From NCBI GenBank assembly GCA_012797975.1, contig JAAZOD010000015.1, positions 1 to 64,000 of the forward strand: a DNA stretch of 64,000 nt. The letters run 5' to 3'. The position numbers and the translations under genes are program-made. This document shows positions 1 to 64,000 of this stretch, in pieces. The stretch is from Pelolinea sp. Lineage in GTDB: Bacteria; Chloroflexota; Anaerolineae; Anaerolineales; Anaerolineaceae. Below the pieces are notes generated by a model, which ran no database searches, was not told the origin of the DNA, and worked only from the letters and a program-made list of their open reading frames with translations. Position 1 is the stretch's first letter; the number at the start of each line of letters is the position of its first letter.

Positions 1-422
<422 letters not shown>

Positions 423-490
423 AATCAAACACCAACCAAGTTGGTGTTGAGTTCTCTGACTCAATAGAATTTTGGTTTCACTTTCCTCTC

Positions 491-510
491 ACTCTTCAGT
501 TGTTAAGGTT
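491..510 (-). promoter_or_regulatory. boxA-like antitermination element in the rRNA leader
   Basis: On the minus strand this reads AACCTTAACAACTGAAGAGT, close to the boxA pattern (CTTTAACAA core) that NusB/S10 bind in rRNA leaders. It lies between the proximal rRNA promoter and the 16S 5' end, where boxA is expected. Inference from motif and position only. Confidence 0.4.
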
Positions 511-531
511 CCATCCATATTGCGGGACAGA

Positions 532-560
532 ATTGTAACCACATCTCCTGAACCTGTCAA
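532..560 (-). promoter_or_regulatory. Proximal rRNA promoter
   Basis: Minus-strand -35 TTGACA (560-555) and -10 TACAAT (537-532) are separated by exactly 17 bp. It faces the 16S gene, whose 5' end is about 110 bp downstream. Together with the element at 714-742 it gives a tandem promoter arrangement typical of rRNA operons. Confidence 0.8.
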
Positions 561-634
561 GGCTCAGGGATAAAATTACCGATGCTTTCCTTTCTTTCGT
601 TTGGACTGCACCGGTAACGCTGCTTACATCGTCC

Positions 635-656
635 CTGCAAGCCTTCAATCTTGCAG
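635..656. other. Inverted repeat in rRNA leader
   Basis: CTGCAAG (635-641) and CTTGCAG (650-656) form a 7-bp perfect stem with an 8-nt loop, between the two rRNA promoters. It could be a processing hairpin or a binding site; its role is unknown. Confidence 0.4.
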
Positions 657-713
657 CTATTTGGTTGTAAATGATTTGCGTTTACAAATCTACAAGGTCA
701 AATGGTGAAGAGG

Positions 714-742
714 ATTTTAACGGTTTCCTCCCAGACTGTCAA
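714..742 (-). promoter_or_regulatory. Distal rRNA promoter
   Basis: Minus-strand -35 TTGACA (742-737) and -10 TAAAAT (719-714) with a 17-bp spacer, reading toward the 16S gene. Second of two tandem rRNA promoters. Confidence 0.75.
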
Positions 743-816
743 GCTAAATTGCCCGAGAAACCTTAAAAAATCGTTTTTTCTTCCCCATTTCTCCCGAAAT
801 CACGCTTTTTCAACCC

Positions 817-825
817 TGCTATAAT
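817..825 (+). promoter_or_regulatory. Extended -10 promoter placed for a leaderless vanW-type mRNA
   Basis: TGCTATAAT is an extended -10 (TG-N-TATAAT). Its last base is 6 nt before the ATG at 832, so transcription would begin at or next to the start codon. No Shine-Dalgarno is present and no good -35 is seen, as is usual for extended -10 promoters. Confidence 0.6.
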
Positions 826-831
826 TCAAAA

Positions 832-2688
832 ATGGCTACTTCGCAAAAAACCTTCCCCCTACGATCGTTGATCGGGCAGAGTCTTTTATCCATCCTGTAT
901 GGAATCCTCATCTTCCTTTTCTGCATTTTCCTTTTTCTAGCGGGTTTCAATATCTGGTACGCCGGGCGCATCTATCCCGGCATCTACTTCAATGACATTC
1001 CCCTGGGCGGATTGACCAAGCAAGAAGCGCAGCAAACCATCCAGACCCAGGTGCTTCCCACCCTGCCGCAGAACATCGCCCTCGTCTATCAGGATCAGAC
1101 CTGGAACTCAAACCTGCTTGAATTGGGCATCCGGTACGACCCACAGCAGATCGCGGACTATGCATTTTCCATCGGCCGCTCCGGTTCACCCGCCGTATGG
1201 CTGGGGAATGTGGTGGCCCTGCTGAGCGGGAACAAAACCATTCCCCCCACCATTCTCCTGGACGAAACCAGCGCCGCACAAACCCTGGCAAGAATTGCGC
1301 AGGAGCTGGACCGCCCCATGCAAGAAGCCGGCCTTTCTTTTGAGGGCTCCAGCGTCACCACCACCCCGGGACAAATTGGAAGAACCCTGGAAGTGGCACA
1401 GACCCTGGCAACCCTGCGCGATGCCATCCGCCAGCAGAACTTTGCGGTGATCCCGCTCACCGTCACAGAGAATCCCCCTGACATTCTGGATGCCGAGCCC
1501 TACGCGCAAACGATTCGCGAGTTTTTGGCATCCGATTTTGTGCTGGTCACCCCGCAGGAATATGGCCATGCCAGAGAAGAGCAGCATCTGACCGCCAGCG
1601 TGCTTTCACCCATGCTGCAATTGGTAAAGACGAATCAGGACGGGAAAATATCCATCGGCCTGCAATTTCAGGAGTCCATCCTTCAAAACCTGTTGGGCGA
1701 CTTTTCCAAGAGATTCAACATTGAAACAGAAAACCCCCGCTTCATTTTCAACGATTCAACCGCTGAGATCGAACTGTACACGCCGGGCATCATCGGGCGT
1801 TCCCTGAATATTGCTGCCAGCATCACCAACATCCAGCAGCAGATCGCCGCAGGAGCACATGAAGCGGCATTGGCTTTTGATTACACGGCTCCCAGCGTCG
1901 CAGACACTGCCACGGGGAGCGAACTGGGCATCACGGAACTGGTCCAGCAGCAGAGCACCTATTTTTACGGCTCCAACAGCGCCCGCGTTCAAAATATCAA
2001 GACCGCCGCCAGCCGCTTTCTGGGCGTTCTGGTCGCTCCCGGAGAAGTGTTCTCCATGGCAAGGTACCTAGGGGAGGTCAGTTTGGATACCGGTTTTACG
2101 GAAGCTTTGATCATTTATAATGGAAAGACCATCGAAGGCGTGGGGGGCGGGGTCTGCCAGGTCAGCACCACCTTATTCCGCACCGCTTTCTTTGGGGGCT
2201 ACCCCATTCTGGAGCGTTATCCGCACGCCTACCGCGTGTCGTATTATGAAAAAACGGCCGGAAACCAGATCAACTCCAACATGGCCGGATTGGATGCCAC
2301 CGTTTACGTGCCACTGGTGGATCTGAAATTTCAGAACGATTCGCCCTATTGGATATTAATGGAAGTATATGTATATCCGGAATCAAGCCAGATCCAATGG
2401 AAATTCTATTCCACCAGCGACGGCAGAACCATGCAATGGGAGACCAGCGGCCCGACCAATATCGTGGAACCTCCCGAGCCAAAATATGTTCGCAACGATC
2501 AATTGCAGGAGGGTGAGGTCAAGCAAGTCGACTGGGAAGCGCAGGGGTCGGATGTGCGCGTGGACCGCCAGGTTTACAAGGACGGTTCCCTTTATTTCCA
2601 GGACCAGTTCCTGACCCACTATGCACCATGGGGGGCAGTGTACGAGGTTGGCCCCGGCGTGGATGGTTATCCGATTTCGGAAGAATGA
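832..2688 (+). CDS. VanW family cell-wall protein with peptidoglycan-binding-like domains
   Basis: 618 aa. An N-terminal membrane anchor (about residues 17-46, strongly hydrophobic) is followed by extracellular repeats of the type found in YoaR/VanW proteins (PG_binding_4-like, about 60-380). The VanW domain is at about 395-510, with the conserved GGVCQVSTTLF motif near residue 436 and a following YPHAYRV segment. The C-terminal 80 residues resemble a G5-like beta domain. VanW proteins are associated with the envelope, and their biochemical activity is not established. The start at 832 is set by a TATAAT box 6 nt upstream and lacks a ribosome-binding site, so the mRNA may be leaderless. The gene leads a short run with the Trm112-like and LCP genes. 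Confidence 0.9.
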   Translation: MATSQKTFPLRSLIGQSLLSILYGILIFLFCIFLFLAGFNIWYAGRIYPGIYFNDIPLGGLTKQEAQQTIQTQVLPTLPQNIALVYQDQTWNSNLLELGIRYDPQQIADYAFSIGRSGSPAVWLGNVVALLSGNKTIPPTILLDETSAAQTLARIAQELDRPMQEAGLSFEGSSVTTTPGQIGRTLEVAQTLATLRDAIRQQNFAVIPLTVTENPPDILDAEPYAQTIREFLASDFVLVTPQEYGHAREEQHLTASVLSPMLQLVKTNQDGKISIGLQFQESILQNLLGDFSKRFNIETENPRFIFNDSTAEIELYTPGIIGRSLNIAASITNIQQQIAAGAHEAALAFDYTAPSVADTATGSELGITELVQQQSTYFYGSNSARVQNIKTAASRFLGVLVAPGEVFSMARYLGEVSLDTGFTEALIIYNGKTIEGVGGGVCQVSTTLFRTAFFGGYPILERYPHAYRVSYYEKTAGNQINSNMAGLDATVYVPLVDLKFQNDSPYWILMEVYVYPESSQIQWKFYSTSDGRTMQWETSGPTNIVEPPEPKYVRNDQLQEGEVKQVDWEAQGSDVRVDRQVYKDGSLYFQDQFLTHYAPWGAVYEVGPGVDGYPISEE

Positions 2689-2754
2689 CCGTAAACAAAT
2701 GGTAAAATTCTGAACAATATATAGAGAAAGAGCTGCATACAAAAAGGAGACTGC

Positions 2755-2982
2755 ATGATCAGTAAAGATCTTTTAGAAATCCTGCGCTGCCCCGTTTGTG
2801 TTCGCGAAGATGGCAAGCAAGGCAACCTGAAACTGTATAAAGACACGTGGTTGCTGTGCGAGGATTGTGATCGAAAGTATCCCATTGTTGAAGATATTCC
2901 CGTCATGCTCATTGAAGAAGGCGATCAATGGGCCGGGAAGAAAAAGGAAGATCTGCCGGTGCCGGCACCCCGTCCGGATTAA
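2755..2982 (+). CDS. Trm112-like zinc-ribbon protein
   Basis: 75 aa. Contains LRCPVC near residue 10 and CEDC near residue 36, a four-cysteine zinc-ribbon arrangement, then KYPIVEDIPVML, the diagnostic tail of the Trm112/YcaR family. In eukaryotes Trm112 activates methyltransferases; bacterial small homologues have less certain roles, often next to envelope or tRNA genes. A good AAGGAGA ribosome-binding site precedes the ATG. It sits 66 bp after the VanW gene and 29 bp before the LCP gene, so co-transcription is likely. Confidence 0.85.
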   Translation: MISKDLLEILRCPVCVREDGKQGNLKLYKDTWLLCEDCDRKYPIVEDIPVMLIEEGDQWAGKKKEDLPVPAPRPD

Positions 2983-3011
2983 TGAACAAACGGATGCAGT
3001 AAAACAAAGCT

Positions 3012-4409
3012 ATGAAAAAATTCCTTTCAAATTTAATAACGAAAATCCGCTCAACCGATAAAACCGTACGCGTCATCACCATCGCTTTTTTAGTACTGGC
3101 GATCGCCCTGGGAGTTTACCTGTACGGTTTTGTCGCACAATTCGTCAAAGAAATGACCATTGTGAATCTGCCTGGAGCGCCCGTCATCGATCAGGCACAA
3201 AGCGATGCAACGCAAGCACCGACCGCCGAATTGATCGGTCAGCCCACTGTGGAACCGTGGGATGGAATAAACCGGGTCAATGTTCTTTTTCTAGGTTTGG
3301 ATTATCGTGATTGGGAAGCCGGCGAGACGCCGCGCAGCGACACCATGATCCTTTTTTCCATCGACCCCACCACCAACACAGCCAGCATGCTTTCCATTCC
3401 CCGTGATCTGTGGGTGAGTATTCCGGACTTCGATTATTACAAGATCAATGAAGCTTACTTTTTGGGCGAATCAAGCCATTTGCCAGGGGGTGGACCGGAG
3501 CTGGCAGTGGAGACCGTTGAACAATTTTTGGGTGTGCCCATCCAATATTATGCCCAGGTTGATTTTTCCACCTTCATCACCTTCATCGACGAGATCGGCG
3601 GGGTTGTGATCACCCCCACCGTTGACGTAAAGGTGGAAGAGTTCGGATCAGAATTCCAGCAATATTTGAAAGCCGGAGAACAATACACCCTGCCCGGTTC
3701 ACTGGCACTATCCTATGCCCGCGATCGCTATACCGGCGATGGCGACTTCGGACGAGCCGGCCGGCAACAGCAGGTGATCATGGCGATCATCGACCGCATC
3801 ACCCAATACAATCAGCTACCCACGCTGATCGCCAAAGCCCCCACCTTGTATTCCAGTCTATCATCCGGCATTCGGACGAACATGGATATGCCCACCCTGA
3901 TCAAAGTGGCATCGTTGATGATCAACATCCCACCGGGGAACTTCCAGAAAGCAGTGATCGGAACCGATATGGTGATCATGACCAAATCTCCCGACGGGTT
4001 GGACATTTTGAAACCCATCACCGACAAGATCAGGGAATTGCGCGACCAGCTCTTCACCTCCGGTGGAGGGTTAGGACCGCTCGCCACCGCCTCCAGCGGG
4101 TCCACACTGGTGCGGGATGAGGCAGCGACCGTTCTGGTTCAAAATAGCACCCAGGATGCAGCCATCGTGGGCCGCACCATCGCTTATCTGCAGCAGCAGG
4201 GGATGAACGCTGTTGAAGCGGCCGCCGGCCAGCTTGGCAGCCCGACCACCATCATCGTGTACCACAGCAAACCGCACAGCGTGGCCTATTTGGCCGGCCT
4301 GATGAACGTCGCCTCCACCAATATCCGTTTCAGTTATGATCCGGCCTCCACGGTAGATATCGCCATCCTCATCGGAAGCGATTGGGTCAGCTCGAACACG
4401 CTTCCATAA
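3012..4409 (+). CDS. LytR-CpsA-Psr (LCP) family wall-polymer ligase with LytR_C domain
   Basis: 465 aa. One N-terminal transmembrane helix (about 20-42) and a long extracellular part. The LCP catalytic domain (about 90-270) carries the phosphate-binding arginines in PRSDTM (near 107) and SIPRDLW (near 130), plus YARDRYTGDGDFGRAGRQQQ (near 235). The C-terminal LytR_C domain is at about 370-465. LCP enzymes transfer undecaprenyl-linked glycopolymers onto peptidoglycan on the outer face of the membrane. The polysaccharide synthesis and export locus begins about 500 bp downstream, so this enzyme is the likely attachment step for that polymer. A strong terminator follows. Confidence 0.93.
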   Translation: MKKFLSNLITKIRSTDKTVRVITIAFLVLAIALGVYLYGFVAQFVKEMTIVNLPGAPVIDQAQSDATQAPTAELIGQPTVEPWDGINRVNVLFLGLDYRDWEAGETPRSDTMILFSIDPTTNTASMLSIPRDLWVSIPDFDYYKINEAYFLGESSHLPGGGPELAVETVEQFLGVPIQYYAQVDFSTFITFIDEIGGVVITPTVDVKVEEFGSEFQQYLKAGEQYTLPGSLALSYARDRYTGDGDFGRAGRQQQVIMAIIDRITQYNQLPTLIAKAPTLYSSLSSGIRTNMDMPTLIKVASLMINIPPGNFQKAVIGTDMVIMTKSPDGLDILKPITDKIRELRDQLFTSGGGLGPLATASSGSTLVRDEAATVLVQNSTQDAAIVGRTIAYLQQQGMNAVEAAAGQLGSPTTIIVYHSKPHSVAYLAGLMNVASTNIRFSYDPASTVDIAILIGSDWVSSNTLP

Positions 4410-4427
4410 TCCTATGATGCTCAGAAG

Positions 4428-4460
4428 ATCGCCAGAAACAAATCTGGCGATTTTATTATT
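4428..4460 (+). terminator. Rho-independent terminator after the LCP gene
   Basis: Perfect 9-bp stem (ATCGCCAGA 4428-4436 with TCTGGCGAT 4443-4451), 6-nt loop, then TTTTATTATT. Ends the vanW-trm112-LCP transcript. Confidence 0.85.
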
Positions 4461-4763
4461 ACATTATTTCAACTTCTTTAATTAAATTTATATCTTTTTG
4501 AGTTCAAACTTTACCGCCCGTTCTTTTGTTAAATTTATATGGGGTACTTAGTGATACTCTGAAAACACATAGGAAGATTATTTTAAATATCTCGGCGAAT
4601 TTATAAACAGAATCTGCCTCGTATAAAGCATAGGATACCATTACTGATTTTATGCTTTCGTCAGAGAACACTTTGAAACTCTAACCAACAAATATTGCAA
4701 ATTTACCCTTTAAAAACACCAAAGAGCTTCAACCAAGTATATGATTCATTGATATAATTTTTA

Positions 4764-4836
4764 TCAGATGATTGTTCTTTCTGCGACCAAAAGGACCAAT
4801 CATCTGTCCGTTAGCCCACTTGTTTAAGTGGGCTAA
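4764..4836 (+). promoter_or_regulatory. Tandem hairpins upstream of the polysaccharide locus (possible leader or attenuator)
   Basis: Two consecutive structures lie in the 504-bp gap before the first GT gene. The first is a long hairpin with outer arms CAGATGATTG (4765-4774) and CAATCATCTG (4797-4806), and a partly paired interior. The second is an 11-bp perfect stem, TTAGCCCACTT (4811-4821) with AAGTGGGCTAA (4826-4836), a 4-nt loop and a T-rich tail (TTTATTAT). The second looks like an intrinsic terminator, but no gene ends there. The arrangement fits an attenuated leader or a small RNA, both unproven. The rest of 4461-4763 and 4837-4913 is AT-rich with no gene seen; a TATAAT at 4892-4897 may be the promoter of the next gene. 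Confidence 0.5.
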
Positions 4837-4913
4837 TTTATTATCGTTGTTAATATTGCATAACTGTATCGTTCAAAAGATTTACAAGACATATAATTAC
4901 ACATGAGTATTTT

Positions 4914-6434
4914 ATGAGTCTTCAACTAAAAGCCTTTCTGTTGTTAGCAATAAGCATCATCGCTTTATATGTTTTTATTCCCATTGCACCAAACATGAGC
5001 CTTCCTCATACAGATGAAGGAGTTTTTCTTTATGGCGGTAAAAGCATCATAAATAATCAAATCCCCTACCGTGATTTTTGGGACCACAAGGGGCCAGTGA
5101 TTTATTATATAAACGCATTAGGCTTATTGATAAGCAATGGAACACAATGGGGAATTTGGTTTCTAGAAATAATCAATCTTCTAGTATTTGGAGTGATGGT
5201 TTTCCAGTTAGGCAAAAAGAATTATCGGTTGTGTGTAACCTGTTTAGCATTAATTTATTCCTTACTTTTTTTCCAATTTTCTGTTTCCTGGGGAAATTAC
5301 ACGGAGGAATTCAATTTAATATTTCAAGTATGTGCACTATATCTTTTTGTTATTCGCAATCAGAAAAAACATTCTTACTTACTGATTGGTTTGTTAGCTT
5401 CTCTTTCAATACTTACTCGTCCTAATAATTGTGGAATTTTCATTATCATTGGGTTGTCATTATTCATTAAAGCTATTAAGAATAAAAGAAATTGGCATAA
5501 ATTTATTCTATTTTTATTAGGGTTCCTAATAATCATTCTGGGTTATAGTTCTTATCTTTTATTAACTTCATCATTTCCTGATTTCCTTGACCAATTTTTA
5601 TCGTTCAATTTCAGGTATGTTGGAAAATCAAATCTGGCCTTGAACATTCCAACAAATATTTGGAATTTCGTGAAAACAAATTTCTTACTACTATTTTTAC
5701 CAATATTTACTTCAATATTTTTAACCATACATAGAAATCATTGTAAAAAACCTTTGCTTGGGATTGAAAAAATTGCATTGATTGATTTTCCACTTGAAAT
5801 TATACTTGCTTCCCTTTCATCACGTATGTTTCCACATTATAGGTTAACAATTTTATTATCAGCAAGCATTTTAACTATGGCAGGTGTAAACGAAATTATC
5901 AGCCTTTTTATTTCTAAAAAATTTGTTAAACATGAGGAAAAGTGGATTTTCTTCATCATTCTCTTTTTCTTGATTATTTTTATCACACCCAAGTCTCATG
6001 AAATTAGAACTTACGCTGGTAGGATTTACAGGAATGGCTTTTCAGAATTAGAGTTCCCAATTGAAGGATATATCAAGCAAAACACAACTAGTGATCAGAC
6101 AGTATTGGTTTGGGGAAACCAAACATATATTAATTTTCTTTCAGACCGTTTTTCTCCAACAAAATTCACATATCAAACTCCTTTATTTAATTTTTATTAT
6201 TCGTCTGATTATCTAATCAAAACCTTCACCGATGAAATAATGAATAACCCACCTCAAATAATTGTAGATACGCGATTCCCATTTCCGATTTCATCTGAGA
6301 GGTTATCGAATTGGGACGGTCAAGAAGAAGATATTCAGAAATTTCACGAATTCTTAAAATTTGTCGAGGCAAATTACCATTTTGAAACCAATATCACCAA
6401 CGACTATGATATTCTGGTAAGAAATACGTATTGA
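4914..6434 (+). CDS. GT-C fold membrane glycosyltransferase (GT39/ArnT-like)
   Basis: 506 aa, about ten or more hydrophobic helices. The N-terminal first loop carries the acidic motif HTDEGVFLYGGK (residues about 33-44), followed by YRDFWDHKGPVIYY, the pattern of polyprenol-phosphate-sugar-dependent GT-C enzymes of the PMT/ArnT type. The soluble tail begins around residue 380. Such enzymes move a sugar from a lipid-phosphate donor to an acceptor outside the membrane. The gene is strongly AT-rich compared with the LCP gene before it, suggesting it was acquired with the polysaccharide cluster. The acceptor cannot be deduced. Confidence 0.75.
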   Translation: MSLQLKAFLLLAISIIALYVFIPIAPNMSLPHTDEGVFLYGGKSIINNQIPYRDFWDHKGPVIYYINALGLLISNGTQWGIWFLEIINLLVFGVMVFQLGKKNYRLCVTCLALIYSLLFFQFSVSWGNYTEEFNLIFQVCALYLFVIRNQKKHSYLLIGLLASLSILTRPNNCGIFIIIGLSLFIKAIKNKRNWHKFILFLLGFLIIILGYSSYLLLTSSFPDFLDQFLSFNFRYVGKSNLALNIPTNIWNFVKTNFLLLFLPIFTSIFLTIHRNHCKKPLLGIEKIALIDFPLEIILASLSSRMFPHYRLTILLSASILTMAGVNEIISLFISKKFVKHEEKWIFFIILFFLIIFITPKSHEIRTYAGRIYRNGFSELEFPIEGYIKQNTTSDQTVLVWGNQTYINFLSDRFSPTKFTYQTPLFNFYYSSDYLIKTFTDEIMNNPPQIIVDTRFPFPISSERLSNWDGQEEDIQKFHEFLKFVEANYHFETNITNDYDILVRNTY

Positions 6435-7317
6435 TTTTTAGGGGTTGAAAAATTTTTATGTAAATCATATTATTTCTGGTATGCACTTAGAATTAAATAT
6501 TTGCTAATGACAGAGATCTATTCCATATCAAAGGTATTTAGGGAGTATTTCTCTTTGAAATTAGTAAAAAGTCGTTTATCAATAATCGAAAAGATATATT
6601 AATAAAAGACTCAGGTCTTTGATAATTGTGGCTCATAGACTTTTTAAGACACCCCAAACTTGGTTTTCCGCTATTTTCTTATCAAAAGCGATAAACAAAA
6701 CAGGATAATTCAAAAACAATTTTCATTCAACTAATAATTTGAATTTTAAATTACAAATTCACTATCATCAAAATACATAAATTTTTATCAAAAGTTTTTA
6801 ATTTTCTACACATAAACACATCTCTACTACAAAAATTAATTTCCTCAAATGAACTGCGTATATAGATTTCTATAAAGTGGTTTCAGCATTAGATTCTATC
6901 CAATCGACAATTCATTATCGACCTTCCCTATTTCATCCCGAAACTCAACGACTGTATTCTCTTTTCTGATATTATTGCCTTTCTTTCTTCACTTCAACAG
7001 ATTCAAAAAGATTGATTCTTATGAGCAATAAACAACAAAACCCTTAAAAGCGAACAGGAGTTATCGTTGTTAGTTTATGAGGGGGATATATGATTCATTG
7101 TTCTGTAAGTCTTCACTCATGTTTAACATTTTCTTTTCATTTTAGGAGAACAAGTCTGATTAATAACTTGGGAATCCTTCATGCATGGATGTACACGAAT
7201 TCAAAGATTTACAATAGCACCACGACATATGGTTAATATTTACCCAACTGTATATTTTTTATGCCAAATTAAAACATTTTATTACTATTATCAGAAGTGA
7301 ACCGTCCTTGTTTGAAA
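6435..7317. other. AT-rich 883-bp intergenic stretch, no convincing gene
   Basis: Lies between two convergent genes. No protein family was recognised on either strand. The best small frame starts at ATG 7090 behind a GAGGGGG stretch and gives 45 codons ending at 7227, with no recognisable similarity; I do not call it a gene. The length is unusual for convergent genes in this otherwise compact window and may mark a deletion or recombination scar inside the polysaccharide cluster. Confidence 0.5.
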
Positions 7318-8100
7318 TCAATTATTTTTACAATATTCCATATATTCTTTGCAAACTTGTTCACTGGGACCATCCATCTTTATCGCTCCATGATCTAGCC
7401 AAATTACACGATCACATATTTCTTCAACAGCTTTAATATTATGAGAAACAAAGATTATAGTTGCGCCACTGTTAAGAAGTTCTTTCATCTTTGACATTGA
7501 TTTATCGAAGAATCCTACATCACCTACCGCTAAAACTTCATCCAATAAAAGTGTTTCTGGTTGAAGATGAGCAGCTACAGAAAAGGCCAACCTTACAAAC
7601 ATACCACTGGAATAATACTTAACAGGAGTATCAATAAAGTTACCAATTTCAGAGAATTCAACTATTTTCTCGAATTTCTTTTCAACTTCTTTAATTTTCA
7701 GGCCCAGAAAACAACCATTTAAAAAGATATTATCTCGGCCAGAAAGTTCCATATTAAAACCAGTTCCTACCTCTAACAATGAGGTCACCTTCTCGTAAAG
7801 CAGTATTCTACCATTAGAAGGTCTAGTAATTCGTGAAAGCAATTTTAACAAAGTACTTTTACCGGCGCCGTTTCTACCAATCAACCCAACAGATTCCCCA
7901 TGATCAATTTTAAATGAAATCCCTCTTAATGCATAAAAGGTTTCTAGCGTTGTACTAGGGGAGCTACTTTTGGATTTATTTCTTATCTTTCGTATTGGAT
8001 TTCCTAATAAGTCTTTAAAGGATTGGGAAGGATAATCTATACTCTGCCGAATTCTATATGTTTTTTCAATATTTTCTGCTTCTATCGCAAGTTTTGCCAT
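7318..8100 (-). CDS. wzt: Polysaccharide ABC exporter ATPase (Wzt/TagH type, short form)
   Basis: 260 aa. Walker A GRNGAGKST near residues 78-86, ABC signature YSSGMFVRLAF near 163, Walker B ETLLLDEVLAVGD and a switch histidine in VSHN. This is the nucleotide-binding subunit of the ABC-2 exporters that move O-antigen, capsule or teichoic acid chains across the membrane. The protein stops just after the NBD: the C-terminal carbohydrate-binding domain that gives chain-end specificity in O9a-type Wzt is absent, so recognition resembles the TagGH or Klebsiella O2a systems. Two bases separate it from the permease gene upstream. Confidence 0.9.
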   Translation of the reverse strand: MAKLAIEAENIEKTYRIRQSIDYPSQSFKDLLGNPIRKIRNKSKSSSPSTTLETFYALRGISFKIDHGESVGLIGRNGAGKSTLLKLLSRITRPSNGRILLYEKVTSLLEVGTGFNMELSGRDNIFLNGCFLGLKIKEVEKKFEKIVEFSEIGNFIDTPVKYYSSGMFVRLAFSVAAHLQPETLLLDEVLAVGDVGFFDKSMSKMKELLNSGATIIFVSHNIKAVEEICDRVIWLDHGAIKMDGPSEQVCKEYMEYCKNN

Positions 8101-8102
8101 GG

Positions 8103-8933
8103 CTACATTACGTCTGCAATTCTATTTTCCATCGACCTAAAAGCAATCGCCCCTAAAAACCATATAATGATCGCAATTAGGAAAGAAATCAAGAGATTAG
8201 TTGAAGAAGGAAAGGTATTTTGATTTAATACTATCCAATGAAAAGTCTCGACAATACTCGTTAATGGATTTAAGAAAAACAAATTTCGGAATTTTTCGGG
8301 TACTATTGAAAGCGGGTACATAACCGGGGTAAGATACATCCAAATCATCATTATAAAATTAATTAAATTTTTCGTATCCCTAAATTCCACCATTAATGCT
8401 CCAAAAAGCATTCCAACTCCCGAAGAGAATAAAGTTAGAATTAACAAAACAAGTGGAATAAGAAGATAACGCAAGGAAAATGTAAATTTTGAAAGAACAA
8501 CAAAAACGAATAAAAGCAATAAATTAACCGTAAAATCAATAAATGAGCTTAATATTGAAGCTAAAGGCAGAGCTAATCGAGGAAAATATGATTTGATTAT
8601 TATGCTCACATTGGATACCAGTCCATACGCGCACCCATTAATCACTTGAAGAAAATATTGCCAAACAATAAAGCCAGACAAAAAAAACAGGGGGTATGGA
8701 ACCCCATTTGTAGGAATTTTTGCAAAGATACTAAAAATCAAATAATAAATAACCATCTGAATAAGCGGTTGTATAACTATCCATCCCATACCTATTACAG
8801 TTTGTTGAAATCTAACTTTTATATCGCGCTTTGTTAATAACAATATTAAATCTTTATTTTCCCATAATTCTTTAAAATTAGGCAATTCATATTTTTTTGG
8901 TTTCGTAATTTCTATAGGAAAAATCGAAGACAT
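8103..8933 (-). CDS. wzm: Polysaccharide ABC exporter permease (Wzm/TagG type)
   Basis: 276 aa ABC-2 permease with six predicted membrane helices. The conserved N-terminal amphipathic segment DLILLLTKRDIKVRFQQT is the family's entry motif, and the C-terminal ENRIADVM tail is typical. Partner of the ATPase immediately downstream on the same strand. It exports the finished undecaprenyl-linked glycan. The gene is divergent from the acetyltransferase/aminotransferase run, with a shared 157-bp AT-rich promoter region. Confidence 0.92.
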   Translation of the reverse strand: MSSIFPIEITKPKKYELPNFKELWENKDLILLLTKRDIKVRFQQTVIGMGWIVIQPLIQMVIYYLIFSIFAKIPTNGVPYPLFFLSGFIVWQYFLQVINGCAYGLVSNVSIIIKSYFPRLALPLASILSSFIDFTVNLLLLFVFVVLSKFTFSLRYLLIPLVLLILTLFSSGVGMLFGALMVEFRDTKNLINFIMMIWMYLTPVMYPLSIVPEKFRNLFFLNPLTSIVETFHWIVLNQNTFPSSTNLLISFLIAIIIWFLGAIAFRSMENRIADVM

Positions 8934-9003
8934 ATGGTTTTGTCAATCCCGTTTGATAAAAAGATTATTAATTATACTCTAATCAGTAATTAGTCTTAAA
9001 TTA

Positions 9004-9033
9004 TTGTATACAGATCAATAATTCAATTATAAT
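9004..9033 (+). promoter_or_regulatory. Candidate promoter for the acetyltransferase operon
   Basis: TTGTAT (9004-9009), 18-bp spacer, TATAAT (9028-9033). A second TATAAT at 9051-9056 has no clear -35. The region is AT-rich, so chance matches are possible. Confidence 0.35.
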
Positions 9034-9090
9034 GAAAAAATTGGTCAGAATATAATAGTGGTTTAGTGAAACTAAATTACAATAGTATCT

Positions 9091-9588
9091 ATGCACAAAA
9101 AAGAGAATAATTGGGGCTGGTTAAAAGAAGTTACATCCTCTGACGAACAGATTCTAAAGGCTTTCTTCATAAAAAACAATGTTCCGCCAACGGTTAGGGG
9201 GTTCTCTGCTTTTCCATTAAATGGGGAATCTGCAAATTTTATATGTTCAAAATCCCATCAAGATAAATTCTATATATTTGTTGATGAAAAAACCATCAAA
9301 GGTTTTTCGATGTTAAGAGGATGGGACGAGGGTTATTCTATTCCAAGTTTTGGAATTATTGTCGATATAGATTATCAAGGAAAAGGGATTGGAAGTAAGA
9401 TTCTAGAACTCACTATTGAAAAGTGTCTACAATTAGGATGCAAAAGGATGAGGTTGAGTGTTTATTCATCAAATCAAACAGCATATAACTTATATAGAAA
9501 ATTTGGGTTTACTGAAATTGAAAGATCTCCAATAAACTATAATGGAGAGTCAATTGAAAAAATAATTATGATTAAGGATTTCATATGA
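9091..9588 (+). CDS. GNAT family N-acetyltransferase, likely sugar-modifying
   Basis: 165 aa. The acetyl-CoA pyrophosphate loop is visible as DYQGKGIGSKILE (about residues 93-105), followed by RLSVYSSNQTAYNLYRKFGF, the GNAT motif B region. The stop overlaps the ATG of the next gene (ATGA), so it is translationally coupled to a DegT-type sugar aminotransferase. By analogy with WecD/WecE this pair would aminate a nucleotide-linked 4-keto sugar and then N-acetylate the new amine. That role is inferred from coupling, since GNATs are diverse. The clear alternative is ribosomal-protein or small-molecule acetylation. Confidence 0.75.
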   Translation: MHKKENNWGWLKEVTSSDEQILKAFFIKNNVPPTVRGFSAFPLNGESANFICSKSHQDKFYIFVDEKTIKGFSMLRGWDEGYSIPSFGIIVDIDYQGKGIGSKILELTIEKCLQLGCKRMRLSVYSSNQTAYNLYRKFGFTEIERSPINYNGESIEKIIMIKDFI

Positions 9589-10694
9589 ATCAAAGAAGGA
9601 TTTCTATTGCAGCACCTGTTTTTTGTGGTAATGAAAAAAAATATGTGAATGACTGTCTTGATACAACTTGGGTATCATCTATTGGAAAATATGTTGATGA
9701 GTTTGAGTATAAATTTGCAGAGTTTTGCCAAGTCAAACATGCTATAAGTTGCTCAAATGGTACAGTTGCATTACATTTGGCAATGCTCGCTTATGATATT
9801 AAGCCTGGAGATGAAGTAATTGTTCCTACTTTCACCTATGTTGCAACAGCTAATTGTGTTAAATATTGCGGAGCCACGCCAATATTCGTGGACTCTGATC
9901 CGGAAACATGGAATATCAATCCAAAGCTTATTGAGAAAGTAATTAGCCCAAAAACGAAAGGAATAATTGTTGTTCATATCTATGGTCACCCCGTAGATAT
10001 GGATCCTATTATCAAAATCGCAAAAAAGCATCATTTATTTTTGGTTGAAGACGCTGCTGAAGCACATGGCGCTGAATATAAAGGAAAAAAAGTTGGCTCT
10101 GTTGGTGATATTGGAACATTTAGTTTTTTCGGCAATAAAATTATTACAACTGGTGAAGGGGGCATGGTCACAACAAACGACAATAATCTTGCAAGGCTTA
10201 TACGACAAATGAAAGGACAAGGGGTTGATCCTAATCAACGTTATTGGTTTCCGATGGTTGGGTACAATTATCGCATGACAAATATTGAAGCAGCTATCGG
10301 ACTTGCCCAATTGGAAAAAATTGAATGGCACACGAAACAAAGACAGCGCATCGCAAATCATTATAAACAACGTTTGTCTGTTGATCCCCGGCTGATCATT
10401 CAACCTCAAATGTCTTACGCAAAAAATAGTTATTGGATGATAAGCGTACTATTAAGCAACGATATGCCTGAACGCAGCATTGTTATGAACAGAATGGATC
10501 AGAAAGGGATAGAAACTCGTCCATTCTTTTATCCGATGCACGTTCTACCAATGTACAAAGAGAATCAATTACAAAGTTCCTTTCCGGTTGCAAACTCCAT
10601 TTATCTCCGTGGGTTGAATTTGCCATCTTCTGGCAGTTTGTCAAATGAAGAATTGGATTATATCTGTGATTCTTTGCTTGAATGCGTTAAATAG
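9585..10694 (+). CDS. DegT/DnrJ/EryC1 sugar aminotransferase (perosamine-synthase-like)
   Basis: 369 aa, the usual size for the family. PLP-dependent enzyme that aminates a nucleotide-bound keto sugar. The catalytic lysine is K185 in FFGNKIITTGEGGM; EDAAEAHGAEYKG (about 155-167) and YRMTNIEAAIGLAQLE match GDP-4-keto-6-deoxymannose 4-aminotransferases (RfbE/Per) more than other subgroups. The coupled GNAT gene suggests the product is N-acetylated. No nucleotide-sugar dehydratase is in the window, so the substrate must come from genes elsewhere. Part of a plus-strand run ending at 14783. Confidence 0.9.
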   Translation: MNQRRISIAAPVFCGNEKKYVNDCLDTTWVSSIGKYVDEFEYKFAEFCQVKHAISCSNGTVALHLAMLAYDIKPGDEVIVPTFTYVATANCVKYCGATPIFVDSDPETWNINPKLIEKVISPKTKGIIVVHIYGHPVDMDPIIKIAKKHHLFLVEDAAEAHGAEYKGKKVGSVGDIGTFSFFGNKIITTGEGGMVTTNDNNLARLIRQMKGQGVDPNQRYWFPMVGYNYRMTNIEAAIGLAQLEKIEWHTKQRQRIANHYKQRLSVDPRLIIQPQMSYAKNSYWMISVLLSNDMPERSIVMNRMDQKGIETRPFFYPMHVLPMYKENQLQSSFPVANSIYLRGLNLPSSGSLSNEELDYICDSLLECVK

Positions 10695-10730
10695 GTTAAA
10701 ATTTTGATAAAACCGAGAGAGGTTGGTACC

Positions 10731-11966
10731 TTGAAGCATATTGCTATAATGCTTCCACAAAATTATCGCGGTGGTTCTTTAAGGACTTCAAAAAATATTG
10801 CCAAATCAATATTTCTCGGTGCTCAAAAGAACAATTTTCCTGTTGAGGTTTGTTTTTCATACGTAAAAGGGGGAAACTACGATGTTCAAAATGATTTCGC
10901 TGACTTACTAGAAATGGGTATAACAGTCCGCGAAACCGAATGGAAAACGATTTCCCGAGATAAAGTTTCATCAATCATTTCTACCGCACATTTACAAAAA
11001 TCCGTTCTAACGGAACCAAAATACATTATGCCTACAGATGGAGCGAGTGATTTCTATGATTGTGATCTTTGGGTTATCATTAGCGATCGGACAACTTTTC
11101 CAGTCTTTCCAATAAAAAAATATTTAATCGTGATTTATGACTATATTCAACGCTATGTGCCTGAAATTTTTGAAACAACTGAAGTTTGGAATATTCAGGA
11201 AAGAAGTTATTTTATTACAACACGTTCAGCATCTGGGATTTTTGTCACAACTCCAAACACTAGGGATGATATGATTAGTTATTGTGGTGTCAATAAAGAC
11301 AAAATCCATCTAATTAATATGGACTTTACTCCGCTTCTCAATAGAGTAGAAAATACACAAAAAACCATTCAAAAGCCATATTTCCTTTGGCCTACAAATA
11401 CAACACAACACAAAAATCATAAACTCACATTACAGGGGTTGGAAAAATATTTCATAAAATCAGATGCATTGGATTGTTACATAATTGGTACAAATACTCA
11501 TTATTTTCTTTCTAATCAAAAGAACGGGGGCGGAAATTTTCTAAGTAAACAATCCTATATCTCACAAATTAGAGAAATTATTAATGCAAGTCCAATTCTA
11601 AAAACAAAGATCCATATTCTTGGTGAAGTTACTGATGCTGTATATATGCAAATGATCAGCAACGCAGTTTTCTTACTACACTCTTGTCTATATGATAACG
11701 GAACTTTCTGCGTCCTCGATGCGGCTTATATGGGTCGTCCCTCTCTATCTGCAAAATATCCTGCGATGGAGTATATGAATCAATATTTCAAACTCAATCT
11801 ACGATTCTTTAATCCACATGATCCTAATACTCTAGCGCAACAATTACAATTCATGCAAGAAGAAGCTAAGAATATTGTTTTACCTTCCAAGAGAAGTTTC
11901 AAAAAATATTCTTGGCAAGCAAATGCTGATAGCTTATTTAAATTGATTATCCCTTATCTGGAATAG
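10731..11966 (+). CDS. GT-B glycosyltransferase (GT4-like)
   Basis: About 411 aa. I chose the TTG at 10731 because GAGAGAGG lies 8 nt upstream and the protein then starts MKHIAIMLPQNYRGG; an in-frame TTG at 10704 lacks a ribosome-binding site. The N-terminal half has the GGS-type donor-domain start; the C-terminal half has PYFLWPTNTTQHKNH, then ILGEVTDAVYMQMI and a DNGTFCVLDAAYMGRPSL region, which corresponds to the nucleotide-sugar-binding loop of GT4 enzymes although the usual EGFG..E motif is altered. Probably cytoplasmic and adding a sugar to the lipid-linked chain. Acceptor and donor unknown. Confidence 0.75.
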   Translation: MKHIAIMLPQNYRGGSLRTSKNIAKSIFLGAQKNNFPVEVCFSYVKGGNYDVQNDFADLLEMGITVRETEWKTISRDKVSSIISTAHLQKSVLTEPKYIMPTDGASDFYDCDLWVIISDRTTFPVFPIKKYLIVIYDYIQRYVPEIFETTEVWNIQERSYFITTRSASGIFVTTPNTRDDMISYCGVNKDKIHLINMDFTPLLNRVENTQKTIQKPYFLWPTNTTQHKNHKLTLQGLEKYFIKSDALDCYIIGTNTHYFLSNQKNGGGNFLSKQSYISQIREIINASPILKTKIHILGEVTDAVYMQMISNAVFLLHSCLYDNGTFCVLDAAYMGRPSLSAKYPAMEYMNQYFKLNLRFFNPHDPNTLAQQLQFMQEEAKNIVLPSKRSFKKYSWQANADSLFKLIIPYLE

Positions 11967-11975
11967 GTGGTACTC

Positions 11976-14783
11976 TTGGAAAACCGAGAAAAAAGAATCC
12001 TCTGGTTGCTTAACCATAAAACCTTGATGCAAAGTGAACTTCCTTTGTTAACAAGCATGGGATTTGAAATCTATATCCCGAAAATTGTCCCTACAGATGA
12101 GGGAAATATGAGCGTGATAGTTAACAACTCATATGATCAAGGGATGACGATTTCCAAAGATTTTCTCAATGAATTGAATTATTTTAATTTTTATTCTCAA
12201 AAATGGAATGGGAAAATAGTAAAAAAAATTAATCAGAATTTTGGAGTAGCGTTTTGTGCATTTTTCCCTGATTTAGTTAATAATGTATTGGAATCATTCT
12301 CTGGAAAAGTTTTTTTGCGAGCTTTTGGCAGAGATGGGTCAAATAATTATGCCACATTTCCTAGTCTTTCAAAAAAAACTATTACACGCATTCAAGATCA
12401 AAATAACGTCTGGTTTGCACAAGCATATGATAATCTTACGGAAGTCGAGCCTTTTTGGATACGCCGAATATCAGTCCATTTACCTATTGGAGTAGGTGAA
12501 AATCCGTCATTTCAAAAAAATTCTTGGAGCGGCAAAGAGAATAGGATCTTATTTATTTGCTCAAGAATAAGAACATCACCGTACTACACATCAATCTATG
12601 ACACTTTTATCAAAGATTTTGGAAACTTTCCTCATACGATTGCCGGCCACCAACTAATTCCAGTCAATGAAGCTAATGTTATTGAAAATTTACCAGATGA
12701 AGATTATTACGAATTATTCAAACAATGTAAGGTTATGTTTTATCACTCTCGGGAAGAGCGCCATCTACATTATCATCCACTCGAAGCAATAGTTATAGGC
12801 ATGCCTGTGATTTATATGTCCGGTGGAATGTTGGATCACCTCGCCGGAGAGAAATTACCCAATAGTTGTGAAACAATACAAGAAGCAAAAGAAAAGATAA
12901 AAAGAGTGCTTGATGGAGATGAGGAATTTATTTCGCTGTTACAACAATCACAGCAAAAGATTTTCAACTCTTTATCACCGCAAAAAATAATGTTTAAGTG
13001 GCAAAATAACTTTTTGCCTCTTATAAACAATAACCATATTTTGACATACAAAAATGAAGAATTAACTCTTGGGATTTTTATTCCAATTGTAGATATAGGC
13101 CCGTTTTTTGCAGAAGGAATTATGCGTTTGTTGGGTTTCCTAATTCCGATCTGGCAAGAACAAGAAAACATTAATATCCGTATTGCATGTGCATCCTGGA
13201 ATAAACCGAAGATTCAGGAATATTTATCTCAATCTGGCGCAGCGTTGTCAAAAATCACTTTTATTACTACAAACCAAAAAGGGAACGTTGCAATATCAAT
13301 TTTTAAACTGCTACAACACAAGGTCGAAAACAGGAGAAAGAATAAACGCAATAAGAAAAATTTATCTTTTCTCTTTTCCGCACTAAAAAAATATGCACGA
13401 CAGATCCTTTCCGAGATTTTTTACCAATGGTGGTTAACTTTGCTTCTCTCTCCGGTTCTTATTGTTTTAGGTATATTCTTTGGCTTTTTCTATTTCACCT
13501 ATATAGTGATTCATCTCTGTTACAAAACTTGTATTACGGGTTATAAAATTTTTTATCAGCATATTGGAACAATAAAGGAAGGTAAAGAAACAGGTTCAAA
13601 AATAAAGGAGCTTATCTCGAGAGCGAAAAAAACTCCTTCGTTAATAATAAGTACAGATAGACTTAATCAAATTTCTTGGGGAAAAAGCACGTTACGACGC
13701 CTCCTTACCATTCCCTTTCATTTGATTGGTTCTGCTGAGATCAACCATCTCTGTCTAAAAATGAGCAAAGCGGAAGAAATTGATTGTTGGTACTTTCCAT
13801 TTCCACGTGGAAATAATATGGAACATATAAAAAAGCCAATAGTAGTTGCTTTGCCAGATCTAGTTCACCTAGAATTCCCTACCCGATTTAATGCGGTCGA
13901 TCCAAATTTTGATACGTTAATTAACGATATTATCCTTGCCATTAATCATGCAGATGCTACAATTTCATATTCGAAGTATATCCGTGACACACAAGTTGTC
14001 CAACCCGGTTATCATGATGCAGAAACTGCTTACGTAATACCTCACGCACCAATAAAGCTGAATGAACTATTGGATATGCACGAAAATTCCACCTTTTCAA
14101 AGTATAGGGTTACAGCCATTAAAGTAATCAATGAGTATGTTGCTAGCTTGGCAACTAAGATCCCTGCTAGGCAATATACGTATCTTTCAAATATACAATT
14201 TGGAAATATAAAGTATTTATTTGTTTCATCACAAAATCGTCCATATAAAAACTATTTGAATATGGTAAAAGCTTATGAAAAGATTCTTCGAGAAGAATAT
14301 CAAAATGTTAAATTAATTATTACAGGAGCTGTTGACAAAGAACTCGGTGAATTCATTGAATCCAGGAAACTACATCTAGATGTAATTTCTTTACATAATT
14401 TACCCGCCAATGTTCACGCGGCATTTTATGCCTGTGCTGAATTATCACTCGTCCCCTCTTTATTTGAGGGAGGATTTCCATTTGTTTTTTCCGAATCATT
14501 ATCTGTTGGAACTCCTGTTTTGTTAAGCAATATTCCAGTAGTTCGAGAGGTTTTGTCTAGTCCAAACTACGAAAAAATAATATTCAATCCATATAATATT
14601 CAGGACATTGTTAATAAAACGAAATGGGCTCTTACACATAGAGAAGAATTAATAAATTCTGAAATGAAAATATTTGCTCAAATGAAAAGTCGAACCTGGA
14701 ATGATGTGGCGCAAGAGTATTACAGGGTATTCAAGGTATTTGCAAATAAGCAGATTCCAGATTTGATTCAGCAGAATAAATAG
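11976..14783 (+). CDS. Large fused glycosyltransferase: two GT-B modules with a membrane hairpin between
   Basis: About 935 aa. AGGTGG sits 5 nt before the TTG at 11976; an in-frame GTG at 11967 would directly abut the previous stop. Residues 1-350 form one GT-like unit (SREERHLHYHPLEAIVIGMP near 255-275 fits a degenerate donor site). Hydrophobic stretches at about 490-530 may form a membrane hairpin. The C-terminal unit (about 560-938) is a clear GT4 module with VPSLFEGGFPFVFSESLSVG carrying the E-x7-E type motif. Fused GTs often add two sugars of a repeat unit or polymerise it. Immediately follows the previous GT gene, so one operon. Confidence 0.75.
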   Translation: MENREKRILWLLNHKTLMQSELPLLTSMGFEIYIPKIVPTDEGNMSVIVNNSYDQGMTISKDFLNELNYFNFYSQKWNGKIVKKINQNFGVAFCAFFPDLVNNVLESFSGKVFLRAFGRDGSNNYATFPSLSKKTITRIQDQNNVWFAQAYDNLTEVEPFWIRRISVHLPIGVGENPSFQKNSWSGKENRILFICSRIRTSPYYTSIYDTFIKDFGNFPHTIAGHQLIPVNEANVIENLPDEDYYELFKQCKVMFYHSREERHLHYHPLEAIVIGMPVIYMSGGMLDHLAGEKLPNSCETIQEAKEKIKRVLDGDEEFISLLQQSQQKIFNSLSPQKIMFKWQNNFLPLINNNHILTYKNEELTLGIFIPIVDIGPFFAEGIMRLLGFLIPIWQEQENINIRIACASWNKPKIQEYLSQSGAALSKITFITTNQKGNVAISIFKLLQHKVENRRKNKRNKKNLSFLFSALKKYARQILSEIFYQWWLTLLLSPVLIVLGIFFGFFYFTYIVIHLCYKTCITGYKIFYQHIGTIKEGKETGSKIKELISRAKKTPSLIISTDRLNQISWGKSTLRRLLTIPFHLIGSAEINHLCLKMSKAEEIDCWYFPFPRGNNMEHIKKPIVVALPDLVHLEFPTRFNAVDPNFDTLINDIILAINHADATISYSKYIRDTQVVQPGYHDAETAYVIPHAPIKLNELLDMHENSTFSKYRVTAIKVINEYVASLATKIPARQYTYLSNIQFGNIKYLFVSSQNRPYKNYLNMVKAYEKILREEYQNVKLIITGAVDKELGEFIESRKLHLDVISLHNLPANVHAAFYACAELSLVPSLFEGGFPFVFSESLSVGTPVLLSNIPVVREVLSSPNYEKIIFNPYNIQDIVNKTKWALTHREELINSEMKIFAQMKSRTWNDVAQEYYRVFKVFANKQIPDLIQQNK

Positions 14784-15046
14784 TTCATCCATTCATCCGC
14801 GTCGCTGTAAAAGGTTTTTATTCCAATAAATCCATAAAATAATGGTTAAAATATGATTCAAAATAGGTTTGCAATTTTCCACACTATTAAAATATAGATC
14901 AAGCCAATTGCCCTGTGAAGAAGTATCTAAATTCGTTACTTATCTCTTTTGATTCTCTCTATTTGCACGGATGTGGTGATTTTCAGTACTTATACATGTA
15001 GTACTTTTATTCCGCTGTGTTTTAATAAAAAGGGTATATCAATACA

Positions 15047-16150
15047 TTAATTATTAAACGAATTGAAATTGGAAGAAAGTATTGTCTGGATAAACATTTC
15101 TGCAGTTTTATGCCATGTAAATTGCATCGCATATTCTTTGCCCTTTTTTCTCAACTGAGTTTGAAGGCTTTTATTAGTAAGTAAGATATCTATCTGTGTT
15201 TTTATTTCTTGAATATTTTGGGGATTAAAATACAAAACTGCATCGCCGCAAATCTCCGGTATTGCAGCTCTATTAGAGCAAATTGCTGGGCAACCACAGG
15301 CCAGGGCTTCCAATGGTGGTAGACCAAATCCTTCATACAGAGAAGGAAATATAAATGCGGTAGCATGTTCATAAAGTGATCGTAATTGTTCATCTGTGAC
15401 ATATCCTAAATACAGGATCTTTTCATTTTTAATTTGATCCACATTTCTAAATACTTTAGTGTAATCTCCCCCTACAATCACCAGCTTAGGTAAATTGTTT
15501 TTTAACTGGAGTATTGCTTGAACTACTATGTTCAAGTTTTTATGAATACTATTGCTACCAACGGCTAGGAAATAAGGATCCTGGTTGTATGATATCTTTT
15601 TCAGAATTGCATCATCTTTTTCAATTCGAAGAATATGATCGCATCCTTCTGAAATTACCATAATTTTTTCTTGGGGAATCTGCAAAAATCTGGATATTTC
15701 TTTTTTTGAGAATTGCGAAACGGTAATTATTTTTTTTGCAATGCGCGAAAGAAAAAAATAAACAAATTTATACTTTAATCTAAAGATTCTTGAATATGAT
15801 TTCGGTATAGCAAATACTGACGCATCATGAATTACAATAATCTGATTGAAGTGGCAAATCGGTCCTATATTACAAAGATCAATTAACAATCCGTTCCTTG
15901 CATAAAAGGGAAGTGCAAGTTGCTCCCATAAATTCCCTTTTAATTTTCCACAAATCTTTATTTGGATATTTCCCCATCGATGGATGGACTCTATATTTCC
16001 TGGTGGAACTAAGCAAGTAAACTGATAATCCGGTAATTCATGGATTTCTATAAATTGGTTTAACTCATTTAATAATTCAACGGCAAACCTTTGCACTCCT
16101 GTTTGGTATTGAGTCAAAAACCTCCCATTGAAATAAATTATTTTTTTCAT
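15047..16150 (-). CDS. GT4 family glycosyltransferase
   Basis: 367 aa. N-terminal GRFLTQYQTGVQRF matches the start of mannosyltransferase-like GT4 enzymes, and FPSLYEGFGLPPLEALACGC (about residues 265-285) is the canonical donor-binding motif with both glutamates. Cytoplasmic, membrane-associated, uses a nucleotide sugar (often GDP-mannose in this subgroup, inferred). Last gene of a five-gene minus-strand run that begins with the WbaP-like transferase at 21469; 142 bp separate it from the previous GT4 gene. Confidence 0.88.
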   Translation of the reverse strand: MKKIIYFNGRFLTQYQTGVQRFAVELLNELNQFIEIHELPDYQFTCLVPPGNIESIHRWGNIQIKICGKLKGNLWEQLALPFYARNGLLIDLCNIGPICHFNQIIVIHDASVFAIPKSYSRIFRLKYKFVYFFLSRIAKKIITVSQFSKKEISRFLQIPQEKIMVISEGCDHILRIEKDDAILKKISYNQDPYFLAVGSNSIHKNLNIVVQAILQLKNNLPKLVIVGGDYTKVFRNVDQIKNEKILYLGYVTDEQLRSLYEHATAFIFPSLYEGFGLPPLEALACGCPAICSNRAAIPEICGDAVLYFNPQNIQEIKTQIDILLTNKSLQTQLRKKGKEYAMQFTWHKTAEMFIQTILSSNFNSFNN

Positions 16151-16292
16151 TTTTTTAGAAACCCTTCTATAATAATTTCCCGGTCTTCAAATTCTTACAA
16201 ATCTACTCCAAAAGCATATTGAGCAATAATTTTGAACTGCCAGTGATCTTATAAAAACAAAAAATAATAACACATATTGAATTAAAACTTTT

Positions 16293-17387
16293 TTATTGGC
16301 GTTCCACGAATGATCGAATTTTTTGGGTAAAAATTGAAATATCAAACCGAGCTGCATTATTTCTAATTTCGTTTTCTTTAAAATCAATTTTGTCAAATCT
16401 GTCTAAAGTTTCAACAAGCTGACTAACAGTTGGAAGATTAAAAAATACTCCCGTTTTTCCTTCGACTACCGATTCAAGCGCCCCTCCTTCTTGGAAAGCA
16501 ATTATAGGGCAGCCGCTAGCTTGAGCTTCCACGGGTACAATTCCAAAATCCTCCACTCCTGGAAAAATTAATCCTCTTGCCTTTGAATAAAGTTCCTTCA
16601 ATTCGCAATCAGATACATTACCTAGAAAGATAGTAGATTCTTTTGCTTTTTTTTGCAAAGAGTTTCTCTCGGGCCCATCTCCCACTATCAATAATTTTCG
16701 ACCGCTCTTCTCACAAGCCTCTATAGCCAAATCTGCCCGCTTGTACGAAATTAATCGACCCACAAATAAGTAAAAGTTTTCGCGTTCTTTTTGTGAGAAG
16801 AATTCTGAAAATTTTATCGGCGGATAAATAACTTCGGCATTCCGTTTATAAATTTCTTGGATATGATTTGCCATGTTAAAACTGTTCGTCATGATTAAAT
16901 TAATTTTCTGAGTAAAATATCCATCCAAATTTTTCAGAATCGGAATGCATAAATCAGTAAATTTTAATAAATAATGACTTAAAGGTAAGCTTTCAGGTGT
17001 ATAGGACTCTCTTTTCCAAATATAGCGAAATGGGCTATGAAGGTAACAAATGTGCCTGGACTTCTTAGGTACTTTCACATACTTAGCTGCATATGTTGAA
17101 GAAGTAATAATAATATTAAATTTGGATAGATTTATGTGACGAAATCCCCATATCCACAATAAGATCAATCTTTTAAATTGCCTTTCATTTGTTACAAATC
17201 TTGCACCTGGAAGAGTATGAATTTTTTTGTTTCGAAAATAGTCAAAAGTACTTTCAGGTAGGTAAACTGAAGTAAAAATCTCCGCATCAGGGAATGCTTC
17301 GCACAAGGCAATTGTTAATCGTTCAGCTCCCCCGGAAACTACCAATGCATCATGAATTATTGCAATCCTCTGTTTTTTCTGAATCAT
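16293..17387 (-). CDS. GT4 family glycosyltransferase
   Basis: 364 aa. IIHDALVVSGGAERL at the N terminus and FPGVEDFGIVPVEAQASGCP near residue 285 are the acceptor-loop and E-x7-E signatures of GT4 enzymes of the WcaL/WbdA-type group. CYLHSPFRYIWKRE near residue 115 is also conserved in this subgroup, where mannose transfer is common; the substrate here is inferred only. Begins 11 bp after the stop of the small membrane-anchored protein gene upstream. Confidence 0.88.
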   Translation of the reverse strand: MIQKKQRIAIIHDALVVSGGAERLTIALCEAFPDAEIFTSVYLPESTFDYFRNKKIHTLPGARFVTNERQFKRLILLWIWGFRHINLSKFNIIITSSTYAAKYVKVPKKSRHICYLHSPFRYIWKRESYTPESLPLSHYLLKFTDLCIPILKNLDGYFTQKINLIMTNSFNMANHIQEIYKRNAEVIYPPIKFSEFFSQKERENFYLFVGRLISYKRADLAIEACEKSGRKLLIVGDGPERNSLQKKAKESTIFLGNVSDCELKELYSKARGLIFPGVEDFGIVPVEAQASGCPIIAFQEGGALESVVEGKTGVFFNLPTVSQLVETLDRFDKIDFKENEIRNNAARFDISIFTQKIRSFVERQ

Positions 17388-17398
17388 ATTTTATTGTT

Positions 17399-17917
17399 TT
17401 ATTCCGTTCCTGGACAAATCCAATCTGCACGCGAATCAACATAAATAATTTTTTCTTTATCTAGTTGAATAACCGCAAAACTACGAACAATGATTCGATT
17501 TGCTCCCCATAAATTATCTTGTCCGATTTTGCAGCCAAATATAATTACTTTACTTCCATCTGTAAATGGCTGATTGGGGGAATACGTATTAAGTAAGTAG
17601 CTTATATATACATGCTTCTTACCTAACATCATCAATTCAAAGCTCATATTGTTTTTATTATAGAAATCACTACGGTAATATCGAGGATTAATAGCAATTC
17701 CCTGAACAATTAGACTATTAGGACTGGCAGTAAAGGAAATTATTTGCTGAGTTGACATTCCTACTTTTCGTTCAAGCAACATATTTCCTTCTTGGAAAAT
17801 TGTTGGACCCGATTCCTCAGGATAATTTGATGGTAAAAAATTAATTATTGGAATTATCCATCCACCAATTCCAAATAAAAGTAAAACAAGAAAAGGTTTA
17901 AATAGTTTTTTTCTCAT
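17399..17917 (-). CDS. Uncharacterised membrane-anchored protein in polysaccharide operon
   Basis: 172 aa. One N-terminal hydrophobic segment (residues 8-27) followed by a beta-rich predicted extracytoplasmic domain with a single free cysteine pair late in the chain (FGCKIG and DWICPGTE). I recognise no family. It starts 10 bp after the GT-C gene and ends 11 bp before a GT4 gene, so it belongs to the operon. A role in handling the exported glycan is plausible from position only. Confidence 0.7.
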   Translation of the reverse strand: MRKKLFKPFLVLLLFGIGGWIIPIINFLPSNYPEESGPTIFQEGNMLLERKVGMSTQQIISFTASPNSLIVQGIAINPRYYRSDFYNKNNMSFELMMLGKKHVYISYLLNTYSPNQPFTDGSKVIIFGCKIGQDNLWGANRIIVRSFAVIQLDKEKIIYVDSRADWICPGTE

Positions 17918-17927
17918 TTTTAATCGA

Positions 17928-20012
17928 CTAATTATTTATCGACTTCTCTTGATAGTGAAAAAAATTCACTAGTATTCTAGCAAAACAAATTATTCCACCA
18001 GAGTAATAAATCAATGTAACCCAATTCACAGGCTGTAAATACCGACCTCCTGATGACATAGAAGTTGCATTGCCTAGATGATATCCTAAAAAAATACAAA
18101 GAGGGATCAAGCCACAAAAACCTGTTTTCTTAATTGCGAGAATAATACCTAAAACTATAAAAAAAATATTTATACTTAGTAATAATAAATTTTCAATCGA
18201 AAGATTTTTTTGCCAGATTGGCTCATTTGTTTGAGTCCATATATTTTGATCGATTTGAGTTTTTATAAAACCAAATGATGGATTCGACGGGAAAATTGCC
18301 AACCCACTATAGACATTATTTGCGAAATGTGTAATTGCATTCTTGGGACTGCTAGAAGATAACATTTCTGGTGGATAGTACAATTCTGAAAAATTTCCAT
18401 TTGGTGACAGTTGAACAGTAGTATCTGAATTATTTATTACGGGAGTATTCTGTATTTCGTTCTCTTCATTCTTAAAGGAAAATCGTTGAGAAATAACATT
18501 TTCGATTTTTTCTATGTAATAGTTATTTCCATTAACATCCTTTGAAAAAAACACCGTCGGGAAAAAAGTAATTATAAAAGCTGCAGTAAACAAACCCAAT
18601 TCCATACTTGGAAATCGCTTTATTTTAAAATTCTTGAAAATTAAAAATAACACTATCATCGGGAAAATAAATATCGGTGTAAATCTTATGAGAGATGTGA
18701 ATCCAAGTACTCCACCAGAAATAACTGCCCAAAGATTATTTCCATTATTTTCAAACCATTTATATAAAGCAATACATAAAAAAACCAACCCCAAAGCTGT
18801 TAATAATTCCGTATTTTCTAATTTTGCATTAACTCCTCCTACTTCTTGATAAAGATAGATTTCATTCCTACCTAAAATTATCTCCAATATTGCTATGATT
18901 CCCCCGCCTACATAACCCACATACCTTTTTCCAATAAGAAACAAACATGAGGGGATTAAAGCCAGTATCGCAATCTGAAATAAAAGATATTGGTCAATTC
19001 GTAAACCTAACAATTTTTGACCAATCGCCAAGAATAACATATAAAGTGGTTTGTCGGTTAACCAATGATTATAGATCCCTTCTCCTAATGCTGCATAATG
19101 CGATCCTATTGAATACACAGCATCATTAATAGCAGGGTAACACTGAAGATTGGGGTCAAAAGGTCCTGGTCGATCGTCAGTACATACAAATGGAGTTTGC
19201 CTCCACACTAAATACGTAATGATAGTTATAAAAAGAAAGGTAGCCACGATCCAAGCATCTTTTCTAAAAAAAACAACCTTAAATTCATTGACCAGTGATA
19301 AAGCAACTAGTAAAAACAGGAATACGACAAATATTTGGCTACTACTGATAGGGGCACTTGGCGAGAAGAAAAGCAGACCACTCTGTTGGCTTAGATTTGA
19401 TGTGACATGAAGAAAGTACGCTATTAAAGTAAGGCCAATTCCAATAACAAATGATAAAAGAAATACTTTTTTTTCTTTTCGAATTTGAAGCGAAAAATGT
19501 AAAAAATTAAATTCCTTCAAATAGGTTTTGATAAAGAAGTAAGTTTGACTAAGTTGAATCTCTATTAGTAATAATAGAGGCTTTATTCGTATATATGCGG
19601 TTGAAAAACGTCCTAAAGATTTTGCATCAAACCATACTGTGAACCAAAAAGCAATTAATCCTATTATCCCTAAAATTTTCGTGAAAATTAATGCATTTTT
19701 TTCTGAGGCGATTTTTTTTAACAAATTTACTGTGTTCGCTTTTTTCATAATGAGAAAAATTTGAAGAATAAATAAAAAGAATACAACAGATACCATTAAA
19801 ATTCTTTTTTTTGAATAGCCAAATAGAAAGGCATTTTTAATATCACTGGGAATGAGCAACAACCAAATAACTGCAATCACACTCTCAACAATTCCAAGTA
19901 ATAAAAATAGGGTTATTTCCTGACAGAAAAAAAACTTTCCATGAACCTTTTTTTTCAAGGGTTCATTTCTAAATAAGTGAACTTTTTTTAAGTCAGTTCT
20001 ATTTTTATGCAT
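17928..20012 (-). CDS. Polytopic membrane protein, probable GT-C glycosyltransferase or polymerase
   Basis: About 694 aa using the ATG at 20012, which lies 5 bp after the previous stop; a longer frame from 20081 would overlap the sugar-transferase gene by 64 bp and is unlikely. There are about a dozen hydrophobic helices. A loop near the middle reads PGPFDPNLQCYPAINDAVYS and then HYAALGEGIYNHWLTDKPLY, which resembles the first-loop region of GT-C sugar transferases, here placed after an extra N-terminal membrane block. The C-terminal third has an extracellular loop of low complexity. Its exact reaction is unknown; a glycan polymerase is the alternative. Confidence 0.65.
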   Translation of the reverse strand: MHKNRTDLKKVHLFRNEPLKKKVHGKFFFCQEITLFLLLGIVESVIAVIWLLLIPSDIKNAFLFGYSKKRILMVSVVFFLFILQIFLIMKKANTVNLLKKIASEKNALIFTKILGIIGLIAFWFTVWFDAKSLGRFSTAYIRIKPLLLLIEIQLSQTYFFIKTYLKEFNFLHFSLQIRKEKKVFLLSFVIGIGLTLIAYFLHVTSNLSQQSGLLFFSPSAPISSSQIFVVFLFLLVALSLVNEFKVVFFRKDAWIVATFLFITIITYLVWRQTPFVCTDDRPGPFDPNLQCYPAINDAVYSIGSHYAALGEGIYNHWLTDKPLYMLFLAIGQKLLGLRIDQYLLFQIAILALIPSCLFLIGKRYVGYVGGGIIAILEIILGRNEIYLYQEVGGVNAKLENTELLTALGLVFLCIALYKWFENNGNNLWAVISGGVLGFTSLIRFTPIFIFPMIVLFLIFKNFKIKRFPSMELGLFTAAFIITFFPTVFFSKDVNGNNYYIEKIENVISQRFSFKNEENEIQNTPVINNSDTTVQLSPNGNFSELYYPPEMLSSSSPKNAITHFANNVYSGLAIFPSNPSFGFIKTQIDQNIWTQTNEPIWQKNLSIENLLLLSINIFFIVLGIILAIKKTGFCGLIPLCIFLGYHLGNATSMSSGGRYLQPVNWVTLIYYSGGIICFARILVNFFHYQEKSINN

Positions 20013-20017
20013 AGGTT

Positions 20018-21469
20018 CTAAAACCCATTCCCTTTGATAACAATCCAAAGCGTTTTTATTAAAATATAGAAGTCCATCCAAACAGAGAAATTACTAATAT
20101 AATATTCATCCTTCCTTAGTCTGTCTGAAAAAGTAGTATTATTTCTTCCCATCACTTGCCACCATCCAGTTAGGCCGGGTAAAACTCGATGAATTAATGC
20201 CGCAGATTCGCCCATATCTTTCAATTCGCTGGGTAAATAAGCTCTAGGTCCAACCAAGCTCATTTCCCCACGAATTACATTCCAAATTTGAGGTAATTCA
20301 TCCAGACTGGTTTTTCTCAGGAAATAACCAACTTTTGTTACACGAGGATCGTTTCGTAATTTATGAAAAGTCTGATATTCGTTGAATAGTTCGTTATTAG
20401 GAAAAATAATTTCTTGGAAAATTTTGTCGGCATCAATCACCATTGTCCTAAATTTATAAATCGTAAATAATTTTCCATTTTTTCCTAACCTTTTTTGTGG
20501 AAACAAAATAGGTCCTGGAGAATCAAGCCGGATCAAAATCGCTAACAACACTGATAAAGGCACTACAATTATTAAACTTATTCCACACAAAAACAAATCA
20601 GAAACTCTTTTTACAAGAATAGAAATGGGGTCCAATAAGTTATATTTAACACTCAATGCTGGATAATCCCCAAGATCTAGTGGTTGCATCGCCAAAGAAC
20701 CTAACGGGGTACCACCAATCACGTATATTAATTCTGGGAAGTTCAAACTGAGATTATATATTTGTTTCTTTTGAAATTGATTTAGTTCTCTTGAATTAGC
20801 AACAAAAACAACCATTCGGATTCCAAGTGACCTAACTTTTTTTTGCGTGGTTTCTGAAATAGGATAATAAATAATAGTTCCTTCAGATGAACACTTAAAT
20901 CCTTGATCAAGAGCTAAAGCAAATACAGGTCGAAAAGCCATTCTTCTCGACCATTGAAGCTTTTGTATAGTTTCTCTTATTTCACCCTTATACCCTACAA
21001 TTACTACTGGCTTACTCCACCAAGAAAATAGTGAACCACGGTTGTGTAATATTAGTCGGAAGCAAGAAATGAAGACGTAAGAAAAGAGCCAAGCACCAAG
21101 AAAAACAATTCGGGAAATTTGATCGCTGAGATCGAAAAAATAAAAGAATAAAGCTAAGATAAAAAAGCCTATACTAATATTTTTTATAATCAATTTCAAC
21201 TCAGTTATTCCAGTTTTTCCAACCGCTGGATATAAACCGTTTATTGTAAAAAGGCAGGAAATTACAATGGTTAAAATCAATAACATTGGTTGAATCTTGG
21301 CAATTTCAACTATTCCACCCAAGATCGGGATCAATGAATACCTTATCCGAAAGGAAATGGCAAAAGAAAGTGTCAATGCAAAAACATCAGAAAGCCATAG
21401 TACCAAAGACACTAGCCATGGCTTATAATTATTTTTAAAAATCAATGCTTCGGTTGATTTTTGTTGCAT
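20018..21469 (-). CDS. wbaP: Undecaprenyl-phosphate sugar phosphotransferase (WbaP/WcaJ type)
   Basis: 483 aa, the normal size for polyisoprenyl-phosphate hexose-1-phosphate transferases. Four N-terminal helices (about 15-135), a Rossmann-like CoA_binding_3 region in the middle, a re-entrant helix (KRVSDLFLCGISLIIVVPLS, about 283-302) and the cytoplasmic catalytic domain with YKFRTMVIDAD, RKTSLDELPQIWNVIRGEMS and LVGPRAYLP. It loads the first sugar-phosphate onto undecaprenyl phosphate and so starts the polymer. First gene of the minus-strand run 21469-15047. Donor sugar (glucose or galactose are commonest) cannot be assigned. Confidence 0.93.
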   Translation of the reverse strand: MQQKSTEALIFKNNYKPWLVSLVLWLSDVFALTLSFAISFRIRYSLIPILGGIVEIAKIQPMLLILTIVISCLFTINGLYPAVGKTGITELKLIIKNISIGFFILALFFYFFDLSDQISRIVFLGAWLFSYVFISCFRLILHNRGSLFSWWSKPVVIVGYKGEIRETIQKLQWSRRMAFRPVFALALDQGFKCSSEGTIIYYPISETTQKKVRSLGIRMVVFVANSRELNQFQKKQIYNLSLNFPELIYVIGGTPLGSLAMQPLDLGDYPALSVKYNLLDPISILVKRVSDLFLCGISLIIVVPLSVLLAILIRLDSPGPILFPQKRLGKNGKLFTIYKFRTMVIDADKIFQEIIFPNNELFNEYQTFHKLRNDPRVTKVGYFLRKTSLDELPQIWNVIRGEMSLVGPRAYLPSELKDMGESAALIHRVLPGLTGWWQVMGRNNTTFSDRLRKDEYYISNFSVWMDFYILIKTLWIVIKGNGF

Positions 21470-22096
21470 TATTCCACTTTCAAATACATGACAATCAACA
21501 AATTAGTTTATTTGCATAATTTTGTTTAGTCCTTATTCTGCTTGCTAATAATCGTCTAACCCTTCCAATCGGCAAAGAATTTTTCTTATCTCAAAGGAGT
21601 TCTTTTACATGAAACTAGAACTGTGTAATATAGAATACCAAAGAAATGGCATTTCATTGAAAATCAAAGCAATTACTTTTCATGTAAAAAATACAAGCCC
21701 TTAAACATTGATTTTCACATAGTATAAATCACTAACATTATCATTGGAGTTTTCGCCCTTGTTAGAAGTATAATACAATATCAAAATCATGCTATCAAGT
21801 CCATACGTATGAAGATGAGTTTGTCAAAAGGATGATGTCCTGAACTTTCTTATGGACTTACCAATATTATTCATCCCATTTGATATCTAGAATTAATAAA
21901 AGTGACGAGATTGCACATATTCAGTAAAACTGATTATATAATTATATTAAGGCATCAATATTTAAAAATTAACAAATCATAATTGGAATTTACCTATCTT
22001 AGAGCCATCTAAGGCTTTTTCTTTAGGTGTCGTCACATGGTAAGTCGCCAGCCTTCCAAGCCAGAGAGCCAATGACATATCTGAGGAGTAATATTT
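21470..22096. other. AT-rich intergenic region with a possible remnant small ORF
   Basis: Between divergent genes. AAAGGAG at 21593-21599 stands 9 nt before ATG 21609, which opens 31 codons ending with TAA at 21702-21704. The peptide (ELCNIEYQRNGISLKIKAI and so on) resembles the first strand pair of ABC ATPases but stops before any Walker A, so it may be a decayed fragment. The right end (about 22020 on) becomes GC-richer and passes into the GT2 gene, marking an island boundary. No other gene seen. Confidence 0.35.
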
Positions 22097-23065
22097 TTGT
22101 ATACCCATACCAATCAAAAATTTTCTGTGGCGGTGGTCATCCCCTCATATGATGTAGAAAAATATATCGAGACCGTGGTCAGCCATCTGCCCGCATTGGT
22201 CGATTTCATTGTTGTGGTGGACGATTGCAGCACCGATTCAACCGCCGCAAAAGTTGAACAGATCAAAGATAAACGCATCCACCTGATAAAGCACGAGAAG
22301 AACCGGGGAGTGGGAGGGGCCATGCTGTCGGGCTACGATCTGGCATATCAATTGGGCGCACAGGTCATGGTAAAGCTGGATGGTGACAACCAGATGGACC
22401 CAGCATACCTTGAAGCGCTGATCGACCCCATTCTCGAATTCAAAGCAGATTACACCAAAGGAAACCGCTTTTTACACGTCCAGGAGCTGCAACGCATGCC
22501 CCTGATCCGCCGGATAGGAAATCTGGGCCTGTCTTTCCTGACGAAACTCTCCAGCGGGTACTGGAACATTTTTGATCCCACCAACGGCTATACCGCCATT
22601 CATCGAGATGTTTACGAACTGCTGGATAAAGATGCAATTGACAAAGATTATTTTTTCGAAACCAGTATGCTGATCCAACTGAACAAGGTCAAAGCGCTGG
22701 TGCTGGATATTCCTATCCCTGCCAAATATGATGACCAGCTCAGCAATTTATCACCCACCGCCACCCTCTTCAAATTTCCAGGCAAGCTGTTAAAAGGGTT
22801 GTTCAACAGGATCGGATACCAATATTTCTTGTATGATTTCACCGCCGCTTCCGTTTACTTGGCCACGGGCATCCCTGCGCTGATCTTCGGTGTCATCTGG
22901 GGGATCGTCAAATGGATTCACTCTATTAAGACCGGCATCGTCGCCAGCAGCGGAACTGTCTTGATCGCCGTTTTACCGATCATCGTGGGGATCCAATTCA
23001 TCACCCAGGCAATTTCCCTGGATATCAACGATGTCTCTAAATCTTCCATAAGAAAAAACAATTAA
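22097..23065 (+). CDS. GT2 family glycosyltransferase (polyprenol-phosphate sugar synthase-like)
   Basis: 322 aa. TTG start at 22097 is supported by GAGGAG 8 nt upstream. The GT-A core has VVIPSYDVEKYIE (about 12-24), VVVDDCSTDST (about 40-50) and KLDGDNQMDP with the metal-binding DxD-like site near 95. Two C-terminal helices (about 255-310) match DPM1/GtrB-like enzymes with membrane anchors, which make the lipid-phosphate sugars used by GT-C enzymes. Several GT-C enzymes occur nearby, so this is a logical donor supplier. Base composition is clearly GC-richer than both neighbours, unlike the rest of the cluster. Confidence 0.88.
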   Translation: MYTHTNQKFSVAVVIPSYDVEKYIETVVSHLPALVDFIVVVDDCSTDSTAAKVEQIKDKRIHLIKHEKNRGVGGAMLSGYDLAYQLGAQVMVKLDGDNQMDPAYLEALIDPILEFKADYTKGNRFLHVQELQRMPLIRRIGNLGLSFLTKLSSGYWNIFDPTNGYTAIHRDVYELLDKDAIDKDYFFETSMLIQLNKVKALVLDIPIPAKYDDQLSNLSPTATLFKFPGKLLKGLFNRIGYQYFLYDFTAASVYLATGIPALIFGVIWGIVKWIHSIKTGIVASSGTVLIAVLPIIVGIQFITQAISLDINDVSKSSIRKNN

Positions 23066-23073
23066 TTTCTAAG

Positions 23074-24894
23074 TTACCTCGTTATCAAACACCCGTAATC
23101 AAACAACAAATCATTATATGAACTGATACCATTAATTTTTAATGATCCCTCTTTATAATCATCACGCGAACTTAATCCTAATCGGACATTACTATAATAG
23201 TTAGTAGTTTTGATAGAAAGAATATAAATTGTGTCTTTTTCTGGATAAAATTCAGTAACAGGTATACTTAGCCATCCGGATTTTTTCAACTCATTTTTTT
23301 CTATATCTTTTTTAAGAATTTCGGTCTTTAAAGTAGAATCATATAATTGGACTTCTACACTTTCATTTTCGGGAATTTCATCAACGTAAACCCACACTCT
23401 TATCTCATTAACCGGATCACATTCAAACAAAAAGGTTTGTTCATATACTTGCTCATATTTTAGTGGTTCACTTATATTTGAATTGGGTGACCAGTTCTTG
23501 TATTTTGGTAAATAACACAAGCCTCCTTGAAGATAACTATTGCCACAATTTATATGATAATCAAAATATGCTGGTATAACCACACAAATGCTCAGAATAC
23601 AAAATATTCCCATAAAGCACTTTGACTTTAGGCTTTCCTTGATTTTAAGAAATGCCTTATTTCGTACAAATGCAAAAAATAACAGGGGAGAAATAGGAAT
23701 AAAATAACGTCCTTGAACGCCAGAAACGTCAAATGAATTTTTTTCAGCTAAAAGGGATTGAAAAATAAAGAAGACAAAACAAAATCCAAGGATAAATAGG
23801 AAAAACATAAAACTGCGTTTTTGAAAAGAAAATATTTCATCACCTGATTCACTTAATACAGTGGAAATCAAGAGAATGGGATATATGACATATACAAATG
23901 AAGGTAAATTCCAATATCCATAACCAAGAACACCAATCCATTCTTTAAGATATTGGATAGAATGATTTTTAAGATCATTTCCGAATGACTCAACAAGTAG
24001 GTTTCCATTTTTTTGAACTTCAGATAAATTTTCAAGTGTAAATAATTTTTGCCCACTTATTCCCTCTGCAGGATTTAAAACTGTAATAAAGTTCCATCCT
24101 CCACAGATTACAACAATGATTAATATTGTAATGATCCAAAATTTCATATATTCTTTAGTAGATTGAAACAAGCGCTTCGGAATAATTAATAACAAAAGTA
24201 TTAAAACTAAAGAATTAATCTTTGTGGTTGATAAAAGCGCAACCATCACAAAAGTAATTATTAATTGTTTCTTTGTAATTATTCTAACTTTCTGGGCGCA
24301 TAAATAAATAATCCATGCAAAGAAAAAAAAACTTATTCCATTTGAAATGGCATCCGGAGAAATAATTGAAGCTTGTATCATCGCCATAGGAGATAATGCT
24401 AGAAAAGCAAGAAGGTTTTTTCCGAAAGGAATTATTTTTATCGCTAAATAAACTAACAACGTATATGTTAGTAGATAAGAAAATCGAAGGAAAAAATAGA
24501 TGATCAATATTGGAGTATTAAGAAAGCGGCCAAGTATTCCCATAATAAAAGCTTGAACTAAATAAAGGGTCGGGAAATAAATCGATCTGGTTTGATGGTT
24601 GATCATGTTATTCCAGTCAATTTTTCGATTAATGTTTAGTAAATAAAAATTCATGTCTATCGGACGGATAATATCTTTTTGGCGATATGAAAGCTCATAG
24701 AATATTTGAGGAAAATATGGACCTTTCTCTAGTAATGAGTTGGGGGTGAATTTAAAATTTGACATTTCCCAGACTCTAGCAACATGTGTATCTTCATCAA
24801 ATCCTGCCCCTATGGGAGTTATAATAATTAAAATTGTTCCGATAATCAAACTGAACAATAAAAAGATTTTTTGTGGTTGGTTTTTGCCTACCAT
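23074..24894 (-). CDS. DUF2142-like membrane protein, probable GT-C fold
   Basis: 606 aa with about ten to twelve helices. The first loop carries FDEDTHVARVWEM (about residues 32-44) and a later loop SPMAMIQASIISPDAISNG, both characteristic of DUF2142 proteins found in rhamnan and teichoic acid clusters. A C-terminal beta-rich extracellular domain (about 440-606) follows the helices. A GT-C sugar-transfer role is likely by fold but not proven. GGGAGG precedes the ATG. The gene is AT-rich, a second island piece separated from the main cluster by the GC-rich GT2 gene, with 8 bp between the convergent stops. Confidence 0.78.
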   Translation of the reverse strand: MVGKNQPQKIFLLFSLIIGTILIIITPIGAGFDEDTHVARVWEMSNFKFTPNSLLEKGPYFPQIFYELSYRQKDIIRPIDMNFYLLNINRKIDWNNMINHQTRSIYFPTLYLVQAFIMGILGRFLNTPILIIYFFLRFSYLLTYTLLVYLAIKIIPFGKNLLAFLALSPMAMIQASIISPDAISNGISFFFFAWIIYLCAQKVRIITKKQLIITFVMVALLSTTKINSLVLILLLLIIPKRLFQSTKEYMKFWIITILIIVVICGGWNFITVLNPAEGISGQKLFTLENLSEVQKNGNLLVESFGNDLKNHSIQYLKEWIGVLGYGYWNLPSFVYVIYPILLISTVLSESGDEIFSFQKRSFMFFLFILGFCFVFFIFQSLLAEKNSFDVSGVQGRYFIPISPLLFFAFVRNKAFLKIKESLKSKCFMGIFCILSICVVIPAYFDYHINCGNSYLQGGLCYLPKYKNWSPNSNISEPLKYEQVYEQTFLFECDPVNEIRVWVYVDEIPENESVEVQLYDSTLKTEILKKDIEKNELKKSGWLSIPVTEFYPEKDTIYILSIKTTNYYSNVRLGLSSRDDYKEGSLKINGISSYNDLLFDYGCLITR

Positions 24895-25216
24895 CCTAAT
24901 ACACCTCCCATGTTCATTGTAGTCAATTCACTTAAAAACTAAAACTCTGAAGTACCTTACTCAAAAATAATATCCTTTAATATCTCCGACGCAATTTTTG
25001 GTGCTTTGGCTAATATCACCTTGACCATCTTAATAAACACATAAATTATAGCGTTGATTTAACATAAAAAGTATTTTACGAACTCAAGACCAAATTGAAT
25101 TGTGAAATTCTATTTATCTTCTTTTCAGTCACATGGTTTTTATGAATCCAGAATTCATTGTTAAAACACAACTGTTCCTTATAAAATCGTTTTCAACTAT
25201 TTCCCATATAAGAAAA
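24895..25216. other. AT-rich intergenic region at the right edge of the polysaccharide island
   Basis: No gene seen. Contains the leader of the DUF2142-like gene on the minus strand (GGAGG at about 24904-24908). Base composition changes abruptly to GC-rich near 25217, where a broken-looking coding fragment begins. Confidence 0.5.
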
Positions 25217-25492
25217 ATGAAGGATCCAACCAGCATGAAACAACCTGTCGAAGAATTTCTCAACTCGGTCACGGGTGAAAGGAAAGATCTGCTGCTGGAA
25301 CTGCAGGCATTGACCAGAACGCTCTACCCACAGGCGGGATGTTTGATCTGGTACAACCTGTTCGCTCATCGCATTCTAACGGTTGGGTTGGCCTGGGCTA
25401 TTGGGAAAACGGATCATCAAGGTACTCCCAATCGGGCGCACCCCCAAAAGAGGATCGCTGTTTCATGGGACACAAAATCCATTCAACGGTAA
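25217..25492 (+). pseudogene. DUF1801-like fragment, probably frameshifted
   Basis: The frame from ATG 25217 (alternative ATG 25235) encodes VEEFLNSVTGERKDLLLELQ followed by LTRTLYPQAGCLIWYN, which fits the N-terminal half of DUF1801 proteins. After about residue 55 the similarity fades. The two other frames of the same strand contain pieces resembling the expected continuation (GLGYWENGSSRYSQSG; VLPIGRTPKRGSLFHG). I read this as a decayed gene at the edge of the AT-rich island. The family assignment is tentative. Confidence 0.4.
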
Positions 25493-25530
25493 AATTAACA
25501 GCATAAAGCAACTGAAACGAGGGTTAACCC

Positions 25531-26154
25531 ATGAAAGCCACCGCTCTGGCGGTCAGCGCCCGAAAGCAGGGCAACTGTTACGATTTTGCCAGGTTCACTC
25601 TGAATGTTTGCCGTGCAGAGGGGCTTGAAACGGAATTGATCAATTTCTATGATCATCAGATCGAACCCTGCCAGCACTGCGACTATGAATGCATCCAGCA
25701 CGTTGACCCTCGGAAACAAAAAGATGCAGCATGTCCCATCCGGGATGATGTGCGTTCGATCTGGGAAAAGACCTGGCAGTCAGAAATTCTCTTCTTGTTC
25801 GTCCCCAATTACGGAGGAATGCCGCCGGCATTATGGTTGGCCTTCTCCCAGCGTTCACAGGCGTTCTTCCGCCAGGCACCCACAGCAACCTTGAAGAAAG
25901 CGGTGGTCAGCGCAGTGCTGCTGGTCTCCCCTCATCAATCCAGCGGAGCCGCCTGGGCATTATCCTTCATGGCTGACGAAGTGAAAGGATTGGACAGAAG
26001 AGTGGCCGGCTTCGAGGTGATCGACCCGCCGCAATTTCAAAAAGAAACTACGTTCACGCCGTTGATCGAGCATCCCGAGATCCAACACAGGTTGCACTAT
26101 CTGGCAAAGCAAACCCTCGAATGTGCAAAGGGATTAGCGAGTGAAAAACCATAA
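25531..26154 (+). CDS. Flavodoxin-fold NAD(P)H-dependent FMN reductase-like protein
   Basis: 207 aa. N-terminal ALAVSARKQGNCYDFARFTL is the FMN phosphate loop of the NADPH-dependent FMN reductase / iron-sulfur flavoprotein family. CQHCDYECIQHVDPRKQKDAACPIRDD (cysteines at about residues 48, 51, 55 and 69) is the cysteine cluster region that in ISF proteins can bind a 4Fe-4S centre. LFVPNYGGMPPALWLAFSQR matches the second FMN-contact loop. Probably a cytosolic electron-transfer flavoprotein; its partner is unknown. GAAACGAGGG upstream serves as ribosome-binding site. An ACAGCC/GGCTGT hairpin (26168-26187) lies after the gene without a T tract. Confidence 0.75.
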   Translation: MKATALAVSARKQGNCYDFARFTLNVCRAEGLETELINFYDHQIEPCQHCDYECIQHVDPRKQKDAACPIRDDVRSIWEKTWQSEILFLFVPNYGGMPPALWLAFSQRSQAFFRQAPTATLKKAVVSAVLLVSPHQSSGAAWALSFMADEVKGLDRRVAGFEVIDPPQFQKETTFTPLIEHPEIQHRLHYLAKQTLECAKGLASEKP

Positions 26155-26221
26155 GTACATAGGAAAAACAGCCGGGAACCGGGCTGTCCGTCTACCGTAC
26201 AACCATTTTGGACTTTAGAGT

Positions 26222-27772
26222 ATGCATTTTGCCTTCACACCCTATTCTCATTACTTTCTCGTTGCCATTCTGCTCAGTCTCACCGCGCTCCTCGTCATTC
26301 AATTTCGGGCCAATTTTCCCGGGAAAAAATGGATCGTTCTGGCAATGCTGGCCATCACGTTCTGGAATCTGTGCGCCATGCTGGATATCTCCAGCACCAC
26401 CCTGCCAGGCAGGATACTTTGGTCCAAGATCGAGTACCTGAGCGCCAATACCACAGCCCCACTGCTGCTGCTTTTCTTTTTCAATTACCCTTCCGCGCTT
26501 TTTCGCTTGAAGAAGTTTCAATATGCCCTCCTCTTCTTCATACCGGTGATCACCATAGCGGCAGCCATGACCAACGAATGGCATTATCTATTTTGGACAG
26601 GTTTTACCTCCCTTCCCGCAATTCCTAACGGATATGAATTCCATCACGGTTTCTTTTACTGGCTGGCACTGGCGTTCAATTATTCCTGTGGAACATTCGC
26701 GTTCGTTCGGATCGCAAAGAACATCGTTCAATTTCGCGGAGTCTACCGCCTGCAATCGATCACATTATTGAGCGTCAGTATCTTCCCCTTTGTAGCCGGG
26801 TTAGCCTATTCCTTGAATTCCAATCCATTCCCCGGGTTGGACATCTTGCCGCTCGCCTTTTCGTTGTCCGGTGCAGGAATTGTGGTCAGCGTGGCTTTCC
26901 TGCGCCTGTTCGACCTGGTGCCGGTCGGGCGCTCCATGCTGGTTGAGAACATGCAGGATGGTTTGATCGTGGTCAATCAATCCCTGCAGATCGTGGATAT
27001 CAACCCGGCTGCCCGCCGATTGCTGGAACCGATACGCTTGAACGTCGGCGAGTCGATCACCAAAGCAGGCGATGTTCTTGCCAGTCATTTTGTGAAAACA
27101 GGATCGCGCATCGAGATCGAATGGAGATCGGATCCCGCACACCACCTGGAATTGACCACCAGCCCGTTGATCGATCCCCTCGGAAATCAGGTGGGAACCA
27201 TGGGCATCCTCCGCGACATCACCGATATCTGTGCAATGCGCCAGCGATTGTTGGATATGGCAACTCACGATCCATTAACGGGTTTGCCAAATCGTTCCTT
27301 GTTCTATGACCATTTCAACCTGGCGCTGGCAAACGCCCGCCGGGATCATAAAAAATTCAGCATCCTTTATTTGGACCTGGATCGATACAAGAGCGTCAAC
27401 GATAATATGGGCCATCTGGTTGGCGATGAGGTATTGATCGAGGTCGCTGTTCGTTTGAGGTCAAGCTTGCGCGCCGGGGATACCGTTGCACGTTTTGGCG
27501 GCGATGAGTTCGCCATTTTGCTGTGGGATATCAATGACCGCAGCGATGCCATCCAGGTATCTGAAAAATTGCTCAACGCCCTTCGAAAACCCTTTCAACT
27601 GATCGATGGAGGACAAGTGAACATGTCCGCCAGCATTGGCATCGTGCTGTGCCCCGATCATGGCACAGAAATGCGCGAACTGATGAAGCGCTGCGATGAA
27701 GCACTGTACCGCGCCAAAGAAAAAGGACGAAACACCTATTCCTGCACACCACTCAGGAACACGAACCCATGA
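26222..27772 (+). CDS. 7TM-PAS-GGDEF diguanylate cyclase
   Basis: 516 aa. The N-terminal half (about 8-235) is a seven-helix sensory domain of the HisKA_7TM type (WSKIEYLSANTTAPLLLLF). A PAS-like domain follows (VVNQSLQIVDINPAARRLLE, about 256-275). The C-terminal GGDEF domain (about 345-510) has the intact active site ARFGGDEFAIL and the product-inhibition site RAGD five residues before it, so active, feedback-controlled c-di-GMP synthesis is expected. No EAL domain. Its stop overlaps the ATG of the GH18 gene (ATGA), which links the signal gene and a wall-hydrolase-like gene. A longer paralogue lies at 56733. Confidence 0.92.
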   Translation: MHFAFTPYSHYFLVAILLSLTALLVIQFRANFPGKKWIVLAMLAITFWNLCAMLDISSTTLPGRILWSKIEYLSANTTAPLLLLFFFNYPSALFRLKKFQYALLFFIPVITIAAAMTNEWHYLFWTGFTSLPAIPNGYEFHHGFFYWLALAFNYSCGTFAFVRIAKNIVQFRGVYRLQSITLLSVSIFPFVAGLAYSLNSNPFPGLDILPLAFSLSGAGIVVSVAFLRLFDLVPVGRSMLVENMQDGLIVVNQSLQIVDINPAARRLLEPIRLNVGESITKAGDVLASHFVKTGSRIEIEWRSDPAHHLELTTSPLIDPLGNQVGTMGILRDITDICAMRQRLLDMATHDPLTGLPNRSLFYDHFNLALANARRDHKKFSILYLDLDRYKSVNDNMGHLVGDEVLIEVAVRLRSSLRAGDTVARFGGDEFAILLWDINDRSDAIQVSEKLLNALRKPFQLIDGGQVNMSASIGIVLCPDHGTEMRELMKRCDEALYRAKEKGRNTYSCTPLRNTNP

Positions 27773-28941
27773 AACAAAAAAGGTTGGCTCCCAGGAAGAG
27801 CTCCCTCATCATCAGCGGCATTTTAGTGGGCCTTGCAGGATGGCTGATCGTCTCAACCATCCACCATCGGGAAGAGGTCGACAACCCGCCCCAAGAAAAA
27901 ACGCAACTGCCCTCCAGCGGCATCCATACTGAAACCGCCCCTGCTCCCGCCCCCCGCAATCCTTTGATCAGGTTGGGTTATTACACCGGAGATGAGGATT
28001 CCTTCGCTGCCGTACAAAATGCCGCCGCGTCGCTCACGATCGTCTCAGCCGATGTCTATGCGGTGCAATTCGATGGCAGCATCAGCGGTGGCGATACCTT
28101 GGGCGTGGTGGAATGGGATAAAGCGCGGGGTATCGAAACCTTCGCCTGTATCAGCAACTACAACAACGACCCATCCGTCAATGACTTTGACGCACAATTG
28201 GCACATGCAGCGATCGTCACCCAGCGCGACGCATTGATCGACGACTTGCTGGCTTTAGCGCGCGAGGGAGGATACAGCGGCATCAACATCGACTTTGAGA
28301 ACCTGGCATATTCCAGCAATATTGAGGAAGACCGCGCTGCCTTCACCCTGTTCATCCACGATCTGGCCGGGCGATTGCATGCAGAATCTTTCCGGCTCAT
28401 CATCAGCGTTCCCGGAAAGAACAACGATTCGATTGAGAACACCTGGGCCTACCCCTTTGATCTGGCTGCAGTGGGTGCGGATGCCGATTATTTGCAATTG
28501 ATGACCTATGACCAGCACGGTCCGTGGGGTGAACCGGGGGCCGTATCCGGCGCAGATTGGGTGGAGGAATGCCTGCGCTACACCACCACACTGGTCGACC
28601 CACAAAAATTGCTGATCGGATTGCCTGCTTACGGCTACGACTGGGACCTGAGCGCTTCGGGTGCTGGGAATGGGGAATATTCCGCCACGGATATTTCGTG
28701 GCAGGATTTCGACACCGTGAGCGCTAAACCGGGTGCGAAAACGGGTTGGGACGCCGATTCGCAAACACCCTTCATCACCTACACGGAAAACGGGCATGCG
28801 CATATCGCCTGGATCGAGAACGTGGAAAGTTTGCGCGCAAAACTGGGATTGATGAAAAAATATGATCTGGCAGGGCTTTCCATGTGGGCGCTGGGAAAGG
28901 AAGACGCAAGTTTCTGGCAGGCAGCGGAGGCAGGGTTATGA
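27769..28941 (+). CDS. GH18-family protein (YaaH/chitinase-like), membrane-anchored or secreted
   Basis: 390 aa. An N-terminal hydrophobic segment (about 13-28) and a proline-rich linker lead to a GH18 TIM barrel. GYSGINIDFENLA (about residues 163-175) carries the catalytic glutamate of the DxDxE-type motif, and LMTYDQHGPWGEPG and LIGLPAYGYDWDL are conserved barrel strands. The family includes chitinases and spore-germination-type N-acetylglucosaminidases acting on peptidoglycan. Translationally coupled to the upstream GGDEF gene. A strong terminator follows. Confidence 0.9.
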   Translation: MKQKRLAPRKSSLIISGILVGLAGWLIVSTIHHREEVDNPPQEKTQLPSSGIHTETAPAPAPRNPLIRLGYYTGDEDSFAAVQNAAASLTIVSADVYAVQFDGSISGGDTLGVVEWDKARGIETFACISNYNNDPSVNDFDAQLAHAAIVTQRDALIDDLLALAREGGYSGINIDFENLAYSSNIEEDRAAFTLFIHDLAGRLHAESFRLIISVPGKNNDSIENTWAYPFDLAAVGADADYLQLMTYDQHGPWGEPGAVSGADWVEECLRYTTTLVDPQKLLIGLPAYGYDWDLSASGAGNGEYSATDISWQDFDTVSAKPGAKTGWDADSQTPFITYTENGHAHIAWIENVESLRAKLGLMKKYDLAGLSMWALGKEDASFWQAAEAGL

Positions 28942-28948
28942 CATTGCT

Positions 28949-28989
28949 CAAAAAAGGACCGCGAATGAAAGATTCGCGGTCCTTTTTTT
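28949..28989. terminator. Bidirectional terminator between convergent genes
   Basis: Long stem AAAAGGACCGCGAAT / GATTCGCGGTCCTTTT with a GAAA tetraloop and A/T tracts on both sides. It serves both the GH18 gene and the WD40 gene, whose stop lies in its right arm. Confidence 0.92.
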
Positions 28990-29980
28990 ATTGAACCTGC
29001 CACATTTGCACGGAACCCTCCGTGGTACAGGTCAGCAAACGGGTGCCGTCGGGCGAGAACTGCAGCGAAGCCACGTACCCGGCAGCGGTGATGATCTCGC
29101 CGGCGGGCTGGTATGTGGAGGCATCCCAAAAGAGGATCTTCACGTTGTTGCCGGCTGCCAGTAATTTTCCATCCGGCGAAAATGCCAGGGAGCTGAAATA
29201 ATCGTCATTGCTGAATACAGCCAGCGCCTCCCCGCTGTGGGCATCCCATATTGTGACAAGGGGCTTGAAATCCCCGTCCACGCTGCCGGCGGCTGAGGTT
29301 GCCAGCAGATCGCCATCCGGTGAAAGGGCAAAACTGCTGATGAAATCCTCATGATTCATTTCAGGGCCCAACGCAGCGCTGGCCATATCCATGGGCTGGA
29401 TCGTGCCGCGCGCCATCCAGAGGATGGTTTTGCCATCTGCCCCAAACTGGAAGGAATAAACCGGGGCGGCTGTTTCAAAGCCGGTGAGCGTTTGGCTGAC
29501 CTGACCAGCAGTGATATCCCACAGATCGATCGACCAGGTATCCGAGCTGGCTATTCCCAGGGTTTTTCCATCAGGGGAAAAGGCAGCCAGTTGAACAAAG
29601 GCATCTTGCGGGATTCGAGCGACTTCCTGCTCCGCAATCACATCATAAAGAACGATGGATGGCTCATCCAGCGCATAGGCGATCAGTTTTCCATCCGGTG
29701 AAGTATCGTACAGCGCCCCATATTCCCCCACATCATACGAAGCGACGGCCTGGAAAGTTTGGGAATCGTACAGGTCTGCGGTGCGAACGCCTTTTAGCCA
29801 GAAAGCCTTGCCATCCAGGGTCCATTTGCCCGTCAACGCTTCGCTGGATTGCAGCACCGGGCTGCCGGCGAGCTGCGTGATGGTCTCTTTTGTGATCACC
29901 GTTGCAGAAGGTGTGCATGCGGCACAGGACAGCGCCAGCGCAAGAACCAGCACAAACAACGTTTTCATCGATCTTTTCAT
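28988..29980 (-). CDS. WD40-repeat lipoprotein
   Basis: About 330 aa from ATG 29980, which has GGAG 6 nt upstream; a longer in-frame start at 30040 would overlap the previous gene. The N terminus is a signal peptide (FVLVLALALSCAACTPS) with a cysteine suited to lipidation. At least five SPDGK-type WD40 repeats follow (for example FSPDGKTLGIASSDTWSIDL and FSPDGKLLAAGNNVKILFWD), enough for a beta-propeller, which normally serves as a protein-interaction platform. It is probably anchored outside the cell membrane. Shares direction with and closely follows the GH-A-like gene (38 bp). Specific partner unknown. Confidence 0.85.
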   Translation of the reverse strand: MKRSMKTLFVLVLALALSCAACTPSATVITKETITQLAGSPVLQSSEALTGKWTLDGKAFWLKGVRTADLYDSQTFQAVASYDVGEYGALYDTSPDGKLIAYALDEPSIVLYDVIAEQEVARIPQDAFVQLAAFSPDGKTLGIASSDTWSIDLWDITAGQVSQTLTGFETAAPVYSFQFGADGKTILWMARGTIQPMDMASAALGPEMNHEDFISSFALSPDGDLLATSAAGSVDGDFKPLVTIWDAHSGEALAVFSNDDYFSSLAFSPDGKLLAAGNNVKILFWDASTYQPAGEIITAAGYVASLQFSPDGTRLLTCTTEGSVQMWQVQ

Positions 29981-30017
29981 AAAATGCTCCAATCTCATTC
30001 TTTCCTTGTATACGTTT

Positions 30018-31640
30018 TCACTTGGCAAATTGTTCCACATTGAGGGCTTCGTCCAGCCATTCCATGAAACTTTCCTTCAGCATGGTGAACAGACTCTCCT
30101 TCTTTTCATCCACCCACGCCTCCACTTCCTGACCGGCCTTTTCCTTTTGTGACTCGATGAGATCTTGCGCACTGCTCTTCAGCGACCGCCCGGTGGAGTC
30201 AAGCACGCCCTGCATTTGCAGCGACAGCCGTTCTTGCACATCGCTGGGGATCGCTTTTACCAGAACCGGTCTCTCGCTTAACAGGAAAGCGGTCTCTCCG
30301 TTGGCATCGGCAGAAAGCTCCATGCCGCTTCCATTTTTAACGGAATCCGCATCCAGCGAGAACGCCTCCAACTGATATCCGCTCACATTTTTCAGGGAAA
30401 ACGGCAGGAATTCATCCCCTCCGTAGCCGCGCCATACGAAGATGTTCACCATGCCGGAGATGGTCAGTCGATACTGGTAATAGCCGTTGAGCACATCACT
30501 GGCATCAACCGCACTGCGCAAGCCCTGCAAACTGGCGGAAAGGTTCTTCAACACCTGCTGGCTGAAAATCCCAAAAGAAGCATCCCCTGCCTGATCGGAA
30601 TCAGCATATTGCCAGTAGATTTTTTCCACATTGTGCCTGCCCAGCAGCATGACCGACGCGCGGGCGAGGAAATCAGAACGCACCACATCCGTCAACGTGC
30701 CCCGCTCGCTTGCAATATCAGCCAGATCCTGATCGCTCCATGCCATGCCGGTGATCCAGATCGGCTTTTCCCCATACTGGCTGCCGGTGGCATCCACCAG
30801 CGCGATGATCTCTGCCAGGTTGAAGCCGCCCTCGGCGCTGGTTAAGCAGGTGCCTGAAACGGTATCATAGGTCTGGTACATATACTTGCCTTCCGGTGCA
30901 GTGGCATAGGTGGTCAGATCGATACCGATCACATCAAAAGCATCCCAAACCTGCAGAGTGTTCATGCTGTTCAAAAATGCGCTGGGCTGGTTGATGCAGT
31001 TTCCCGTGTCACTGGCAATGCCGCCCAGGATGACAATATCGCTTTGGGATGCCTCTTTAATGGCATCAGAGGCAAGCAGCAAACGCTGAGCATAGGTGGA
31101 AGGGCTGGCCAGCACGGCAGCAACGACCGGTTGATCCTGAAGCTCAAAAGGCAGGTTGACGGATTCTCCGATCTGCCATGCATCCACAAGCTCCCCGAAT
31201 TGGGCAACAGCCGCTTTCACATAGCGATCCCAGCTTTCCAGGTATGTTGAAGCAATGCTCTCTTCGCTGAGATTGGCATACTGCAAATAGGGCGGGAAGC
31301 CTTCCAACAGGAGGGTGACGGAAATGCCCTGCCGGTCAAGCTGTTTGACCAGGTCCAGCAGATCGATCGGCGTTCCCTGCGGATTAATGGACCAGGTGAA
31401 CAGGCCGGCAGACTGCTCGACATTTTGCCAGGGAATGGCCAGCTTGATCGAAGTGACCCCCAGAGCGGTTGCAGTATCGATGAATTGCTCGCTGTTCCCG
31501 GCGCTGGATAAAAGATAGTCGCTCATATCCAAACCAACAGGGGAAGGGCTGGCAAGAACCGTGGAACCTTTCTTCAAAAAGATCGAAACCACTGCAGCCA
31601 GCAAAACCACCACCAGAAGAAACGAAAAGAATTTTTTCAT
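30018..31640 (-). CDS. Secreted GH-A-like TIM-barrel protein, possibly without catalytic nucleophile
   Basis: 540 aa. Signal or anchor helix at residues 4-23. Residues about 35-340 look like a clan GH-A glycoside hydrolase barrel: KLAIPWQNVE (about 66-75), FGELVDAWQIGESVN with E159 in the acid/base position, and later IWITGMAWSDQDL where GH-A enzymes usually have a glutamate (ITE-G). Here that glutamate is replaced by glycine, so the protein may bind glycans without cutting them, or use another residue. The C-terminal region (about 380-540) is unassigned and ends in a charged amphipathic stretch. Barrel assignment is from pattern only. Confidence 0.6.
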   Translation of the reverse strand: MKKFFSFLLVVVLLAAVVSIFLKKGSTVLASPSPVGLDMSDYLLSSAGNSEQFIDTATALGVTSIKLAIPWQNVEQSAGLFTWSINPQGTPIDLLDLVKQLDRQGISVTLLLEGFPPYLQYANLSEESIASTYLESWDRYVKAAVAQFGELVDAWQIGESVNLPFELQDQPVVAAVLASPSTYAQRLLLASDAIKEASQSDIVILGGIASDTGNCINQPSAFLNSMNTLQVWDAFDVIGIDLTTYATAPEGKYMYQTYDTVSGTCLTSAEGGFNLAEIIALVDATGSQYGEKPIWITGMAWSDQDLADIASERGTLTDVVRSDFLARASVMLLGRHNVEKIYWQYADSDQAGDASFGIFSQQVLKNLSASLQGLRSAVDASDVLNGYYQYRLTISGMVNIFVWRGYGGDEFLPFSLKNVSGYQLEAFSLDADSVKNGSGMELSADANGETAFLLSERPVLVKAIPSDVQERLSLQMQGVLDSTGRSLKSSAQDLIESQKEKAGQEVEAWVDEKKESLFTMLKESFMEWLDEALNVEQFAK

Positions 31641-31764
31641 AGCTGATCCTCGTCAAACCATTAACATAGAACAACCAATGATCAGGTTGCAATCTCCATG
31701 CCAAACGCAAGAATGAAAAATTTTCCAAAATCACGATAGAATACAATAAACAAGGTTTTGACTC

Positions 31765-32649
31765 ATGGCAGAAAAGATCAATAACCAGGAAGAAAATACC
31801 GTTCCACGTTTTGCCGTTCTGCAATTATCAGGATGCGCCGGATGTGAGGTATCTTTGTTGAATGCGCATGAATGGACGGAGCAATTCAAACTGACCTATA
31901 TGCCGCTGGTCTCCAGCGCCTATGCTGTGCCCGAGGTCGACATCCTGCTCATCAGCGGCGGGGTGCGAACGGACGAAGATACCTACCACTTGAAGAACGC
32001 GGTCAAGAACGCGAAAAAGGTCGTGGCGGTCGGAACGTGTGCCATCTCAGGCGGTGTGGCCAATCTGGGAAACCGGGATGAGGTGCGCCAGCTTTTCCTG
32101 AGCCGGCAAGATCGCCTGGAAGTGCCGCGCATGCTGCCGCGCTCCAGACCGGTGGACGATCTGGTCTCCATCGATCTTTACCTGCCGGGCTGCCCTCCCA
32201 CCCCCGAGCTTTTCATGGCTGCGCTGACCAACCCGGCCGGATATCCGGCCAGCATGATCGTATGCCAGGAATGCGGGCGAAAAAAACTGAAGGAACCCAA
32301 ACCAGATCATTTTCTCGGTTTTCAGAAAGGCAAGGTGGATCCCGAAATCTGCCTGATCAACCAGGGGTATGCCTGCATCGGCACCAGCACCCGCGGGGGA
32401 TGCCGCGCCCCCTGCACACGGGCAGGGCACCCATGTGTGGGCTGCCGCGGTCCATCCAATGCGTTGATCGAGAAAGATTCCCAGGCATGGCTGGAAGCGA
32501 TCCAGAAAGTCTTTCACGGAATGACGAACATCGCGGACGAGGAATTGAAGGAAGCGTTGCTTTCACCACAACTGGCGTTGTTCCTGTTCCAATTTTCGGA
32601 TTACGCAGGTGGAAATAAACCTCCCCGCCCCAAAGAAAAGGTATTGTAA
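31765..32649 (+). CDS. [NiFe] hydrogenase small subunit, group 3-like (MvhG/HoxY type)
   Basis: 294 aa. LSGCAGCEVSLL near residue 19 starts the proximal [4Fe-4S] site, completed by GTCAISGG and YLPGCPPTPE. The C-terminal part adds CQECGRKKL and the series GYACIGTSTRGGCRAPC, GHPCVGCRGP, which would hold the medial and distal clusters as in F420-nonreducing hydrogenases. There is no twin-arginine signal, so the enzyme is cytosolic. It passes electrons between the NiFe site in the next gene's product and a soluble partner. Stop TAA shares one base with the next ATG, giving coupled translation. No diaphorase, Hdr or MvhD gene lies nearby. Confidence 0.9.
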   Translation: MAEKINNQEENTVPRFAVLQLSGCAGCEVSLLNAHEWTEQFKLTYMPLVSSAYAVPEVDILLISGGVRTDEDTYHLKNAVKNAKKVVAVGTCAISGGVANLGNRDEVRQLFLSRQDRLEVPRMLPRSRPVDDLVSIDLYLPGCPPTPELFMAALTNPAGYPASMIVCQECGRKKLKEPKPDHFLGFQKGKVDPEICLINQGYACIGTSTRGGCRAPCTRAGHPCVGCRGPSNALIEKDSQAWLEAIQKVFHGMTNIADEELKEALLSPQLALFLFQFSDYAGGNKPPRPKEKVL

Positions 32650-33962
32650 TGACCACACTCACATTTCCTCTCAGCCGCATTGAAGGGCATGCGCGGGTTG
32701 AAATCGAGGTCCAGAACGGAAAGGTCATCTCCACCCGTTTCAAAGCCACCGAGATGCGCGGATTCGACATTTTCGTGCAGGGTGTACCGGCAGAACAAAT
32801 GCCGGTCATCGTGCCGCGCATCTGCGGCGTTTGCTCCACAGCCCATCACGTGGCATCGGTGAAAGCCCTGGAAGACGCCTACGGGGTAACCCCTCCGCCG
32901 CTGGCATCGAAGATCCGCTCTCTGCTGCTGCTTGGGCAGCTCCTTCAAAACCAGGCCACCTCTTTGTTCATCTTCACCATGCCTGACCGGGTGGGCGTCA
33001 ACAGTCTGTTCGAAATGGACACCGTTCCAGAAGATAAAGCCATAACCTTCGAAATCGCCCAGCGCGCGCTCAAGATCCGTGAGTTGGGCACCGATCTGAT
33101 CACCCTGGCCGGCGGTCAATTCATCCATCCCGTACGGGCCGTGGTGGGCGGGGTGAACGCAGGCATTCCCGCAGAACAGGCGGAGCGCATGGCGGCGCGG
33201 TTGGAGCAGGTGCTGCCCATGGCGTGCGACCTCTTCGACGCATACTGGGAGCTGACCATCCGCATGAAAGATCGCATCGGCAGTTGGGGCGATGACCAGC
33301 CGGCATACTACATCACCTCGACCGGCAAAGTGAAACCCGACTTCAACAGCCATGAGATCCGTGTGATGAACCCGGCCGGAGAATGCTGTGAAATCTTCTC
33401 GCCCAGTTCATTCCGAGAGGTGCTGGAATTCGAGGAAAGTGAATATTCGTATGCCGGCAAGACCTCCTACAAAGGCGGGGTGATCCGCGCCAATTCTCTG
33501 GCACGCGCCAACCTCACCGCCCACATGGGCACGAAAGTGGCAAACGGATATCTGCACCGCCTGCGCATCGAATTTGGCACGCCTGCCCACCCCATCATGC
33601 TCTTTGAACTGGCACGCGGCATTGAACTGGTCTATGCCATCGAACGGGCGGCACAGCTACTGGAGCAACCTTTGGATAAAGAGGATACGGACGTACCCTA
33701 CACCCCACGGGATGGCGAAGGGTATGGACTGGTGGAAGCACCACGCGGTCCTCTCATCCATCACTACGCAATCGAAAAAGGAAAGATCGCCAAAGCCGAG
33801 TTCATCATCCCGACCGTTCATAACATGCTTTCCATTGAGAGAGCATTGAAAGTGGCGGCAGAGCGGTACATCCAAGGAGATACGGTGAACATGGAACTGG
33901 AACGCGCCGTGGGAAGGGTGGTGCGGGCTTTCGACCCGTGCATCGCTTGCGCAACACATTAG
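32649..33962 (+). CDS. [NiFe] hydrogenase large (catalytic) subunit, no C-terminal extension
   Basis: 437 aa. N-terminal FPLSRIEGHARVEIE is the family entry motif. L1 is RICGVCSTAHHV (about residues 57-68) and L2 is DPCIACATH at the very C terminus; together these supply the four cysteines that hold nickel and iron. The frame ends directly after the L2 histidine, so the usual peptide that is cut off by a HyaD/HycI-type endopeptidase is missing. No hyp maturation genes are in the window. It should catalyse reversible hydrogen oxidation in the cytosol. Codon use matches the surrounding core genome. Confidence 0.93.
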   Translation: MTTLTFPLSRIEGHARVEIEVQNGKVISTRFKATEMRGFDIFVQGVPAEQMPVIVPRICGVCSTAHHVASVKALEDAYGVTPPPLASKIRSLLLLGQLLQNQATSLFIFTMPDRVGVNSLFEMDTVPEDKAITFEIAQRALKIRELGTDLITLAGGQFIHPVRAVVGGVNAGIPAEQAERMAARLEQVLPMACDLFDAYWELTIRMKDRIGSWGDDQPAYYITSTGKVKPDFNSHEIRVMNPAGECCEIFSPSSFREVLEFEESEYSYAGKTSYKGGVIRANSLARANLTAHMGTKVANGYLHRLRIEFGTPAHPIMLFELARGIELVYAIERAAQLLEQPLDKEDTDVPYTPRDGEGYGLVEAPRGPLIHHYAIEKGKIAKAEFIIPTVHNMLSIERALKVAAERYIQGDTVNMELERAVGRVVRAFDPCIACATH

Positions 33963-34040
33963 AAATTCATCGGGAATATGCTTGTTTTCCATTTTTATTC
34001 CGCTAGAATGAAAATAGATTAATATAATATGGAGGAATAT

Positions 34041-34415
34041 ATGTCATACAGCAATGGGGAACCCAGTTTCGGATTTTTATTCGCCTATTTTCTTTTTATC
34101 ATTGCCATCGTCGGTTTCTATCTTTACTGCTACTGGCGCCTTTTTGAGAAGACCGGGCGGGAAGGTTGGGAAGGTCTGGTGCCGGGGCATAACACAGTGG
34201 AAATGTTCAAGATCATCGGGAGGCCGGGCTGGTGGTTCTTCCTGCTGCTGATCCCGATCGCAAACATCGTCATTGAGATCATGGTGCTGTTCGATCTGGC
34301 AAAAGCATTTGGCAAAGATACCGGTTTTGGTTTTGGGCTGCTCTTCCTTTCCTTCATCTTCCTGCCCATCCTGGCATTGGGCGATGCCGAATACCAGGGC
34401 CCACTGACCCACTAG
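34041..34415 (+). CDS. Small membrane protein, DUF5684-like
   Basis: 124 aa from ATG 34041, chosen because GGAGGA (34031-34036) is correctly spaced for it and would lie inside a longer frame starting at 34029. Three to four hydrophobic helices with the conserved block EKTGREGWEGLVPGHNTVEM and then GRPGWWFFLLLIPIANIVIE, typical of small integral membrane proteins often seen beside signal peptidases. Function unknown. Stands alone between the hydrogenase genes and a convergent TetR gene. Confidence 0.75.
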   Translation: MSYSNGEPSFGFLFAYFLFIIAIVGFYLYCYWRLFEKTGREGWEGLVPGHNTVEMFKIIGRPGWWFFLLLIPIANIVIEIMVLFDLAKAFGKDTGFGFGLLFLSFIFLPILALGDAEYQGPLTH

Positions 34416-34426
34416 GTTGTGATTGC

Positions 34427-34458
34427 AAACAAAGACAGCCGACCGGCTGTCTTTGTTT
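34427..34458. terminator. Bidirectional terminator
   Basis: 15-bp stem AAACAAAGACAGCCG (34427-34441) with CGGCTGTCTTTGTTT (34444-34458), tiny loop, A/T-rich flanks. Separates the convergent DUF5684-like and TetR genes; its right end touches the TetR stop. Confidence 0.88.
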
Positions 34459-35068
34459 ATTGGAGAGGGAGCAGGGTAAACCGGTTCAAGGCATGGGTGA
34501 GGATCTGCTTCAATTCATACCGGTCGAGAATGGTATGTGAGATCTGTCCTTCCAAATAGAGCGAGATCAAGCCATGGATCTGCGCCCACAATGCCGTGGA
34601 TGTCAATTCTGCATCTCCCTCCGGTAAAACAGCGTTCGCCTGGCAGATGGCAACCACCTTGACCACCATGTGAAATGTCCTTTGGACCACATCCACCAGA
34701 TCGGGATATTCGTTCCCCTTTTCCAAGATCCCCGAAAACATCACCTTGAATGTGTCGCTTTCCTTCAGCGCAAATTCCATATACACCCAGGCGGTTTCCA
34801 GCAGCAATCGCCCGGGGGCAGTTTCATTTTTTTCAAATACCTCCTGCAGGGCAGCCAGCAATTCTTTGAAACCCTCGATCGAGATCGCAGCGATGAGAGC
34901 CTGTTTATCTTTGAAATGGGCGTAAGGCGCAGAGTGGCTGACACCGGCTTTCTTTGCCACCTTGCGCAAACTCAGCGCCCCCACCCCTTCACGCGCCAAT
35001 ATCTCCACCCCTGCCACGATCAGTGCATTTTTCAAATCACCATGATGGTAGGAGCTCTTATTTTCCAT
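34457..35068 (-). CDS. TetR/AcrR family transcriptional regulator
   Basis: 203 aa. The N-terminal helix-turn-helix (about residues 12-60) reads ILAREGVGALSLRKVAKKAG then VSHSAPYAHFKDKQALIAAI. The C-terminal ligand domain has ALWAQIHGLISLYLEGQ, the TetR_C_33 (WHG) form. Divergent from the aldolase operon with 81 bp between the start codons, so it probably represses that operon, its own gene, or both. The inducer is unknown; a metabolite of the neighbouring pathway is the natural guess. Confidence 0.92.
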   Translation of the reverse strand: MENKSSYHHGDLKNALIVAGVEILAREGVGALSLRKVAKKAGVSHSAPYAHFKDKQALIAAISIEGFKELLAALQEVFEKNETAPGRLLLETAWVYMEFALKESDTFKVMFSGILEKGNEYPDLVDVVQRTFHMVVKVVAICQANAVLPEGDAELTSTALWAQIHGLISLYLEGQISHTILDRYELKQILTHALNRFTLLPLQ

Positions 35069-35085
35069 GCCTGACTTTTCTCATC

Positions 35086-35114
35086 TTGACACTGTCTAGA
35101 TTATATTGGATAAT
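35086..35114 (+). promoter_or_regulatory. Promoter of the aldolase-aminotransferase-MFS-kinase operon
   Basis: TTGACA (35086-35091), 17-bp spacer, GATAAT (35109-35114), 36 bp before the aldolase ATG. It sits in the short divergent gap with the TetR gene, the expected place for TetR control; I could not see an obvious perfect palindrome operator over it. Confidence 0.75.
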
Positions 35115-35149
35115 GAACGGTACTTCAAGTGTAACAGAAAGAGGAAGAA

Positions 35150-35821
35150 ATGGCAGGATATGACCGGCAAAAACAAAGTGTGAGCGAGCTATGCCAGATC
35201 TTGCTGAAACGGGGCTATTTGAAAACAACCGAGGGGAATGTGTCAGTGCGCGTGGCACAGGGGACGGCCTTCGCCATCACCCCCTCCAGCTACGATTATG
35301 CACTCATGAAGGCGGACGACATCTGTGTGCTCGATTTTGGCCTGACCCAGCTTGAGGGAGACCGCAAACCTTCCATCGAGAGCGCCATGCATGCCGCCGT
35401 CTATCAGACCCGCCCCGATGTGCATGTCATCATTCACACCCACCAACCTTATGCCAGTGCGTTGGGTATTCTCAATAAACCGATCCCGCACCTGTTCGAT
35501 GAACAGGTGCGTTTTTTGGGGCGCTCCGTCGAAATCATCCCTTACGCTCCATCAGGGACGGGCATGTTGAAGAAGAACGTGCGCAGGATGATCGGCAACG
35601 GGAACAATGCTTTCATCCTGCAAAACCATGGTGTGCTGGTTTTTGGCGGGGATGCGGAACTGGCCATCCATACCATGGCACTGCTCGAAAAATGTGCGCT
35701 GGTCTACTTGCTTTCTCTGCTGACAGAAGAAAAAGTATCCAGGATTCCGCTGGCGGTGCGCGAGATCGCTTTCTCCAAACTGCGCGCCGATGAAAAGAGA
35801 TTTGCAAAGCTTGATCTGTAG
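35150..35821 (+). CDS. Class II aldolase/adducin family protein (fuculose-phosphate aldolase-like)
   Basis: 223 aa. TTEGNVSVRV (about residues 25-34) and ITPSSYDY form the phosphate-binding region, HTHQPYASALG (about 95-105) gives two zinc-binding histidines, and LQNHGVLVFG near 160 gives the third. Members are Zn-dependent retro-aldolases that cut sugar-1-phosphates into DHAP or related products, or epimerases/decarboxylases. Preceded by AGAGGAAGAA and first in an operon with a class III aminotransferase (14 bp later), an MFS transporter and an FGGY kinase, so its substrate is probably the phosphorylated product of that kinase. Confidence 0.88.
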   Translation: MAGYDRQKQSVSELCQILLKRGYLKTTEGNVSVRVAQGTAFAITPSSYDYALMKADDICVLDFGLTQLEGDRKPSIESAMHAAVYQTRPDVHVIIHTHQPYASALGILNKPIPHLFDEQVRFLGRSVEIIPYAPSGTGMLKKNVRRMIGNGNNAFILQNHGVLVFGGDAELAIHTMALLEKCALVYLLSLLTEEKVSRIPLAVREIAFSKLRADEKRFAKLDL

Positions 35822-35834
35822 AGGAAAATGAACC

Positions 35835-37289
35835 ATGAGTGAACAAAAATACGCCATCTCCCAATATCCGGATGTGGATGCCATCTATCAACAACTGGAT
35901 GCATTGGTCAGCCAACCCCTGCGCCCGCTCAAACGCGAGGCCATGCAGGCTGTGCTGGAATATTACGATTCAAAATGTGCACGTTCCAAACAGCTTACGG
36001 ATGAAGCAAAACAGATCATCCCGGGCGGGGTGCAGCACAACCTGGCCTTCAACTATCCCTTCCCCATCGCCATAGAAAAGGCCCAGGATGCTCATTTATG
36101 GGACGTGGACGGAAACCGTTATATCGATTTTCTGCAGGCGGGCGGCCCCACCATGCTGGGCAGCAATTATGCTCCGCTTCGTGAAAAAGTATTCGAACTG
36201 CTGCGTTCCTGCGGACCCGTGACCGGCCTGTTTCACGAATTTGAACTCAAGCTGGCACGATTGATCCAAAGTTATATGCCATCCATTGAAATGTTCCGCA
36301 TGCTCGGTTCCGGCACCGAAGGGGTGATGGCCGCCATCCGCGCCGCCCGCACTTTCACCAAAAAGAAGTATGTCATCAAGGTGGGGGGTGCCTATCACGG
36401 CTGGAGCGATGGGATGATCTATGGGCTGCATGTGCCGGGCACAGGCCGGCTGGAAGCCAAGGGTATTCCGCACGGCGGAACATCGGCAACGCAGGAATTC
36501 TTTCCCAACTCCCTCTCTGCTTTGCGCCGGCATCTGATCCTCAACCGTGTCCGCGGCGGTACTGCGGCGGTCATCCTGGAACCGGTCGGCCCCGAATCAG
36601 GCACGCGGCCCGTGCCGTATGATTTCAATCGAAAGGTGCGCGAATTATGCGATGAATTTGGAGCTTTGTTGATCTTTGATGAGGTGGTCACCGGTTTTCG
36701 GTTGGGCATGAGGGGAGCCCAGGGCTACTTTGGGGTGAAACCCGATCTGACCGTTTTTGGGAAATGCATCACCGGCGGCTATCCGATGGCCGGCGGAGTG
36801 GGTGGACGAGCGGACGTGGTAAGCTGTTTCGCGGCCGGCATCGGCGGAACCGGTGAGCGGGCGTATATCGGCGGCACCCTTTCCGCCAACCCCCTTTCCT
36901 GTGTGGCAGGCTATTATGCGCTCAAAGAAATGGAACGCACCAATGCACCGCTGATCGCGGGGAAAGCCGGGGACCGGCTGACCGCCGGATTGCAGAACAT
37001 CATCACCCGCCTGGGGCTGCCCTTTGTGGCATACAACCAGGGCAGCATTGTTCATCTGGAAACATCCGGTGTGATGCTGTTGGACCTGCACAACCCCATC
37101 CGCACGCTGAAAGAACTAAAACCGCGCAAACACATGATCGAGGAAATGGGCGCCGCCTACATGGCCAATGGGTTGATCACCCTGGCCGGTTCGCGCATGT
37201 ACACCTCATTAGCCGATACGGATGCAGTGATCGATGAAGCGCTCAACCGTTTTGAAACGGTACTATCATGTATTGAAGGTGTTAAATAA
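35835..37289 (+). CDS. Class III aminotransferase, glutamate-1-semialdehyde aminomutase-like
   Basis: 484 aa. PLP enzyme: LLIFDEVVTGFRLGMRGAQG holds the cofactor aspartate and TVFGKCITGGYPMAGGVGG the Schiff-base lysine K310. IPGGVQHNLAFNYPFPI and HLWDVDGNRYIDF near residues 60-95 are shared with GSA aminomutases. It is longer than HemL (about 430 aa), and the operon is catabolic rather than tetrapyrrole-related, so I infer transamination or 1,2-amino transfer on an amino sugar, amino polyol or amino acid derivative. True substrate unknown. Second gene of the operon. Confidence 0.88.
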   Translation: MSEQKYAISQYPDVDAIYQQLDALVSQPLRPLKREAMQAVLEYYDSKCARSKQLTDEAKQIIPGGVQHNLAFNYPFPIAIEKAQDAHLWDVDGNRYIDFLQAGGPTMLGSNYAPLREKVFELLRSCGPVTGLFHEFELKLARLIQSYMPSIEMFRMLGSGTEGVMAAIRAARTFTKKKYVIKVGGAYHGWSDGMIYGLHVPGTGRLEAKGIPHGGTSATQEFFPNSLSALRRHLILNRVRGGTAAVILEPVGPESGTRPVPYDFNRKVRELCDEFGALLIFDEVVTGFRLGMRGAQGYFGVKPDLTVFGKCITGGYPMAGGVGGRADVVSCFAAGIGGTGERAYIGGTLSANPLSCVAGYYALKEMERTNAPLIAGKAGDRLTAGLQNIITRLGLPFVAYNQGSIVHLETSGVMLLDLHNPIRTLKELKPRKHMIEEMGAAYMANGLITLAGSRMYTSLADTDAVIDEALNRFETVLSCIEGVK

Positions 37290-37320
37290 TCCAATGGAAT
37301 TGAATTAAGGAGGGTTCACA

Positions 37321-38529
37321 ATGGCACAAGAGTACAAACTATATAAGTATCGTTGGGTGGTTTTGGCTGTTTTCATGTTCATCAATCTGACCATGCAAAT
37401 GCTGTGGATCTCGTATGCTCCCATCACCGGTCCGGCAGCGACCTATTACGGTGTAACCGACCTGAAGATCGGGCTGCTCTCCATGGTATTCATGATCGCC
37501 TTCATCCCGCTTTCCCTGCCAGTTTCCTGGATCATCGATAAATATGGCTATCGCAAAGCGGTGAGCATTGGCGCCATTCTGATGGGTGTGTTCGGACTGG
37601 TGCGCGGTTTTGCCGGCACCAACTATGCGACGGCATTGATCAGCACCATCGGGATCGCGGTGGCCCAGCCATTTCTATTGAACGCGTGGACGACCGTTCC
37701 GGCGAAATGGTTCAAGAAAGAAGAACGTGCCACCATCGTTGGGTTCATCACGCTGGCCAACCTGGTGGGAACCGGATTGGGAATGGTCATCACGCCCATG
37801 CTGTACGAAGGCGGTACCCCCATCGCGTCCATTCAAGTGATCTACGGAGGGATCGCCGCGCTGTCATCCCTGCTGTTCCTCATTCTCGCCCGCGAAAATC
37901 CACCCACCCCACCCTGTGCGGAAGAGGGGGAGGTGCGCGCACTCATGCTGGATGGATTGAAACACGCCCTGAAAGTGAAGCCATTCCTGATGTTCCTGGC
38001 GATCTCTTTTGTGGGACTTGGCATCTTCAACGGTGTCACCACCTGGGTGGAAGGCATCATCCGGCCACGCAGCTTCACCCCCACCGATGCCGGCACCATG
38101 GGCGCCCTGATGCTGGTGGGCGGAATACTGGGAGCCGTTGTGCTGCCAGCCATTTCCGACAAACAACAAAAACGGCAGCGCTTTTTATACCTCGGGATCG
38201 CCCTGGCCATTCCGGGATTGCTGGGGATCACCTATGCGACCAATTTGTGGATATTGTACGGCTCCGCTTTCGTCCTCGGCTTTTTCCTGGTCAGCGCCAA
38301 CCCGATCGGAATGCAATATGCCACCGAAGTCACCTACCCCACGCCCGAGGGCACATCCAATGGGCTCATCCAGCTCTGCGGCCAGGCAGCCGTGGTATTC
38401 GTGTATGTGATGGAAGCCATGCGCACGGAGGATGGTTCCTTCACACCTTCCCTGCTGCTGGCAGCAGCACTGTTGGGCGTATGCCTGCTGCTCATCACGC
38501 AAATGAAAGATGTTGAGAAGAGCAAGTAA
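37321..38529 (+). CDS. Major facilitator superfamily transporter
   Basis: 402 aa with twelve predicted helices. The family A-loop is seen as SWIIDKYGYRKAVSIGAILM between helices 2 and 3, and a longer cytoplasmic loop (about residues 195-220) splits the two halves. Good AAGGAGG site before ATG. Lies between the aminotransferase (31 bp) and the kinase gene (11 bp), so it likely imports the operon's substrate. Its topology resembles FLVCR/Lpl-type or organic-acid carriers; substrate cannot be read from sequence. Confidence 0.9.
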   Translation: MAQEYKLYKYRWVVLAVFMFINLTMQMLWISYAPITGPAATYYGVTDLKIGLLSMVFMIAFIPLSLPVSWIIDKYGYRKAVSIGAILMGVFGLVRGFAGTNYATALISTIGIAVAQPFLLNAWTTVPAKWFKKEERATIVGFITLANLVGTGLGMVITPMLYEGGTPIASIQVIYGGIAALSSLLFLILARENPPTPPCAEEGEVRALMLDGLKHALKVKPFLMFLAISFVGLGIFNGVTTWVEGIIRPRSFTPTDAGTMGALMLVGGILGAVVLPAISDKQQKRQRFLYLGIALAIPGLLGITYATNLWILYGSAFVLGFFLVSANPIGMQYATEVTYPTPEGTSNGLIQLCGQAAVVFVYVMEAMRTEDGSFTPSLLLAAALLGVCLLLITQMKDVEKSK

Positions 38530-38540
38530 AGGGAAAGCCC

Positions 38541-40115
38541 ATGAAATCCAAGAGAGCGATCCTGGCTGTCGACCTGGGGACTTCGGGGGTGAAGGTTGCC
38601 CTCATTGCCGTGGATGGGCAGGTGTTGGGTTGGGATAGCGAACCATTGAAGCTGATCCTCACCCGGGATGGCGGGACGGAACAGGCACCGCAGGAATGGT
38701 GGCAATCATTTTTGACCGCATCCAAACGGCTACTCAAGAAACATCAAGAACATGCCGCCGCGGTCTATGCGGTCTGCTGTTCCACCCAGGGGGAAGGTAC
38801 CGTGCCGGTGGACGAGCGCGGTCAGCCCTTGTCGAACTGCATCCTTTGGATGGACATGCGCGGGGCAGCCAACCTGAAGAAACAGCTTCAAGGAATGCTC
38901 AATATCGATGGCGCAGCCGTGCAAAAAGTGTTGCGCTTCATCCAATTGACCGGGGGAATGCCTTCCATGACCGGCAAAGATCCCTCAGCCCACATGCTGT
39001 ACATTCGCGATGAGATGCCGCACATCTACGAGAGAACCTACCGCTTCCTGAACGTGCTGGACTATATGAATCTGCGCCTGACAGGGAGGTTTGTAGCCAC
39101 TGCCGATTCCATCCTCACCTCCTGGGTGACCGACAACCGTGACCCGAACGACATTCATTATGATGACGGATTGATCAAAACACTGGGTGTGGACAAAGAG
39201 AAATTGCCCGAGATCGTTCCCTGCACCGCCGTGGTGGGCACGTTGCTGCCCGAGGTTGCCAGAGAACTTGGATTGAAGCCGGAGACAAGCGTGGTGGCCG
39301 GCTCCATCGATAACACCGCTGCCGCCATCGGCGCCGGTGCGGTGGAAGACTACGCTATGCATGTATATATTGGCACATCCTCCTGGATGGCTGCGCACGT
39401 GCCGTATAAAAAAACCGATCTCACTTCCTCGCTGGCCTCCGTCCCCTGTGCAGTTCCCGGGCGGTATCTCTTGACCGCCCTGCAGGCCACGGCAGGCGGG
39501 AACCTCACCTTCTTACGCGATAAGATCCTGTATCATAAAGACGAGCTGCTGCAAGAAGCAGATGTGCCCGATATTTTCAAAGTGCTGGACCAGATCGCCG
39601 AGCGGGTGCCCGCCGGAAGCCATGGTGTGATCTACACACCCTGGATCTGGGGCGAAAGAGCGCCGGTGGACGATCGCAATGTGCGCGCGGGACTTTTCAA
39701 TCTATCGCTCAACAGCAACCGCGAAGACATCATCCGCGCCTTTCTGGAAGGCATTGCATTGAACACGCGCTGGATGCTGGCCCCGGTGGAAAAGTTTCTC
39801 AAAAGGAAAGTGGAATCCATGACCATCGTGGGCGGGGGAGCGCAATCGAATGTATGGTGCCAGATCTTCGCCGATGTGATGAACGTGGAGATCAAACAGG
39901 CGGCAGATCCCGTTTGTGCCAATGCGCGCGGGGCGGCATGGATCGCGGCCGCTGGTTTGAACGAGATCGGCTTTGCCGACCTCCCACAGCTGACAAAAAT
40001 TCAACATACCTACCAGCCCAAAACAGCAAACCGGGCTACCTATGATGAGCGTTTCGCGGTCTTTTGTTCTGTCTACAAACAGATGAAGGGCATCTATCGA
40101 AAATTGAACGGCTGA
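38541..40115 (+). CDS. FGGY family carbohydrate kinase (xylulokinase-like)
   Basis: 524 aa, full length for FGGY kinases. The N-terminal domain begins ILAVDLGTSGVKVALIAVDG (ATP phosphate loop), with AVCCSTQGEGTVPVDERGQP and ILWMDMRG as the sugar-binding region. AGSIDNTAAAIGAGAVED and MTIVGGGAQSNVWCQIFADV belong to the second actin-like domain. It phosphorylates a pentulose, polyol or related compound after import. Last gene of the operon, 11 bp after the MFS gene. A stem-loop follows at 40120-40145. Confidence 0.9.
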   Translation: MKSKRAILAVDLGTSGVKVALIAVDGQVLGWDSEPLKLILTRDGGTEQAPQEWWQSFLTASKRLLKKHQEHAAAVYAVCCSTQGEGTVPVDERGQPLSNCILWMDMRGAANLKKQLQGMLNIDGAAVQKVLRFIQLTGGMPSMTGKDPSAHMLYIRDEMPHIYERTYRFLNVLDYMNLRLTGRFVATADSILTSWVTDNRDPNDIHYDDGLIKTLGVDKEKLPEIVPCTAVVGTLLPEVARELGLKPETSVVAGSIDNTAAAIGAGAVEDYAMHVYIGTSSWMAAHVPYKKTDLTSSLASVPCAVPGRYLLTALQATAGGNLTFLRDKILYHKDELLQEADVPDIFKVLDQIAERVPAGSHGVIYTPWIWGERAPVDDRNVRAGLFNLSLNSNREDIIRAFLEGIALNTRWMLAPVEKFLKRKVESMTIVGGGAQSNVWCQIFADVMNVEIKQAADPVCANARGAAWIAAAGLNEIGFADLPQLTKIQHTYQPKTANRATYDERFAVFCSVYKQMKGIYRKLNG

Positions 40116-40119
40116 CGCG

Positions 40120-40145
40120 TTGGGGAATGCTCTGTCATTCCCCAA
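40120..40145. terminator. Stem-loop between convergent operon end and yjbQ
   Basis: Perfect 10-bp stem TTGGGGAATG (40120-40129) with CATTCCCCAA (40136-40145), 6-nt loop. There is no clear T tract, so intrinsic termination is uncertain; the right arm includes the yjbQ stop region. Confidence 0.5.
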
Positions 40146-40554
40146 TGATCTTCACCAGCACTCGTTTTTTTCGATTTCCGTCAAATTCGCCGTAGAAGAT
40201 CTGTTCCCACGGTCCCAGATCAAGCTTTCCGCTGGTCACAGCCACCACCACCTCGCGCCCCATCACCTGCCGTTTGAGATGGGCATCCGCATTGTCCTCT
40301 CCGGTGCGGTTATGCTGGTAGGCGTTCAGCGGTTCGTGGGGCGCTAGTGCTTCAAGCCACACATCATAATCATGCAGCAAACCATTTTCATCATCGTTGA
40401 TATAGACACTGGCGGTAATGTGCATGGCATTCACCAGGCAAAGCCCTTCTTGCATGCCGCTTTCAAGCAGACATTTCTCAACCTGGGGGGTGATATTGCG
40501 ATACGCCCTGCGGGAAGGGATGTTGAACCACAGCTCTTTTCTGTAACTCTTCAT
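40135..40554 (-). CDS. yjbQ: YjbQ/UPF0047 family protein
   Basis: 139 aa, exactly the family size. [20 protein letters not shown] (about residues 38-57) and [21 protein letters not shown] (about 80-100) hold the conserved histidines, and [14 protein letters not shown] ends the core. Some members have weak thiamine-phosphate synthase activity in E. coli, but the physiological role is not settled. Convergent with the kinase operon. Nothing in the sequence ties it to the neighbours. Confidence 0.92.
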
Positions 40555-40707
40555 GCTTCACCTCGCTCGTGATGTTGTCCTTCTTCTCCATCGGTCTTTG
40601 AAAAGGATATGGATACCAATCTTAACACAAGCCATTCACCGCCACATTGTTTTCTCTATTCGCCAAAAGACAGGATTTATACAGTAAACTTAAAGATTGA
40701 GGAGACA

Positions 40708-41244
40708 ATGGAGAACGAGTCAATTTTTCAAGTTCATATGCCCGATGTGGATGTACGCCCGGGGTTGGAAGGAATCTTCCACCAGGCAAAAGAACTGGCA
40801 AAAGGAGAAACCCGGCTGGCAGATGGAAGCCACCTGCGGCGGGTGGTGATCGTATCACCCGGCAGACTGCTGTTGATCAAAGACTCCTATCCTCCCGATA
40901 CGCTGCCGATCGAATCGCGCATGGCATTGGAAGAGCTGTTGCCAGCCGATCGGGTGCTCAACATCGCGGTCATCGCCTACACGAATCTGGATGCGCTGCG
41001 GCAGGACATCCGCAAAGCCATCCCCTTCTTCGATTATTTACTGGGGTTTGCCTATTTGGGTCACGCGGTGTGGGTCTTTGAGGGCCACCGCTCCGCTCTG
41101 GAAATGGGCTGCACGGGGGCCGATTATGTGCTGGTCGATCAATGCATGCTGCCTTTTTTGGATCCCGGTTGGAAGAAAATCGTCCAAGAAAAAGCGCACG
41201 TCAAGAATGTGCGCATCCTTTCCATCCCGGACCAGCAGAAATAA
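40708..41244 (+). CDS. Uncharacterised conserved-looking protein
   Basis: 178 aa from ATG 40708, with GAGGAG just upstream; a longer frame from 40609 crosses what looks like promoter sequence and is rejected. Predicted soluble alpha/beta protein with regular hydrophobic strands (RRVVIVSPGRLLLI, RVLNIAVIAYTNLDAL, YLGHAVWVFEG, ADYVLVDQCMLPFL), reminiscent of a Rossmann-like fold without a nucleotide-binding loop. I do not recognise a family. Stands alone, followed by a terminator. Confidence 0.7.
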   Translation: MENESIFQVHMPDVDVRPGLEGIFHQAKELAKGETRLADGSHLRRVVIVSPGRLLLIKDSYPPDTLPIESRMALEELLPADRVLNIAVIAYTNLDALRQDIRKAIPFFDYLLGFAYLGHAVWVFEGHRSALEMGCTGADYVLVDQCMLPFLDPGWKKIVQEKAHVKNVRILSIPDQQK

Positions 41245-41272
41245 AAGACCCCGCCGATTCCAGCGGGGTCTT
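41245..41272. terminator. Intrinsic terminator
   Basis: 10-bp stem AAGACCCCGC (41245-41254) with GCGGGGTCTT (41263-41272), 8-nt loop. Placed between convergent genes. Confidence 0.75.
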
Positions 41273-41294
41273 CGATGACACGGGAAATTCCGAT

Positions 41295-42005
41295 CTATGG
41301 GTAGTTCTTATTGATGAACAGGTTGTATGTGATGTAATCTTCGTCGAGGTTGTAGAATTTGATGGCGATCTTTTCCTTCCACTGCAATTCGGTAGGAATG
41401 GCAAAGGTTGCCTGGAACGATCCGCCATCGGCCGAGTTCAAGCCGGCCACATAGTACCAGGTCTTTGCGGCAGAGGCGCCGTCTTTCATGTAAACCCCAA
41501 ACATATCGTCGGCGGGGAAATATTTGGTTTCCACGGTCACCGATTCACCCTTCACAACGCTGAGAATACTGAAGGTTGGAAAGTCATTGGGAGTGTACGG
41601 TTTTGGGGCAGGAGCCGCAGGAGTATAGGTGGTGTAATTGGCCGTATAGGATGTGGTGTTATAGAAGAAGTTGTAGCTGTAGTAGGGAGTGGTTGGACTT
41701 TCCAGGCGGATAGCAACAATATCTTCTCCCTTCAGTTCATCCGGAATATAGAATTTCGCTTTGAACGTTCCGCCAGCGCCGGTCCACAGTTTGGTAACCA
41801 AGATACCATTGATGCCCAGTGTTCCGTTGTATCCCATATAGACATAATACAGTTCATTGGCAGGGAACAAATATGTTTGGATGGTTACGGAATCATCGAC
41901 AACGACGCTCATGATATCGAATGTGGGGTATGTGGCTGCCTGGACGGGAACACACACAACCAGGATCAACAGTAATGCAACGAGCAGAGCAAATTTCTTT
42001 TTCAT
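41295..42005 (-). CDS. Secreted protein with two tandem ~90-residue beta repeats
   Basis: 236 aa from ATG 42005, which has GGAGGAGATC directly before it; the longer frame to 42065 is unlikely. A classic signal peptide (KKKFALLVALLLILVVCVPV then QA-A) precedes two copies of one domain: YPTFDIMSVVVDDSVTIQT with GTFKAKFYIPDELKGEDIVA, and FPTFSILSVVKGESVTVETK with GSFQATFAIPTELQWKEKIA. A proline/threonine-rich linker joins them. Each copy looks like an immunoglobulin-like beta sandwich. No catalytic motif. Possibly surface adhesion or matrix binding; function unknown. Confidence 0.8.
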   Translation of the reverse strand: MKKKFALLVALLLILVVCVPVQAATYPTFDIMSVVVDDSVTIQTYLFPANELYYVYMGYNGTLGINGILVTKLWTGAGGTFKAKFYIPDELKGEDIVAIRLESPTTPYYSYNFFYNTTSYTANYTTYTPAAPAPKPYTPNDFPTFSILSVVKGESVTVETKYFPADDMFGVYMKDGASAAKTWYYVAGLNSADGGSFQATFAIPTELQWKEKIAIKFYNLDEDYITYNLFINKNYP

Positions 42006-42149
42006 GATCTCCTCCGTGATCAAACTCTCAAGGGCGAAAACCCTGGATCTTAATACAAGCGGCATAGCAGGATGACACGCACCCCTGCTTCAGCTTTCAT
42101 TATAGCTAAATTTTTAAGGATAGCAATATCATTATTCAAAGTGCAACTA

Positions 42150-43265
42150 TTATGCCAGATTGTGCGCAACCCCTTCTTTCACATACGCATTGAGTTCTGC
42201 GATGCTCAGGTCTTTGATGCCCAATTTGTCCACCGTGCGCCCGGTGCGGTAATAGTCGGTCTTGTGAATGATGCAGGCCAGCCGGATCAGACTGTCGATC
42301 CCCCGCACGGAAATTCCGTACTGGTTTCCCAACGATGCGATGGGAACCAAACTCATGGGCACATCCTCAAAAATATAGCGATGCGAAAGGGTCGAAGGCG
42401 CTTTAATGCCATAATACCCGCTTTGGTTGTGGATCGCTTCGCGCAGGTCCTTTCCCTGCACGTTGTAGGCAAGCTCCAACCATTCCTGGGCAGTGCGGGC
42501 GCGAATGCCGACCGACGATGCCACCGTCACGCGTTCCCGGTCCAGCGCTTCCAACACGTACCCGACCGAAGGGGTGACGCCATCGATATAGAATTCGAAG
42601 TCGCCATGGGTCGATTCGATCCTGCCGGCATTGAGAATGGTCAATGCGGGATGAAAAATGGCACCCATGTTGTTCAAGCCCGTATGCAACACATCGATGC
42701 CGTGAATGAACTGCGGATACACATCCCCAATGGCGTTCAGCACCAATTCGGTGCGGTTGGCCGGCAAAGCAGCCACCGGCACCGCTTCTTTGATGCGGAA
42801 GATGCGCGCTTGGGCAGGTCCATCCGAACGGCTGGCATAGATGAACGTCTCGGTCTCAGCCACCACCGCATTGGCTTGGCAGCCCTCGCGGCGCAGGGTG
42901 GTATCAAACTCGATCGCGCCAAAGGTGCGCCCCGGGTTGAGAAGGATGATCTGCCCGTCATGCACATACGGAGCGATCCGCTTTGCCACGTCGGCATGCC
43001 CCGAGGAAGGCACCACCACCATGATCACCTCGGCGTTTTCCATTGCTTCGGAAACATCCGAGGTGGCTTTTTTCAGAACCGCAAACCCCTGCGGACCACC
43101 CGGAAAACTCTCCAATTCAATACCCCGGCGTTTTGCGATCACTTCAATGTGGCTGAAGGTGCGGTTGAAAAGAGTGACCTCTTTTCCCATCAATGCCAGG
43201 TGGGCAGCCATGGCCTTACCACCGTTACCGGCACCCACAACGGTATAGTTCTTTGGATATGTCAT
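42150..43265 (-). CDS. Opine (octopine/nopaline) dehydrogenase family enzyme
   Basis: 371 aa. The N-terminal dinucleotide-binding site is VVGAGNGGKAMAAHLALMGK (about residues 8-27). The C-terminal Octopine_DH domain has LNNMGAIFHPALTILNAGRI (about 212-231), where the conserved histidine would act in catalysis, and EALDRERVTVASSVGIRART. Family members reductively condense an amino acid with an alpha-keto acid, or run the reverse oxidation with NAD(P). The gene starts 15 bp after the cobalamin-enzyme gene and has AAGGAG before its ATG. With the Liv-type importer upstream, a catabolic direction is the better guess. Substrate unknown. Confidence 0.85.
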   Translation of the reverse strand: MTYPKNYTVVGAGNGGKAMAAHLALMGKEVTLFNRTFSHIEVIAKRRGIELESFPGGPQGFAVLKKATSDVSEAMENAEVIMVVVPSSGHADVAKRIAPYVHDGQIILLNPGRTFGAIEFDTTLRREGCQANAVVAETETFIYASRSDGPAQARIFRIKEAVPVAALPANRTELVLNAIGDVYPQFIHGIDVLHTGLNNMGAIFHPALTILNAGRIESTHGDFEFYIDGVTPSVGYVLEALDRERVTVASSVGIRARTAQEWLELAYNVQGKDLREAIHNQSGYYGIKAPSTLSHRYIFEDVPMSLVPIASLGNQYGISVRGIDSLIRLACIIHKTDYYRTGRTVDKLGIKDLSIAELNAYVKEGVAHNLA

Positions 43266-43280
43266 TTTGATCTCCTTCTT

Positions 43281-44921
43281 TCATAAAAACCGGGCAAGCC
43301 GCTCTTCTTCCGTTTGCGGATTCCCTTCTTCATCAACTACCTCGCAAGCTCCGTCGATGATCGCAGTCTTGACGGTCCCCCTGGCAAATTCATTACTGCA
43401 TAACTGCGGTGCATCCAAAATTCCACTGTTGACCGCCCTGGTGAGCACGCCCGCGTCGATCAGGGGATCCTTTTTCGGATCGGCATTGAGATTTTGTATG
43501 GCGCGTATCGTGATGGCCGCCTGCTGGATCAAATGCTCTTTCCGCTTTTGAATCCGCGGATCATCCAGCATGGCTGGCTGACCATGCAGCGCATTTTCGA
43601 TCACCCGCTGCGCCATCAGGCTGGCTTCGATCACATCGTGAGCGGTGGCAGCATGATGAGCTTCGGTATGCCCTACAATGTGGACAATATCGGGTTTGAG
43701 AGCCATCTGCACATAAATGCTGGAAGCCAGGTGCGCGCGAGCGGCATTCACCTCCAGCGGGTAACTGAGCAGCCCGGTGCGGGTTTGCTTCCATATTCGG
43801 AAATCTTCAGTTTCCAATGGAGCGCTCAGCTCAAGACATGCCAGCATTTTTGCCAGGTCCATTTCATCGGAGGTGCCGGGTGGGCTGTTGAACATCATCG
43901 GAGCAATATAATCGTGCGTGCCGAACGCCCTGGCAGTATAGGCGGCCAGGTAGGCCGCCACCACATACACCACATCCGGCGCATCGCGCATGCCCCAGTG
44001 GTGCGGTTCATTCAATTCCACCGGAACAGCATGCCCGCTGTACCAGCGGATCAGGTCTTGATGTTCGCGAATGCTGGTCTCAAGGTCAAAAGGTCCGCGC
44101 CCGTCCATCCGGTTGTACCAAAAGAGCGGCACGGCAGCCCAGCAGATGTGGATGGTTTCACAATACATGGAAGCCAGGCGGATCAGATCATTGGTCCCCG
44201 AATAGGTGCGCATGAGCGGATAGTTCCCCTTGCGCGACGCCTGATAGAGCCGCACATAATCATCCACGCTGCGAACCGGCACTCCTCCGGCACCCGTGGC
44301 CCGCGGATTTTGCCTGCCGGGATGAAAGAAATTCTCCTGGGCATCCTGATCGACGCCCAGAGAGATCACATCCAGCACTTTCGCATTCGCGATCTGTTCG
44401 ATCCCTTCCACGGTAGCCCTGACGGTGGGTTGCCCAAAATGATGGCGCAGCAAGGGAAAAGGACACTTCCACAGAATGCGCTCCACCGCATTTTGCGGAT
44501 AGAAAGGGGTACCGTTTTCGGTCAGCTCGTCACCGCGCAAAAAGGTGATGAGCTCTTCACGGGTTTGTGTTCCATCAAAAACCGCATTGAAGAAGCCCAG
44601 GGCACTGGCTTTTTCAGCCACCGGCGGCGTTCCGCCAAAGGCAAATTGGATGCCCTGGCCGCGCAGGTCATCGGCCGCCTCGGCGAACTCCGCGAGCAGC
44701 CGTTCACCCGTTTCGGGCGTCAGGCGATAGGAGACTGCCACCAGGTCGGCTTTTTCCTGTTGAGCGACTTGCAAGAATCTCTCGGCGGGAACCGCCGGAC
44801 CCAGAAAGACGGTCCTCCAACCGCATTGTTCCGCCAATCGCAGAAAGTTATAGACTCCCGCAACATGCACGCACTCCCCCAGTGCACCCGCCACGACCGT
44901 TTTCATTTTTTTGTTTGCCAC
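43281..44921 (-). CDS. Cobalamin-binding mutase-like enzyme (N-terminal B12 domain plus TIM-barrel catalytic domain)
   Basis: 546 aa from GTG 44921 (ATG 44906 is an alternative). The N-terminal 130 residues look like a B12-binding Rossmann domain: GECVHVAGVYNFLRLAEQCG has HxxG as in DxHxxG but with cysteine in the aspartate position, AVSYRLTPETG matches the S-x-L step and FAFGGTPP the terminal GG. The rest (about 170-546) resembles the barrel of cobalamin-dependent carbon-skeleton or amino mutases such as glutamate mutase E: RTYSGTNDLIRLASMYCETI, FGTHDYIAPMMFNSPPGTSD and HIVGHTEAHHAATAHDVIEA. Co-directional with an opine-dehydrogenase gene. Reaction unknown; family call is from motifs only. 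Confidence 0.65.
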   Translation of the reverse strand: MANKKMKTVVAGALGECVHVAGVYNFLRLAEQCGWRTVFLGPAVPAERFLQVAQQEKADLVAVSYRLTPETGERLLAEFAEAADDLRGQGIQFAFGGTPPVAEKASALGFFNAVFDGTQTREELITFLRGDELTENGTPFYPQNAVERILWKCPFPLLRHHFGQPTVRATVEGIEQIANAKVLDVISLGVDQDAQENFFHPGRQNPRATGAGGVPVRSVDDYVRLYQASRKGNYPLMRTYSGTNDLIRLASMYCETIHICWAAVPLFWYNRMDGRGPFDLETSIREHQDLIRWYSGHAVPVELNEPHHWGMRDAPDVVYVVAAYLAAYTARAFGTHDYIAPMMFNSPPGTSDEMDLAKMLACLELSAPLETEDFRIWKQTRTGLLSYPLEVNAARAHLASSIYVQMALKPDIVHIVGHTEAHHAATAHDVIEASLMAQRVIENALHGQPAMLDDPRIQKRKEHLIQQAAITIRAIQNLNADPKKDPLIDAGVLTRAVNSGILDAPQLCSNEFARGTVKTAIIDGACEVVDEEGNPQTEEERLARFL

Positions 44922-45011
44922 TTCATTCTTTTTTCATGGGTAGTAAAGACCAATGCCAGAACCGTTGAAAAGATGGATCACAAGAGAAAAACCAAAAGGT
45001 TAACAAGCGGT

Positions 45012-45392
45012 TTATCCAATATTACCAAAAAAACTGGCCATCTCCCGACCAATTCTTTCAACGGATGAAACCGGTTTTCCCATCCGGCAAATATGGGGAA
45101 CCCAACCGATCAATGGAAATCCGTGACAGGCAGGCCCTCCGGCCGGAATGACATTCACTCCCCTATCGCGGATGATCTCCACCACTCAGTTGGGAGCATC
45201 CACACCGCTGATGATCACGAAAGCGCTGGAAACAGGATTCGGGCATGATACGCCCAACCATCCCCGGCAGACCGCGTGCGCTGTTATTCCCGTGGGATTG
45301 ATCCAGGGTTCTCAGGGATTATATTGGGGAGCGGCCTGGAAAAACGCATGAATTACAATGCTATGGCACTCCCCTGCGGCAGGGTGAACCTT
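45012..45392 (-). pseudogene. Decayed gene fragment with two in-frame TGA codons
   Basis: On the minus strand a frame open from about 45392 to the TAA at 45012-45014 (126 codons) is interrupted only by TGA at 45312-45314 and 45186-45188. Its translation is protein-like: INPTGITAHAVCRGWLGV, SSAFVIISGVDAPN(stop)VVEIIRDRGVNVI, PAGGPACHGFPLIGWVPHIC and a natural end SVERIGREMASFFGNIG. Tryptophan at both TGA positions would read well, as expected for TGG-to-TGA decay. I do not recognise the family. It lies between the liv operon and the cobalamin enzyme, on the same strand, so it may be a lost component of that pathway. Confidence 0.5.
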
Positions 45393-45395
45393 CTA

Positions 45396-45428
45396 TAAAA
45401 ACAAGCGCTCGATTGCTCGAGCGCTTGT
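45396..45428 (-). terminator. Terminator of the liv operon
   Basis: 12-bp perfect stem ACAAGCGCTCGA (45401-45412) with TCGAGCGCTTGT (45417-45428), TTGC loop, followed on the minus strand by TTTTTATAG. It starts directly after the livF stop. Confidence 0.88.
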
Positions 45429-45429
45429 T

Positions 45430-46146
45430 TCACGCCACGCCCAGATAGGTTTTCTGCACCATTTCGCTTTCGCGCAGCTCTTTCGACATGCCGCTCAAAC
45501 TGACCAAACCGGTCTGCAGCACATATCCGCGATCGGCAATGGCCAGCGCCAGTTTTGTATTCTGCTCGACCAGCAAGACGGTGGTGCCCTGTGCGTTGAT
45601 CTCTTTAATGTTGTCAAAGATGCTTTCCAGCAAAATGGGAGCCAAGCCCATGGAAGGCTCATCCAACAGAAGCAGTTTTGGTTTTGCCATCAATGCGCGG
45701 GCAATTGCCAGCATTTGCTGCTCACCACCCGAAAGCGTGCCGGCGGATTGCTTGGCGCGTTCTTTCAAGCGGGGAAAAAGCTGGAAGACATTTTCGATGT
45801 CCTGCTGAATGGCGGTGCGGTCTTTGCGTGTGAACGCACCCATCTCCAGATTTTCCAGCGTGGTCAGTTTTGAGAACACATGCCTGCCTTCGGGGACCAT
45901 GGAGATGCCTTTTTCCACGATACGATGCGCATCCAGCAAGGTAATCTCCTCATTATTGAAAAAGATCGACCCTTCTTGAGGATGCAGAAGGCCGGTTATC
46001 GATTTCAAGGTGGTGGTTTTTCCCGCGCCATTGGATCCGATCAAACAGACGATCTCACCCGCATTCACCTCAAAGGTTACACCTTTCAAGGCACAAATAT
46101 TTCCATAGTAGGTTTTTATACCGTTCACTTGAAGTAAAGGAGCCAT
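45430..46146 (-). CDS. livF: Branched-chain amino acid-type ABC transporter ATPase LivF
   Basis: About 238 aa from ATG 46146, which has AAAGGAA at good distance; a GTG at 46164 overlaps the livG stop. Walker A GSNGAGKTTT (about 36-45), QQMLAIARALMAKPKLLLLD after the LSGGE signature, and the short LivF-type C terminus. One of two ATPases powering uptake with LivG; the substrate is set by the binding protein LivK. Last gene of the operon. Confidence 0.93.
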   Translation of the reverse strand: MAPLLQVNGIKTYYGNICALKGVTFEVNAGEIVCLIGSNGAGKTTTLKSITGLLHPQEGSIFFNNEEITLLDAHRIVEKGISMVPEGRHVFSKLTTLENLEMGAFTRKDRTAIQQDIENVFQLFPRLKERAKQSAGTLSGGEQQMLAIARALMAKPKLLLLDEPSMGLAPILLESIFDNIKEINAQGTTVLLVEQNTKLALAIADRGYVLQTGLVSLSGMSKELRESEMVQKTYLGVA

Positions 46147-46160
46147 GAGCATTTCCTTTG

Positions 46161-46937
46161 TCACTGATAGAGATCGTTTTTCTTGCCGAGGTAGGCCTCA
46201 ATAACGGTGGGGTTGTTTTGGATCTCGGCCGGTTTTCCTTCGGCAATTTTGGATCCAAAATCAAGCACAATGATCTTTTCACTGACCTGCATAACCAGCT
46301 TGATGTCATGTTCGATCAGGATGATCGTGATGCCCAGTTCATCGCGCAGACGCCGGATGAGCTTGATCATTTCCTGGGTTTCCGCCGGATTCATCCCTGC
46401 CGTGGGTTCATCCAGCAGCAGGATCTTGGGATTATTCGCGATAGCCCTGGCGATCTCCAGTTTTCGTTGTGCCCCATACGAGAGATTGCACGCCAGTTGA
46501 TCACCACAGCCGCACAACCCGACAAAGTTCAGGATCTTCTTCGCCGTTTGAAGCGAGTCCCGTTCTTCAGAGCGGTAGCGTCGGGAGGATATCAAAGAAT
46601 CGCCCAGAGAGCTGTGCAAGCAGATATGTTCGCCGGCCAGGATGTTCTCCAAAGCGGTGAGGCTTCTATAGAGGCGGATATTTTGATAGGTGCGGGAGAT
46701 GCCTTCCTCCGCGATCTTATGCGGGGGAAGTCCGGTGATCTCTTTTTCAAGAAAGAGAATGCTGCCGTATTCCGGTTTGTAGTAGCCCGTGATGCAATTG
46801 AAGAAAGTGGTTTTCCCGGCTCCGTTGGGGCCAATGACGCTGGAGATAGAAGCCTGTTGAACTTCAACGTTGAGATCATGAATGGCCTCAAGACCGCCAA
46901 ATCGTTTTGTCACATTCGAAGAAGATAGGATATTCAT
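46161..46937 (-). CDS. livG: Branched-chain amino acid-type ABC transporter ATPase LivG
   Basis: 258 aa. Walker A GPNGAGKTT near residue 37, the LivG-specific insertion with RTYQNIRLYRSLTALENIL, LSYGAQRKLEIARAIANNPK and Walker B LLLDEPTAGMNP. Ends with the extended C terminus (EAYLGKKNDLYQ) of this subfamily. Stop overlaps the livF leader and its start overlaps the livM end, showing tight coupling. Confidence 0.94.
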   Translation of the reverse strand: MNILSSSNVTKRFGGLEAIHDLNVEVQQASISSVIGPNGAGKTTFFNCITGYYKPEYGSILFLEKEITGLPPHKIAEEGISRTYQNIRLYRSLTALENILAGEHICLHSSLGDSLISSRRYRSEERDSLQTAKKILNFVGLCGCGDQLACNLSYGAQRKLEIARAIANNPKILLLDEPTAGMNPAETQEMIKLIRRLRDELGITIILIEHDIKLVMQVSEKIIVLDFGSKIAEGKPAEIQNNPTVIEAYLGKKNDLYQ

Positions 46938-47956
46938 GATTGCACCTCTTTTTTTGTGTCCGGCAAGCCGGAGGAATTCTCTTCAAACTTCGGGGCTTTG
47001 CGTGGCAGAAAACCCTGCGGGCGCAAGATCATCATGATGATCAGGAGCAGTCCAAAGATGATCATGCGATAATCGGAAAAACCACGCAAAATATCGGGCA
47101 GGGCGATCAATGCCATGGCGCCCAGGATGACACCCATCTGATTTCCCAGCCCACCCAGGATGATCACACACAGGATATTGATGGACACATTCATATTGAA
47201 ATTATCCGGGAAGATCGAACCCTGCCACGAAGCAAAGATCGCCCCTCCCAGCCCGCCAATGAAAGCACCAATGGCAAAGGCCAGTATCTTGTACTTGGAC
47301 GTGTCAATGCCTGACATCTGTGCCACATCTTCATCCTCACGCATTGCCAGCCAGGCCCGCCCGGTGCGCGAATTGATCACCCGGTTGAGGAGGAAGAGCA
47401 ATAAAGCGACCAGGGCAAAAATGAAATAATAAAAGTACTTGCCGTTGCTGAAGTTCAGACCCAGGATAATCGGCTTATCGATCTGGATGATGCCCTGGGA
47501 ACCATTGGTAATATCGGTCAGATTCATCAACAACATGCGTACTATTTCGCCGAAACCCAGTGTGACAATGCCCAGATAATCTCCGCGCAATTTAAGAACG
47601 GGGATGCAAATCAAGGAACCCACCAGTGCCGCCAAAACACCGGCGATGAGAATGACCACCAGGAACGGCAAATGAATGTTGAAATGAGGGGATGCCAAAA
47701 ATGCGCAGGTATAGGCGCCGATGGCATAGAAAGCTGCAAAACCAAGGTCAAACATGCCGGCCAACCCCACGTGCACCAATAACCCCAACCCCAGAATAAT
47801 GTACAGTCCCGCATATCCGATGATGCGGATCCACAGGTTCTGCTGGGGAAAGTTGAACAGCGGGATAGAAAGGATGATGACAGAAATCAGAGCAGGAAGC
47901 ACCGTGCGCAGCAATCGCTGGTCAAGTTTTGTGGTAAGTCTGTTTTTGTTCTTCAT
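46934..47956 (-). CDS. livM: Branched-chain amino acid-type ABC permease LivM
   Basis: About 340 aa from ATG 47956, preceded by GGTGGAATT; an upstream ATG at 47974 overlaps the livH stop by 4 bp and is an alternative. Eight to ten helices; conserved VTLGFGEIVRMLLMNLTDIT and SRTGRAWLAMREDEDVAQMS (the EAA-like loop that contacts the ATPases), then GGLGGAIFASWQGSIFPDNF. Forms the membrane channel with LivH. Confidence 0.94.
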   Translation of the reverse strand: MKNKNRLTTKLDQRLLRTVLPALISVIILSIPLFNFPQQNLWIRIIGYAGLYIILGLGLLVHVGLAGMFDLGFAAFYAIGAYTCAFLASPHFNIHLPFLVVILIAGVLAALVGSLICIPVLKLRGDYLGIVTLGFGEIVRMLLMNLTDITNGSQGIIQIDKPIILGLNFSNGKYFYYFIFALVALLLFLLNRVINSRTGRAWLAMREDEDVAQMSGIDTSKYKILAFAIGAFIGGLGGAIFASWQGSIFPDNFNMNVSINILCVIILGGLGNQMGVILGAMALIALPDILRGFSDYRMIIFGLLLIIMMILRPQGFLPRKAPKFEENSSGLPDTKKEVQS

Positions 47957-47970
47957 AATTCCACCCGACC

Positions 47971-48981
47971 TCATAGTTTGTTCTTTCCGCCGCTGCCGCC
48001 CAGGATGCCGGTCGGTTTGACGATCAGCATGACGATCAGGATGGCAAACGCAACGATATCCTTATACACAGCGGGCAAAAATTGAACACTGATCACTTCC
48101 GCCAATCCCAATAAATACCCTCCGAGCATGGCGCCCGGGATATTCCCGATGCCGCCTACCACGGCCGCCGTGAAAGCTTTGATGCCGGGTGTGAAACCCA
48201 TGGTCGTGCGAATTTGCAGATAAAAGATTCCCATCATCACCCCGGCAATCCCCGCCAGGGCCGAACCGATAAAGAACGTGCTGGAAATGATCCTGTTCAC
48301 ATTGATCCCCATCAAGGAGGCCGTCTCTTTATCCTCCGAAACAGCGCGCATCGCCTTTCCCAATTTGGTGAATCGAACAAGCAAATAGAGCAGGACCATG
48401 AACACAATGGCGACCGCCATGATCAAAATACGGCTGTACGATATTGAAACCCCGCCCAGTTTGATTCCTTCCGTTCCCAAAATGCCGGGGTACGCTTTTA
48501 CCATCGCACCGCCAAATGTTTGCGTGACTTTGACGATGGCAGATCTCCAACTGGCAGGGAAAATGTACTGTTCTCCAAAATGAATGGAACTGATCATGGA
48601 CCCAAATTTCGGGACCAGCCGCACAAACTCTTCCAAAAAAATGGATGTGCCGATGGCGCTGATCAGCGTGGACAGACGGCTCGCTTTACGGAGTGGACGA
48701 TATGCTAATCGCTCAACGGTAACACCGGTCAACGCAGCGCCAAGTGCGCCGGCCGCAAAGGTATAAATAATTGCTAAAGCAGGATTGCTCTCTGCAAAAC
48801 CGCTTTTTGATAATTGCGTGATCGTAAAACACCCAAAATAAGCCCCGACCATAAAGATGTCGCCATGGGCAAAATTGATCATGGACAGTACACCATACAC
48901 CATCGTGTAACCCAGGGCGATGAGTGCATAGAAACTACCCACGGTCAAACCATTAATAAGTTGCTCAATTATTTTTTGCAT
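47971..48981 (-). CDS. livH: Branched-chain amino acid-type ABC permease LivH
   Basis: 336 aa. N-terminal INGLTVGSFYALIALGYTMV followed by YGVLSMINFAHGDIFMVGAY is the signature of LivH, and TKLGKAMRAVSEDKETASLM is the ATPase-contact loop. About eight helices. It is slightly longer than E. coli LivH because of a loop around residues 110-165. Separated from livK by 54 bp containing a G/C hairpin. Confidence 0.94.
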   Translation of the reverse strand: MQKIIEQLINGLTVGSFYALIALGYTMVYGVLSMINFAHGDIFMVGAYFGCFTITQLSKSGFAESNPALAIIYTFAAGALGAALTGVTVERLAYRPLRKASRLSTLISAIGTSIFLEEFVRLVPKFGSMISSIHFGEQYIFPASWRSAIVKVTQTFGGAMVKAYPGILGTEGIKLGGVSISYSRILIMAVAIVFMVLLYLLVRFTKLGKAMRAVSEDKETASLMGINVNRIISSTFFIGSALAGIAGVMMGIFYLQIRTTMGFTPGIKAFTAAVVGGIGNIPGAMLGGYLLGLAEVISVQFLPAVYKDIVAFAILIVMLIVKPTGILGGSGGKNKL

Positions 48982-49006
48982 AACGCACCCTCCCGAAAGA
49001 GATGGA

Positions 49007-49028
49007 AAGGGGGGATCGCTCCCCCCTT
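49007..49028 (-). terminator. Hairpin between livK and livH (partial terminator)
   Basis: AAGGGGGG (49007-49014) with CCCCCCTT (49021-49028), 6-nt loop. Placed right after the livK stop. Such hairpins commonly stabilise or partly terminate the binding-protein message so that it exceeds the permease message. No strong T tract. Confidence 0.55.
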
Positions 49029-49035
49029 GAAGGTT

Positions 49036-50280
49036 TTATTGACCGAAATCGTAAACTTTTACAGGAACCAGCTCTTCGCCTTGGGCCTGGAACACGGTGA
49101 TGGAAACAACTTTCAAGTCACCGTTTTCGTCGAATTCAAGATGACCGGTGATGCCGTCATACGGAGCGGCACGAACCGCATCAGCCAGTGCTTTCTTGGG
49201 GATAACCAGATTCCCATCGCTATCCACGGTCGCTACTGCTTTGGCAGCATTCAGGATGATCATGGCAGCATCATAAGAACCGGGGCCATAGGCAATGGGG
49301 TCGCCGAATTGTTCCGTGAACTTGGTCAGGAATTCATCGTAACCGGTTGCGCCACCCACTGCACCGAAGGTCATATAGGCACCTTCCGCAGCGCCGCCAG
49401 CCGCATCGACGAAGGAAGGAATGGATTTAATGCCATCGGGGCCGAAGAAAACGCCCTCAAAGCCAGCTGCTCGCAATTGATTCACCAGCAAGGCACCTTC
49501 GGCATCCATGCCGCCCCAGTAAATGGCAGCCGGGTTGGCTTCCAGAATGGTCGAAACGACCGCAGAAAAATCAGTGTCGCCGCGCGTGATGCCTTCGAGA
49601 CCGGTAACCGTACCACCGGCAGCTTCGAACTTGGCCTTTACCGCTTCGGCAATGCCCTGACCGTAGATGCTTTGATCATGCACAATGCCCAGGGTGGTCA
49701 AACCAAGCACATTGAACAGATAATCAACCGCCACCTGCGCCTGCAGGTCATCGTTCGCCACAATTCGGAAAACATTCTGGTTTCCAGCGGCGGTCACCGG
49801 GATAGCGGTGGAAGAGGGAGTGATCATGAGAACATGATTCTCCGCATAGATATCCATGGCCGGAATGGCAGTGCCGGAGCACATGGGGCCGACCACGCCG
49901 ACCAGATACGGATTGGCAGAGAATTGCTCGGCAACGGTCACACCCGGCGCACCTTCGCATTGATCATCACCGCCTTCGACTACAACCTCCCATCCATTCA
50001 AATCACCAAAGGTTTGAACGGCGACTGTAGCACCATTGAGCATGTCTTGCCCATAAGCGGCATAACCGGCAGAGAGCGCGGATGAAAGACCCAGCACGAC
50101 CTTTTCTCCGGCAGGGATTGTGATGTAGCCCCATTCATCTTCTACAGCGGAATCAGCAGTGTCTGCAGCATCGGCTGCTTCGGTAGATACCGCTTCTTCA
50201 GCCGGGGCTTTGCCACCGCAAGCTGCGAATAACAGCATTGCAATGGTCAAGAAAGATACAAAAAATAAGCGTTTTGACAT
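49036..50280 (-). CDS. livK: ABC transporter substrate-binding lipoprotein, LivK/Leu-Ile-Val-binding type
   Basis: 414 aa from ATG 50280, with GGAGGAGACTT directly upstream. Signal peptide and lipobox end at LLFAACGG. A Glu/Ala-rich linker (about 22-45) is followed by a type I periplasmic-binding fold: VVLGLSSALSAGYAAYGQDM, then GVVGPMCSGTAIPAMDIYAE and HDQSIYGQGIAEAVKAKFEA. It captures the substrate outside the cell and delivers it to LivHM. Members bind amino acids, amides, urea or aromatic acids; the neighbouring opine-dehydrogenase and cobalamin genes suggest an amino-acid derivative, by inference only. Confidence 0.93.
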   Translation of the reverse strand: MSKRLFFVSFLTIAMLLFAACGGKAPAEEAVSTEAADAADTADSAVEDEWGYITIPAGEKVVLGLSSALSAGYAAYGQDMLNGATVAVQTFGDLNGWEVVVEGGDDQCEGAPGVTVAEQFSANPYLVGVVGPMCSGTAIPAMDIYAENHVLMITPSSTAIPVTAAGNQNVFRIVANDDLQAQVAVDYLFNVLGLTTLGIVHDQSIYGQGIAEAVKAKFEAAGGTVTGLEGITRGDTDFSAVVSTILEANPAAIYWGGMDAEGALLVNQLRAAGFEGVFFGPDGIKSIPSFVDAAGGAAEGAYMTFGAVGGATGYDEFLTKFTEQFGDPIAYGPGSYDAAMIILNAAKAVATVDSDGNLVIPKKALADAVRAAPYDGITGHLEFDENGDLKVVSITVFQAQGEELVPVKVYDFGQ

Positions 50281-50470
50281 AAGTCTCCTCCAATTGGCAT
50301 TCGTATTGTGATTCATCGAAATAAGGGCAGGTTCTTTTTTCGTGGCACATCACCTCCTTTGTGATGATGGTTTCGATAATTCCAGGGTTTAAAAAAAATC
50401 CTTCTACAGTAACAAGAGGTTAGGATAAGAAGGTCGCTGTAATGCGGGACGCCTGTAATTAATTGGCGCG

Positions 50471-50499
50471 ATTATCCCACAAATGAGGACAAATGTCAA
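50471..50499 (-). promoter_or_regulatory. livK promoter
   Basis: Minus-strand TTGACA (50499-50494), 17-bp spacer, GATAAT (50476-50471). About 190 nt separate it from the livK ATG, a long leader. Confidence 0.75.
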
Positions 50500-50516
50500 C
50501 TATTTTGCGTGATGAA

Positions 50517-50534
50517 TGTCATATTTGTATGACA
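50517..50534. promoter_or_regulatory. Perfect palindrome upstream of the livK promoter (candidate operator)
   Basis: TGTCATA-TTTG-TATGACA, an 18-bp site with perfect 7-bp arms. It lies 18 bp upstream of the livK -35, the position of a class I/II activator site. The MalT/BTAD regulator gene ends 27 bp further on, in the same direction. Binding protein unknown. Confidence 0.55.
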
Positions 50535-50560
50535 AATTCAGGGGGGATTTCGTTTTTTAT

Positions 50561-53500
50561 CTACGATTTAGGTTGAACCAAGGATTGAAAATAGCGGGTG
50601 GTGTTCTCAGAAGGCTCCAACCCATATTCCCTGGCAAGCTGCTGTTTGCACTGTTCATATACCCGAATGATGGCAGCCGTATTTCCCATGGAGTAATAGA
50701 TGCTCATGGCATTGCAAAAAGCGTCTTCATTCGATGGGTCATTATGAATGATCAACTTATTGAATTGCAGCGCTTTTTCCATGTTTTTTTGCGCCATGAA
50801 ATAGGCATACAACTTGTTGAGCGCATTCATATAGGTCTCAAAATAGCGCTGCCGTTCCACGCCGAACCAGGTGGCATCCACATCCGCGAGGAATGGACCC
50901 TTATAGAGCTCAACAGCAGCTTCCAATGATTGTGCGGCCCTTTGAGGATCCTTCTCGTTCTCCGCCTGGGCAATATACTGTTCAAAGGAAAGCACGTCGT
51001 AATCAAAATCCAGGGCATTATTGAAGCGATAATAATTATCGTTGAAAACAACGGCATTGGAGCCGATGGCCCTGCGCATGCGATAGATGGCATTTTTGAA
51101 TCTGCGTTTCAATTCTTCCATGGAAGAATCAGGCCACAGGATGACGCCCACCTCTTCCTTTGTCATTCCTTCAGGGTTGGAAAGGAACAAGAAAAAGAGG
51201 TCACGGGAGGTCTGTGTCATCCAATCGGAGGTGGAAAGCAGTTTATTGTTCAGGTATACTTCCGGTTTTCCAAAGCCGCGGATGATGAGCTTGGGCTCGG
51301 CAAAGGGGACCACCGAAGCATGCTTTCGAATCTTGCGCCGCACATTTTGTATCTTCTTTTGGTAATTTGCATTTTGATCGAGGATCACTTCCAGCAGGTC
51401 CGCTATGCCCGCCTGGCCGGAGATCATTTTCAAATCGTTCCGCAGGTCAAAACAGACGGAAAGGGCCTGCGTATTGGAGGAGGATTGGCTGAGATTCTTG
51501 ACGATTTCTTGAAAGATCTCCGCAGACTCTTTTCCCTGTTTGGATTTTGCCAGTACCAGCGCAAGATACAGGTTGATGGTCAATAATGTATCCGTCTGGC
51601 CGACGTTCTCGAAAAATTCTCGCGCTGCGAGCAATTGGGTTGAGGCAGCCGAAAAATCACCGAAATAATAGGAGAGAATGGCTTTTTCTACTTTGCACTG
51701 CTCCGTTTCCAACGGGGATTTGGACCTTTTTGCCTGGTTGAACGCCAGATCCAGCAGGGTATTGGCCTGTTTGAACTGCTTCTGGAGGATCTTGATCCTT
51801 GTTTCGGCAAGCCGGAGATAGAGCACCAGATACTGGTCTTCAATGTTTTGTGCAATTTTCATCGCATCGGAATATGCTTCCAACGATTCGTGATACGCAT
51901 CGAGATTTCGATAGAGGTCGCCAATGCTGGCAAGCGAATAGCCTTCCATACGACGATTTCCGCTCATCTTGGCATAGTCCATGGCTTTTTCGAGATTCAC
52001 AAAACTGTTCTCAAAATCACCTTTTGCGTGCTGCAGCACACCCAGGTTGTTATACAGCGTTGATTGCCAGATGGAATCGCCTATTTGCTTCCAGAACTGC
52101 AGCGATTGATGGTAAGCATCTTCTGCCTCAGCAAAATTTCCGCGTGTTTCATGGATCGCACCCAGTTCGACCAGCACTCTGGCACAATCTTCCTGAGAAT
52201 TCAAGCGGTGATAGAGCTCTAATGATTTCTTCACCCATGCCAACGCATCATCCAAATTTCCTTGCTGGTAGTGATTGATGCCGATCGCGCGCATGGCTTC
52301 CGCTTTGACGGGGATCGGCTTTTTCATTGCGCTGCAAAGCTCCAGCGCATGCTGTGCATCTGTCAGCGATTCCGGGTACTTCCCCAGCATGCGCAAGGTG
52401 GTGGAACGGCGCACCAGGTTTTCAGCCATCAGGGTTTTATCCACATCGGTCTTCTCTTGCAGATCGATGACGGTATTCAACAATTCAAGCCCACCCGGCA
52501 GGTCACCCTTATTCACCTCGATGCTGGCTTTGATGGAAAGCAGCTTGGGATTCGAGCATATCTTCTCTTCAGGAATGGCGGAAAACCAATTTTCAAGGCG
52601 TTTGATCTTCCCCTTCGCAATAAAGGAGGAGCCGATCGATTCAATGAGGCCAATAATGGTGTCGATCTCCCCCAATTTAGAATAGAGGATGAGCACACGC
52701 TCCCAATCCTGGGAGCTGGTATAGTATTCCGCCAACCTGCGCAGAATTTTGCTGGTTTCATCCGGATATAAGGTTTCCATGCGATGCTGCAGGAAATCGC
52801 GGAACAAATGATGATACCGCAGCCATGATCCTTCATCGCCGATTCGCACAACAAACAGGTTATTGAAAACGATATCTTCCATCAAAGACTGCCAGTTGCA
52901 GTCCACGTTCAAAGCCCGCCCGATGATCTGCTGGCACATATCAGGATTGAACTCCTCCAATAACGAGGACCATAGTAAGAAACGCTGGATTTCCGCATTT
53001 TGTTGATCCAGCACCTGCTGGGCCAGATATTCGTATAATCCGATCCCGGAAGTCCGGCTGATCTTTGATTGGTCTCCGATGCCTTTATTGCCAACCTGCG
53101 CCGTCAGAAGAAGCCCGGTGATCCACCCTTCGCTCTGGCGAGCGTAATCCTCGGCTTCCTCCATGCTGATCTCGATATTATTGTTCTTCTCAAACAGCTT
53201 CTTGATCTCCTCGGGTTGAAAGACCAGCTCTTCCAAACTCAACCCGCCGACCTGCGAACGAGCAACCAACAAAGGAAGATCAGGCAATGTTAACAGGGTG
53301 CGCGAGTTGACCACCAGATGGAAGTTCTCCCCCACCTTCTGCAAAAAACTGCTCAAGAACTCATCGATCTCTTTCCCCTGATTCACCAGATGGTAATCAT
53401 CCAGGACCAAAATGAAATGTTCGGTGATATTTTCGAAAATATCGTTCGTGATGGTTGTGACCAGGGAATCGATATCCAATTCGTCTTCATTCAAGGATTG

Positions 53501-53809
53501 CATCATGGCATTGGAGCGAATTCCAAAGTTCGGAAAACGCTGCTGGATGGCTGAGATGAAGTACGTCAGAAAACGGGTGAGGTTTTGATCCAGCGGGTCC
53601 AGCGCCAGCCAAGTGACCGGCCAATCATACGAGGTGGCATAATCGATCATCAACGAGGTTTTCCCATACCCGGCCGGAGCGGCGATGATGATCAATTTGA
53701 AATCCAGCAGATCATCCAGCAGAGCCAGCAACCTTGGGCGTGACAAAAGTTCCTTCCTGCGTTGAGGAACGATGATTTTAATCTGAGAGATTGGTGAAAA
53801 CCATGCCAT
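50561..53809 (-). CDS. Large ATP-dependent transcription regulator: MalT-like NTPase, TPR repeats, SARP/BTAD output
   Basis: 1082 aa. N-terminal STAND-type NTPase: Walker A AAPAGYGKTSL (about residues 43-53), then WPVTWLALDPLDQNLTRFLT and the Walker B-like ILVLDDYHLVNQGKEID. The middle (about 370-760) contains tetratricopeptide repeats (for example ALAWVKKSLELYHRLNSQED). The C terminus holds a winged-helix OmpR-like DNA-binding domain (about 840-925, FLFLSNPEGMTKEEVGVILW) and a BTAD domain (about 935-1080), as in AfsR/SARP activators. It should sense a ligand through the TPR/NTPase part and activate nearby genes. Lies directly upstream of and co-oriented with the liv operon. Confidence 0.9.
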   Translation of the reverse strand: MAWFSPISQIKIIVPQRRKELLSRPRLLALLDDLLDFKLIIIAAPAGYGKTSLMIDYATSYDWPVTWLALDPLDQNLTRFLTYFISAIQQRFPNFGIRSNAMMQSLNEDELDIDSLVTTITNDIFENITEHFILVLDDYHLVNQGKEIDEFLSSFLQKVGENFHLVVNSRTLLTLPDLPLLVARSQVGGLSLEELVFQPEEIKKLFEKNNNIEISMEEAEDYARQSEGWITGLLLTAQVGNKGIGDQSKISRTSGIGLYEYLAQQVLDQQNAEIQRFLLWSSLLEEFNPDMCQQIIGRALNVDCNWQSLMEDIVFNNLFVVRIGDEGSWLRYHHLFRDFLQHRMETLYPDETSKILRRLAEYYTSSQDWERVLILYSKLGEIDTIIGLIESIGSSFIAKGKIKRLENWFSAIPEEKICSNPKLLSIKASIEVNKGDLPGGLELLNTVIDLQEKTDVDKTLMAENLVRRSTTLRMLGKYPESLTDAQHALELCSAMKKPIPVKAEAMRAIGINHYQQGNLDDALAWVKKSLELYHRLNSQEDCARVLVELGAIHETRGNFAEAEDAYHQSLQFWKQIGDSIWQSTLYNNLGVLQHAKGDFENSFVNLEKAMDYAKMSGNRRMEGYSLASIGDLYRNLDAYHESLEAYSDAMKIAQNIEDQYLVLYLRLAETRIKILQKQFKQANTLLDLAFNQAKRSKSPLETEQCKVEKAILSYYFGDFSAASTQLLAAREFFENVGQTDTLLTINLYLALVLAKSKQGKESAEIFQEIVKNLSQSSSNTQALSVCFDLRNDLKMISGQAGIADLLEVILDQNANYQKKIQNVRRKIRKHASVVPFAEPKLIIRGFGKPEVYLNNKLLSTSDWMTQTSRDLFFLFLSNPEGMTKEEVGVILWPDSSMEELKRRFKNAIYRMRRAIGSNAVVFNDNYYRFNNALDFDYDVLSFEQYIAQAENEKDPQRAAQSLEAAVELYKGPFLADVDATWFGVERQRYFETYMNALNKLYAYFMAQKNMEKALQFNKLIIHNDPSNEDAFCNAMSIYYSMGNTAAIIRVYEQCKQQLAREYGLEPSENTTRYFQSLVQPKS

Positions 53810-54062
53810 TTCTACCTATTGTATCAGTGAGTAAAAAGGTAGAACATAGGACGGATGGTGTAATTATTCATTTTTTACCTGTTTTCTCCCACTTTTGTAC
53901 ACAAAAATCCACATCAGCCCTTTAATTGTATAGCAAGATGCAAGATTAATTCCAACCTTATGCGGAAATCATCTTGTTTCTGTAAAGGAAGGACAGCTTG
54001 TGGAGAAATCTGGCAATGGATGTGCTCTTCCCTCTCGCCAGCGCGTCCTTGCACAGCGGGGA

Positions 54063-55028
54063 TCACAAGCCGAGCTGCCCGATCTGTTCTTTTAAGATCC
54101 CGGCAGATGCAACCAGCGCTTTTTCCTCCGAAGCGGAGAGCGGCAATTCGAGGATGTGATCCACGCCCTGATCTCCAACCACCGCCGGCAAGCTCAAATA
54201 CACATCCCGAATGCCATAATATCCAGGCACAAGGTTGGAAACGGAAAGAACGGAATTCTGATTGCGCAGGATGCTTTCCACAATGCGCGCCAGCCCCGCC
54301 GCCACCGCATAATAGGTCGCCCCTTTGCGCTGGATGATCTCATAGGCCGCATTGCGAACCTGCCCGGCAAATTCCTCCCGCTGCAGCGACGGTATCTCGC
54401 AGCCGATCATCCGGCAGTAGGTATCCAGCGGCATCCCCGCGATATTCGCCGATGACCAAACCGCCACTTCGGAATCACCATGTTCTCCAATGATGAAAGC
54501 ATGGATATTGCGCGCATCCAGGGAAAAATGCTGACCAAGCAGCCAACGGAAACGGGCCGTATCCAGAACTGTGCCGGACCCGATGACACGTTCGGCAGGC
54601 AACCCGGATATTTTCTGCGTGGCATAGCTGAGAATATCCACCGGATTGGTGGCCACTAAAAGGATGGCATCCCGCGTATAGTGAACGATCTGGGGAACGA
54701 TCTGCTTGAAAATGTCGATATTCCGTTTCAGCAGGTCCATGCGGGTCTCACCCGCTCGTTGAGCGCTGCCCGCGGTGATCACCACCACATCCGCTCCCTG
54801 GCAGTCGCGGTAATCACCCTGGTAAATGTGGATCGGATTTGCCAACGGAATGGCATGGTTCAGGTCCATCACTTCCCCTTCGGTTCGTTCTCTGTCCACA
54901 TCCATAAGAACGATCTCGCCAATCAAGCCATGCAGAAGAAGAGTATAGGCAAACGTTGTGCCAACCTTGCCGCTGCCAACGATCACAATTTTATATGCCC
55001 GGTGTGCAACTGTGTTTTCAGTACTCAT
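54063..55028 (-). CDS. ldh: L-lactate dehydrogenase
   Basis: About 321 aa from ATG 55028, preceded by AGAGGAAAG; the frame extends upstream to 55070 without a ribosome-binding site. NAD-binding GSGKVGTTFAYTLLLHGL (about 15-32), specificity region AGSAQRAGETRMDLL with glutamine as in LDH rather than arginine of malate dehydrogenase, GSGTVLDTARFRWLLGQ with the substrate arginine, and the catalytic histidine in IGEHGDSE. Reduces pyruvate to L-lactate with NADH during fermentation. Single gene, divergent from the VOC gene. Confidence 0.95.
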   Translation of the reverse strand: MSTENTVAHRAYKIVIVGSGKVGTTFAYTLLLHGLIGEIVLMDVDRERTEGEVMDLNHAIPLANPIHIYQGDYRDCQGADVVVITAGSAQRAGETRMDLLKRNIDIFKQIVPQIVHYTRDAILLVATNPVDILSYATQKISGLPAERVIGSGTVLDTARFRWLLGQHFSLDARNIHAFIIGEHGDSEVAVWSSANIAGMPLDTYCRMIGCEIPSLQREEFAGQVRNAAYEIIQRKGATYYAVAAGLARIVESILRNQNSVLSVSNLVPGYYGIRDVYLSLPAVVGDQGVDHILELPLSASEEKALVASAGILKEQIGQLGL

Positions 55029-55124
55029 GGTCGCTTTCCTCTCACTACTTTCCTTCATCATACAAAACAAACGGGGAAAAGGGTTATTAAGGAAATATAA
55101 ACATTCACCAGGATGATTTTTTCC

Positions 55125-55153
55125 TTGACAGATTAGAACATTTGTTTTATATT
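55125..55153 (+). promoter_or_regulatory. Promoter of the VOC-protein gene
   Basis: TTGACA (55125-55130), 17-bp spacer, TATATT (55148-55153). AAGGAGG at 55167-55173 then precedes the ATG by 5 nt. Confidence 0.8.
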
Positions 55154-55178
55154 AACAGATCAGATCAAGGAGGAAAAA

Positions 55179-55586
55179 ATGAAAAACAAGCTTGGGCATG
55201 TGCAGGTGAACATTGATCCAAAGAACATTGTGTTTTACAAGGAGTTATTCTCATTTCTCGACTGGTCGGTCCTGTATTCCGACGAGACCACCCTGGGGGT
55301 TGGAGATAAGAATGGGACCAGCGTTTGGTTCACATCGCCTCTCAAAGAGATGAAGAACGATTACGATGGAATTGGGATGAACCATCTGGCAATCTCGGTC
55401 GAGGAACAAGGAAACGTGGACCATGCGGTATCCTATCTTAAAGGAAAGGGGATCGCCTGTCTCTTTGAAACACCGCGCCACCGCCCGGAATTCTGCGGAA
55501 ATGCGAACGAGACATACTATCAGGTGATGTTCGAATCCCCTGACCGGATCCTTTTTGAAGTCGTGTACACCGGTCTGAAACAGTAG
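55179..55586 (+). CDS. VOC (glyoxalase/bleomycin resistance) superfamily protein
   Basis: 135 aa, a single-chain pair of beta-alpha-beta-beta-beta modules. LGHVQVNIDPKNIVFYKELF starts module one, GIGMNHLAISVEEQGNVDHA starts module two with a metal-type histidine, and YYQVMFESPDRILFEVVYTG ends with the conserved glutamate. Members include glyoxalase I, ring-cleaving dioxygenases and drug-binding proteins; the reaction here is not identifiable. Consensus promoter and ribosome-binding site suggest high expression. Confidence 0.88.
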   Translation: MKNKLGHVQVNIDPKNIVFYKELFSFLDWSVLYSDETTLGVGDKNGTSVWFTSPLKEMKNDYDGIGMNHLAISVEEQGNVDHAVSYLKGKGIACLFETPRHRPEFCGNANETYYQVMFESPDRILFEVVYTGLKQ

Positions 55587-55593
55587 CATTCCC

Positions 55594-55627
55594 GAAGGGC
55601 GTTCTTCGAAACGCCCTTCTTTATTTC
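55594..55627 (+). terminator. Intrinsic terminator after the VOC gene
   Basis: GAAGGGCGTT (55594-55603) pairs with AACGCCCTTC (55610-55619), 6-nt loop, followed by TTTATTTC. Confidence 0.88.
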
Positions 55628-55705
55628 TCCAATCCCATCCTTTCTATCCCATAAAAATTTCCGCAGATTTTTTGTAAAATATTAAGCAAGAAAGAGAAAA
55701 AGATT

Positions 55706-56593
55706 ATGCAAGCACAGTCTTTTCCAAGCCATGCTGATATTCTGGATATGAAAGACCTCATGTTGCAGGGTGGAAAGGGAAATGAAGGCGTCCTTTTCGA
55801 AGAAGCCCTGCAATCGGAAGCGGTGCGCGCAACCGTCAAAACCTGGAAATCAAACCGCTCGTTGATCGCATTCGCCTATGTCGATGACTATGCCAATCTC
55901 TGTTTTTCCATTTCACCCGGCTTTGAATCCACCGAAGTGGAAGACGAGATCATCGCTTGGGGGGTGCGGTGTATGCAGGCAAGGAATGCACAAAACCACG
56001 AAGCGCGGACCCTGGATGCAAGCTGCAGTGCTCAAGACGACAGGCGGATCCAACTGTTCAAGCGATCCGGGTTTCTGGAGGGAAATCAGCGCTCCCTTGA
56101 TTTCTCCCGTTCCCTGATCGATCCCATTCCAGTTTATCCCCTCCAGGGCGGGTTTACGATCAGACCTGCTGCCGGGGAGGGGGAAGTGGGAGCATTGGTC
56201 GAACTGCATCGTGCGGCCTTCGGCACGCAGGAAATGACCATCGACCAGCGGCTGGCCATCATGCGCACTTCACAATATGCACCCGAACTGGACCTGCTGG
56301 TGGAAGAAGACCGTACCAAAAGGTTGGCCGCCTTCTGCATTTGTGAAATCGAAGTCCGGCCAAGCGGAATCCGCATCGGGCATCCCGATCCTATCGGCAC
56401 CCATCCCGAATTTCAAGGGTGCGGCTTGGCCAGCGCGCTGCTGAGCGCCGGTCTGCAAACCATGAGAGAAAAAGGGGCAACCCGGGCGGAATCGGGCACT
56501 TCCAGCGAAAACAGGCGCATGCAAAACCTATTCCTCAAAATGGGGTTTACCCGCACCGCAGAGCACCTGTGGTTCTCTAAACGTGTTCATTGA
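55706..56593 (+). CDS. Tandem GNAT-domain acetyltransferase
   Basis: 295 aa with two GNAT-like halves. The N-terminal half (about 1-145) has a degenerate CoA site; the C-terminal half (about 150-295) has HPDPIGTHPEFQGCGLASAL, containing the pyrophosphate loop, and SSENRRMQNLFLKMGFTRTA. The two-domain layout matches mycothiol-synthase-like GNATs, where the N-terminal half is often inactive. Substrate unknown. Monocistronic, starting soon after a terminator. Confidence 0.85.
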   Translation: MQAQSFPSHADILDMKDLMLQGGKGNEGVLFEEALQSEAVRATVKTWKSNRSLIAFAYVDDYANLCFSISPGFESTEVEDEIIAWGVRCMQARNAQNHEARTLDASCSAQDDRRIQLFKRSGFLEGNQRSLDFSRSLIDPIPVYPLQGGFTIRPAAGEGEVGALVELHRAAFGTQEMTIDQRLAIMRTSQYAPELDLLVEEDRTKRLAAFCICEIEVRPSGIRIGHPDPIGTHPEFQGCGLASALLSAGLQTMREKGATRAESGTSSENRRMQNLFLKMGFTRTAEHLWFSKRVH

Positions 56594-56732
56594 AGAATCC
56601 GTGTTGAGCCCGTTCACATTGTGACAGAAGAGCCATCTCTTATCCCTTATAATTAGAACCAGACCATGGAATATAGGATCAAAACGATTTTATAACTACG
56701 ATACGACATCAAGTTGATATGGAACCGATAAA

Positions 56733-59303
56733 ATGATCTATCATTTTCTTCCTGTTGATCTGTTGTTCTTCAGTTCAGCGATCATCTCCCTATTTATCGC
56801 CATCATCATTTTCACCAAGCGTGTTGAACCGGGGGGAACTGCATTTGCCTGCGTGATGTTATCCATCGCTCTTTGGCTCGTTTTTCGATTTTTGGAAGGA
56901 ATTTCCGAGGATCCCGCCAATAAAATTTTCTGGGCAAAATTCGAGTATCTGGGGATCGCCACTCTGCCGGTCTGCTATTTTATCTTTGCCAGCCAGTTCA
57001 GCCGCAAAGATCACTGGATCACAAAAAAGAACCTGTTTCTCCTTTCCCTGATCCCGATCCTGACCATCATGCTGGTCTTCACCAATGTATACCACGGCTT
57101 GATCTGGAGCAATATTTACCCTTCGGCCACGCCGAGCGTGGAAAACCTTGTTTATGAACACGGTTATTTCTTTTGGATGTACTGGGTCTACAGCTATGGA
57201 TTGCTGGTATGGGGGATCGCCCGTTTGATCACAACTTTCTTAAACTTTTCCAAAGAATACCGCCTGCAGGTGTTCCTGCTGATCTTCGCCACCCTAGTTC
57301 CCTGGGTTGGAAACCTCCTCTACATTATCCAATTCAGTCCGATCAAGGGGCTGGATCTCACACCGGTGGGGCTGGCGTTTTCGGGATTGGTCATTGCGAT
57401 TTCTCTGTATCGAGGACAAATCTTTGAAGTCGCCCCGGTGGCTCGCAATATCATTTTTGATGCCATGCAGGAAGGCATTCTGGTCCTGGATATTAACGGG
57501 AACATCGTGGACAGTAATGACGCCATTGCCAAAATACTTCACATACCGTTGAAAGACATCTTGAAACAGCACTTTACGAAATCTCTTTCCCGATATCCCC
57601 TGTTGGTGCAGAACCTGCAGAAAATGGGGAACGGCCGGTTTGAAATGTGTCTGGATGAAACAACACAAAAATATGTACAGGTGAGCATTTCGTTGATCAT
57701 CACCAATGTCAACCCGACCGGCCAGATGCTGGTATTGCAGGATATATCGGAAAGAAAAAAACTCGAGCTTTTTGAGAAAGAACAGAGAAAATTTGCCACC
57801 GCACTCGCCGGAATTGCTGCAACATTAAACAGTTCCCTGGAACTGGACGTGGTCCTTGAAAAGATGCTGGAGATCATCCATGAGGTGGTGCCGCACGATG
57901 CTGCGAACATCGCATTGCTGGATGAAAACAAAAAAATGCATTTCGTGAAGTTAAAAGGATACGAAAAATTCAAATCGAAGAAAGCCATCGAGTCGTTGAA
58001 TTATTCGATCCATGACATCCTGGATTTTGAAACCATGGCGGAGAAGAATGAAGCGATCGTGGTTGCAGATACGCAAAACAATCCCGCATGGGTTGCAAAT
58101 CCCGAAGTGACCTGGATCCGATCCTATGTCGGCAGCCCGATCGTTGTAAATGGAAGAACGATCGGTTTTATTAATGTGGACAGCAGCATTCCCAATCTCT
58201 ACAACCGGGAACACGCGCAGCGCTTAAAGGTATTCGCGGATGAAGCAGCCATCGCAATCCAAAATGCACGCATCGTTGAAGAATTGAAAGAACGCAATCA
58301 GGACCTGAGCACGCTGTATGAGGTTGGACTGTCGATGACAAAGGGGTTGGACAACGAGGAGATCATCCGCGGTTTAATGAAGCAAATCGAGAACTTCAAA
58401 GGCATCGACCTTGTTTATTTGCTCCTGTTCAATGAAGAGCCGCAAAAGGATATCTTCTATTTTTATGGTGCCGATGAAAGGATCCTCCACAGCAGTGAAG
58501 TGACCAGGGCACCCTCCGGAGTTTTCATCAATGAAATCCTGGAACAGAAGAATACGCTCTATTTGCCGGATCATGAAGAAAAAGAAATATTGCAATGGTT
58601 AGCAGGGGAGGAACCCAGTCTGCCGGCAGAAATGCACACCTATCTGGGCATTCCTTTATTACAGGGGAAAGACCTGACCGGCATCATGATCGTGGCAAGT
58701 AAAAAAGTGGATGCTTTCAATCAAAAGCAGATCCAACTTTTTGAGACAGTCGCCTCGCAGATATCGATCACACTTCAAAATGTAAAAATGTTTGAAAGGA
58801 TGAAGGAACTGGCCATCATCGACGAACTGACCGGCATCTATAATCGGCGGTTCTTTTACATGGCGGCAAACAAGGAAATCGAGCGTTCAAAGCGGTATAA
58901 AAAAGCGCTCTCCCTGATCTTGATCGATATCGATCATTATAAGGATGTCAACGATCATTATGGCCACATGGCTGGCGACAAGGTGTTGCAAAAGATCACC
59001 CAGTACATTCAAAAGGAATTGCGCAGCGCTGATATCTTCGCACGGTACGGAGGGGAGGAATTTCTGATCCTGTTGTCGGATACCACAGGGCAGGATGCCG
59101 TATTGGTTGCAGAACGCATTCGCACCACGATCAAAAGCTTGTATGTCAGGTACAATGAGGAAGAAATCACGGTCACCATCAGTCTGGGTGTCACCCAAAT
59201 GACCGCCGAACGCAACACCCTGCAAGAATTAATTGCGGTTGTGGATCAGGCGCTATACGGAGCGAAGCAAAAAGGCAGGAACCGGGTTGAGTATCTGCCT
59301 TAA
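56733..59303 (+). CDS. 7TM-PAS-GAF-GAF-GGDEF diguanylate cyclase
   Basis: 856 aa. Seven N-terminal helices (about 8-230; FWAKFEYLGIATLPVCYFIF) resemble the 7TM part of the protein at 26222. A PAS domain (about 240-350, GILVLDINGNIVDSNDAIAK) is followed by two GAF domains (about 365-515 and 535-690) that may bind small ligands or haem-like cofactors. The GGDEF domain (about 695-856) has RYGGEEFLILL with the allowed glutamate and the RSAD inhibitory site five residues before it, so it should make c-di-GMP. A TATAAT at 56648-56653 may drive it. The ATG at 56733 lacks a strong ribosome-binding site. Confidence 0.9.
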   Translation: MIYHFLPVDLLFFSSAIISLFIAIIIFTKRVEPGGTAFACVMLSIALWLVFRFLEGISEDPANKIFWAKFEYLGIATLPVCYFIFASQFSRKDHWITKKNLFLLSLIPILTIMLVFTNVYHGLIWSNIYPSATPSVENLVYEHGYFFWMYWVYSYGLLVWGIARLITTFLNFSKEYRLQVFLLIFATLVPWVGNLLYIIQFSPIKGLDLTPVGLAFSGLVIAISLYRGQIFEVAPVARNIIFDAMQEGILVLDINGNIVDSNDAIAKILHIPLKDILKQHFTKSLSRYPLLVQNLQKMGNGRFEMCLDETTQKYVQVSISLIITNVNPTGQMLVLQDISERKKLELFEKEQRKFATALAGIAATLNSSLELDVVLEKMLEIIHEVVPHDAANIALLDENKKMHFVKLKGYEKFKSKKAIESLNYSIHDILDFETMAEKNEAIVVADTQNNPAWVANPEVTWIRSYVGSPIVVNGRTIGFINVDSSIPNLYNREHAQRLKVFADEAAIAIQNARIVEELKERNQDLSTLYEVGLSMTKGLDNEEIIRGLMKQIENFKGIDLVYLLLFNEEPQKDIFYFYGADERILHSSEVTRAPSGVFINEILEQKNTLYLPDHEEKEILQWLAGEEPSLPAEMHTYLGIPLLQGKDLTGIMIVASKKVDAFNQKQIQLFETVASQISITLQNVKMFERMKELAIIDELTGIYNRRFFYMAANKEIERSKRYKKALSLILIDIDHYKDVNDHYGHMAGDKVLQKITQYIQKELRSADIFARYGGEEFLILLSDTTGQDAVLVAERIRTTIKSLYVRYNEEEITVTISLGVTQMTAERNTLQELIAVVDQALYGAKQKGRNRVEYLP

Positions 59304-59391
59304 ATGACCGCTTGAATCCACTAGAAATTTAACGAATTCGGATTATAAATAGTATGGAAGAACAAATGGCAAAATCAGCCAGAGGGATGTC

Positions 59392-60285
59392 ATGGTCACC
59401 TATCAATACATATCCGAATCGGAGCTGCGAAAGGCGCTTCTAGATGAGATCGTGAAAGCGGTCGGTTTACCGATCAATGCTTTCTGGCGCCGCTTTGTCA
59501 ATATCGCTTTCTGGCTGCCCATCAATCGTTTTTCAAAATTGGGTTCCTATTTTGACCAGATGGTTTACCAGCATGGGTTCAGCAAAGCGGTTGACATCAG
59601 CCTAAAGCTCTTGCTGGAAGATATTGAAACCCTTGGTGAGATCAAAGCGCCCGCTTCAGGTCCTTTGCTGGTGGTTTCCAATCATCCGGGGACTTACGAT
59701 GCCTTATGTCTGGCATCAAAACTTCCACGGGATGACATAAAGATCGTTTCGTCCAACATTCCATTCCTTAAGCAAATGAAGAACGTCAATGATCACTTTC
59801 TGTTCTCCTCCATTGACAGTTATGTGCGCATGCTGGTCATCCGCAACGCCATCCGCCACCTGGAAAAAGGCGGGGCCGTGATCATCTTCCCCAGCGCCCA
59901 CATGGATCCAGAACCTTCTTGCATGGCGGGTGCCATGCAAGCGCTGGACGAATGGTCAAAAAGTATTGAGATCTTCGTCCGTAAAGTTCCACAAACCGTT
60001 GTGCAGGTGGCAGTGGTCAGCCGTGTTTTATCTCCCCATTACCTTTCACGCCCCCTGACCCATCTGCGCAAAGGGCGCAGAGAGCGCCAGCGCATTGCCG
60101 AGTTTCTGCAGATCATTCATCAAATGGTCTCTCGAAAAAAGTTCAAGCAAATTCCTCTGGTATCTTTTGCCGAACCATTCACCCTGGAAGATATCAGCCC
60201 GGAAAAGGATGTCAATCGTGTCCTGCCGCACGCCATCGCCCAGGCAAAGCAACTAATGACCGCACATATCACCATTGATTACTAA
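59392..60285 (+). CDS. PlsC-like 1-acylglycerol-3-phosphate acyltransferase family protein
   Basis: 297 aa. VVSNHPGTYDALCLAS (about residues 103-118) is the catalytic block I: NHPGTYD keeps the histidine and aspartate of HX4D. GGAVIIFPSAHMDPEPSCMA (about 163-182) corresponds to block III. The N-terminal part has a short membrane-associated segment. Members acylate lysophospholipids or other acceptors at the inner membrane face. Substrate uncertain; it follows the GGDEF gene by 88 bp and may have its own promoter. Confidence 0.82.
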   Translation: MVTYQYISESELRKALLDEIVKAVGLPINAFWRRFVNIAFWLPINRFSKLGSYFDQMVYQHGFSKAVDISLKLLLEDIETLGEIKAPASGPLLVVSNHPGTYDALCLASKLPRDDIKIVSSNIPFLKQMKNVNDHFLFSSIDSYVRMLVIRNAIRHLEKGGAVIIFPSAHMDPEPSCMAGAMQALDEWSKSIEIFVRKVPQTVVQVAVVSRVLSPHYLSRPLTHLRKGRRERQRIAEFLQIIHQMVSRKKFKQIPLVSFAEPFTLEDISPEKDVNRVLPHAIAQAKQLMTAHITIDY

Positions 60286-60561
60286 TTTTTTATTCAAGTC
60301 TTTTTTATTTCTCATAATTGGTTTTATCTTATTCGAGTTAATTTCCGTTTAATAGTAAATATAGTGTAATATTTAAGTGAAAGTTTCCATTGAAAAACAA
60401 AAATAAGCAACCAGAAGTTGTAATAAAAATATGTTCCTTACTTATTGTATTTTTCTCGTTTTTCCTTTTGAAAAAGGGGGGGCTTTTTATCCGGTTACAG
60501 GATCATCCACTCAACCAACCTATTTCTATAAATTAATAACTGAAAAGGATTAATACTTAAC

Positions 60562-62085
60562 ATGGATATAAAAGAAACAAGAAACTCATATTTGAATTAC
60601 ATTTTCGTTATATTTGTTATTTTTATTATCTGTCGTCGCGCTTGGATGTGTGACGATGCATTTATCACTCTTCGGACAGTTGACAATTTTGTGAACGGGT
60701 ATGGACTAACTTGGAATATTTCCGAGAGAGTACAGGCCTATACACATCCTTTATGGATGCTCACAATCAGTTTTTTTTATTTTTTCACCCGTGAACCTTT
60801 CTACACCGTTATTTTTATTAGCATCTTGTTTTCTTGCATTTCATTAATACTCATGGTGAAAAATTCTGGTCATGATACATTTCATACAATTTTATTCTGT
60901 TCAATATTAGCTTTTTCTAGAGCATTTATTGATTATTCAACATCTGGCTTAGAAAATCCCTTAAGCCATTTTATTATCATAATGTTTTTTATTTTGTACT
61001 TCAAATCAACCTCCTCGGATGACATTAAGAATATTTTTTTCTTATCCTTAATTGCATCCTTTGGTCTTATGAACCGCATGGATCTCTTTTTAGTTTTTTT
61101 TCCACCTTTACTATTTACACTTTTTGAACGCAAAAAAATTAACGTCATAAAATATATTCTATTAGGTCAACTGCCATTTATTTTTTGGGAAATTTTCTCA
61201 TTGTTGTATTACGGCTTTTTAATACCCAATACTGCATATGCAAAATTAGCCCATGGTGTCTCAAGATTCATAATTATTAAACAAGGCATAACCTATTTTT
61301 ATAATTCCATAATCAACGATCCTTTGACAATCTTTGTGATTATCCTTGGTATACTTCTTCCACTCATCTCGTGCAAAAAAGATAAGAAATTAATCGTACT
61401 GTCAACAAGTATATTGTTGTATCTCTTTTACACCTTGTGGATTGGGGGAGATTTCATGAGCGGAAGATTCTTTACAGTGCCATTAGTTATTAGCTGTATT
61501 GTTTTGCTCCATATATCCCCAATTTTTTCTCATGAACAGATTCTATCTCTTATTTGTGTCATTTTAGTTTTAGGTTTATTTCTCCCCTTTAACACATTAA
61601 GTCTTGATGTAAAAGAATATTCATTCAACATCAATGGCGTTGATGATGAAAGAATATATTTCTTCCCTGGGATGAGTCTGATTACTCGTTACAGAAATCA
61701 CATGCAACCTGAATTTGAATGGAAAGATCAGGGTATCGAGTACCGAAATTCAGGAATAAAAGTTACCCATGCACGCGCAATTGGTTTATTCGGATTCTAT
61801 TGTGGTCCAAATGTACATATTATTGATGGACATGGTTTGGCAGATCCATTATTGTCACATTTGAAAGTAAACACTACTTCGCAATTCACAAGTGGACATA
61901 TTTCCAAAGACCCTCCAAAGGGATATATAGAATCACTCAATAGTGGAATAAATCTTATTTCTGATCCAAAAATACATAAATACTACGATAAGGTATTAAT
62001 TATTACACGCGGGGAAATTTTCAGCTGGGATCGTATAAAAACAATCTTTAGAATGAATCTTGGAAAATACGATTATTTATTATAA
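60562..62085 (+). CDS. GT-C fold membrane glycosyltransferase (AftB-like)
   Basis: 507 aa with about ten hydrophobic helices. First loop CDDAFITLRTVDNFVNGYGL followed by ERVQAYTHPLWML (about residues 31-68) carries the paired aspartates and the downstream motif of mycobacterial AftB-type and related lipid-phosphate-sugar transferases. The soluble C-terminal region begins around residue 350. AT-rich and unlike its neighbours, as in the 4.9-22 kb polysaccharide island, so probably acquired. Donor may be the product of the GT2 enzyme at 22097; this is inference. Confidence 0.75.
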   Translation: MDIKETRNSYLNYIFVIFVIFIICRRAWMCDDAFITLRTVDNFVNGYGLTWNISERVQAYTHPLWMLTISFFYFFTREPFYTVIFISILFSCISLILMVKNSGHDTFHTILFCSILAFSRAFIDYSTSGLENPLSHFIIIMFFILYFKSTSSDDIKNIFFLSLIASFGLMNRMDLFLVFFPPLLFTLFERKKINVIKYILLGQLPFIFWEIFSLLYYGFLIPNTAYAKLAHGVSRFIIIKQGITYFYNSIINDPLTIFVIILGILLPLISCKKDKKLIVLSTSILLYLFYTLWIGGDFMSGRFFTVPLVISCIVLLHISPIFSHEQILSLICVILVLGLFLPFNTLSLDVKEYSFNINGVDDERIYFFPGMSLITRYRNHMQPEFEWKDQGIEYRNSGIKVTHARAIGLFGFYCGPNVHIIDGHGLADPLLSHLKVNTTSQFTSGHISKDPPKGYIESLNSGINLISDPKIHKYYDKVLIITRGEIFSWDRIKTIFRMNLGKYDYLL

Positions 62086-62290
62086 ATCCTTTAGACTAAT
62101 AATTTACCTTGCCCAACACGGGAATCTTTTAATTTCGGGAAATTCAAACAAAAATATAGGGCAGAAGAAGCATAAACTTTACAATTTGATTTAGACATAT
62201 CTCTTTAATTGTAGAAATAATTGCTCTACGCTTGATGGAGCTTCGTGAGCAGTGCATGTCTGGACAATCGAGCAATCGGAATTTTATCCA
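62086..62290. other. Short AT-rich gap at the presumed prophage boundary
   Basis: No gene seen. A weak GCTC...GAGC hairpin lies at about 62222-62241. An attachment site could be here but no duplicated core can be tested within this window. Confidence 0.3.
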
Positions 62291-62590
62291 TTAGTTCATG
62301 CTTTTTAATAATGTGTCTTTTTCCGTCGCATCTCCTTCTGCAAAGTATTTCCAGAGGGCATAAAGCACGTCATCCTTAGAAAGGTTCGCTAATGCTAGTT
62401 TTTCTAAAAAAACCTCCTTATTGGTATCAGAAGGATCATGAGCAGCAACAACTTGCTTTGCAGTGATCTGCTCGAAAGAAGAGAGCGAGCGGGAATAATC
62501 AACGCGACCAAGAGAAGAAACACCCACCACCGGCAAACCAGCCATCTTGAGCTCTTGGTGCAGTTTTCCTAGATTCACGCTTTTAGCCAT
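62291..62590 (-). CDS. Hypothetical protein, phage-associated by position
   Basis: 99 aa from ATG 62590. Predicted mostly helical (SSFEQITAKQVVAAHDPSDT, then EKLALANLSKDDVLYALWKY). No family recognised. Its start overlaps the end of the larger tail-like gene by 16 bp, the close packing typical of phage genes. Confidence 0.6.
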   Translation of the reverse strand: MAKSVNLGKLHQELKMAGLPVVGVSSLGRVDYSRSLSSFEQITAKQVVAAHDPSDTNKEVFLEKLALANLSKDDVLYALWKYFAEGDATEKDTLLKSMN

Positions 62591-63885
62591 CCCAAACCTC
62601 CCCATTGAGAAAAAGAAGTTAGTGTTGAAATAAAAGAATAAAAAGTGGTAATGCCCACACCTGAAGTAACTTCTGTGAGCTGTAAATAGTGGTAGCCAGC
62701 CGAAACCAATTTGCTATAAATAGCAAAAATGCTCGTGAGATCAATATCAGAAAAAGAACGCATATCCGCATTGGTAGTACTGGGAGAATCAAGAGCAACG
62801 CCCAACGCACCTCCACCAGTGGATGAATTGGTTAAGTAACCAGTATGTAATAAAAATACCGGATCCTGTGAAAGGCCAAGTACAAACTCAACTTTATTCC
62901 CTGTATTATTGTTGAGCGGGCGCCAAGTTGCAGATGAATATGTCCAGGAAGATTCAGATTCTATCTTTTTCAGAATCCGATCGACACGGTTATACATATT
63001 CCATACAAAACGTTTATCCATACAATCGGCAGAGGCACCACCGGAGGGAAGGGTGCGAATGGTGCCCAAATACCGATAGGTAGGCGCTGCGGACATGACC
63101 GGAATGCCATCCTGCAAGGTATAGGCAGAAGCGCGTAAGGTATCATTAGACCAAGCTAGGGCAGATAATTTCAACTCCCCTTCATCATTGTAGACAAAAA
63201 TATCATAATTAGCGCTAGCAGAAAGCCCTAAAAGTGAAAGAGTGAGTTTCTCAAACGAATACAAACACCATCCAAAACCCGGAACATATAGAGAGATGCG
63301 ATTTGAGACATGAGGAATGTAAAAAAGACTTGTAGCTGAAGAAATATCGCTTGAAATGGCAGAGCCCGAAGAGAGGGAAAGGCGCCCACCCGCTTCAACT
63401 GGATGAACCAGATAGAGTAGCAAAGAAAGATGTTCACTAAACTCAGTACGTACCGAATCCTTAACAATGCTTTCACCATCAAAATAAAAACGGCCGATAC
63501 GACGCTGGTTAGCTAACTCAGTAGGAGACATTGAAACGCTGAGTGTAAAAGACGTGGAGCCGGCAGTTCGGTTGGCAAATACATACCAAGTGCCTGCACC
63601 ATTTGGAGTAGAAGTAGAGGGAAGTTCAACATTGGAAAGCGCCTGCACCAAGTATCCTTCAATGAATAGAGAAACGGTATCCGAATCTGAAGCAGGCACA
63701 ACTACTTGGGCAGTATTGAGCTTCTGCAGTTTGAGGTTGGTTTCGTAGGAATCAAGCAATTTTCCGAGTGTAATTGAATCAGCGGCAACTTTGCCCAGAT
63801 AAAGCGCGTCAAGACGCAGATTATTATATTGGCAGGCCAATGTGGGATCGCCGGGTGTGATGGGAGAACTCAGTGGATAGGACAT
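62575..63885 (-). CDS. Phage-like structural protein (tail-fibre-like, tentative)
   Basis: 436 aa. Begins SYPLSSPITPGDPTLACQYN, then NLRLDALYLGK, a start seen in phage or gene-transfer-like minor structural proteins, and is rich in Ser, Thr, Tyr and beta-strand patterns (SLFIEGYLVQALSNVELPST; TRTAGSTSFTLSV-like segments). No enzymatic motif. Codon use differs from the core genes. I infer a virion surface protein of a prophage extending beyond the right edge; no integrase, terminase or capsid gene is in view. Confidence 0.5.
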   Translation of the reverse strand: MSYPLSSPITPGDPTLACQYNNLRLDALYLGKVAADSITLGKLLDSYETNLKLQKLNTAQVVVPASDSDTVSLFIEGYLVQALSNVELPSTSTPNGAGTWYVFANRTAGSTSFTLSVSMSPTELANQRRIGRFYFDGESIVKDSVRTEFSEHLSLLLYLVHPVEAGGRLSLSSGSAISSDISSATSLFYIPHVSNRISLYVPGFGWCLYSFEKLTLSLLGLSASANYDIFVYNDEGELKLSALAWSNDTLRASAYTLQDGIPVMSAAPTYRYLGTIRTLPSGGASADCMDKRFVWNMYNRVDRILKKIESESSWTYSSATWRPLNNNTGNKVEFVLGLSQDPVFLLHTGYLTNSSTGGGALGVALDSPSTTNADMRSFSDIDLTSIFAIYSKLVSAGYHYLQLTEVTSGVGITTFYSFISTLTSFSQWGGLGWLKA

Positions 63886-64000
63886 AGCTTAAAACCTTTT
63901 TTGTTCTTTGATTGTGAGAAAACATATCGTTGAGAGTGCAAAATATTTGCATAGGTTTTATTTTGGAAACACAATAAGCTACAGCTTTCTGGAATAGCAA

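Follow-up and report, generated by a model that had tools for sequence, protein, structure and literature searches.

Organization of the gene pair

The window considered here, a 64,000-nucleotide stretch of contig JAAZOD010000015.1 from a Pelolinea sp. genome (GCA_012797975.1), carries on its forward strand the two genes of a [NiFe] hydrogenase-type pair. Specifically, a gene for a small subunit of 294 amino acids (31765-32649) is followed by one for a large subunit of 437 amino acids (32649-33962), the two overlapping by one base. The stop codon of the former and the start codon of the latter share the sequence TAATG (32647-32651, forward strand), an arrangement that suggests translational coupling of both subunits. 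The proximal-cluster cysteines of the small subunit and the RxCGxC and DPCxxC ligand motifs of the large subunit are all present.

The small subunit resembles MvhG and VhuG, matching PF01058 (4.6e-25), MvhG itself (PDB 5odc_E, 3.6e-44) and the VhuG model (5.3e-48), yet far below the cut-off of that model. It contains exactly 12 cysteines (positions 24, 27, 92, 143; 167, 170, 196, 204; 213, 217, 224, 227), all of which are invariant among 13 orthologs and line up as cluster ligands with the cysteines of MvhG; as a first-pass annotation of this DNA had proposed, this number would be enough for three clusters, which here would be of the [4Fe-4S] type. The protein closes with a conserved C-terminal tail (SPQLALFLFQFSDY...KEKVL; 32563-32646, forward strand) in which S267, P268, F273, L274, Q276, F277, D279, Y280, K290 and K292 are invariant among the 13 orthologs, and which is still recognizable in members from Desulfobacterota. 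This tail, a possible docking element, is of low confidence in the structure model, and the small-subunit model as a whole (mean pLDDT 51.7) was left uninterpreted.

The large subunit matches PF00374 (1.6e-36); its best sequence match among solved structures is the bifurcating hydrogenase HydABCSL (PDB 7t2r_D, 1.2e-67), and 5odc_F is recovered both by sequence (7.8e-64) and by fold (E 2.4e-29). The first pair of NiFe ligands lies within RICGVC (Cys59 and Cys62; 32817-32834, forward strand) and the second within DPCIACATH (Cys431 and Cys434; 33933-33962, forward strand, including the stop codon). These four cysteines and the motif EAPRG are invariant in the aligned orthologs, and dN/dS against congeners is 0.02-0.06, with dS near saturation; purifying selection on this subunit is strong.

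Absence of a C-terminal extension

The large subunit ends in ...FDPCIACATH, directly followed by TAG, and thus has no C-terminal extension, as the first-pass annotation had observed and as orthologs confirm. Of 76 complete orthologs, drawn from Chloroflexota, Desulfobacterota and Nitrospirota, 75 share this stop codon, those of the isolates Pelolinea submarina, Longilinea arvoryzae and Desulfopila aestuarii among them, and the remaining one is a single residue longer (CATQH). By comparison, tails of 7-29 residues follow the motif in all 37 of the other NiFe large subunits taken from relatives. It had been pointed out earlier that a frameshift might conceal an extension after 33962. Because the position of the stop is shared by orthologs in independently assembled genomes of at least three phyla, and because neither of the alternative reading frames downstream of it contains anything tail-like, a frameshift or a sequencing or assembly error can be excluded with practical certainty, and we are highly confident that the tail-less family is real.

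The earlier reading had also tied the end of the protein to the L2 histidine, a link that did not survive comparison. Across 80 loci the last residue is histidine in 42 (counting the CATQH case), glutamine in 21 and lysine in 13, the other four comprising three loci cut by contig ends and one tailed outgroup (L127). The terminal histidine is therefore dispensable and is not a feature of the family.

Distribution and phylogenetic placement

These 80 loci were obtained by a scan of genome contigs, relatives gave further loci, and in total the family is spread over more than 80 genomes. Its hosts are mostly Anaerolineae, together with Desulfobacterota (including the isolate D. aestuarii) and Nitrospirota; the few records bearing other labels are short contigs that may be misbinned. 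In a tree of 79 rows, 41 members form one clade (support 100/99), apart from the sampled HydABCSL-, Mvh-, sulfhydrogenase- and group 1-like sequences of relatives. The nearest deep branch in a midpoint-rooted drawing is that of the group 3b sulfhydrogenases/NAD(P) hydrogenases (98/85; PDB 9nez), although the tree program warns that long branches meet here, such that the exact neighbor within group 3 is unsure. Consistent with a group 3 affiliation, the best nine PDB sequence matches and the best nine fold matches of the large subunit are all of group 3 types, while none of the curated NCBIfam models reaches its cut-off (VhuA, 239 of 800 bits; VhuG, 164 of 450 bits). Judged by its sequences, the family is a distinct, well-supported clade within the group 3 (cytosolic) hydrogenases.

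The sister of the member clade is a long-branched actinobacterial pair (L127:1539-3897; support 100/98, 43% identity), whose large subunit bears a 7-residue tail, EIKVVGA. It is possible that L127 represents an intermediate in the loss of the tail.

Comparison with characterized enzymes reveals both similarities and differences. The pair shares with the group 3c Mvh/Vhu hydrogenases (MvhAG of Methanothermococcus, PDB 5odc) the two-subunit fold, the 12-cysteine ligand pattern of the small subunit and 30% identity of the large subunit in the fold alignment; it differs in having no linked FlpD/MvhD or Hdr genes, in remaining under the curated VhuA and VhuG cut-offs, and in its missing tail, the match to 5odc covering the 473 residues of that chain only as far as residue 448. 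Relative to HydABCSL and group 3d, represented in the same genome by a second hydrogenase (L005), the pair lacks the linked diaphorase subunits, the 25-amino-acid tail and the linked protease, and the small subunit of L005 is only 180 amino acids long. Relatives of group 3b type carry tails of 7-10 amino acids, and group 3b enzymes possess flavin and Fe-S partner subunits. CooH (4c), Ech (4e) and the group 4g enzymes belong to another group and are described as membrane-associated multi-subunit complexes, which sets them apart from the pair. They nonetheless resemble it in having no C-terminal extension (PMC7294309; PMC12134894). The regulatory hydrogenase HoxBC of group 2b (Cupriavidus necator pHG1) likewise consists of two subunits with a naturally tail-less large subunit and undergoes the Hyp-dependent maturation (PMC7294309) that is predicted for the pair, but it is of another lineage (25% identity to HoxC) and is adjoined by a kinase-type gene. 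Published lists of tail-less hydrogenases comprise groups 2b, 2d, 4c, 4e and 4g and name no group 3 enzyme. The open-licence literature, searched for group 3c hydrogenases of Anaerolineae and for group 3 enzymes that lack a tail, yielded nothing on the family, and we found no earlier account there of such a tail-less group 3 enzyme.

Replacement of the proton-path histidine

A further property of the family, which escaped the first-pass annotation together with its separate position in group 3, is found at Gln100-Asn101-Gln102 of the large subunit (32946-32954, forward strand). In the alignment, Gln102 occupies the place of the second histidine of the HxHxxHxxHxH motif, equivalent to His104 of T. 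roseopersicina. Position 102 is glutamine in 41/41 members and histidine in 39/39 comparators (37/37 from relatives, plus HoxC and HoxG), and while the contig scan favors glutamine, one of its two peptide patterns (QNQATSLF) spanning this position, all 13 members of an alignment gathered by profile-free protein search in relatives also have Gln102. A second invariant replacement occurs at position 157, where members have glutamine and others arginine or lysine. The tailed outgroup L127 retains both the histidine and an arginine at these positions.

The authors of a study on T. roseopersicina regarded His104 as important in every [NiFe] hydrogenase they knew of, and its loss from HynL of that organism strongly lowered activity (PMC3325256). 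By analogy, Gln102 could bring about a low turnover or reflect a different proton route, and the family is thereby relevant to the question whether a [NiFe] hydrogenase can dispense with the His104 proton path.

Maturation

The genome to which the window belongs encodes, on contig C20, the tailed HydABCSL-type hydrogenase L005, followed downstream by a TIGR00072 protease and by HypA, B, F, C, D and E. A search for hyp genes and a maturation protease, as suggested with the first annotation, thus recovered both, but beside the second, tailed enzyme. For the survey of other genomes, the protease was detected with TIGR00072 and with the protein itself; PF01750 was dropped, as it missed the real protease of the window genome. 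The protease was found in all 32 members with a further NiFe large subunit and in none of six (0/6) in which no tailed one was seen, a difference (Fisher p=3.6e-7, 38 genomes) that is only indicative, given that these are related MAGs of 69-99% completeness whose independence the test overstates. The six genomes without a detected protease (G413, G292, G441, G272, G383 and G394) may owe its absence to incompleteness or sequence divergence, and in the search for tailed subunits one further NiFe match each in G383 and G441 was left uninspected. HypD is nevertheless present in five of the six, with complete hypA-F in G441, G292 and G272 and hypC-F in G413 and G383, where the contigs end at the hyp set; it is absent from four sampled genomes that have no NiFe hydrogenase (G009, G021, G044, G045). 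No [FeFe] hydrogenase was found in the window genome, G413, G441, G383 or G394, and G413, which is 99% complete, apparently has no hydrogenase, [NiFe] or [FeFe], besides the pair.

Genome content of this kind argues that the pair is very probably matured in a Hyp-dependent, protease-free manner, as is the regulatory hydrogenase (PMC7294309), and agrees with the earlier claim that protease-coupled maturation does not apply. The NiFe center would be installed by the ordinary HypABCDEF set, common to the other hydrogenase of the cell. If proteolysis does not complete the process, the checkpoint would have to lie elsewhere, most simply in a small subunit that accepts only a loaded large subunit, as has been proposed for the regulatory hydrogenase. 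A tail-less group 3 enzyme whose cell also contains a tailed one, both presumably supplied by a single Hyp set, together with relatives in which no protease was detected, offers a natural comparison for the checkpoint question, and a compact two-gene enzyme that maybe needs no dedicated protease would be attractive for heterologous production.

Two further loci deserve mention. G272 contains a group 4-like large-subunit frame (L164:5076-6200, contig C252) that ends in GADLCIACADR without a tail, in a genome with no detectable protease. In G095, where the tail-less pair is the only NiFe hydrogenase found, a relative of the maturation protease is split over two frames (L188:8240-8714, contig C10), possibly a loss in progress or an assembly error; this genome was dropped as a protease-free case, since the pieces of the disrupted gene remain.

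Genomic neighborhood

Among the neighboring open reading frames we saw no gene for a diaphorase, an F420 or Hdr partner or a Hyp protein, and across the 80 loci there is no conserved third gene next to the pair, in keeping with its initial description as an orphan. The commonest neighbor, an inositol-monophosphatase-like gene in 23 of the 80 loci, was considered as a partner and judged to be plain synteny. Directly downstream in the window lies a gene for a DUF5684 protein (34029-34415), conserved in the genus only (5 loci). It is followed by a TetR regulator gene (34457-35068), divergent from an operon (35150-40115) with the appearance of sugar metabolism (by eye, aldolase-, aminotransferase-, transporter- and carbohydrate-kinase-like genes) that is conserved in near relatives and not across the whole hydrogenase family.

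A candidate partner does occur elsewhere. Within the same taxonomic family, FlpD/MvhD is present in 17/19 members and 4/23 non-members (p=6e-6), and within the class in 25/28 members and 213/368 non-members (p=1e-3). Because three genomes with the pair (G017, G022 and G383) lack FlpD, FlpD is not an obligate partner. The earlier suggestion that a partner gene might co-vary with the pair from a distance is thus borne out as regards co-variation and not as regards dependence; that reading was right on maturation and incomplete on the partner.

Function of the dimer and alternative explanations

The best explanation of these observations is that the pair probably forms a [NiFe] hydrogenase of two subunits, located in the cytosol and belonging to a separate clade of group 3; it would be free-standing and Hyp-matured, and perhaps ferredoxin-linked. 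Electrons would pass through the distal cluster to or from a diffusible low-potential carrier, and the predicted reaction interconverts H2 and reduced ferredoxin. Ferredoxin itself is a tentative choice, suggested mainly by the lack of an obligate alternative. The main rival holds that the dimer is the hydrogenase module of an electron-bifurcating FlpD/HdrA complex encoded in trans, in the window genome by a cluster on contig C13 (L186) that contains FlpD. Among solved structures the small subunit comes closest to MvhG, which naturally partners MvhD/FlpD, the co-variation described above holds in both family and class, and a cluster with its own tailed hydrogenase in G033 illustrates that such a complex accepts a hydrogenase. 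However, FlpD often occurs where the pair is absent (213 genomes), the two were not seen linked in any of the 80 loci, and the correlation, drawn from counts uncorrected by a species tree, could stem from shared ancestry. Since some genomes with the pair have no FlpD, and descent from a common ancestor may account for the correlation, the free-standing dimer with a diffusible carrier is favored, and membership in an FlpD/HdrA complex appears somewhat unlikely.

Other proposals turn on Gln102 and on the terminus. Taken as a whole, the reading of an undescribed group 3 subgroup that is tail-less, self-standing and protease-free, with a proton route independent of a histidine reported to be conserved throughout the [NiFe] hydrogenases, which perhaps suits it to sensing or gives it an uncommon catalytic bias, strikes us as unlikely. 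That the pair is a hydrogen sensor, a slow tail-less dimer signaling to a regulator, is quite improbable: HoxC of the regulatory hydrogenase is also tail-less (ending in DPCMVCTVH), low turnover would fit the altered Gln102, and in one locus from Desulfobacterales (L103) the pair has a PAS histidine kinase nearby, but the family is not of the group 2b lineage, its nearest solved proteins are of group 3, the regulatory hydrogenase retains the proton-path histidine, and a kinase or regulator is conserved nearby in none of the 80 loci. It is very improbable that the pair has degenerated or been repurposed into a hydrogenase-like protein that performs no NiFe catalysis, for although the proton-path histidine and Arg/Lys157 are invariantly replaced and the terminal residue drifts, the NiFe cysteines, EAPRG and the 12 Fe-S cysteines are all invariant, dN/dS is at most 0.06, and genomes with the pair as sole NiFe hydrogenase mostly keep hyp genes, in contrast to the four genomes that have no such enzyme and no HypD.

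The FlpD-bearing cluster of the window genome (L186:4134-13297) encodes a tungsten aldehyde oxidoreductase, a ferredoxin-like subunit, HdrA-FlpD, a second FlpD and Fe-S and FAD/NAD subunits. The G033 cluster (L195) is of the same tungsten-Hdr-FlpD type, with the tailed hydrogenase in place of the NAD module. In L186 (6936-9452) and L187 the HdrA gene contains an in-frame TGA (DCSI-TGA-ILAPKM), and the same split recurs in L195. This TGA is probably a selenocysteine codon, and the 76 nucleotides downstream of it fold slightly better than shuffled sequences (z -2.0).

Follow-up and report, generated by a model that had tools for sequence, protein, structure and literature searches.

A window of 64,000 nucleotides from Pelolinea sp. 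(GCA_012797975.1, contig JAAZOD010000015.1, positions 1 to 64,000) carries a gene for a B12-type mutase directly next to a gene of the opine dehydrogenase (ODH) family, just downstream of a Liv-type importer on the same strand. This raises the question of whether these genes serve one pathway, and if so, which kind of compound the two enzymes could share and in which direction they would work.

Layout of the locus and position of the Liv importer

Both open reading frames are real genes on the minus strand, separated by a 15-bp gap, in agreement with the first-pass annotation of this DNA. The main elements of the locus are:

45430..50316, minus strand: livK-H-M-G-F importer, assigned by Pfam/NCBIfam matches; a neighbour, judged to lie outside the module
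45400..45429, minus strand: predicted intrinsic terminator directly 3' of the livF stop, with a 13-bp perfect stem and a T-run
43281..44921, minus strand: mutase, 546 aa, N-terminal B12-binding domain and glutamate-mutase-like barrel in a single chain
43268..43275, minus strand: Shine-Dalgarno-like AGGAG stretch inside the mutase-ODH gap, read directly from the sequence
42150..43265, minus strand: ODH gene, 371 aa, PF02317

The mutase start is the GTG at 44921, with the ATG at 44906 as another possible candidate, and AAGGAGAT is found just 5' of the ODH start. No Rfam match to a cobalamin riboswitch was obtained across positions 40000-54000; a PduO-type cobalamin adenosyltransferase is encoded in the genome.

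The Liv (HAAT) branched-chain amino acid ABC importer is complete, with a binding protein, two permeases and two ATPases (matches below the NCBIfam equivalog cut-offs), as the annotation had claimed for livKHMGF. Its further suggestion that this importer is "dedicated" to the pair and forms one co-oriented block with it did not hold up. That Liv, mutase and ODH constitute one dedicated import-and-breakdown operon is very improbable: the genes are close together on the same strand and one other locus (L006) keeps an orthologous Liv set, but livF is followed by a strong terminator (-26.9 kcal/mol, z -4.8, with 0/200 shuffles as stable) and a distance of about 0.5 kb to the mutase. Of the 42 loci whose upstream sequence reaches 9 kb or more, L006 was the only one with an orthologous Liv set upstream of the pair, two others had unrelated Liv sets, and the closest relatives (L003-L005) had no orthologous set. 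Because of the terminator after livF and the conservation in only 1/42 loci, the importer is judged from the sequence to be a separate transcription unit that is incidental to the mutase-ODH module, and the idea of a dedicated Liv importer was rejected. Just upstream of livK and on the same strand, the window also encodes a 1082-aa MalT-like TPR regulator with a BTAD domain (50561-53809, minus strand), which may control the Liv operon.

A glutamate-mutase-like protein with an altered active site

The B12-binding domain and mutase barrel proposed earlier were both matched by profile and structure, the barrel lying outside curated families. Pfam detects the B12-binding domain (PF02310, residues 7-123, 1.1e-9), and the barrel has no match to any Pfam or NCBIfam family. 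A profile built from 59 relatives nevertheless aligned with canonical GlmE over 379 columns (hhalign, E 4.1e-6). An AlphaFold2 model based on that alignment (mean pLDDT 90.8, pTM 0.88) found the glutamate mutase epsilon subunit as its best PDB match in Foldseek (6h9e_B, E 1.1e-13, TM 0.64 on target), followed by ornithine and lysine aminomutases and methylmalonyl-CoA mutase, while the N-domain matched glutamate mutase sigma (1i9c). Based on the profile match to GlmE and the Foldseek matches of the predicted fold, the protein is assigned to the AdoCbl mutase superfamily, whose hallmark combination of a B12-binding Rossmann domain and a TIM-barrel-type catalytic domain is present; according to the model, it unites both glutamate mutase parts in a single chain that begins with the B12 domain, and we infer AdoCbl-dependent chemistry. 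In glutamate mutase itself (GlmS and GlmE, with GlmL/MutL), the best fold match for both barrel and B12 domain, these parts are separate subunits and GlmE belongs to PF06368.

Residue numbers of the mutase follow alignment A1, without the first residue. The cobalamin motif is encoded as follows:

44865..44873, minus strand: Cys16-Val17-His18 codons of the CxHxxG motif, with Cys at the position of the usual Asp

The cysteine in place of the aspartate of DxHxxG, already remarked upon in the first reading of the sequence, is a family-wide feature rather than a peculiarity of this genome. C16, H18 and G21 do not vary among 58 relatives of the window type (type A) and 11 MutL-fused ones, so that CxHxxG is shared by both branches of the mutase family (the second, MutL-fused branch is described below), and His18 is the predicted lower ligand. 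The unusual motif, together with the Pfam detection of the B12 domain only, could mean that the protein is no mutase but senses corrinoids or carries methyl groups, its barrel being catalytically dead. This is improbable, as the top whole-length Foldseek matches are all AdoCbl mutases (E 1e-13 to 1e-6), one branch carries a MutL reactivase domain, and the two branches, at only 35-38% identity, have 96 invariant positions in common, many of them polar residues of the barrel.

Judged by alignment, the substrate site differs from that of glutamate mutase. In the profile alignment, GlmE Arg100 corresponds to Gln194, itself invariant, and GlmE Glu171 to Ala261/262. These two GlmE residues are substrate residues of glutamate mutase, with Glu171 binding the amine, and a mutase that lacks their equivalents may not act on a free acidic amino acid. 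Additional arginines are invariant (R158, R216, R237, R274, R311, R380), of which those on beta-1 and beta-3 (R158, R237) give the impression, in the alignment, of being shifted by two residues relative to GlmE. None of the 96 positions that the two branches keep invariant holds a lysine. Ornithine 4,5- and lysine 5,6-aminomutases, which have the same superfamily fold but are weaker fold matches, are PLP enzymes with a conserved PLP-binding lysine; since the mutase family has no invariant lysine, a PLP aminomutase is unlikely. Amino-group migration, one of the two reaction types suggested before, is disfavoured on the same grounds and because the closest relative, glutamate mutase, is a carbon-skeleton enzyme.

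The classical methylaspartate pathway was considered as well and discarded: canonical GlmE (PF06368) has no match in the source genome, and methylaspartase is represented by a weak, partial match that is probably another enolase-superfamily protein. Classical glutamate mutase clusters have methylaspartate ammonia-lyase as a partner, whereas the partner of the window mutase is an ODH.

Conservation of the mutase-ODH pair in two mutase branches

Absence of the pair from all other genomes had been named beforehand as the finding that would speak against it; instead, the pairing is conserved far beyond the source genome. A scan of GTDB contigs for the mutase yielded a best set of 80 loci (61-81% identity), almost all of them assigned by name to Chloroflexota or one of its classes, and in 78 of these best 80 the ODH is the direct same-strand neighbour, lying upstream instead of downstream of the mutase in two (L064, L069). 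The remaining two are L032, where two genes are inserted between mutase and ODH, and L070, whose contig ends 221 bp past the mutase match. Among 400 Chloroflexota genomes sampled evenly, 27 have the mutase and 26 an ODH with 58% identity or more, each time on the mutase contig at a distance of 18-251 bp (26/26); the lone mutase without an ODH lies 2 bp from its contig end. This co-occurrence gives a Fisher p of 6e-40 with shared ancestry ignored, and mutase and ODH distances correlate over 75 loci (Mantel r 0.47, 0/1000 permutations as high). Our literature search, with most subscription journals outside its reach, found no paper describing the pairing, and searches of plasmids returned classical GlmL/GlmE clusters only and no window-type mutase.

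A second branch of the mutase family, with 35-38% identity to the window type, is fused to a MutL reactivase domain, a further likeness to the glutamate mutase system. It came to light in genome G184, where the C-terminal half of a relative with 35% identity is a MutL domain (PF13941, 4.8e-80) and its gene overlaps a neighbouring Octopine_DH gene (9.3e-35) by 4 bp. A search with the MutL half found long mutase-MutL fusions in 15 more genomes. These proteins (L112:4233-8027 and 15 further genomes), in which the mutase and a complete MutL/GlmL domain form one polypeptide of about 1,250 aa, represent a system of its own. The source genome of the window has no MutL reactivase gene.

An ODH adjoins the MutL-fused mutase in 11/11 loci with enough flank, upstream in seven with ODHs from one clade and downstream in four with ODHs from another. 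In an ODH tree (n=31), the window type and the two types associated with fused mutases form three separate, fully supported groups, although these three clades are not fully independent data. That the mutase family keeps an ODH partner despite changes in ODH clade and gene order is the strongest evidence for one shared pathway. Altogether, these observations point to the mutase and ODH as a conserved two-enzyme module of an uncharacterised pathway in many Chloroflexota.

The opine dehydrogenase, the shared compound and the direction of the pathway

The ODH is a clear PF02317 member (1.2e-46, 158.9 bits against a cut-off of 30) with a Rossmann NAD(P) motif GxGxxG/A (GAGNGG) and an Octopine_DH domain. 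Its closest solved relative is ArODH of Arthrobacter sp. 1C (1BG6, whole-length match 7.8e-76), with which it shares the PF02317 fold family and the aligned catalytic His-Asp dyad (His in FHP, Asp in FEDVP), conserved in relatives. At two positions that bear on substrate choice, alignment to 1BG6 reveals a difference:

42927..42929, minus strand: Arg113 codon (ArODH Ala111 position), invariant in 110/110 type-A rows
42663..42665, minus strand: Gly201 codon (ArODH Asn198 position), invariant in 110/110 type-A rows

ArODH, an NAD enzyme for apolar amino acids, has Ala111, Asn198 and Asp34, where the window ODH has Arg113, Gly201 and, after beta-2, Asn34-Arg35. The replacement of Asp34 by N34-R35 fits a pocket of the NADP(H) type. 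Double exchange of Ala/Asn and Arg/Gly at ArODH positions 111/198 switches between apolar and acidic amino acids (PMC10787698). For the hot-spring mODHs of the same study, the preferred substrates, together with pyruvate and NADPH, are L-aspartate, L-glutamate and sulfonate analogues, and one of the enzymes has a Km of 24.8 mM for aspartate (PMC10787698). Aspartate may therefore be a surrogate. These mODHs share with the window ODH the Arg/Gly signature, a non-Asp residue at the NAD ribose position and ArODH as closest known relative, a likeness drawn from the description in the paper; the paper mentions no mutase (PMC10787698).

All 17 paired ODHs compared carry the Arg/Gly signature, which is missing from 13/14 unpaired Chloroflexota ODHs; one of the 14 has both residues. 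The 11 ODHs beside fused mutases have it. This signature in the window ODH and in the paired ODHs compared supports, at the level of sequence, an acidic amino acid as the compound shared by the two enzymes, though it may be an inherited trait of the ODH2 clade and not one that arose as an adaptation to the mutase partner. The earlier proposal of amino-acid-derivative chemistry therefore stands in kind, narrowed by the signature to acidic amino acids. The unpaired ODH that has both residues is the last gene of a Dpp oligopeptide importer operon (L202:1-6397, G192:C155) in which no mutase was seen.

The reading that we favour, and consider reasonably probable, is a single pathway that joins an AdoCbl-dependent rearrangement of a carbon skeleton to opine chemistry linked to NADP(H), acting on an acidic amino acid or the corresponding opine. 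The mutase would be an AdoCbl radical enzyme whose substrate, an acidic compound of the glutamate family, has its carbon skeleton rearranged. The ODH would join pyruvate or a related 2-oxo acid reductively to an acidic L-amino acid, or catalyse the reverse, and the product of one enzyme would be the substrate of the other. We infer the exact substrate and direction. A glutamate-like amino acid might be converted to a 3-methylaspartate-like one, from which the ODH would form the N-(1-carboxyethyl) opine. Alternatively, the compound that the mutase rearranges could be the opine, in which an acidic amino acid bears an N-(1-carboxyethyl) group, giving a secondary amine and three carboxylates. The latter is a possible but rather doubtful variant, which would account for the absence of the free-amine-binding Glu171, for the extra invariant arginines and for a pairing with an acidic-substrate ODH that is nearly obligatory. 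If true, B12 radical chemistry would here rearrange an N-substituted amino acid, a reaction for which we know of no precedent.

As to direction, ODHs generally favour opine formation at equilibrium. The fixed order of import, rearrangement and oxidation laid out in the first-pass annotation is not borne out, since this equilibrium and the NADP(H)-type pocket make synthesis at least as likely. For the window-type pair (type A), synthesis is slightly favoured over breakdown because of both these features, the lack of a conserved importer and the asparagine-synthetase-like neighbours (see below). Conversely, the MutL-fused type looks catabolic, as Dpp-type importers and RpiR regulators adjoin it at most loci, and the evidence on direction from the two branches conflicts. 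Catabolic salvage, which we lean against but still regard as tenable, would begin with import of an opine or a gamma-glutamyl or peptide-like compound, followed by oxidative cleavage by the ODH to an acidic amino acid and a 2-oxo acid, and rearrangement of the amino acid to a usable skeleton by the mutase. Besides these importers and regulators, it could draw on the gamma-glutamyltranspeptidase, racemase-like protein or amidohydrolase encoded at the MutL-fused loci L169/L170, with the gamma-glutamyltranspeptidase present in both, and on the Dpp operon closed by the sole unpaired signature-bearing ODH, but it has to contend with the lack of any importer conserved at window-type pairs, the NADP(H)-type pocket and the general equilibrium toward opines.

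AdoCbl carbon-skeleton mutases are known for a small set of reactions. A mutase family with an altered active site that is tied by gene order to an ODH for acidic substrates offers a direct route to a new reaction and metabolite. The pathway may also supply the natural substrate of the hot-spring ODHs of the same signature, which have been measured only with poor surrogates (PMC10787698).

Several other genes recur around the pair. An asparagine-synthetase-like gene lies close by in 13 loci, in the same orientation and in most cases immediately downstream (for example L040:12875-14236, L032:4476-5846 and L025:252-1640). One subtype starts with MSGIAG, or is degenerate, at the expected glutamine-hydrolysing Cys, and may, judging from these residues, act on a different amine or produce a lactam. 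At L032 the mutase is followed by a D-glutamate-cyclase-like gene (PF14336, 1.4e-70), then by the asparagine-synthetase-like gene and finally by the ODH, with overlapping ends; the cyclase-like gene (L032:3403-4479) in this translationally overlapping operon is seen at this locus only. A DUF5698/DUF2179 membrane protein occurs near the pair in 16 loci, and a mannosylglycerate-hydrolase-like protein and exchangers for Na+/H+ and Na+/Ca2+ also recur there. Neighbours of these kinds, at L035, L038, L047, L053, L058, L063, L081 and others, hint at an ion or osmolyte context for the pair.
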